Below are positions 1 to 34,095 of a DNA stretch of 34,095 bases, piece by piece; position 1 is the first letter of the stretch; each line of letters opens with the position of its first letter. The position numbers and the translations under genes were made by a program. The stretch lies in the NCBI GenBank assembly GCA_021827845.1, contig JAKAUB010000158.1, positions 1 through 34,095 on the forward strand, given 5' to 3'. This stretch comes from Acidobacteriota bacterium (GTDB lineage: Bacteria; Acidobacteriota; Terriglobia; Terriglobales; Acidobacteriaceae). Below the pieces are notes generated by a model that saw only the letters and a program-made list of their open reading frames with translations, ran no database searches and had not been told where the DNA came from.

Positions 1-383
1 CCACGCACGCCGTGGGCTTTCAGGCCGTCATCAATGCCTTGAATCTCTTCGCGGTACTGCGGCTCAATGTGCGGCCAGTAAACGTTGCGGGCGGTGTCGC
101 GGAAAAACTGCCAGTTGCGGCCGGTGTCGTGGGTGCTGTCCTTGCGGACGGCGGCCATGGCCACTTCAATCTCGGGCGCCAGCAGATAGCCGTGTTCAAA
201 GCCCATCTGGTGTGGCGTGCCTGCAAGATGAACATAGATCCAGTTTGCCCGCTCAAACCGATAGGCGCCGTTTAAGTTGGGAGTGTTCGCTGAAGGGCGG
301 GGCGCGGCCCATGCGGTTACGCCGGCGATCATCGCCAGCACCAATAGTGTTGCCTGCGAACGCAGAAAAGACTGAGGGTGCAT
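1..383 (-). CDS. C45-like / phospholipase B-like secreted hydrolase (truncated at window edge)
   Basis: Open minus frame from ATG at 383 to the window edge, absent from the ORF track because it has no stop inside the window. Reads MHPQSFLRSQATLLVLAMIAGVTAWAAPRPSANTPNLNGAYRFERANWIYVHLAGTPHQMGFEHGYLLAPEIEVAMAAVRKDSTHDTG...; signal peptide plus a G(T/x)PxxMGxxHGxLL-type motif. Confidence 0.6.
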   Translation of the reverse strand, partial: MHPQSFLRSQATLLVLAMIAGVTAWAAPRPSANTPNLNGAYRFERANWIYVHLAGTPHQMGFEHGYLLAPEIEVAMAAVRKDSTHDTGRNWQFFRDTARNVYWPHIEPQYREEIQGIDDGLKAHGVR

Positions 384-427
384 TCATCCACCTCCCAAAT
401 TGAAGTGCCGTGCGGCCAGCGAAGAGC

Positions 428-1057
428 CTACGTGATGTCGTCCGTGTTGAAGGCCGGCTTTCGGACCGGACCCGCATTGCTGTCGCCGACCAGCTTCCGT
501 ACGACATCGTCCATCCGGGTCTGTGCCGTCGATTCTTCGGTCTGCGGTTCGGCAGCCGCTGTCAGTTGTGCGGCAGATTCCTGGCCGTCGAGGCTTTCGA
601 GCAGCACCACCGCGTGCGCGACAGCGACATCGTCCTGATCCAGGCCCTCCGGTGTCTTGGCCTTGATGCCGACGGCTCGCGGGCTGATCCCCAGCAGCTC
701 GGCGACGCGCTCACGCAGCTTTTCGGCGACCGGGCCAATCTTGGGGGCCGCCAGTACCAGGGTCGTATCCACGTTGGCGATCCGGAAGCCGGCATTCTGC
801 ACCTCTTCCAGCGCCGTGCGAAGAAACAAGGCGGAGTCTGCATCTTTCCAGCGCGGGTCCCCGGGCGGGAAGAATGTTCCAATGTCACCGGCAGCGACTG
901 CGCCCAGCAGCGCATCGGTGATCGCGTGCAGCAGCACGTCGCCATCGGAGTGGCCGGCGAGGCCGGCAGGATGGTCAAAGGCGACGCCGCCAATGCGCAG
1001 TGGAACTCCCGGTTTGAATGCGTGCGAGTCCCAGCCAAGCCCTATGCGCATATTCAT
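428..1057 (-). CDS. ispF: 2-C-methyl-D-erythritol 2,4-cyclodiphosphate synthase
   Basis: MNMRIGLGWDSHAFKPGVPLRIGGVAFDHPAGLAGHSDGDVLLHAITDALLGAVAAGDIGTFFPPGDPRWKDADS, canonical IspF motifs. Start placed at 1057 rather than 1168. Confidence 0.95.
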   Translation of the reverse strand: MNMRIGLGWDSHAFKPGVPLRIGGVAFDHPAGLAGHSDGDVLLHAITDALLGAVAAGDIGTFFPPGDPRWKDADSALFLRTALEEVQNAGFRIANVDTTLVLAAPKIGPVAEKLRERVAELLGISPRAVGIKAKTPEGLDQDDVAVAHAVVLLESLDGQESAAQLTAAAEPQTEESTAQTRMDDVVRKLVGDSNAGPVRKPAFNTDDIT

Positions 1058-1113
1058 TGCAGATGATTCTAAATCGGCGCGCGCACTTCCAGCGGCCACT
1101 CTCCTCTTTTGGC

Positions 1114-1152
1114 AAAAGAAAAGCCCGCTCCCCGAAAAGAAAGGAGCGGGCT
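1114..1152 (-). terminator. Rho-independent terminator downstream of the SDR gene
   Basis: Minus strand AGCCCGCTCC-TTTCTTTTCGG-GGAGCGGGCT-TTTCTTTT: 10-bp perfect stem followed by a T-rich tract. Confidence 0.85.
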
Positions 1153-1174
1153 TGCAGCAGCATTGCAATGCCGG

Positions 1175-1921
1175 TTAGCGTGCTCCGCCAGCGGCGTAGA
1201 TCACTTGTCCGCTGATCCAGCGAGCGTCGTCGGAAGCCAGAAATACGGCGGCATCGGCGATATCGTCCGGCTGGCCAATGCGGCCCAACGGAACGCTCTT
1301 CACGTGCTCACGCTCGAAATCGGAGCCGATGAAGCCGGCGCTGTGCGCGCCTTCGGTCTCCACCATGCCAGGACTCAGCGCATTGACGCGGATGCCCTTG
1401 GGGCCGAGCTCCTGCGACAGCACGCCAGTGATAGCGTCCACGGCGCCTTTTGTGCCGGTGTAGACGGCCGAAGCAGCGGGCGTTCCACGGCTGACCAGCG
1501 AGCCAATGTTGATGATGCTTCCGCCCTTTGGCAGATGCTTCACCGCCGCCTGTGTAGTCAGCAGAAGTCCCAGGACATTGGTATCGAACTGCTTGTGAAA
1601 GTGCTCCGGAGTGATGGCTTCGACAGGGCCGAACTCGTAGACGCCGGAGTTGTTCACCAGAACGTCCAGCCTGCCGAACTTCTGGATGGCTGCGTCAATA
1701 ATGGACTGCGCGCCTTCCACCTTCGCGACATCTCCTTGAACGGCCACGGCTTTGCCGCCCGCTTGCGTAATGGCCGCGACAACCTTTTCCGCGCCTGCCT
1801 TGCTGGTGGAGTAGTTGACCACCACCGCTGCGCCGGCCTGAGCCAGCGACTTTGCAATAGCTGCACCAATACCTTTGGAGGCGCCCGTAACGACCGCGAC
1901 TTTTCCTTGCAGTTTGCTCAT
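1175..1921 (-). CDS. SDR family oxidoreductase (glucose 1-dehydrogenase / FabG-like)
   Basis: TGASKGIGAAIA Rossmann motif, NNSG, YTGTKGAV catalytic YxxxK, C-terminal SGQVIYAAGG. AAGGAGA Shine-Dalgarno upstream. Confidence 0.92.
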   Translation of the reverse strand: MSKLQGKVAVVTGASKGIGAAIAKSLAQAGAAVVVNYSTSKAGAEKVVAAITQAGGKAVAVQGDVAKVEGAQSIIDAAIQKFGRLDVLVNNSGVYEFGPVEAITPEHFHKQFDTNVLGLLLTTQAAVKHLPKGGSIINIGSLVSRGTPAASAVYTGTKGAVDAITGVLSQELGPKGIRVNALSPGMVETEGAHSAGFIGSDFEREHVKSVPLGRIGQPDDIADAAVFLASDDARWISGQVIYAAGGAR

Positions 1922-1940
1922 TTTTCAAATCTCCTTGTGC

Positions 1941-1978
1941 GTCGAATTTGATGTTTCGATAATTCGACAACCATCAAA
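1941..1978. promoter_or_regulatory. Nested inverted repeats, candidate ArsR-family operator in the SDR promoter region
   Basis: GTCGAATT (1941-1948)-N12-AATTCGAC (1961-1968) and TTTGATG (1947-1953)-N18-CATCAAA (1972-1978), both perfect, located between arsR and the SDR gene. Confidence 0.55.
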
Positions 1979-2034
1979 AAGATGTCTGAAGGAAATGGAA
2001 GATTCAAGAAACAGCGGCCGGTTGTGGAAATCCG

Positions 2035-2349
2035 TCAGGCCAGGTCAGCCTTCAGGCGATCGAGGTAGGCGCGCAGAACCGGTTGCTGCAGAGAATAGCG
2101 GACGAACTTGCCATCCTTCTCCGCGAGCACCAGGCCTGCCAGTTCCAGCTCCCGCATGTGGTGGGAGAGCGTTGCCGGGCTGATCCCGGCGCCAGCCAGC
2201 ATCTCCGAGCAGGGAATGGCGGCTTTGCGGGCGCTCAGCTTCTTCAGAATCTCGTAGCGGCGGGCATCCGCCAGCGCTTTTGCGATGCGCTGCACCTGCT
2301 CTTCGGACAGCGTGAGCTTCCCTGAGGCCGCCACGGGCATAGAGCGCAC
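2035..2349 (-). CDS. ArsR-family winged-helix transcriptional regulator
   Basis: 104 aa; LADARRYEILKKLSARKAAIPCSEMLAGAGISPATLSHHMRELELAGLVLAEKDGKFVRYSL is a typical ArsR HTH/wing. Confidence 0.9.
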   Translation of the reverse strand: MRSMPVAASGKLTLSEEQVQRIAKALADARRYEILKKLSARKAAIPCSEMLAGAGISPATLSHHMRELELAGLVLAEKDGKFVRYSLQQPVLRAYLDRLKADLA

Positions 2350-2350
2350 C

Positions 2351-3058
2351 TCAGCCTTTCAGATAGAACTCGGCCAGCGCCAGATCGCCGGGCTGGGTGA
2401 TCTTGAAATTCCGCGGTGAGCCGGGAACCACGGCGACTTCCACGCCCAGCCGTTCCGCGAGGGAAGCTTCATCGGTGCCGACAAACCCTGCGGCAACAGC
2501 GGAGTCCATGGCGCGCCGTAGCAGGCTGTAGCGGAAGCCCTGCGGCGTCTGCGCCATCACAATGCGTTCGCGAGGAATCGTCGAGGTGATGATGGCGCCG
2601 TCGGCGGTGCGTTCTACCTGCTTGATGGTGTCGATAGCCGGCAGAGCAACGATGGCCGCCTGATGCTTCTGCACCGCCTCGATCGTCCGTTCGATCAGCG
2701 CGGGCTCGATCAGCGGCCGCACCGCATCATGCACCAGCACAATGTCGTCTTCGTTCGCGGGAATCTGCTCGAGCGCGTTATGGACGGATTCCTGACGGGT
2801 ATCGCCGCCCTCGACCAGAGAGATGCGAGAGGTCAGGCCGTGCTTCTGCAGTTGCTCCTGCACGCGCGACATCTCCGAAGCTCGCGCCGCAACAAATATG
2901 TGGCTGATGGAAGGAACGGTGAGGAAGGCGCGGACAGAAAGGATCAGGATCGGCTGGCCGCCAAGCTCCAGAAACTGCTTGGGGGGCTGACCGCCGGCCG
3001 AGACCGGCGCCATACGCGTACCCAGCCCAGCGGCGGGAAGAATAACGAATACCTGCAT
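2351..3058 (-). CDS. ispD: 2-C-methyl-D-erythritol 4-phosphate cytidylyltransferase
   Basis: MQVFVILPAAGLGTRM...PKQFLELGGQPI...VHDAVRPLI...TQTPQGF-type motifs (AQTPQGFRYSLL). Start placed at 3058 rather than the ORF-track 3181. Confidence 0.95.
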   Translation of the reverse strand: MQVFVILPAAGLGTRMAPVSAGGQPPKQFLELGGQPILILSVRAFLTVPSISHIFVAARASEMSRVQEQLQKHGLTSRISLVEGGDTRQESVHNALEQIPANEDDIVLVHDAVRPLIEPALIERTIEAVQKHQAAIVALPAIDTIKQVERTADGAIITSTIPRERIVMAQTPQGFRYSLLRRAMDSAVAAGFVGTDEASLAERLGVEVAVVPGSPRNFKITQPGDLALAEFYLKG

Positions 3059-3092
3059 AAACAGTGAAGTATACCGGAAGCAGCGGGGCTCG

Positions 3093-3572
3093 CTATCCCT
3101 CGACCGGCTCCACGTAAAACATCTCGTTGGTGCGGCGGAATCCGCTGCTTTCATACATGCGGCGGCTTTCTTCGGTCGCATGCAGGCTCACGACGCGAAT
3201 CTTGCGGCGACGGGCCTCGGCCAGTGCCAGCTCAATCAGATTGCTGGCAATGCGCTTGCGGCGGAACTCGGGCTCAACGTAGACGTTCAACACATACCCG
3301 CGGTGCGAGCCCGGATCGAGCGGATGCGGCGGCCAGTCCATAATCATCAGCCCAGCGCCACCGATGATCTTGCCCTCCTGCAACGCAAACCAGCCCATGT
3401 AACGGCCCGACTGCATCATGGGCGGCAGCCATTGCTCAAACGCCTCCGTTACCCGGCGCAAGGAACTGTTATCCGCGCGGCCTGCATCCACAAACATGCG
3501 GTGCCGGTGGCGGGCGATAATGGCTGCATCCTCGGGGGTAGCCTGGCGTGTGGAAAGCGGTCCGTGAACCAT
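3093..3572 (-). CDS. GNAT family N-acetyltransferase
   Basis: RGYVLNVYVEPEFRRKRIASNLIELALAEARRRKIRVVSLHATEESRRMYESSGFRRTNEMF, GNAT acetyl-CoA binding core. Start at 3572 (MVHGPLSTRQATPEDAAIIARHRH). Confidence 0.88.
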   Translation of the reverse strand: MVHGPLSTRQATPEDAAIIARHRHRMFVDAGRADNSSLRRVTEAFEQWLPPMMQSGRYMGWFALQEGKIIGGAGLMIMDWPPHPLDPGSHRGYVLNVYVEPEFRRKRIASNLIELALAEARRRKIRVVSLHATEESRRMYESSGFRRTNEMFYVEPVEG

Positions 3573-3668
3573 GCGGCAAGTATACGAGGAGTGCCATGGC
3601 GGCTTCCACCCGACCGGCTGCGGCCGATGCCGCTCCACAGACGGCAAACTGCCTGGGATGACGATCGC

Positions 3669-5135
3669 GTGAACGCCAAAAGACAATCCGCACTGCCGGC
3701 TCTTGCGCTGAACACCGCCCTGTTCGCGCCCGGTGACCGCGTCTGCGTCGCCGTCTCCGGCGGGGCCGACTCGACGGCGCTGCTGCGGGCGCTGGCGGCG
3801 CGGCAGCAGGAACTGGGGCTGGTGCTCTCTGTGCTGCACGTCGAGCACGGGCTGCGAGGCGAGGTGGCGCAGCAGGATGCGGCCTTCGTGTCGCAACTCG
3901 CAGACGGTCTCGCCCTACCGTGCGAGACGGTGTCCGTCGATACACGGGCGCGGGCGGCATTGCACGGGGAGTCCATCGAAGCGGCGGGACGCTGGCTGCG
4001 ATACGATACGTTTCGCACACTGCTGCGGGAAGACCGCGCCGACCGCATCGCCACCGCCCATACCAGAGATGACCAGGCCGAGACGGTGATGATGAAGCTG
4101 TTGCGCGGCGCGTGGACGGAGGGTTTGAGCGGCATTGCGCCGGAACTGCGCCTGCTGGAGGCCGCAGGGCGGCGCGGCTGGTGTGTCCGGCCATTGCTGG
4201 CGACGGGTCGTGCAGACGTCGAAGCCTACCTGCGGGCGATTGGTCAGCCGTGGCGCGAAGATGCCAGCAATGCGACCGACGAGTATGCGCGCAATCGGGT
4301 TCGCCATACGCTGATGCCGCTGCTGCGGCAGTTCAATCCGCAGGCCGACGAAGCGCTGGCCCACGTGGCTGAATGTGCTCGCACAGAAGAGCGATTCTGG
4401 GCGGCGGAGCTGGAGCGCGTTCTGCCGCGGCTGCTGCTGCCGGGTCGCCCGGTGCGTGGCGGCGGCCGGCGCGCGACGACAGAGACCGGCGACGCTGCCT
4501 GGGCGATTGAGATTCTGCGGCTGCGGGAGCTGGAACCCGCGCTGCAACGGCGGGTGCTCCGGGCGGCCGCGGAGCGCTGTGGAGCGACGTTGGACTTTGA
4601 CGCGACCGAGCGGCTGGCGGCCATGACAGCCGGAGGGAGCCACGCGGAACCGCGCCGCCTGAGCCTGGCGGGCGGCGTGCAGGTGGAACGGACCCCCCGG
4701 GAGCTGCAGTTCTCCAGCTTGTCCCGGCCTGCGGAAGAGCTTGTTCCCAGTTATCGGCTGCCAATCCCAGGATCGGTCGTCGCGGAGGCATTCGGCGCAA
4801 CCTTCCATGCAACTGTCCCCGATGGCATGACAGGTCCCCCGGCCGAAGTTCGCGCAATCCAGCCTGGGGATCGGATTCGTCCTTTAGATAGCATGCGGTG
4901 GAAGCGCCCGAAGGAGATCCTGGAGCGGATGAACGCCGATGCCAGAGCCCGTGGGCATTGGCCGGTGGTGGCCTGGCAAGGAGAGATCGTCTGGATGCGG
5001 GGGGTACCGCTGCGTCCCAATCTGGCCGAAATCAAGATCGAAGAACGGCTGGCAGATGGGACCGAGCCGCGCACCCCGGAAAATGCAGCGAGAGCGGGCG
5101 GCGAGGCCGAGAATTCCACGCAAACCGGGAGCTGA
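3669..5135 (+). CDS. tilS: tRNA(Ile)-lysidine synthase
   Basis: VCVAVSGGADSTALL PP-loop, ARNRVRHTLMPLL, C-terminal RIRPLDSMRWKRPKEILE. GTG start at 3669. Confidence 0.93.
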   Translation: MNAKRQSALPALALNTALFAPGDRVCVAVSGGADSTALLRALAARQQELGLVLSVLHVEHGLRGEVAQQDAAFVSQLADGLALPCETVSVDTRARAALHGESIEAAGRWLRYDTFRTLLREDRADRIATAHTRDDQAETVMMKLLRGAWTEGLSGIAPELRLLEAAGRRGWCVRPLLATGRADVEAYLRAIGQPWREDASNATDEYARNRVRHTLMPLLRQFNPQADEALAHVAECARTEERFWAAELERVLPRLLLPGRPVRGGGRRATTETGDAAWAIEILRLRELEPALQRRVLRAAAERCGATLDFDATERLAAMTAGGSHAEPRRLSLAGGVQVERTPRELQFSSLSRPAEELVPSYRLPIPGSVVAEAFGATFHATVPDGMTGPPAEVRAIQPGDRIRPLDSMRWKRPKEILERMNADARARGHWPVVAWQGEIVWMRGVPLRPNLAEIKIEERLADGTEPRTPENAARAGGEAENSTQTGS

Positions 5136-5197
5136 CTGGGAGTAAAATCGGAGCGATTGGCAAAATTTGTGTCGTCCCGGCGAATTACCCCCTCCTT

Positions 5198-5213
5198 TGG
5201 CACGTCTTTTGCA
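5198..5213 (+). promoter_or_regulatory. Sigma-54 (RpoN) -24/-12 promoter element upstream of ftsH
   Basis: TGGCACG-TCTT-TTGCA, exact match to the consensus TGGCACGNNNNTTGCW; intergenic, about 180 bp upstream of the ftsH start and on its strand. Confidence 0.75.
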
Positions 5214-5392
5214 TCTGGCAAAGGTAAGGGCGCGTGACGGATGCGACCAATAGGTTACGGGCAACGTCTAATCGGTAAATGCCTCGCCAGGGTAACCCGG
5301 CGGTAACGGGGTGGTCGGTTTTTGTGGTTTTCCCGACTGGCCCGGCATAAAGTTCGTAAGAACGGCAGCGGTTTCGGAATCGAGGGTAGTTC

Positions 5393-7300
5393 GTGAATTC
5401 AACAGTTAAGACCATTGTCTTCTGGGTTTTAATCGCCACCTGTCTGGTTGTGCTGTGGCATGTCATGCAGAGCGGAGCCGGGATGGGACGTGACCAGGAG
5501 ATTCCGTTCTCCAAGTTCCTGTCAGATGCACAGCAGGGCCAGGTCTCTGATGTGACCGTCATTGGGAACGAAGTTCACGGGCACTACCGGACGGGGAAGG
5601 CGGTCTTCCATACGACCGCTCCGAACAACTACCCCGACATGTACAAGGTTCTTGAAGATCACCAGGTAAGCGTCACCATCAAGGACTCGCAGGGTGGTGC
5701 GTGGTTCAACATTGGCCTGCAACTGCTTCCGATCCTGCTACTGGGCGCTCTCTGGTTCTTTATGCTCCGGCAGATGCAGACCGGCGGCAACAAGGCCATG
5801 TCCTTCGGCAAGAGCAAGGCCCGATTACTTTCCATGCAGCAAAAGAAGGTGACGTTCAAGGACGTCGCCGGCGTGGAAGAGGCCAAGGAAGAGCTCAAAG
5901 AGATTATTGAATTTCTGCGCGATGCGCCGAAATTTCAGAAGCTGGGCGGACGCATTCCGAAGGGCGTTCTGTTAGTTGGCCCTCCGGGAACCGGCAAGAC
6001 GCTGCTGGCGCGCGCTGTGGCCGGCGAAGCCAATGTTCCCTTCTTTTCCATCTCTGGCTCCGACTTTGTCGAGATGTTCGTCGGCGTGGGCGCCAGCCGC
6101 GTTCGCGATCTGTTTGAGCAGGGCAAGAAGAATGCGCCGTGCATCATCTTCATCGATGAAATTGATGCGGTCGGTCGCCACCGCGGCGCTGGACTGGGCG
6201 GCGGACACGATGAGCGGGAGCAGACGCTGAACCAGTTGCTGGTCGAGATGGACGGTTTTGAGTCGAACGATGGTGTCATCCTCGTCGCCTCGACCAACCG
6301 GCCTGATGTTCTGGACCCGGCGCTGCTGCGGCCCGGCCGGTTCGACCGGCGAGTGGTGGTAGGGCGCCCGGATGTCCGTGGCCGCGAAGAAGTACTGCGC
6401 GTCCATGCCAAGAAGGTTCCCCTGTCCGACGACGTCGATCTGCGCGTTCTGGCGCGGGGTACGCCGGGCTTTACCGGAGCCGATCTGGCGAATATGGTCA
6501 ACGAGGCGGCGATCAACGCAGCCCGCGCCAACCGAAAAGTGGTGGCGATGTATGACTTCGAGTCGGCCAAGGACAAGGTCCTGATGGGTGCCGAGCGCAA
6601 GTCCATGCTGCTGACCGACGAAGAGAAGCGCACCACGGCGTATCACGAGGCGGGCCACGCTATTGTGGCGGCGCTGCGGGATCACGCCGATCCGCTGCAT
6701 AAGGTGACGATCATTCCGCGTGGCATGGCGCTGGGCTTGACCATGCAACTGCCGGAGGATGAGCAGCATACCGTCAGCAAAGATTATCTGCAGACGCAGC
6801 TCGCCATTCTGATGGGCGGCCGCTGCGCCGAAGAAATCTTCTTGAACCAGATGACGACCGGCGCCGGCAATGACATTGAGCGGGCTACCGATCTGTCTCG
6901 CAAGATGGTCTGCGAGTACGGCATGAGCCGGCTGGGTCCCCTGACCTTCGGCAAAAAAGAAGAGCAAATCTTCCTCGGCCGGGAGATTTCGCAGCATCGC
7001 GACTTTAGCGAAGAGACGGCCCGCCAGATCGACGCGGAAGTTCGCATGCTGGTCGATGGCGGCTATAAGTCAGCCTATTCGCTGCTCGATAACAACCGCC
7101 CGCTGATGCATCGTCTGGCACAGGCCCTGCTGGAGCGGGAGACGCTGGATGCCGAAGAGCTTCGCATGCTGATCCAGGGCAAAGACCTGCCGCCGATGAG
7201 CGCGCCGCCGGATGGACCGGGTGGCGACGTGCAGCAGGTGTTGCGTCCGGAAGCTGGCCGCGCGCCGGGGTTTGCGGGCGAGCAGCCTTCCCCCGCATAA
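5393..7300 (+). CDS. ftsH: ATP-dependent zinc metalloprotease FtsH
   Basis: GTG start; N-terminal TM segments, [18 protein letters not shown] Walker [13 protein letters not shown] Walker [22 protein letters not shown] zinc motif. Confidence 0.98.
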
Positions 7301-7323
7301 GCGAAAACTGTCTGACGCTTTAG

Positions 7324-7355
7324 AATGCCCTGTGTCGCTGCTGACGCAGGGCATT
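7324..7355 (+). terminator. Rho-independent terminator downstream of ftsH
   Basis: AATGCCCTGTGTC-GCTGCT-GACGCAGGGCATT, about 13-bp stem (one G-U), followed by TGCTTTTGAATTT. Confidence 0.75.
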
Positions 7356-7408
7356 TGCTTTTGAATTTGCGTCTGCCCATCGCCCGCAGCCACGGAGGTT
7401 TGCCACCT

Positions 7409-9532
7409 ATGCCGTCAACGCTCTCTGCTCTGCGGATTTCCCGTCTTATGACGTTGGCATGCCTGTTGACGGTCACGCCGCTGCTGGCGGAGACCTGCGG
7501 AACGCATGCGCTGCAGGCAAATTTCTCGGCGGACGGGACCTATTCCATTACTAGGGCCCAAGGAAACATCCACTGGACGGGAAAACTGCCGGAGCCGGGC
7601 CGGGTGCGGAAATTCTCTGATCACGACGCCCTGGGCGACTCTTGCGGCCTGCGCTTTCAGGGCGAGAAGTCGGATGAGGTCGACACAATTCGCGTCTATC
7701 CCGCGCAGGGAGTGGTGACGCTGACGGTGCGAACGGCCTCGGAGCGTCCACAGTTTCCGCGTCTGTCCGGCGTTTCCATGGACTGGCACCCGCTTGGTTT
7801 TGGTGTCGCCCCGTTCGGCCCGTATACATTCAACCACCTGCATCATCAGGGTCCGTGGGTGCTGTTCGACGGCAAGTTTGACACCGTTGTGGTGTCACCC
7901 GCCGACCACTTTTTTGTCAGCGATCTCCAGTTGCAGAACGGCGAGTTGCGTTCCGGATTTCTTGCCTCCGCACCCGAGGCACCCGCCCACACACTGCATA
8001 CGACTGTCATTACATTCGGCGACGGTATCCACGCGACCCTTACTGCATGGGGGCATGCCATGCAGGCCTGGGCTGCGCGGCCGGTGGTGCGCAATGACGC
8101 CGGCCCGCTGCTGCGCGGCTTGAGCTACTGGACGGACAATGGCGCGTACTACTACTACAAGTTTGATCCGAAGCTGGACTACACCGGCACGCTGTTGGCG
8201 GTGGCCGACAGGTTTCATCAGGAAGGCGTGCCGCTGCACCTGATGCAACTGGATAGCTGGTTCTATCCCAAGGGGCCGGAGCAGCAGTGGCAGGTGCGCC
8301 ATTGGGAGCATGGCGCGGGCGGCGCCTACCGGTACGAGCCGGACAAGCAATTATTCCCGGACGGCATCAATGCATTCGCCAGCAAGCTGGATTTACCGAT
8401 GGCCGTGCATGGTCGCTGGATCGACCAGAGCAGCCCGTATCGCCATATGTACAAAATGTCCGGGAATGTCATCATCGACCCGGCGTACTGGAAGCAGACA
8501 GCCGCGTGGCTGCACGCGGCGAACGTTGTGGTGTATGAGCAGGACTGGCTGGGGACCTTCGCGCAGGCGGAGGCAAACTTCACCGCGCCTGAGGCCTACC
8601 ACGACGAAATGGCACATGCGATGCGCCAGCAGGGAATTGCTCTGCAATACTGCATGCCCGCGCCAGCGGATTATCTGCAGGGCGTGCGCTATCCCAACTT
8701 GACGACGATCCGCACCAGCGACGACCGCTTTGAGCCCGCCCGGTGGGACGAGTTTCTCTACGATTCGCAGATCGCCTACGCGCTCGGCATCTGGCCGTGG
8801 AGCGATGTGTTTATGAGTTCTGAGACGGCGAATCTGGTGCTGTCCACGCTGTCGTCCGGTCCAGTCGGCGTGGGCGACGCCATCGACAAAATCGACGCCA
8901 AAAATCTGCTGCGTGCAGCGCGCGCCGATGGCGTCCTGGTGAAGCCGGATCACGGCATCCGCCCCCTGGACCGCATATACCTGGCGGATGCAGCAGGCCA
9001 TCCGGCAGCGATGGTCGCGGTGGCGCAGTCGCAGCAGGCGGCCGGGACCACTTCCTACGTCTTTGCGTATCCGCGCCACCAGGAGACGGCGGCCGCTTTT
9101 ACGCCTGCTGAGCTGGGCTACAAGGGACAGGTGGTCGTCTATAACTGGCGCACCGGGGACGGAACCATTCAAGACGCGGGTGTGACCGATCGCTTACCGC
9201 TCGCCGATGGCTGGGGCTATGCCGTAGTGGCGCCGGTAAACGCGGGCCTGGCGCTGGTCGGCGATCCGCAGATGATTGCGACGATGGGCAGGCAGCGGCT
9301 GGCAGCGCGTCCGATCTCGGCCAGCGGCGGTCTCGCGATTGACCTTCGTTTTGCCCCGGGAGAGAGCAGCCAGGCTCTCGTGCTCTACGCGGCGAAGGCT
9401 CCCGGCGTTCGCGTGACGGCAGGGAAGATCCAGTCGCAGCGCTATAACGCAGCCAGCCATATGCTGCAGGTGACGTTGACGCCGGATGCAAAGGGCATGG
9501 CGCAACTGCAGGTGATGCCGGCCGGAAAGTAG
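7409..9532 (+). CDS. Secreted alpha-galactosidase-like glycoside hydrolase (clan GH-D-like TIM barrel)
   Basis: Signal peptide MPSTLSALRISRLMTLACLLTVTPLLAETCG; LSYWTDNGAYYYYKFD, LHLMQLDSWFYPKGP, NVVVYEQDWLG barrel-type motifs; C-terminal beta-sandwich-like region. Confidence 0.55.
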   Translation: MPSTLSALRISRLMTLACLLTVTPLLAETCGTHALQANFSADGTYSITRAQGNIHWTGKLPEPGRVRKFSDHDALGDSCGLRFQGEKSDEVDTIRVYPAQGVVTLTVRTASERPQFPRLSGVSMDWHPLGFGVAPFGPYTFNHLHHQGPWVLFDGKFDTVVVSPADHFFVSDLQLQNGELRSGFLASAPEAPAHTLHTTVITFGDGIHATLTAWGHAMQAWAARPVVRNDAGPLLRGLSYWTDNGAYYYYKFDPKLDYTGTLLAVADRFHQEGVPLHLMQLDSWFYPKGPEQQWQVRHWEHGAGGAYRYEPDKQLFPDGINAFASKLDLPMAVHGRWIDQSSPYRHMYKMSGNVIIDPAYWKQTAAWLHAANVVVYEQDWLGTFAQAEANFTAPEAYHDEMAHAMRQQGIALQYCMPAPADYLQGVRYPNLTTIRTSDDRFEPARWDEFLYDSQIAYALGIWPWSDVFMSSETANLVLSTLSSGPVGVGDAIDKIDAKNLLRAARADGVLVKPDHGIRPLDRIYLADAAGHPAAMVAVAQSQQAAGTTSYVFAYPRHQETAAAFTPAELGYKGQVVVYNWRTGDGTIQDAGVTDRLPLADGWGYAVVAPVNAGLALVGDPQMIATMGRQRLAARPISASGGLAIDLRFAPGESSQALVLYAAKAPGVRVTAGKIQSQRYNAASHMLQVTLTPDAKGMAQLQVMPAGK

Positions 9533-9587
9533 CGTGCTGCCTGCCGGCGAGCCGGGCCCTACAATAAGAGGGTCGTCTTCCAATTCC

Positions 9588-10109
9588 ATGCGGATGCTGC
9601 GCGCGCCAATCCTTCTTGTTCCTGTCGTATTGCTTGGCTGCGGCTACCACACGCCGCAGAGCAGTGAGCACCTGCCGCCCAGCATCACGTCCATCGATGT
9701 GCCGATTTTCAAGACGAACGTGACCAACTACAACACGGAGGTTGCGTTTACCCGCGCCGTGGTGCAGGAGCTGACAACGCGGACCAAGGACCGCATTACA
9801 GAAAGTGACAAACCGCACGCCGCCGATGCGGTTCTGCGCGGAACGATTCTGACCGAGACCTACACCCCGCTCACCTTCAACTCCGAGACCGGCCAGTCCT
9901 CCAGCTATCTGATCGCTATAACAGCGGCAGTTACACTGACCGCTGCCGACGGGACAGTGCTCTATAAGAACGATCATTTCCTCTACCGCGCGCAGTACCA
10001 GGCGACGGCCGATCTGGCGACCTTTATTCAGGAAGACTCGCCGGCTGTGCAGCGCATGGCCCATGAATTTGCCGCCGACCTGGTGAACGAGATGCTGGAG
10101 GGTTTCTAA
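9588..10109 (+). CDS. lptE: LptE-like LPS assembly lipoprotein
   Basis: Lipobox VVLLGCGY; SITSIDVPIFKTNVTNYNTEVAFTRAVVQELTTRTKDRITESDKPHAADAVLRGTI pattern; immediately upstream of holA as in many Gram-negatives. Confidence 0.75.
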   Translation: MRMLRAPILLVPVVLLGCGYHTPQSSEHLPPSITSIDVPIFKTNVTNYNTEVAFTRAVVQELTTRTKDRITESDKPHAADAVLRGTILTETYTPLTFNSETGQSSSYLIAITAAVTLTAADGTVLYKNDHFLYRAQYQATADLATFIQEDSPAVQRMAHEFAADLVNEMLEGF

Positions 10110-10110
10110 C

Positions 10111-11235
10111 GTGCAGGCGGAACGGAAAGATCTCGGCGGAGGGTTTGCGGCCGTCGAGCGGTTGCTGCGCGAAGCCCGCACGGATGCACGCCGTGCCGGT
10201 TATGTGCTGGTGGGCGATGAGGCGTATCTGCAGCAGGAGGCCCGCCGCGGGCTGATCCGTGCGCTGCTCGACCCCTCGCTGATGGACTTTTGCCTGTCGG
10301 AGGTCGATTTGGCGGAAGCCAGCGTGTTTGAGGCGCTGGACCGCGTCAGTTCTCCCTCCCTGATGGCGCCGTTTCAGATCGTATTCGTGCGCAACGTGAA
10401 GCTGCTCTACCAGCGCGGCGCAAAGAAGGACGAGTTTGCGGCGATTGAAAAATATCTGAGAAATCCGAATCCTCAGGCGCTTCTGGTTTTTGTCGCGGAT
10501 CATCTGCACATTCCCGCTGATACGCGCCGCATGGACATGCAGGAGAAGGATCGCTACGAGAGGATTCGCGAGACGCTGGGCGAGCTCTGCGGCCTGGTCG
10601 AGCTGGCGCAGCCTGATGAAGCCACCGCGCTGCGCTGGGCCGTTGAAAGCTGCGCGGCTGCCGGATGCACGCTGACTCCCGACGCGGCGCGTGAGCTGAC
10701 GGATGCGCTGCATGCTGACCTGATGCAGATGGCATCGGAGCTTGAGAAGCTGCGGCTATATGTTGGCGACAAGCGCTCAATCGATGTGGCGGACGTTGAA
10801 GCGATGGTGGAGGCGGCGCGCCAGCGGTCGCTGTATGAGCTGACGGATGCAATCTCCGCGCACGACGCGGCGCGCGCGCTGTCGCTGCTGCACGGGCTGT
10901 TGAACGCAAGCGACGCCGGCGAAGATGGAGCGATTGGATATCTGCACATGCTGGCGCGAACCTTTCGCCAGATGCTGGTGATCCTTGAGAAGAATGTGCG
11001 GGATTCGCGGGCTATCTGGCAGGCATTGTGGCCCGGGTTTCGCGTGGCGCCCTTCGCCGTGGATGATCTGATCCGTCAGGCGCGGCGATATCGATCGCGA
11101 GAGGACCTGATGCGGATGCTCGAGCGCGTGGCGCGGGCCGATGTTGAGATTCGATCTTCACCCCCGGACAAGGCGATGGTGCTGGAGCGGATGGTGATCG
11201 ATCTGGCGCACATTGGAGCGTTGCCGGCCCGGTAG
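10111..11235 (+). CDS. holA: DNA polymerase III subunit delta
   Basis: GYVLVGDEAYLQQEARRGLIRALLD; RSLYELTDAISAHDAARALSLLHGLL; LARTFRQMLVI, canonical HolA. GTG start. Confidence 0.9.
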   Translation: MQAERKDLGGGFAAVERLLREARTDARRAGYVLVGDEAYLQQEARRGLIRALLDPSLMDFCLSEVDLAEASVFEALDRVSSPSLMAPFQIVFVRNVKLLYQRGAKKDEFAAIEKYLRNPNPQALLVFVADHLHIPADTRRMDMQEKDRYERIRETLGELCGLVELAQPDEATALRWAVESCAAAGCTLTPDAARELTDALHADLMQMASELEKLRLYVGDKRSIDVADVEAMVEAARQRSLYELTDAISAHDAARALSLLHGLLNASDAGEDGAIGYLHMLARTFRQMLVILEKNVRDSRAIWQALWPGFRVAPFAVDDLIRQARRYRSREDLMRMLERVARADVEIRSSPPDKAMVLERMVIDLAHIGALPAR

Positions 11236-11289
11236 CGTATCCCCGGCGAACTCGACGCCGATTGGCTGCGAGAATAACAGAGATGACCG

Positions 11290-12225
11290 CTAGACGATTG
11301 CCCGGTCCGGCTCAAGATTCCCATGCTGGCGCACGGTCATGGTGACGGCGGAGACGATGATCATCGCGCCGCCTACCCATCCCGCAGCGCCCAGCCGCTC
11401 ACCGAGCAGGGTGATGCCGAGGACCGAGCCGAGGATCGGTTCCAGGTTCAAAAAGACCGCAGCGCGCGAGGCGGGGACACGCGTGAGGCCCCAGTTCCAC
11501 AGCACGCTGGAGCTGGCGGTGCAGAGCAGACCGCTGGCAGCCAGAGCCAGCCACGCTGTCAGCGAAATATGAATGGGGGGCGGTCCGTCGACGGCGAAGA
11601 CCCATACGGCCAGCATCGCGGTTCCGCATAGCAGACCCCACGCCGTGATGACCAACGGAGAATGGCGGCGGAGCAAGTGCTGATTCAGCAGAATCCAAGC
11701 GACGGAGATCAGCAGGGAAACGACGATCATCGAGTCGCCGGCGATGCTTGGACGGTCGCCGCCGCGGCCCGCCGATCCGCTGACAAATGCGATTAATACA
11801 GCGCCCGCTGTAGAGATTGCGAGCAGCAGCCACCCGCCGGCATCCAGACGCTCATGCGCGAATACAGTCGCCGCAAGCGCCAGAACAACGGGCAGCGTGC
11901 CGACCATCAACGCCGCGTGGGAGACTGTGGTGCGCGCCAGGCCGGCGAACTGCGGCAGAAATTGCAAGGGGACCCCAAGGAACCACGCCAGCAGCAGAAT
12001 GCGCCACTCCTGACGGTTGAGCTGCGGCCGGTGACGCAGCAAGACCGGGGATAGACCGGCGAGCGCAAACAAAAACCGATAGAGCACCATGTGCGCGGAG
12101 CTCATTTCGCGCAGCGCGATTTTGCCAAAGAAAAAGCCTGTGCCCCAGAACGTTCCGGCAAGTGCGCAGGAGCCGTAGCCAAGAGCGGTAAAGCGGCGGT
12201 TGCTGGAAGATACCTGGAGGCTCAT
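11290..12225 (-). CDS. EamA/DMT family transporter
   Basis: About 10 hydrophobic segments; GTFWGTGFFFGKIAL, VPASRAAVFLNLEPILGSVLGITLLGERLGAAGWVGGAMIIVS. Confidence 0.9.
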   Translation of the reverse strand: MSLQVSSSNRRFTALGYGSCALAGTFWGTGFFFGKIALREMSSAHMVLYRFLFALAGLSPVLLRHRPQLNRQEWRILLLAWFLGVPLQFLPQFAGLARTTVSHAALMVGTLPVVLALAATVFAHERLDAGGWLLLAISTAGAVLIAFVSGSAGRGGDRPSIAGDSMIVVSLLISVAWILLNQHLLRRHSPLVITAWGLLCGTAMLAVWVFAVDGPPPIHISLTAWLALAASGLLCTASSSVLWNWGLTRVPASRAAVFLNLEPILGSVLGITLLGERLGAAGWVGGAMIIVSAVTMTVRQHGNLEPDRAIV

Positions 12226-12314
12226 TCGGGAGTTGGTGGCTGCGCTGAAAATGGTGGCTGGTTTCAGAATCGCAGATTCCGTGGCGATCGAACAGATGCA
12301 GCCCCGTCAACGAT

Positions 12315-12348
12315 AAAAAAGCGGGATGCAGTGTGAGCTGCATCCCGC
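12315..12348 (-). terminator. Rho-independent terminator downstream of the M13 peptidase gene
   Basis: Minus strand GCGGGATGCAG-CTCACA-CTGCATCCCGC-TTTTTT: 11-bp perfect stem plus T tract. Confidence 0.9.
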
Positions 12349-12373
12349 GGGGTTGCGGCGTGCGCGTGTCGAA

Positions 12374-14461
12374 CTACCAGACGCGGCAGCGGTTCGCGGG
12401 GGCCATCGGCTGGCCGGTTTTGCAACTGAACGCCGTTGCAAACTCCGGCATGTTGCGCACCACGCCGTTGGCACGGAACTGATCGGGCGAGTGGGGATCG
12501 GTTTGCACGATCAACCGGATGAACTGCGGCCGGTCATTCGTACACCAGTTCTGCGCATAGCCGATGAAGAATTGCTGCACCGGCGTGTAGAGCCCCATCT
12601 TCTTCGACAGGTCAATATTGTGGTGCGCCGCCCAGGCCTCCATCGCCATGTAGGCCAGACGGATGCCCCCGTTGTCAGCCGTGTTTTCACCAAGCGTCAG
12701 CTTGCCATTGATATGCAGATTGTCGATGGCAGTGAAGCCCGAGTATTCGTTGGCGATGCATTCTGTGCGGGCGTCGAACTGCTTTTTGTCCTCCGGCGTC
12801 CACCAGTTCTTCAGGTTGCCATAGCCGTCAAACTGGGATCCCTGGTCGTCGAAGCCGTGCGTCAATTCATGACCCACGACGGCGCCGATGTGGCCGTAGT
12901 TGACCTCGCGAGGTGCTGAGTGGTCATAAAATGGCGGCTGCAGGATTCCCGCCGGGAAGTTGATGTTGTTCATGCTCGGGTCGTAGTACGCGTTGACGGT
13001 GGGCGGCGACATATCCCACTCCTCTTTATTCACCGGCTTGTTGATCTTGTTCAGCTGGCGGGCGGACTCGAACTCACGGGCACGAATGGCGTTGCCAAGC
13101 GCGTCATTAGGCTTGATCTCGAGTTTGGAATAGTCCCGCCATTTGTCGGGATAGCCGATCTTATTGGTGATCAGATCGAGCTTCTGAATGGCCTTCACCT
13201 TCGTTTCCGGGCTCATCCAGGTCAGCTTGGTCAGGTCGGTGTTCATGGCAGACTCAATGGCCTTCACCATGTTCAGGGTCTGCTCTTTGCTGTCACCGGC
13301 GAAATACTTCTCGACATACACCTTGCCGAGCGCTTCGCCGAGCGAAGCGTTTGTCGCCGAGACGCAGGTCTTCCAGCGCACCGGCTTCGTGGGTACTCCC
13401 GAGAGAATGTGGCCATAGAAGTCGAAGTGTTCATCATCGAATGCTGCCGGCAGCCGCGAGGCGTAGGAGTCCAGCAGGTGAACGCGCAGATAGTTCCGGA
13501 TCGTCGCCATATCCGTCTGCTGCAGCACGGACTGCAATCCTTGGAAGAAGGCGGGATTGGCGACATTCAGCGTGGTGATAGGCGGCGTACCCGCGTCCCT
13601 CAGCAATTTGGGCCACTGCAGGGTCGGGTCAGTTGAGGCCAGCGTGGTGAGCGGCTCGATGTGGTAGGTCTTGTACGGGTCGCGGCGATCTACAACGCCC
13701 ATTGAGATTTTTGCCAGCGAGGTCTCGAGCGCGAGGATGGACTGCGCTTCCGCGTCCGCCTTGCTCTGTGGGTCGCCCGCAAGGTGCAGCATTTTCGCGA
13801 GATGCTGCACGTATTGCTGGCGCAGCTTTACGCTCTTTGCGTCGGTCCGCAGGTAATAGTCCTTTTCGGGGAGGCCGAGGCCACCCTGATCCACGACGGC
13901 AATCTCTTTGGTCGCGTCTTTGAAGTCCTGCATGGAGCCAATATCAAAGAACGCCGGTACGCTCATCTTCTGGTACTGCGCCAGCAACGCTGGCAGCTCG
14001 CTCTTGTTCTTGAGCGCAGCGATCTTCGCCAGCTCCGGCTGCAGCGGCTTCAGACCATCCGCATTGATGGCAGCCGTATTCATGCAGCTTCCGTAGTAAT
14101 CGCCGATCTTCTGCTCATCGGGGGAGCGTCCCGCTGTCTGCTTCTCAGCGGTTTCCAGAATGCCGTGCAGAAGCTGGTGGTTATACTCGTTCAGATTTTC
14201 GAACTGGTCGTAGAGCGGCAGGTCGGCGGGGATAGGATACTTTTGTGCGAATTTTCCGCAGGCGAACTGGTAGAAATTCGTACACGGATCTGCTGACGTA
14301 TCCATGATGGAAGAGTCAAAGCCGGGGATGGGAGAAATCTTGTGCATCGGTTGAGGGGCTACGCCGGTCGAGGGCCGTTGCGCATGCGCAGCGGCACCCC
14401 CCAGCGCCACAAAAGACAGGACGGTAGCCGCGAGGATTCGCGGCACGGGTTTTGCTTCCAT
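12374..14461 (-). CDS. M13 family metallopeptidase (neprilysin/PepO-like), secreted
   Basis: VVGHELTHGFDDQGSQFD (HExxH), ENTADNGGIRLAY (ENxAD), C-terminal NRCRVW; signal peptide from 14461 (MEAKPVPRILAATVLSFVALGGAAAHAQ). Confidence 0.95.
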   Translation of the reverse strand: MEAKPVPRILAATVLSFVALGGAAAHAQRPSTGVAPQPMHKISPIPGFDSSIMDTSADPCTNFYQFACGKFAQKYPIPADLPLYDQFENLNEYNHQLLHGILETAEKQTAGRSPDEQKIGDYYGSCMNTAAINADGLKPLQPELAKIAALKNKSELPALLAQYQKMSVPAFFDIGSMQDFKDATKEIAVVDQGGLGLPEKDYYLRTDAKSVKLRQQYVQHLAKMLHLAGDPQSKADAEAQSILALETSLAKISMGVVDRRDPYKTYHIEPLTTLASTDPTLQWPKLLRDAGTPPITTLNVANPAFFQGLQSVLQQTDMATIRNYLRVHLLDSYASRLPAAFDDEHFDFYGHILSGVPTKPVRWKTCVSATNASLGEALGKVYVEKYFAGDSKEQTLNMVKAIESAMNTDLTKLTWMSPETKVKAIQKLDLITNKIGYPDKWRDYSKLEIKPNDALGNAIRAREFESARQLNKINKPVNKEEWDMSPPTVNAYYDPSMNNINFPAGILQPPFYDHSAPREVNYGHIGAVVGHELTHGFDDQGSQFDGYGNLKNWWTPEDKKQFDARTECIANEYSGFTAIDNLHINGKLTLGENTADNGGIRLAYMAMEAWAAHHNIDLSKKMGLYTPVQQFFIGYAQNWCTNDRPQFIRLIVQTDPHSPDQFRANGVVRNMPEFATAFSCKTGQPMAPANRCRVW

Positions 14462-14494
14462 CAGCTTGGTTCCTCTCTTGTCTGAAGCGTACCT

Positions 14495-15769
14495 TTGAAT
14501 GTCATGCAGCATGACCATCCATCTGATAAGGGAAAAGCAGGGAAGTCAATCCCTAAGCGTATCTATGTGTATGCCAGCAAACTGCTGGCTCTTTTCGCGG
14601 GAATTCTGACCCTCCCGGCGGGTGCGGGTTATGCGGCCGGAGCCCGGCCGGTCCGAGCTGCCGGCGCCCAGCCAGAGATACATATTCCAGTCGGTCCGTT
14701 GGGCTATACCGTTCCGGGGGTACTGCCGTCGTTGTACGCATACGCGCTGACCGAACTCTACTACATCGACGCCACGCATCTGCTGTTTGTGTTCAATCGG
14801 CATGGCCTGATTCGCCGCGACAATAGCTGCCCGCTACCGGATGCGGAGCAGCGGGTGGTCCGCGCCGTAGTTCTGGAACTGCCCACGGGCAAGGTAATTC
14901 GTCAGGCGGACTGGAACCTGTATGACCTCACAAACTATTTGTGGAGTCTCAATGATGGGTCCTTTCTTATGCGGCGCTGCATGCAATTGGAGCGCGTGGA
15001 CGCGACCCTGACGCCAAAGCCGTTGATTGCCGCTGCCGGCAAAATCGACGACATAACGTTTGCCCCAGACCGTTCTCTGATGTCGTTGGAGGAAGAGCCG
15101 CCACCTGTAATGCCTTCTGCGAAGGCTAAGTTGCACAGCGCGCAGCCGCCACTGCAGCCGATTTCGGTGCAATTTATCGGGCTGCAGCCCTTGCGGGTGG
15201 TGGCACGATCACGCGTACAAACCCCCGGCGACATTCCATTGATGAACTCAGGAATTCTTGTACCGTTGCCAGGAAAGAGCTCGCACTGGCTGTATACGTT
15301 ATTTCCATTTGCGGGGGCGCCCAGGCAAGTCGTCTCGGTAACGTCTTTTTGCCGCCCGCAGACGGTCCCGCTGGCACGGGCCATCTTCCTCTCAATGCTC
15401 TGCCCCAGTCCCCAGAACCTGGAGTATGACGGTTATAACCTGCAGGGTGGCCATATGTGGCGCATGGCCTTTGACCAGATGCATCTGCTGCCGCAATATC
15501 TGCTGAGCCGCGATGGCTCGCTTTTTGGGATTGAGACGCTGCACCTTACCCGGCCAATGTCCGGGATTGGTTCCCTGACGAAGGATGACGTGGATAGCCA
15601 GGTTCTCGACATCTTTAATACGTCGACGGGAAAGCCCATGGGGGAGCTTCAATTCACGCCCATTTACACCGCGGGGGGTAACGCGGACTTTTCCCCCGAT
15701 GGAACTCGGGTGGCCATCCTGCGGAACGGCGCCATCGAGATTTACCGGATCAGCGACTTGAGGCCTTAA
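14495..15769 (+). CDS. Hypothetical exported beta-propeller-like protein
   Basis: Signal-like N-terminus; repeated strand-rich segments, C-terminal GNADFSPDGTRVAILRNGAIEIYRISDL (WD40/PD40-like). No recognised enzyme motif. Confidence 0.6.
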   Translation: MNVMQHDHPSDKGKAGKSIPKRIYVYASKLLALFAGILTLPAGAGYAAGARPVRAAGAQPEIHIPVGPLGYTVPGVLPSLYAYALTELYYIDATHLLFVFNRHGLIRRDNSCPLPDAEQRVVRAVVLELPTGKVIRQADWNLYDLTNYLWSLNDGSFLMRRCMQLERVDATLTPKPLIAAAGKIDDITFAPDRSLMSLEEEPPPVMPSAKAKLHSAQPPLQPISVQFIGLQPLRVVARSRVQTPGDIPLMNSGILVPLPGKSSHWLYTLFPFAGAPRQVVSVTSFCRPQTVPLARAIFLSMLCPSPQNLEYDGYNLQGGHMWRMAFDQMHLLPQYLLSRDGSLFGIETLHLTRPMSGIGSLTKDDVDSQVLDIFNTSTGKPMGELQFTPIYTAGGNADFSPDGTRVAILRNGAIEIYRISDLRP

Positions 15770-15855
15770 GGGCCATCTCAGCGGCAATGACCTACTATTT
15801 TTTCTCCGCCTTGCCTCGGCTGTGCTAGAACCAGTCTCAACTGAGGAATTGGACG

Positions 15856-16962
15856 ATGAGCGAACCTGTCAGCACTCTGCCTGGAACCAACCGATTTGGG
15901 CCGTTTCGCGCCGGACAAATTCTGGAACGCACGGCGGACCTGATCCGCGAAAGCCCGATGGTCTTCTTCGGCATCGGCTTTCTGGCAATCGCCGCCGCGG
16001 CCGTGGCGGGCCTGGTCTTTGTCTTCGCAGAATTTTTGCTCCGCCATTTCAATCCAGACGGCAGCCCGGCGGCCCGGGCGCTGGCGCTGGCTCCGCTGGC
16101 CCTGCTTTGCTTTGGCGCAGCCTTTGTCGTGGCACAGATCGCGCAGGGCGCCTTCTTCGTGGCTGCGCGGCAGAAACTGGAAGGCGCCCGCCCGTCCGTC
16201 GGAGAGGCATGCAGCGCGGCCGCACAGCGGCTGGGAACCCTGGCTGGAATTGCGATTCTGATCGCCCTGCGGATCATCGGCTATCTGCTCGTGTTTTATC
16301 TGGTCTGCGCGATTGTTTTCGGCGTTCTGATCGCGGCTCTCGGTGGCATGCGCGTGCTGGCGTCCTTCAGTCCCGGCCATATGGCAAACTCCGGGGCCAT
16401 CCTTCTTCTGCTTCTCCTCGGACTTACATTTTTCGTCCTTTATTTGCTTTTTCTGGTTTGGCTTATCGCTCGCTATGCCCTGTCCGTTCCGGCTGCGATG
16501 GAAGAGGGCGTTCCGGCTGGTGACGCGATCCGCCGCTCGATTGCGCTGACGCACGGTGCCAAGGGAAGGGTCATCGCACTGCTGGTTTTCGCGTTTGGGA
16601 TCAATCTGGCGCTGGCGATCGTCACGCTTCCGGTCCAGATGCTTTCCATGCGCGGCACGGCCGCGGCCGCCACGTACCACTCGGTCTCGACGGCCGGTAT
16701 TGTTGTCATTCTTGCCATAACGCTTCTCCGCCTCCTTGTCGGTTGGGTGGTCTCCGTGTTTCTGGGCGTCGGATTTGTACTCTGCTATTTCGATCTGCGC
16801 GTGCGGAAGGAAAACTTCGGCGGTCCCACGGCGACGTTGCCGCCGGGTAGCCTCGCGGTTGTCGGCGGAGCAATGGCCACCCCGCAGGCGCCTGCGATTC
16901 ATCCATTGCCACTCGAGCCGCAGGCCACCGATCTTCCCCAGGACGACCTTCCGATTTCCTGA
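15856..16962 (+). CDS. Hypothetical multi-pass membrane protein
   Basis: 368 aa; FGPFRAGQILERTADLIRESPMVFFGIGFLAIAAAAVAGLVF and several further TM segments; soluble N- and C-termini. Confidence 0.8.
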   Translation: MSEPVSTLPGTNRFGPFRAGQILERTADLIRESPMVFFGIGFLAIAAAAVAGLVFVFAEFLLRHFNPDGSPAARALALAPLALLCFGAAFVVAQIAQGAFFVAARQKLEGARPSVGEACSAAAQRLGTLAGIAILIALRIIGYLLVFYLVCAIVFGVLIAALGGMRVLASFSPGHMANSGAILLLLLLGLTFFVLYLLFLVWLIARYALSVPAAMEEGVPAGDAIRRSIALTHGAKGRVIALLVFAFGINLALAIVTLPVQMLSMRGTAAAATYHSVSTAGIVVILAITLLRLLVGWVVSVFLGVGFVLCYFDLRVRKENFGGPTATLPPGSLAVVGGAMATPQAPAIHPLPLEPQATDLPQDDLPIS

Positions 16963-17164
16963 CGCCCGGTCGTTTATTTGCGGGAAGGATGCAGCGCGGA
17001 AATTGCCGCAGCCGCGCCCCTGCGTCGGCAATGTGGGTTACACTATTGGCTCCGGTACATCCGACTTCCTTGTTCGTCCAGGATCAATCGCCTGGTACCG
17101 GCCCAGAGACAATTTTCTTATGACCCAGCTTTGACGGGACACCTACATCTCGAGAAGGACTTCC

Positions 17165-20100
17165 ATGCCGAACCACAGCATTGCCGCCGGCCTGCCCCAT
17201 GCTCAGGGGCTCTATCACCCCAGCAACGAACACGATGCCTGCGGCATGGGATTTGTCGCCAGCATTCGTGGAGAGCGCACCCACGCGATCATCGAGCAGG
17301 GCATTGAAGTACTCATTAATCTGACGCACCGCGGGGCCTGCGGCTGCGATGCTGAAACCGGCGATGGCGCCGGCCTCCTGATCCAGATTCCCCACAAATT
17401 CTTTGCGCGTGAGTGTGCCGCGCTTGGCTTTACGCTGCCTGCGTCCGGTGAGTATGGCGCCGGTATGGTCTTCTTCCCGGTGGAAAAACTGCCGCGCCTG
17501 CAGTGTGAAGGCATCTTCGAGAAAATTGTCAAAGAAGAGGGTCTGACGGTTCTTGGCTGGCGCGACACCCCCTGCGACGGAGATGCCATTGGCCGGGTGG
17601 CGCGCGCCTCGCAGCCTTACATCCAGCAGATTTTCGTCGGCCGGCCAGCGGGCATGGATGAGGATGCGTTTGAGCGCAAGCTCTACGTTGTGCGCAAGCG
17701 TGTGGAGGCGCAGATTGATGCCTCCGATATTGACGATAAGCACTTTTTCTACATCCCGTCCCTGTCGTCGCGCACCATCGTGTACAAGGGGCTGCTGCTG
17801 GCGCCACAGATCGCCAAATTCTACGGCGAGCTTTCGGATCCGGACGCGGTAAGCGCCATTTGCCTGGTGCATCAGCGGTTTTCCACCAATACATTTCCGA
17901 GCTGGCGTCTGGCGCATCCGTTCCGGTTTGTCGCGCACAACGGCGAGATCAACACCCTGCGCGGCAACGTGAACTGGATGCATGCGCGGCAGTCTGTGCT
18001 GCAGTCGCCGCTGTTTGGGGAGGACCTGAAGAAAATCTTCCCGGTGGTTGAAACCGAAAGCAGCGACTCCTCGGCTTTTGATAACGCACTGGAACTGCTG
18101 TTCCACTCCGGTCGCAGCATGCCGCATTGCATGGCCATGCTGATTCCGGAAGCTTGGGCGGGCAATCCGCATATGGCGCCGGAGAAGCGCGCGTTTTACG
18201 AATACCACGCGTCGCTGATGGAGCCGTGGGATGGGCCGGCCGCCATCGCCTTTACGGATGGCCGCGTGATTGGCGCCACGCTGGACCGCAACGGGCTTCG
18301 TCCCGGCCGGTACGTGGTGACCAAGGACGACATTGTGGTGATGGCGTCTGAAGCAGGCGTTCTCGATGTGCCAGCGGGAAATATCCGCAAAAAAGGTCGG
18401 TTGCAGCCAGGCAAAATGTTTCTGGTCGATACCGTTCGCCAGCAGATTGTCTCGGATAAGGAGATCAAAAAGGAGCTCGCGAGCCGCAAGCCGTACGAGG
18501 AATGGTTGCGCTCCAATCAGATCACGCTGGACCAGTTGCCGGAGCCGTCGCGTGTGCATGGCTCCAACCACAGCACCATGCTGCGCCGTCAGCGCGCTTT
18601 CGGATACTCCGAAGAAGACCTGACGATGATTCTGGAGCCGATGGCCAGCAAGGGTGAGGAGCCGATCGGTTCGATGGGCACCGATACGCCGCTGGCCTGC
18701 CTGTCGGACCGCCCGCAGATGTTGTTCAACTACTTCCGCCAGCTTTTTGCGCAGGTGACAAATCCGCCGATCGATCCGATCCGCGAAGAGATGGTCATGT
18801 CGCTGACCAGCTTCATTGGGATTGAGCGCAACATTCTGGAAGAGACGCCGCTGAACTGCCACACCCTCAAGCTGCCGCATGCCCTGCTGACGAACCGTGA
18901 TCTTGAGAAACTGCGGCGTGTATCGACCGGGGATTTGCTGGCGACGACACTACCGGCGCTTTTCCGGGCGCAGGATGGTGAGCAGGGGCTGAAGCGTGCG
19001 CTCGATGAGCTGTGCCAGCGTGCCTCACTGGCCGTGCGCAGCGGCTATACGCTGTTGATTTTGTCGGATCGCGGAGTCGATGCGCAGTACGCGCCAATCC
19101 CGAGTCTGTTGGCATTGGCTGCGGTTCACAATTTGCTTGTGCGCGAAGAGACGCGCACGCAGGTCGCGCTGATTCTGGAGACGGGCGAGCCGCGCGAGGT
19201 GATGCATTTTGCGCTTCTGATTGGTTTTGGCGCCAGCGCTATCAACCCCTATCTGGCGATGGATTCGATTCGCGACCTCGCGCATCGCGGCTATCTGACG
19301 AACGGCGTGAGCCCGGATGCGGCGGTAAAAAACTTCATTAAGGCGATCAACAAAGGGCTGCTCAAAACATTCTCAAAAATGGGAATCTCCACACTGCAAA
19401 GTTACCGCGGTGCGCAGGTTTTTGAGGCGGTCGGACTCAACCATGACCTAATGAAGGCCTATTTCAAAGGCGTTGCTTCGCGGGTGGAAGGTGTGGGGCT
19501 GGATGTGCTGGCGCGCGAGGCCCAGTCGAAACACCATCATGCCTTTGCCGCCATGAGCGAGTCGCAGCCGGACCTGACGACCGGGGGCGTGTATCACTAT
19601 CGCGCGGATGGCGAATATCATCTGCTGAATCCGCTATCGATCAGCAAGCTGCAGCACTCGGTACGCAGCGGCGACGCCAAAACGTTTGAAGAATATACCC
19701 AACTGATCGACGAGCAGAACCGCAACATGAGCACGCTGCGGAGCCTGATGCGCATCAAGGAAGCGGCGCAGCCAGTACCACTGGAAGAAGTGGAACCGGC
19801 TCGGGAAATTGTGAAGCGCTTCACGACGGGCGCCATGTCGTTCGGCTCCATCAGCCAGGAGGCCCACGAGACGCTGGCCATTGCCATGAACCGTATCGGT
19901 GGCAAGTCAAATACGGGCGAGGGCGGCGAAGACGAAGCCCGCTTCACGCCGGATGCGAATGGCGACTCCCGCCGCAGCGCGGTGAAGCAGGTGGCGTCCG
20001 GCCGCTTCGGCGTTACGACGAATTACCTGGTGAATGCCGACGAGCTGCAGATCAAGATGGCGCAGGGCGCCAAGCCCGGCGAGGGCGGTCAGCTGCCAGG

Positions 20101-21748
20101 GCACAAGGTGGATGAAAACATCGCCCGCATCCGCCACTCCACGCCAGGCGTTGGACTGATCTCTCCGCCGCCGCATCACGATATCTACTCGATCGAAGAT
20201 TTGGCGCAGCTCATCTATGACCTGAAGAATGTAAATCCGCGCGCTCGCATCGCCGTCAAGCTGGTGGCGGAGGTGGGTGTGGGCACGGTCGCGGCCGGTG
20301 TATCCAAAGCGCATGCCGACGTCGTTCTGATTAGCGGAGACAGCGGTGGGACCGGTGCTTCGCCGCTCAGTTCCATTAAGCACGCCGGTCTGCCCTGGGA
20401 GCTTGGGCTGGCAGAGACGCAGCAGGTGCTGCTGCTGAATGATCTGCGCAGCCGCATCCGCGTGCAGACTGACGGCAAGCTGCAGACAGGCCGCGACGTT
20501 GTGATTGCAGCGCTGCTGGGCGCAGAGGAGTTTGGCTTTGCCACCACGCCGCTGATCGCGATGGGCTGCATCATGATCCGCAAGTGCCATCTGAACACCT
20601 GCCCGGTAGGCATTGCGACGCAGGACCCTGAACTGCGCCGCCGTTTCCAGGGACAGCCGGAACATGTGATCAACTTCATGTTCTTCATTGCGGGACAGGT
20701 GCGCAGCTATATGGCGAAGATGGGCTTCCGCACGTTTGATGAGATGGTCGGCCGCGTCGATATGCTCGACACCCGGCCTGCCGTCGATCACTGGAAGGCC
20801 AGTGGCCTGGATCTGTCCTCCATTTTGTACAGCCCCGAACTGCCCGCACGCGTGGCCCGCCGCTGCACCCAGGCGCAGGACCACGCATTGCATCAGGCGC
20901 TGGATCATGAACTGATCGAATTGGCGCGCCCGGCGCTCGAGCAGGGCAAGCCGGTGTCGGCTTCGCTGGCTGTGCGGAATATTCATCGCACCGTTGGCGC
21001 CATGCTGGGCGGTGAAGTCGTCCGCCGCTATGGCGCGGCAGGACTGCCGGACGATACGATCCGGTTCAACTTTGCTGGCTCCGCGGGCCAGAGCTTTGGT
21101 GCATTCCTGCCCAACGGCATTACGCTCACGCTGGAAGGCGAAGCGAATGACTACGTAGGCAAAGGCCTATCCGGCGGCCGCATCGTTATGTATCCTCCGC
21201 GCGGGTCTAGCTTCCTGCCGGAAGAGAGCGTGCTGCTGGGTAACGTAGCCCTCTATGGAGCCACCAGCGGGGAAGTATTTCTCAGCGGCGTTGCGGGCGA
21301 ACGCTTCGCAGTCCGCAACTCTGGCGCGACCGCCGTGGTTGAAGGGGTTGGCGATCACTGTTGCGAGTACATGACGAAGGGGCTGGTCGTCGTGCTCGGA
21401 TCTTGCGGGCGGAACTTTGCAGCAGGCATGAGCGGGGGCATCGCGTTTGTGTTCGACGAGGGCGGATCGTTCGTCCAGAAGCGCTGCAACCAGGCGTCGG
21501 TCGATCTTGAGCCGCTCACCGAAACCCAGGATGTATTTACGCTGCGCGCGCTGATCACGCGGCATCGCGACCTGACCGGCAGCCCACGCGCCGGCTGGAT
21601 TCTCGATAACTGGCGCGAAAGTCTCTCGCGCTTCGTCAAGGTCTTTCCGCATGAGTATCGCCGCGTGCTGCGCAGCCGTCCGGTGATGCTGCCGGCGGCC
21701 CACGCAGCAGAAACAACTTCAATGACCCGGCAGGTGCTCCATGGCTAA
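17165..21748 (+). CDS. gltB: Glutamate synthase large subunit
   Basis: 1527 aa; [10 protein letters not shown] Ntn-type Cys, [56 protein letters not shown] Fe-S region, C-terminal GXGXG repeats. Confidence 0.98.
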
Positions 21749-23192
21749 GCCCACTGGATTTATGGAATTTTCGCGCGAGCTTCCGGAGCGACGTCCTGTG
21801 ACGGAGCGCGTGAATGACTGGTTTGAAATCTACCGCGCGTTTCCTGAAGAAAAGCAGCAGGAGCAGGCGGCCCGCTGTATGGATTGCGGCGTGCCGTTCT
21901 GCCACTCCGGCTGCCCGGTCAACAACATCATTCCAGACTGGAATGACATGGTGTATCGCGGCCGCTGGAAAGAGGCGATCCGCCGTCTGCACGCGACCAA
22001 CAATTTCCCGGAGTTCACCGGCCGCATCTGCCCGGCGCCGTGCGAGGCTGCCTGTGTTCTTGGCATCAATGCTCCTCCGGTTGCGATCAAGCAGATTGAG
22101 AAGAGCATTATTGAGCACGCGTTTGAAGAAGGTTGGGTGCAGCCCGAACCGCCCGCCGTGCTGACTGGGAAACGCGTGGCAGTGATCGGCTCCGGCCCCG
22201 CAGGATTAGCCGCTGCGCAACAGTTGCGCCGCGCTGGCCATGAAGTCCGCGTCTATGAAAAGGCCGACCGCATCGGCGGCCTGCTGCGCTACGGCATTCC
22301 CAACTTCAAGCTGGAGAAGACGGTCCTCGACCGCCGGCTGGAACAGATGCAGGCCGAAGGCGTGGAGTTTGTCACCAGTGCGCACGTTGGCCGCAATGTG
22401 GATGTGGAGGAACTGCGTCGCACCCACGACGCCATTCTGTTAGCCGGTGGCGCAGAACATCCCCGCGACCTTCAGGTGCCCGGGAGAGAGCTGAAAGGCA
22501 TTTATTACGCGATGGAATTTCTGCCCCAGCAGAACCATCGTTGCGAAGGGGATGCAGTGGCAGAGCACACGGCCATCTCCGCAGCGGGCAAACACGTCAT
22601 CATCATCGGCGGCGGAGATACGGGAGCCGATTGCCTGGGAACCTGTCACCGGCAGAAGGCCGCCTCTGTTGAGCAATTTGAGATCATGCCGACGCCTCCG
22701 GCGGAGCGTTCGCCCCTGACGCCATGGCCGCTGTGGCCCATGCAGCTGCGTACCGAAGGCGCTCACGAAGAAGGCGGCAGACGGAACTGGAGCGTTGCGA
22801 CCACCCGCTTTACGGGCGATGATCAGGGCAATGTGAAGGAGCTGCATGCCGTGCGTGTCGGACCTCCGCCAAAATTTGCGCCGGAACCCGGATCGGAGTT
22901 CGTCATGCGCGCGGACCTGGTTCTGTTAGCGATGGGCTTTCTTGGGCCGGTGCGCAGCGGACTGCTGGAGCAGCTTGGGGTCGCACTCGACGCACGTGGA
23001 AACGTCGCCGCCGGTGCCGATTTTATGACCTCTGTGCCGGGCGTGTTTGCAGCGGGCGATCTGCGGCGCGGACAATCGCTGGTGGTCTGGGCAATCTCCG
23101 AGGGGCGAAAAGCTGCGGCCGCGATGGATCGCTATCTGATGGCGCCGCGGATGCTGGAGCAGGCCGAGATGGCAACGGCCGGAGCGCGATAA
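21741..23192 (+). CDS. gltD: Glutamate synthase small subunit
   Basis: [66 protein letters not shown]; overlaps the gltB end by 8 nt. Confidence 0.97.
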
Positions 23193-23199
23193 CGGCGCG

Positions 23200-24408
23200 T
23201 TAAAACATCACGCCAGCTTCAATCGTTCCTCGCATCTGCGTTTTGTTTCCCCCGAACGGGCCGAACGCGTCGCCAGGTCCGGCATTGGCCACGCCAACCC
23301 AGGAAAACTCTCCGCGCGCGTAGGCGTGTTTGCGCTGGTAAGTAGGCGTAAGGGTCACGGAGCCTGCATCGCTGCCCGGTCCGTAGATCAGATTGAGCGA
23401 CGCACCTCCGACCTTGCCGGAGTTTTGAATGATCTCCCCGCGTGCCGCCAGAGCCCAATGCTGTCCCAGGGTACGCGAGGCCAGAAATGCCGCGCCGACG
23501 GTCGTCGTGGTGCGATCGGCGCCGATCGCTGTCTGTTGTGCCAGACGCGTGTATTGAAAATACGGCTGCAGCTTCCACGGCCCGGAGCTGCGGATATAGA
23601 TCAGGTCATAAACACTGGTGTTGTTCTGAAAAACAGGCGTCGCGAAGGTGGAGTAGCCGGTTCGTCCGATGTTCCCAGCCGCTGTCGCGCTTAAAGTATC
23701 CTTACTGTCCAATGCATAATTGACGGCGCCTGACAGCCAATTCCAGCGGTTGGAATAAAATCCGTCGTTCCAGCTGAGCGAAGTAGTGAGGGCGCGATGG
23801 ATGTAGTTGAGCTGGATGCCGCGATTGATGGCGTTCGTCTGGTTCCATAGCAGGCCGCGCTCGACGTTCATGTTCTGGAAGGTGAATAGTGCTTCTCCAC
23901 CCCATATCGAAGGCAGCTTGCCCGCCTGAATATTGAAGGATCTCGAAGGCGTGATCTGCAGATATGCGACAGGCACAGGCCCATATAGCCTGGAGACTTC
24001 CGTTGCAGTCGAGTAGAGCGGAGCGCCCAGCGACGGAAGGTTATAAGCGCCGATCTGAAAATAGAATTGCAGCCAACCCGTAGGCTTCTGCAGAAAAGCC
24101 TGCGCATTGCTGAATTCAATACGCGTCGAGGCATCCCCAGCGTCCGGGTGTGTCTGGCTGATCGGCATCAGCGACGCCAGACCGCCTGCGTCCCAGGTTC
24201 CAACAGGGCCCAAATGGAAGGAGCGCGGTGCGGGCAAGACTAACGGGCCGGCGACAGGGGGAAATGCCGCCGTCGCGGGGGCTTGCTGCGGCGCAGCGGA
24301 AGCTCCGCTGGATTGTTGGGCCAGCCCCGATGAACAGAGGGCCAATGTAGATATCGTAAGAACAGCGGCAAGCCGGGAAAATCGCACGAAGCAACAAGAC
24401 TCCTTCAT
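23200..24408 (-). CDS. Outer-membrane porin-like beta-barrel protein
   Basis: Signal peptide (LAAVLTISTLALCSSGLAQQ), alternating aromatic strand pattern (WLQFYFQIGAYNLPSLG, YLQITPSRSFNIQAGKLPSIWG, SGPWKLQPYFQYTRLAQQTAIGADRTTTTVGA), C-terminal F. Confidence 0.7.
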   Translation of the reverse strand: MKESCCFVRFSRLAAVLTISTLALCSSGLAQQSSGASAAPQQAPATAAFPPVAGPLVLPAPRSFHLGPVGTWDAGGLASLMPISQTHPDAGDASTRIEFSNAQAFLQKPTGWLQFYFQIGAYNLPSLGAPLYSTATEVSRLYGPVPVAYLQITPSRSFNIQAGKLPSIWGGEALFTFQNMNVERGLLWNQTNAINRGIQLNYIHRALTTSLSWNDGFYSNRWNWLSGAVNYALDSKDTLSATAAGNIGRTGYSTFATPVFQNNTSVYDLIYIRSSGPWKLQPYFQYTRLAQQTAIGADRTTTTVGAAFLASRTLGQHWALAARGEIIQNSGKVGGASLNLIYGPGSDAGSVTLTPTYQRKHAYARGEFSWVGVANAGPGDAFGPFGGNKTQMRGTIEAGVMF

Positions 24409-24459
24409 CAGTAGGAAGACAGGCAAGCGGGTGGAAACCCCGGAGGGACGCCCAGTTCG

Positions 24460-25341
24460 TTACTCGCGGATTCCTGTTGCGATATTCAGAAATTCCCGTG
24501 CTGCCCGCGTCAGCACGTGGTCGCGGTGGTGAATCAGGGCCAGGTCGCGGGCCAGGCGTACCCCCTCAAGCCGCACCGCCACCAACTTGCCGGCTTTTTC
24601 TTCGTCCACAAAGTTGATGCGCGGCAGAAAGCCCGCACCCATGCCGGCAACAATCAGCCGCTTCAGCAATTCTCCAGAGTCTACTTCCATCGCCAGTCGT
24701 GGTTGCAGATCGTGCATCTGGAAGATGCCTTCCAGCTGTTCGCGTTGCCGTCCTTGCTTCGGGAGCAGGAGCGGAAACTTCGCCAGCTCCTCGACGCGGA
24801 TCGTTGTACGCTGTGCCAGAGCATGGTCCGGCTGTACGGCCAGCACCAGCTCGTCTTTATGCACCGGAGCGATCGACAGGCGTTTATCTTTCAATGGAAG
24901 GGAGATAACGCCGAAGTCCACCTGCCGCTTGAGCACAGCTTCCAGGGTGCGTGCCCGCTCGGCGCGCACAATGCCGATGCCGACCTTAGGGCATTGCTTG
25001 CGGAACTCAGCAAAAATCGCAGGAAATACGTATAGGCAGGTTGTCTCGTTGGCGCTGATTGAGATGGCTCCGCGCGGCGCGCGATGCAGATCCGCGACGG
25101 TCATCTGGATATGGCTATAGCACTGCAGACAGTGCTCGGCGAACGGCTCAAACACACGCCCTGCCGCGGTTGTGCTCACCTTGCCGGATTTGCGGTCGAA
25201 CAGGCTGGCGCCCATCTCTTTTTCCAGCGAGCGGATCTGTGCAGAGATGGCCGGTTGTGTTACCCGCAGCTTTTCCGCTGCGCGGGAGAAGCTGCCCAGC
25301 TGACAAACTTCGAGAAACGTTCTTAGCTTTTCAAAGTCCAC
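24460..25341 (-). CDS. LysR family transcriptional regulator
   Basis: VDFEKLRTFLEVCQLGSFSRAAEKLRVTQPAISAQIRSLEKEMGASLFDRKSGKVSTTAAGRVF; GTG start at 25341. Confidence 0.93.
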   Translation of the reverse strand: MDFEKLRTFLEVCQLGSFSRAAEKLRVTQPAISAQIRSLEKEMGASLFDRKSGKVSTTAAGRVFEPFAEHCLQCYSHIQMTVADLHRAPRGAISISANETTCLYVFPAIFAEFRKQCPKVGIGIVRAERARTLEAVLKRQVDFGVISLPLKDKRLSIAPVHKDELVLAVQPDHALAQRTTIRVEELAKFPLLLPKQGRQREQLEGIFQMHDLQPRLAMEVDSGELLKRLIVAGMGAGFLPRINFVDEEKAGKLVAVRLEGVRLARDLALIHHRDHVLTRAAREFLNIATGIRE

Positions 25342-25381
25342 AAGTCTCGCCCCGTGGTTCAGTTTTGAAAGGATGCGACGA

Positions 25382-26071
25382 TTAAGCGGGCAGAGCGCCG
25401 GTATAAATCGCCATTCCCGCGACTGCATCGACGCCCATCGCGTCCAGCGTGTCAATCTCTTCCTGCGAACGGATTCCACCGGCGACGATCAACTGCCGCG
25501 TTGTTTCCTGGCGCAACGCGCGCGCGACGTCAATCGGAAATCCGGCCATCATGCCTTCACCGTCAATGTGGGTATAAAGAAATCCGCCACAGTACGGCTC
25601 CAACTCACGCATGGCCTGCGCGGGCGCCAGTGATATTTGCTCCTGCCATCCGCGCACGGCGACCTGGCCACCTTTTGCATCGACACTGAAAACCAGCGGG
25701 TCCAGGCCCACGCAGGCGGCCAGCTCGGCTGCAAAGGAGTGCCGGATGAGACCGTTGGCGCCGTTTGAGCCATCGAACAGCGATGAGCCAAGAATCACTT
25801 TGGAGGCGCCTGCGGCAAGCAAATCGCGCACGTCCTGCAACGTGCGGATACCCCCGCCAACTTGACATGGAAGTCTGCGCACGAACTGCTCGATCAGCCC
25901 TCGATTGTTTCCGGTTCTCTTGGCGGCATCCAGATCAATCAACTGAACGAGAGGGTAACCGGAAAAGCGATCGATCCAGTATTCGAAGTCATCGAAGTCC
26001 AGCGCCGGGCGTTCTCCCTGCACCAGTTGCACAATGCGGCCGCCCAAAAGATCGATGGAAGGAATCAGCAT
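25382..26071 (-). CDS. hisA: 1-(5-phosphoribosyl)-5-[(5-phosphoribosylamino)methylideneamino]imidazole-4-carboxamide isomerase
   Basis: MLIPSIDLLGGRIVQLVQGE; QVGGGIRTLQDVRDLLAAGASKVILGS; LIVAGGIRSQEEIDTLDAMGVDAVAGMAIYTG. Confidence 0.95.
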   Translation of the reverse strand: MLIPSIDLLGGRIVQLVQGERPALDFDDFEYWIDRFSGYPLVQLIDLDAAKRTGNNRGLIEQFVRRLPCQVGGGIRTLQDVRDLLAAGASKVILGSSLFDGSNGANGLIRHSFAAELAACVGLDPLVFSVDAKGGQVAVRGWQEQISLAPAQAMRELEPYCGGFLYTHIDGEGMMAGFPIDVARALRQETTRQLIVAGGIRSQEEIDTLDAMGVDAVAGMAIYTGALPA

Positions 26072-26111
26072 TCGGACCTCTTCTTCTATTGTGCCGTGTT
26101 TTCCGGATTTT

Positions 26112-26882
26112 TCAGCAAGGAAGTCGGACAGGAATTCCGTCGCTGGCGAGTTGCTGCTTCAAGGTGCGTGCATCGCTGATGCCGCGATGAAAGATGCTGG
26201 CAGCGAGCGCGGCATCGGCACGGCCGGCGGTAAAAACTTGCGTAAAGTGCCCGGCATTCCCACCGCCGCCGGATGCAATGACAGGAATGCTGACGGCATC
26301 GGCCACGGCCGCAGTCAGCGGGCAATCAAATCCTGCCTGCGTACCATCAGCGTCCATCGATGTCAGCAGAATCTCTCCGGCGCCGCGCTGTTCGGCTTCG
26401 CGTGCCCAATCCATTACGCGTCGGGCGGTGGCGCGACGCCCCCCACTGGAGAACACCTCCGCAAGTTCCGGCGCAGTTGGACCGCGGCGGGCATCAATCG
26501 CGACGACCACCGCCTGCGAACCGAAGCGCGCACCAATTTCGCTGATAACATCCGGCCGCCCCAACGCGGCGGAGTTGATGCTGACCTTGTCGGCGCCGGC
26601 ATCGAAAACCTGTCGCGCGTCGTCCAGGGAGCGGATTCCGCCGCCTACAGTAAGCGGAACAAAGATGCGTTCGGCAGCCCGGCGCACGCTCTCCAGCAGG
26701 ATGCCCCGTTCCTGATGCGTGGCCGTAATGTCGAGAAACACGATCTCATCGGCACCGCCGGCAGCGTGGCGAATGGCGAGCTCAGCGGGGTCGCCCGCGT
26801 CCATCAGATCAAGAAACTGGACCCCCTTCACCACGCGACCTGCATGCACATCCAGACAGGCAATAATGCGGCGTGTCAGCAT
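26112..26882 (-). CDS. hisF: Imidazole glycerol phosphate synthase subunit HisF
   Basis: [71 protein letters not shown]. Confidence 0.97.
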
Positions 26883-27484
26883 CGCGGCACCTCAAGAAAA
26901 TTCCGCAGAATCTGCAGGCCCGCTTCGCCGGACTTTTCCGGATGAAATTGTACGGCCATCCAGTTGTCGCGTTCCGCAGCAGCGGTAAATTGACGCCCAT
27001 AGTTCGTACTGGCAACCGTCGCCTCAATCATTGGGGCACTGTAGGAGTGTGTGAAGTAGACGAAGCATGGATCGGGAATATCGCACAGGATGCGCGAGGG
27101 GCGGACGCGCTCGATGGAATTCCAGCCGACATGGGGCGATTTGACGGTTCCGGGAAACCGGTCGCAGGTACCGGGAAACACGCTGAGTCCGTGCGTCTCC
27201 GGAGCTTCTGTACTGCCTTCAAACAACCATTGCAGACCCACGCAGATGCCAAGGAACGGGCTGCCCGCGCTGACTCGCTCGCGGATAGCATCTGCCATTC
27301 CGCTCTCATGGAGTACGCGCGTAGCAGAAAAATGACCGACCCCAGGCAGAACGATATGGGCTGCGAATCGCAAATCATCCGGAGTGGCAGCGATCCGGAC
27401 ATCGGCTCCGCAGGCGCGCAGAGCCTTAGTAACGGAGGGAATATTTCCGGCCTGATAGTCGATGACCGTCACAGAGGCGGGCAC
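26876..27484 (-). CDS. hisH: Imidazole glycerol phosphate synthase subunit HisH
   Basis: [62 protein letters not shown]. Confidence 0.97.
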
Positions 27485-27499
27485 GTAGATTCCTCCCGT

Positions 27500-28108
27500 T
27501 TACAAAAGGCCCTTGGTGCTGGGCAGCATGGATTTCAGTTGTTGGTCGCGCGAGCAGGCGAAGCGCAGCGCGCGCGCAAAGGCCTTGAACATTGCCTCCA
27601 CCTTGTGATGATTCGACCGGCCGTAGAGCACTTTGATGTGGACGTTGGCGCGAGCGCCGCGCGCAAACCCCTCAAAAAAATCCGCCAGCAACTCGGACTG
27701 CAGATCGCCGACGAGTCGCACGCGCAGTTGCGGGTCAATCACATGTGCCGCGCGGCCGCTTAGATCAATGGCGGCTGCCGCGAGTGTTTCATCCATCGGC
27801 ATTAGAAAATACCCAGCGCGCAGAATGCCGCGCTTGTCGCCGAGTGCCTGCGTGAACGCCTCGCCCAGCGCGATGCCGATATCTTCGACCGTGTGATGCT
27901 GATCGACGTCGAGGTCGCCATCACACTGCAGCCGGAGATCGAACGCGCCGTGGCGCGCAAACAGCTCCAGCATGTGATCGAGGAAGCGAATGCCGGTGTG
28001 GACGTCGTATTTGCCGGAGCCGTCAATAGTCAACGCCAGCGAAATCCGCGTCTCCGTGGTGTTGCGCTCCAGCCTGGCCGATCTCGTCTTTAGCGATTTG
28101 GCTGCCAT
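27500..28108 (-). CDS. hisB: Imidazoleglycerol-phosphate dehydratase (monofunctional)
   Basis: [43 protein letters not shown]; start placed at 28108 ([22 protein letters not shown]). Confidence 0.97.
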
Positions 28109-29184
28109 GCAATCTCCTTGAGCGATGCTTCCAATGCAGCAAGACCCGCGCGTGTATGTTCCACGGCTCCCAGCGTGATGCGCACGCAACCCGCGCAGCC
28201 CGGGTCGCTGCTGCGATCCCGTACCAGTACGCCGCGACAGCGCATGGCTTCCACCAGCTCACGATGCTTTGCGCCAATCTGCATCAGGATGAAGTTGGCG
28301 TGGCTGGGGTAAAAGAAAACTTCCATGCGCGTCAGCTTCTGCTGTGCGAGTGCAAGGCTTTGCGTCACCTGATCGGCGTACCAGCGGATGTAGTCTTCGT
28401 CGGCCAGCGCCTCCGGCAGGCATTCCAGCGCAATGGAATTCACGTTATAAGGCGAGCTTACTTTGCGGATGAACCGCATTGTTTGTGGGTGCGCCGCCAG
28501 CAGACCGATGCGCAGTCCGGCCAGGCCATAGGCTTTTGAAAATGTACGGGCGACGATAAGGTTTTCACGAGCCGCCGTATGGGCGAGAACGCTGTCGCCG
28601 TGAAAGTGAATGTACGCTTCATCGACCAACAGTGCGGTCTGCGGATGGGCTGCGGCGATCTCGAGCAGGAAATCGGAATCCGCAGTCGCGCCGGTCGGAT
28701 TATTCGGCGACGCCAGCATAACCAGACGTGTTCTGCTGTTGATCGCGGCTGCAAGGTCATCGTAGGGAAATTGCAGGTCTGGCTTTGCTTGTACGGAATG
28801 CACTGTAGCGCCGGTCATCTCCGCATACAGCCGGTACATGGAGAAGGTGGGCGTCACGACGATCACTTCATCGTCTGGTTCCAGGTAGGTTTCGCAAACC
28901 AGATGCAACGCCTCATCGACGCCGTTGGTAAGCAGCACGGCCTCCGGCTGCAGGCCAAAGTGATCGGCGACGATCCGCTCCACCGGTTCGCGCTCTGGAT
29001 ACCGCGTGAGCGACGCCGCTGCGACGCGCTGCAGGACGGCCTGAACGAGCGGGGAGGGTGCCAGCGTGTTCTCGTTAAAGTCCAGGCGCAGCCCTTCGCG
29101 TCCTGCCAGCGGCGGATGATACTCGTGCATGCGTTCAACAGCTGCGCGCGGACGCAGAGCCTGTTTCGTGGAGGCCTCTGTCAT
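28090..29184 (-). CDS. hisC: Histidinol-phosphate aminotransferase
   Basis: [60 protein letters not shown]. Confidence 0.95.
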
Positions 29185-30464
29185 CGTTTTCCTCCGGAAT
29201 TCCTGCTCGCCATGCGTACCGCAACACTTGCAGCATGTGCAACGAGACCTTCTGCAGTGGCGAGCGTCATGGTTGCTTCGCCCAGCGTAGCGAGTCCGGC
29301 CGGCGAGTACTCCTGCGTCGTCACGATCCGCAAAAAGTCGTACACGCTCAAACCGCCGCGCACGCGGGCCGCGCGGCCCGTCGGCAGAACGTGGTTTGGG
29401 CCGGAGACATAGTCGCCCATGCTCTGCGGCGTTGTGCCGCCGATGAAGATGGAACCTGCGTTGCGAATGTGCGCAAGATCGTCACGGTCGTCGACCGTGA
29501 GATGCTCCGCGGCAATCCGATTCGTCACAGTGAGGGTCTCTGCATGGTCTCGCGTAAGAAAAATGACGCCATGGGCAGCTAGCGACTGGCGGGCGATCGG
29601 ATTTTTTGCGGCCTGCCGGTCCGCCTCTTTCGCCGTGGCCTTTGCCAACGCCTGGTTGGCAGTAATCAGGATGGCCATGGCCTCCGGATCGTGTTCCGCC
29701 TGGGCGACAAGGTCCGCCGCGATCCAGGCTGGGTCGCCCGACTCACTGGCGACGGCAATCTCTGTCGGGCCGGCCATCATGTCGATGGCACAGTCAAAGG
29801 CGACGAGCCGTTTGGCTGTGGTGACGTAGAGATTCCCGGGTCCGACGATTTTTTCCACGCGAGGGATGGACGCTGTTCCATAGGCCAGCGCTGCGACCGC
29901 CTGTGCGCCGCCGATGCGGTACATCTCCTCCACGCCTGCCAGGTGCGCGGCTGCTAGCGTTTCGCGCGCGGGACGCGGAGAGACGACCACCACACGTTCG
30001 ACGCCAGCCACGCGAGCTGGGAGTGCAGTCATCAGCAGCGTGGAGGGCAGCGGATATCGGCCACCGGGCACGTAGCAGCCGACCGAGGCGAGTGGCAGGC
30101 AGCGCTGTCCAACGGTGCGCCCAGCAGCGGTTCGCGACCAGTTTTTCGGCATCTGCCACTGGGCAAACTGGCGGATGTTTTTTGCCGCTGTCTGCATGGC
30201 GCGCCGCAGGTCCGGCGGCGTCTGATCCCACGCAGCGGCCATCTCCTGCTTCGATACCTGGAGAGAACTCCCCGGCTCCAGCCCGTCGAAGCGCATGGCA
30301 TAGGTGCGCAGCGCCTTGTCGCCGCCACGCCGAATGCCGCTGAGGATGCGCCGAACTGAGGGCTCTAGGCGCGCAGTGGCTGCGCCGGAGCGATCTTCAA
30401 TCTGGCGCAGCCTGCGTTCTGCTTCTCGAGCGGATGGTCCGAATGTGCGAATGACTTTCATCAA
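29181..30464 (-). CDS. hisD: Histidinol dehydrogenase
   Basis: YVPGGRYPLPSTLLMTALPARVAGVERVVVVSP; GPGNLYVTTAKRLV; IDMMAGPTEIAV; AEHDPEA; GDYVSGPNHVLPTGRAAR. Confidence 0.97.
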   Translation of the reverse strand: MMKVIRTFGPSAREAERRLRQIEDRSGAATARLEPSVRRILSGIRRGGDKALRTYAMRFDGLEPGSSLQVSKQEMAAAWDQTPPDLRRAMQTAAKNIRQFAQWQMPKNWSRTAAGRTVGQRCLPLASVGCYVPGGRYPLPSTLLMTALPARVAGVERVVVVSPRPARETLAAAHLAGVEEMYRIGGAQAVAALAYGTASIPRVEKIVGPGNLYVTTAKRLVAFDCAIDMMAGPTEIAVASESGDPAWIAADLVAQAEHDPEAMAILITANQALAKATAKEADRQAAKNPIARQSLAAHGVIFLTRDHAETLTVTNRIAAEHLTVDDRDDLAHIRNAGSIFIGGTTPQSMGDYVSGPNHVLPTGRAARVRGGLSVYDFLRIVTTQEYSPAGLATLGEATMTLATAEGLVAHAASVAVRMASRNSGGKR

Positions 30465-30480
30465 CGTGGTGCCTCTTGCT

Positions 30481-31356
30481 TTACAGCACGATTTTGTTCA
30501 GCGGGTATTCGACGATGCCGGTGGCGTGCGCAGCTTTCAATCGGGGAATCACGTCGCGCACGGTTCGCTCATCGATGATGGTGTTGACAGCGGCCCATTC
30601 AGAATCGCTGAGCGTAGAGATCGTCGGTGAGTTCAACGCGGGCAGCACGGCCAGCACGGCAGCAAGATCGACGGAGCGCACATTCATCATCAGGCCAACT
30701 TGGCCCTGTGCGTCGATAGCTCCCTTCAGCATCATGGCAATGTTGCTGATCTTTTCCTTCTTCCACGGGTCAGCCCACGCGGCACAGTTGGCGATTAACT
30801 GCGTTTCACTCTCGAGAACGGTTTCGATAATGCGCAGGCGATTCGCCCGCAGAGAGCTGCCCGTCTCGGTCACTTCCACGATGGCATCGGCGAGCACCGG
30901 CGGTTTTACTTCCGTCGCGCCCCAGCTAAAGTCCACTTGCACGGGGATGTTCTTGCCGGCAAAGTAACGGCGGGTGGCTTCTACCAGCTCAGTGGCAATG
31001 ATCTTTCCGGCGAGATCTTCGGCGCGCTGATAGGGTGAGTCCTCCGGCACGGCCAGCACCCAGCGCACCTTCTGGCGGCTCTGCTTGGAGTACGTCAGGC
31101 TGGCGATGGTCTCAACCGCAAGGCCGCTTTCTGTCACCCAGTCATTGCCGGTCAGCCCCGCGTCCAACGCGCCATGGTTCACGTAGCGCGCCATCTCCTG
31201 CGCACGGATCAGCATGCATTCAATATCGGGATCGTCGATGCCGGGAAAGTAGGACCGGCCGTTAGCGAAGATGCGCCAGCCGGCGCGCTCAAATAAGGCA
31301 ATCGTTGCGTCCTGCAGACTGCCCTTTGGAATACCGAGACGAAGTTTGCGGCTCAT
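30481..31356 (-). CDS. hisG: ATP phosphoribosyltransferase (long form)
   Basis: 291 aa; [37 protein letters not shown]; extra C-terminal regulatory domain. Confidence 0.95.
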
Positions 31357-31745
31357 GCCTGCTCCTTGCTGCCGGCGGTCTGCGCGGCGTTCAGTGCGAT
31401 GGGACGAGTGAAGCAGCTGACAGTTCCTTCATGGCAGACGAGGCCGTCGCCTTCAACCACCACGCGGAACAGTAAAGTGTCCTGGTCGCAGTCGGTGCGT
31501 GCTTCTACGATGCGCAGCCGGTTGCCGCTGGTCTCGCCTTTCATCCAGAGTTTTTGCCGGGTGCGGCTCCAGAACGTGACAAAACCAGATTCGAGAGTTT
31601 TGCGGTAGCTCTCGGGATTCAGAAAGCCGACCATCAGCAGCTCGCCGGTGGCGGCGTCCTGCACAATGCCCGGAACCAGGCCGTCGAGCTTGGTGAAGTC
31701 GATTGCAGCGGTGCCGGATTCCGGCGATGAGACGGGTGCAGTCAT
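31353..31745 (-). CDS. hisI: Phosphoribosyl-AMP cyclohydrolase (monofunctional)
   Basis: [54 protein letters not shown]; no HisE domain fused. Confidence 0.96.
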
Positions 31746-31778
31746 TTTGGCAAAATCCTAAGAGTGAAATTTCGGCTT

Positions 31779-31815
31779 AAAAACAAAAATCCCGCGGATG
31801 CGAGGCATCAGCGGG
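31779..31815 (-). terminator. Attenuator terminator (3:4 hairpin) of the his leader
   Basis: Minus strand CCCGC-T-GATGC-CTC-GCATC-C-GCGGG followed by ATTTTTGTTTTT: 10 bp with one 1x1 mismatch, 34 nt upstream of hisI. Confidence 0.88.
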
Positions 31816-31918
31816 CGGCTTTGGAACGGAGCTCCTGAAGTCTTTTGGAGAGATCAGGGATGGTTCGGTAGCGCTTCGCTGACACCGGTCGCGATGTGAT
31901 GGGTGTGCGAATGGTGTC
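31804..31918 (-). promoter_or_regulatory. Alternative pairing segments of the his attenuator (1:2 and 2:3)
   Basis: Region 2 GGUGUCAGCG (31877-31886) pairs fully with region 3 CGCUGAUGCC (31804-31813): 8 Watson-Crick + 2 G-U. Region 2 GGUGUC also pairs with region 1 GACACC (31913-31918) inside the His-codon run. Confidence 0.75.
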
Positions 31919-31931
31919 GGTGAAGCTGCAT
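31854..31931 (-). CDS. his operon leader peptide MQLHRHHSHTHHIATGVSEALPNHP
   Basis: Codons atg cag ctt cac cga cac cat tcg cac acc cat cac atc gcg acc ggt gtc agc gaa gcg cta ccg aac cat ccc tga; 7 His in 25 aa, directly upstream of the attenuator terminator and hisI. Confidence 0.85.
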   Translation of the reverse strand: MQLHRHHSHTHHIATGVSEALPNHP

Positions 31932-31937
31932 GAGAAA

Positions 31938-31965
31938 ACGATAGCAGAATCTCGGGCTGTGTCAA
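31938..31965 (-). promoter_or_regulatory. Candidate sigma-70-type promoter of the his operon
   Basis: Minus strand TTGACA (31965-31960)-N16-TATCGT (31943-31938); predicted start near 31931, i.e. at or next to the leader ATG. Confidence 0.65.
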
Positions 31966-32023
31966 ATCGGCGGAAACGGGCAGGGATAGATTCCCCCTCC
32001 GTTCACCACCCATTGATGCAGCG

Positions 32024-32055
32024 AGGCCCAGGCGGTATTCCGCTCACCTGGGCCT
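32024..32055 (-). terminator. Hairpin just downstream of the VPS10/BNR gene, possible terminator
   Basis: AGGCCCAGG-N14-CCTGGGCCT 9-bp perfect stem 10 nt past the stop codon; no T tract. Confidence 0.4.
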
Positions 32056-32065
32056 TCTGCAGCAG

Positions 32066-34095
32066 CTACTGGCAGGCGCTTGCCGGGCTCATTGGGTCAG
32101 CATGGAGCGTCGGTTGATGCTCCCGCGTCAGCTCCTGATTGACAGCAGTGATCTTCGGCTGAACCTCGCCGTTCCACGCCTTCGTCACTGTTGCCAGATC
32201 CTTGCAGTAGTCCGTGAAAGCGGACTGCATGGCGGCTGTCGGCGCGCTGTCGGCGCTATCCACCAGCGTGGCTAGCGAGCCGAATTCTCCGTTCAGCAGG
32301 CCAAGGGAGGGCTTCGGTTTCGTCGGACTAAAGCCGCCGCCACCTTTTTTGCCTTCCACTTTCTTGACTGCTTCATCCAGCGCCTGCATCTGCTGTTTCA
32401 GTGCGGGCGAGGCATTCGGAGTCGCTGCCTGTTCTTTTTCGATTGCATCGTGCAGCGCTGCGGCGGCCTTGTGGTCGGCATAGGTCGCGCTGGTCATGGC
32501 GGCTGCTTTCCGTTCCAGGGCAAACTGTTGCTGGAGCGCAGCTGGCGTGACGGTGACGCGCGGGTCAATGGCGACTTGCAGTGGGCGCTGATACGTTTTG
32601 CCGTCCACGGTCAGCCGCACCTGGTACTCGCCGGGCAGAACCAGCGCGCCCTGCGGCTCCGGCTGCGTCTTGTGTTCCACGGCGGCGATGGGGTAGTGGT
32701 GTTGCAGGGAATCCGGCCGCGTGTACCGCAGATCCCAGAGAAACCGCTGCATGCCAGCGCCTTTGGACAGCGGGATGGGTTTGGCCAGCCAGTAATCCGG
32801 CACATGCGGCGGCGGCTCGGTGGAGGGCGGGATCGGCTGCGACGAGTACTCGCGCACCAACGCGCCCTTGCTGTCGTAAATCGCAAGCTTGATGTCGCCC
32901 TTCGGCGCGGATTGCAGATAGTAGTCGATCAGCGCGCCGTCCGGAGGATTGCTGGCGGCAGGCATCTCCGGCGGAAAGGGTGTGTCGCCGTTCTGATCGA
33001 ACTGCACGCGGAACGCCCGCGCCGGCTGGTAGAGGAAGACCTTGTGGCGCGCGGTGGCAGCGTCAATCTGTCGCAGCGGGCTTACGTCGTCCAGAATCCA
33101 GAACGCGCGGCCGTAGGTGGCCGCCACCAGATCATTCCCATGCACCTGCAGGTCGCGCACAGAAGCCACGGGCATGTTCAGCCGCAGCGGATTCCATTGC
33201 TTGCCCTGATCGAACGAGACCCAAGTGCCATTCTCCGTGCCCGCGTAGAGCAGGGTTTTGCGCACCGGGTCTTCGCGAACCACGCGGACAAAATCACCAT
33301 CGGGAATCCCTGCGTCTACGCGCGTCCACGTCTTGCCGTAATCCGCCGTGCGGAAGATGTACGCATGACGGTCATTCTCTTCATGGCGGTCCACGGAGAC
33401 GTAGGCCACTGCTGGGTCAAAATGTGATGCCTCCACCATGCTGATAATGGAGTACTGCGTCAGTCCTGGCGGCGTCACCGGCTGCCACTTCTTGCCGCCG
33501 TCGCGCGTTAACTGCACCAGACCGTTGGTCGTGCCCACCCAGATTTCCCCGGCCGCTTTTGGTGACGGAGAAAAGGCGTTGATGGCCGTGCGGTTCGGCA
33601 GCTTCAACGTCTCTTTCACTTCCTGCGTGCGTAATGCTTTCGTCTGGGAGGCTTCGGCCTTGTCCTGCTGCTTGCTTTGTTCGTTGCGTTCGGCATTGCC
33701 GGGCCGGCTCGTCAGGTCAGGACTGATCTTGGTCCAGGTGCGGCCCTGGTCGCGTGTCTCCAGCAGGAACTGCGTGCCTTCATAGAAGACGCTGGGATCC
33801 TGCGGAGAGAACGCCAGCGGTGGATTCATCGCCAGGCGGAAGTCACCGTCCCGATCGACGTTTGGCGAAATCGTCTGCACCTGCCGGTTGGAGCGATTCA
33901 CCAGTACCAGCCCGCGCGCCGGACCACCCGCAAACACCAGGTCAGGATTTTTAGGATCGGGGACAATGTAGCCAAACTCATAGGCAGCCACGGGATCCCA
34001 GTCGAGGAATGTAATTTCGCCGTAGTCGCCGCGGCTCAGGGTGCCAATGCTGCCGCTGTCCTGCTGCGTGCCATACACCCAGTAGGCAAAGCGGT
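32066..34095 (-). CDS. VPS10/sortilin-like BNR-repeat protein (5' truncated at window edge)
   Basis: Frame continues upstream of the track start (RFAYWVYGTQQDSGSIG...); repeated sialidase-type motifs (TRDQGRTWTKISPDLTSRPG, TADYGKTWTRVDAGIPDGDFVRVVREDP, GTENGTWVSFDQGKQWNPLRLNMPVASVRDLQVHGNDLVAATYGRAFWILDDV). Confidence 0.85.
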   Translation of the reverse strand, partial: RFAYWVYGTQQDSGSIGTLSRGDYGEITFLDWDPVAAYEFGYIVPDPKNPDLVFAGGPARGLVLVNRSNRQVQTISPNVDRDGDFRLAMNPPLAFSPQDPSVFYEGTQFLLETRDQGRTWTKISPDLTSRPGNAERNEQSKQQDKAEASQTKALRTQEVKETLKLPNRTAINAFSPSPKAAGEIWVGTTNGLVQLTRDGGKKWQPVTPPGLTQYSIISMVEASHFDPAVAYVSVDRHEENDRHAYIFRTADYGKTWTRVDAGIPDGDFVRVVREDPVRKTLLYAGTENGTWVSFDQGKQWNPLRLNMPVASVRDLQVHGNDLVAATYGRAFWILDDVSPLRQIDAATARHKVFLYQPARAFRVQFDQNGDTPFPPEMPAASNPPDGALIDYYLQSAPKGDIKLAIYDSKGALVREYSSQPIPPSTEPPPHVPDYWLAKPIPLSKGAGMQRFLWDLRYTRPDSLQHHYPIAAVEHKTQPEPQGALVLPGEYQVRLTVDGKTYQRPLQVAIDPRVTVTPAALQQQFALERKAAAMTSATYADHKAAAALHDAIEKEQAATPNASPALKQQMQALDEAVKKVEGKKGGGGFSPTKPKPSLGLLNGEFGSLATLVDSADSAPTAAMQSAFTDYCKDLATVTKAWNGEVQPKITAVNQELTREHQPTLHADPMSPASACQ

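Follow-up and report, generated by a model that had tools for sequence, protein, structure and literature searches.

The stretch of DNA analysed here (the window; 34,095 nucleotides in full) stems from a metagenome-assembled genome that is 82% complete and comprises 258 contigs; its closest named relatives are Acidobacteriaceae, Paracidobacterium, Terracidiphilus, Acidipila, Granulicella, Edaphobacter and Terriglobus among them. Searches with Pfam and NCBIfam models recovered the eight-gene his operon proposed in the initial annotation, with the gene order hisI-G-D-C-B-H-F-A (Table 1). A LysR-type regulator lies 3' of hisA on the same strand (24460-25479), with its longest ORF running into the end of hisA, and its annotated start needs checking. 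Upstream of hisI, a stretch of 320 nt extends to a co-oriented gene that ends at 32066 and encodes a BNR/sortilin-like protein according to domain searches. This intergenic stretch contains a single leader ORF: 25 codons that were initially read as a His-rich leader peptide. Translation returned the same peptide, in which six of the seven His residues are found at positions 4, 6, 7, 9, 11 and 12, and the gap of 108 nt between the leader stop (ending at 31854) and the hisI ATG (31745) was also reproduced. Among all 596 short ORFs (8-60 aa) of the whole window, this is the only one to reach 6 or more His in 12 residues, the next most His-rich being three ORFs with 4 His in 12.

Table 1. Features of the his leader region and operon in the window. 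Transcript positions (nt) are those of the leader transcript.
Feature	Position	Strand	Description	Basis
Promoter	31938..31965	(-)	-35 TTGACA at 31965-31960, 16-nt spacer, extended -10 TATCGT at 31943-31938	consensus scan
His leader peptide ORF	31854..31931	(-)	MQLHRHHSHTHHIATGVSEALPNHP, then stop	translation; His-rich ORF kept in relatives
Strand 1	31913..31926	(-)	nt 6-19, within the His codons; partner of strand 2 in free RNA	MFE structure
Strand 2	31877..31886	(-)	GGTGTCAGCG, nt 46-55, coding for the V-S tail of the peptide; antiterminator 5' arm	pairing, covariation
Strand 3	31804..31813	(-)	CGCTGATGCC, nt 119-128, common to the antiterminator and the terminator 5' arm	pairing, alignment
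Intrinsic terminator	31779..31815	(-)	CCCGCTGATGCCTCGCATCCGCGGG followed by ATTTTTGTTTTT	scan and fold
hisI	31353..31745	(-)	first structural gene	PF01502, 101.9 bits; NF000768, 130.6 bits (cut-off 126)
hisG, hisD, hisC, hisB, hisH, hisF, hisA	25382..31356	(-)	remaining operon genes	Pfam/NCBIfam

The attenuation reading of the initial annotation depends on His-rich short ORFs being present upstream of the his operons of relatives, and this was found in essentially every intact case: upstream of hisI in all 30 of the closest genomes, in 59 of 60 further family loci (the other one lies at a contig end), and at the corresponding site in 78 of 80 named Acidobacteriaceae loci (70 recovered by a strict scan and another 8 when longer frames were inspected), with contig ends leaving only 150 and 172 nt of upstream sequence at the remaining two. 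At least 6 His in 12 residues were reached in 66 of 80 real 500-nt regions upstream of hisI versus 0.025% of Markov-shuffled trials, in 1 of 132 real 500-nt blocks taken from further upstream and in none of 17 regions upstream of trpE or ilvB, so that chance does not account for the His-rich ORF. The His codons of the leaders are a mixture of CAT (630) and CAC (445), indicating that it is the residue that is conserved and not a DNA repeat. Many relatives display 5-6 consecutive His codons, and the interspersed arrangement in the window is partly a genus trait of the organism; the leader of this genus is also unusually poor in His when compared to the 7-9 residues present in most relatives, and one leader His codon is replaced by Cys in another member of the genus (L002, MQLHRHHSHTHCIATG...). 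Two metagenome-assembled genomes titled Verrucomicrobia and Rhodanobacteraceae (L183, L191) carry a hisI of the Acidobacteriaceae type together with a His leader, and here mistaken titles or mixed bins are the probable cause. Searching 700 nt upstream in eight family genomes revealed no convincing Trp-rich leader before trpE and no convincing Ile/Leu/Val-rich leader before ilvB (which may not head its operon), and hence attenuation is not an obvious general habit of the family.

Three elements that the initial annotation did not describe, namely a leaderless promoter, a terminator and an antiterminator, are present in the window and conserved. The promoter has a consensus score of 10/12 in the scan, with a TG preceding the -10 box, and this box stops six bases short of the leader ATG. 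Surveying 157 non-identical loci of relatives, we observed TTGAC at a distance of 20-45 nt on the 5' side of the leader ATG in 146 (1-5 in shifted controls), and a distance of 6-10 nt between the end of the -10 box and the ATG in 126 of 151; because of this placement the leader mRNA is predicted to be leaderless or nearly so, with 5' UTRs of 0-4 nt and, in the window, a putative transcription start on the A of the leader ATG (31931). SD-like 4-mers are located upstream of 19 of the 157 leader starts versus 96 of 141 candidate starts of hisI: a -10 box predicted within a few nt of the start codon, combined with the lack of an SD sequence, is the pattern of a leaderless mRNA. An alternative is that the leader has a longer 5' UTR and is driven by an undetected promoter further upstream. 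This could draw on the fact that the start site is a predicted and unmapped one, on the 6 of 157 loci where no promoter was detected and on other families in which a leader does have an SD sequence and a longer UTR (L214, see below), but the fixed position of the promoter relative to the leader ATG and the scarcity of SD-like motifs at leader starts speak against it, and we regard such an arrangement as unlikely.

Between the leader ORF and hisI lies an intrinsic terminator of the form CCCGC...GCGGG followed by a U-run, and an equivalent G+C-rich hairpin with a U-run is found at this place in relatives. The region folds far better than shuffled sequences (z -4.4). Strand 2, located inside the leader ORF, is able to pair over 10 bp with strand 3, the 5' arm of the terminator, and this antiterminator (2:3), to which the leader ORF contributes its 3' third and the terminator its 5' arm, and the terminator (3:4) are mutually exclusive. 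In an alignment of 73 sequences, 95.5% of cells in the outer stem of the terminator are paired, and the antiterminator reaches 85.6% versus 23-49% when slid by 1-3 columns, where the positions used in the slid control (as in the masked control below) were partly picked from the pairing itself. Two-sided, compensatory changes occur in 7 of 11 antiterminator alignment pairs, with 38 doubly changed cells versus 13.9 in shuffles; as the sequences are related, these shuffle counts are not equivalent to probabilities. RNAalifold applied to the whole alignment returned the terminator only, which is to be expected for structures that alternate. Across 148 leaders, the 2:3 pairing is stronger than after synonymous-codon resampling in 93% (median z -1.6); the hairpin formed by strands 1 and 2 is clear in the window sequence and lies only slightly above synonymous resampling family-wide (median z -0.3). 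With the RNA masked up to strand 2 to mimic a stalled ribosome, at positions that the pairing itself had in part suggested, the antiterminator is the predicted fold in 138 of these 148 leaders versus 84 when unmasked. When nt 1-40 or 1-44 are masked, the complete transcript of the window slightly favours the terminator over the antiterminator in thermodynamic terms, so that antitermination would need to rely on kinetics, as it does in other attenuators. With the last His codon of the window leader placed in the A site, the ribosome edge falls near nt 46, the start of strand 2, and in the median leader about 10 nt of strand 2 stay exposed under the same geometry.

A covariance model was built from the leader alignment and searched in 60 family genomes, 40 of which returned one strong match each (E<=3e-12) and no second strong copy. 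Some of these 40 genomes had fed the model and match by construction, which does not apply to the location and single copy of the match: all 40 strong matches share the strand of HisI and are found at most 250 nt upstream of it. hisI is likewise missing from most genomes that gave no strong match. In 15 of 17 tested family genomes without hisI, hisD is missing as well, with several of these genomes being 99-100% complete (G001, G004, G007, G010, G011, G014, G022, G023, G025, G042, G045, G049, G053, G060 and G061 lack both genes); the joint absence suggests repeated histidine auxotrophy in which the attenuator has also been lost.

The his leader of the window combines, in silico, a conserved His-rich ORF, a terminator ahead of the first gene, a covarying and mutually exclusive antiterminator and a geometry that suits ribosome stalling, and we consider it very probably to be a classical attenuator of his operon transcription, of the ribosome-mediated type, that acts on a leaderless, or nearly leaderless, leader-peptide mRNA. 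The initial annotation had proposed attenuation from the His codons, and the conservation of the ORF in relatives supports this proposal; the ORF, promoter geometry, terminator, covarying antiterminator and one strong copy per genome, always at hisI, are computed features, and translation of the leader, stalling of the ribosome, a histidine response and the precise start site are inferred. Transcription would begin at the leader ATG or within about 4 nt of it, and a ribosome would load on the 5'-terminal AUG unaided by a Shine-Dalgarno sequence. As long as charged tRNA-His is plentiful, this ribosome should clear the His codons, leaving strand 2 either covered or paired with strand 1; with strand 2 unavailable, the 3:4 terminator would form and transcription would halt before hisI. 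When tRNA-His is uncharged, the ribosome would stall on the His codons, its leading edge lying near nt 46, hiding strand 1 and leaving strand 2 (nt 46-55) free to pair with strand 3 before the terminator is completed, and RNA polymerase would then enter hisIGDCBHFA.

Other explanations for a His-rich ORF at this site place its action elsewhere. The leader ORF could control translation of hisI, via sequestration of the ribosome binding site or coupling, instead of transcription termination: attenuators of this type are known in other bacteria (PMC9413887), and SD-like motifs are frequent at the candidate starts of HisI. Across the family, however, a G+C-rich hairpin with a U-run separates leader and hisI, and the conserved pairing is aimed at the 5' arm of this terminator and not at the hisI start, which makes translational control very improbable. 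The abundance of His residues could equally be that of a functional, metal-binding small protein next to an incidental terminator, and leader peptides are able to act in trans, as reported for peTrpL (PMC7298713); yet the ORF is always tied to the his operon, its peptide tail follows the RNA pairing with the terminator, and His-rich ORFs do not occur ahead of trpE or ilvB. Given the terminator-directed covariation and the constant linkage to the his operon, we rejected the metal-binding peptide, to which we attach barely any probability.

Least probable of all, to the point of being negligible, is a tRNA-His T-box or other riboswitch accompanied by a His-rich ORF that arose by chance. Histidine T-boxes are known from Firmicutes (PMC9413887), but cmscan against Rfam 15 gave only two unrelated chance hits even at E<=10, with neither his_leader (RF00514) nor a T-box among them, and the His codons are conserved in relatives: both the Rfam search and the conserved ORF contradict a T-box.

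His leaders extend beyond the Acidobacteriaceae, with putative His-leader attenuators found in about 15 Acidobacteriota families (the sampled families carry code labels such as f2 and f14). Outside the Acidobacteriaceae, a His-rich leader precedes hisI in f2, f14, f23, f32, f43, f45 and f57, and precedes hisG, where this gene leads, in f5, f16, f17, f20, f22 (genera g143 and g197), f26 and, weakly, f27. Many other sampled families revealed no His-rich leader within 1 kb of the tested gene, which may not be the first of its operon. At one locus of family f24 (L227), a short frame containing HHHHHH lies about 1 kb upstream of hisG and is perhaps the leader of an upstream operon start.

Two His-rich ORFs in series precede hisG in all four f16 genomes (L214, L215, L300 and L301) and in seven genomes from the two f22 genera g143 and g197 (L217 and L293-L298). 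The scan detected a separate terminator after each tandem ORF at the f16 loci and at L297 and L298, and the second terminator only at the other five f22 loci; at L217, a G+C-rich hairpin follows the first ORF too. P-G-stop is the usual end of the second peptide; in L214 the sequence CCCGGGTGA of this peptide is exactly complementary to TCACCCGGG at the second terminator. The first leader of L214 exhibits a longer UTR and an SD-like GAGG, indicating that leaderlessness is not phylum-wide. It is reasonably likely that His-leader attenuation is a widespread form of his control in Acidobacteriota, which is leaderless in Acidobacteriaceae and, in at least two further families, duplicated into serial units ahead of hisG as a two-step amino-acid sensor. 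Tandem leaders, if this is true, could provide a sharper or graded switch, and these variants are a natural experiment on the effect of having two attenuators in series for a single amino acid.

The mechanism of attenuation itself is textbook; the acidobacterial RNA family is absent from Rfam 15 and is newly defined here, which gives the histidine operon a probable mode of regulation in a phylum that ranks among the most abundant in soil. A predicted leaderless leader peptide that persists across dozens of genera should moreover be useful for studies of initiation at 5'-terminal AUG codons and of how this initiation is coupled to transcription. His-leader attenuators have been reported for Proteobacteria and some Firmicutes (PMC9413887, PMC2965389), including predictions for the Bacillus cereus group, Peptostreptococcaceae and Erysipelotrichales (PMC9413887) and a hisZ/hisS* leader of bacilli (PMC2965389), with almost no acidobacterial attenuator having an assigned function (PMC2965389). 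We found no earlier report of a His leader from Acidobacteria in the open literature, the coverage of which was incomplete, such that a prior description is possible.

The window attenuator shares with hisL of E. coli and Salmonella (RF00514) a leader peptide with His codons, an alternative antiterminator and an intrinsic terminator before the his operon. It differs from hisL in lacking an Rfam match, in having hisI instead of hisG as first gene, in the absence of an SD sequence and a near-zero 5' UTR, in the direct pairing between a terminator arm and the 3' third of the leader ORF and in its interspersed His codons. The His attenuators of Firmicutes were likewise predicted outside Proteobacteria, by the same comparative logic, but belong to another phylum and show no visible sequence relation, and Acidobacteria do not appear in these reports (PMC9413887, PMC2965389). 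In regard to the start of the mRNA, the closest parallels are the leaderless trpL of Sinorhizobium meliloti (PMC7298713) and leuL, trpL and ilvL of Streptomyces lividans (PMC8079986), where attenuator mRNAs start at the start codon of the leader peptide; these concern another amino acid, operon and phylum, and their starts are RNA-backed, whereas the acidobacterial start is predicted only. The tandem loci of f16 and f22 resemble the Salmonella mgtCBR attenuators (PMC3641672) in that a single leader region holds two consecutive short ORFs, although mgtCBR is a Mg2+/virulence operon and both ORFs in f16 and f22 are His-rich and located before hisG.
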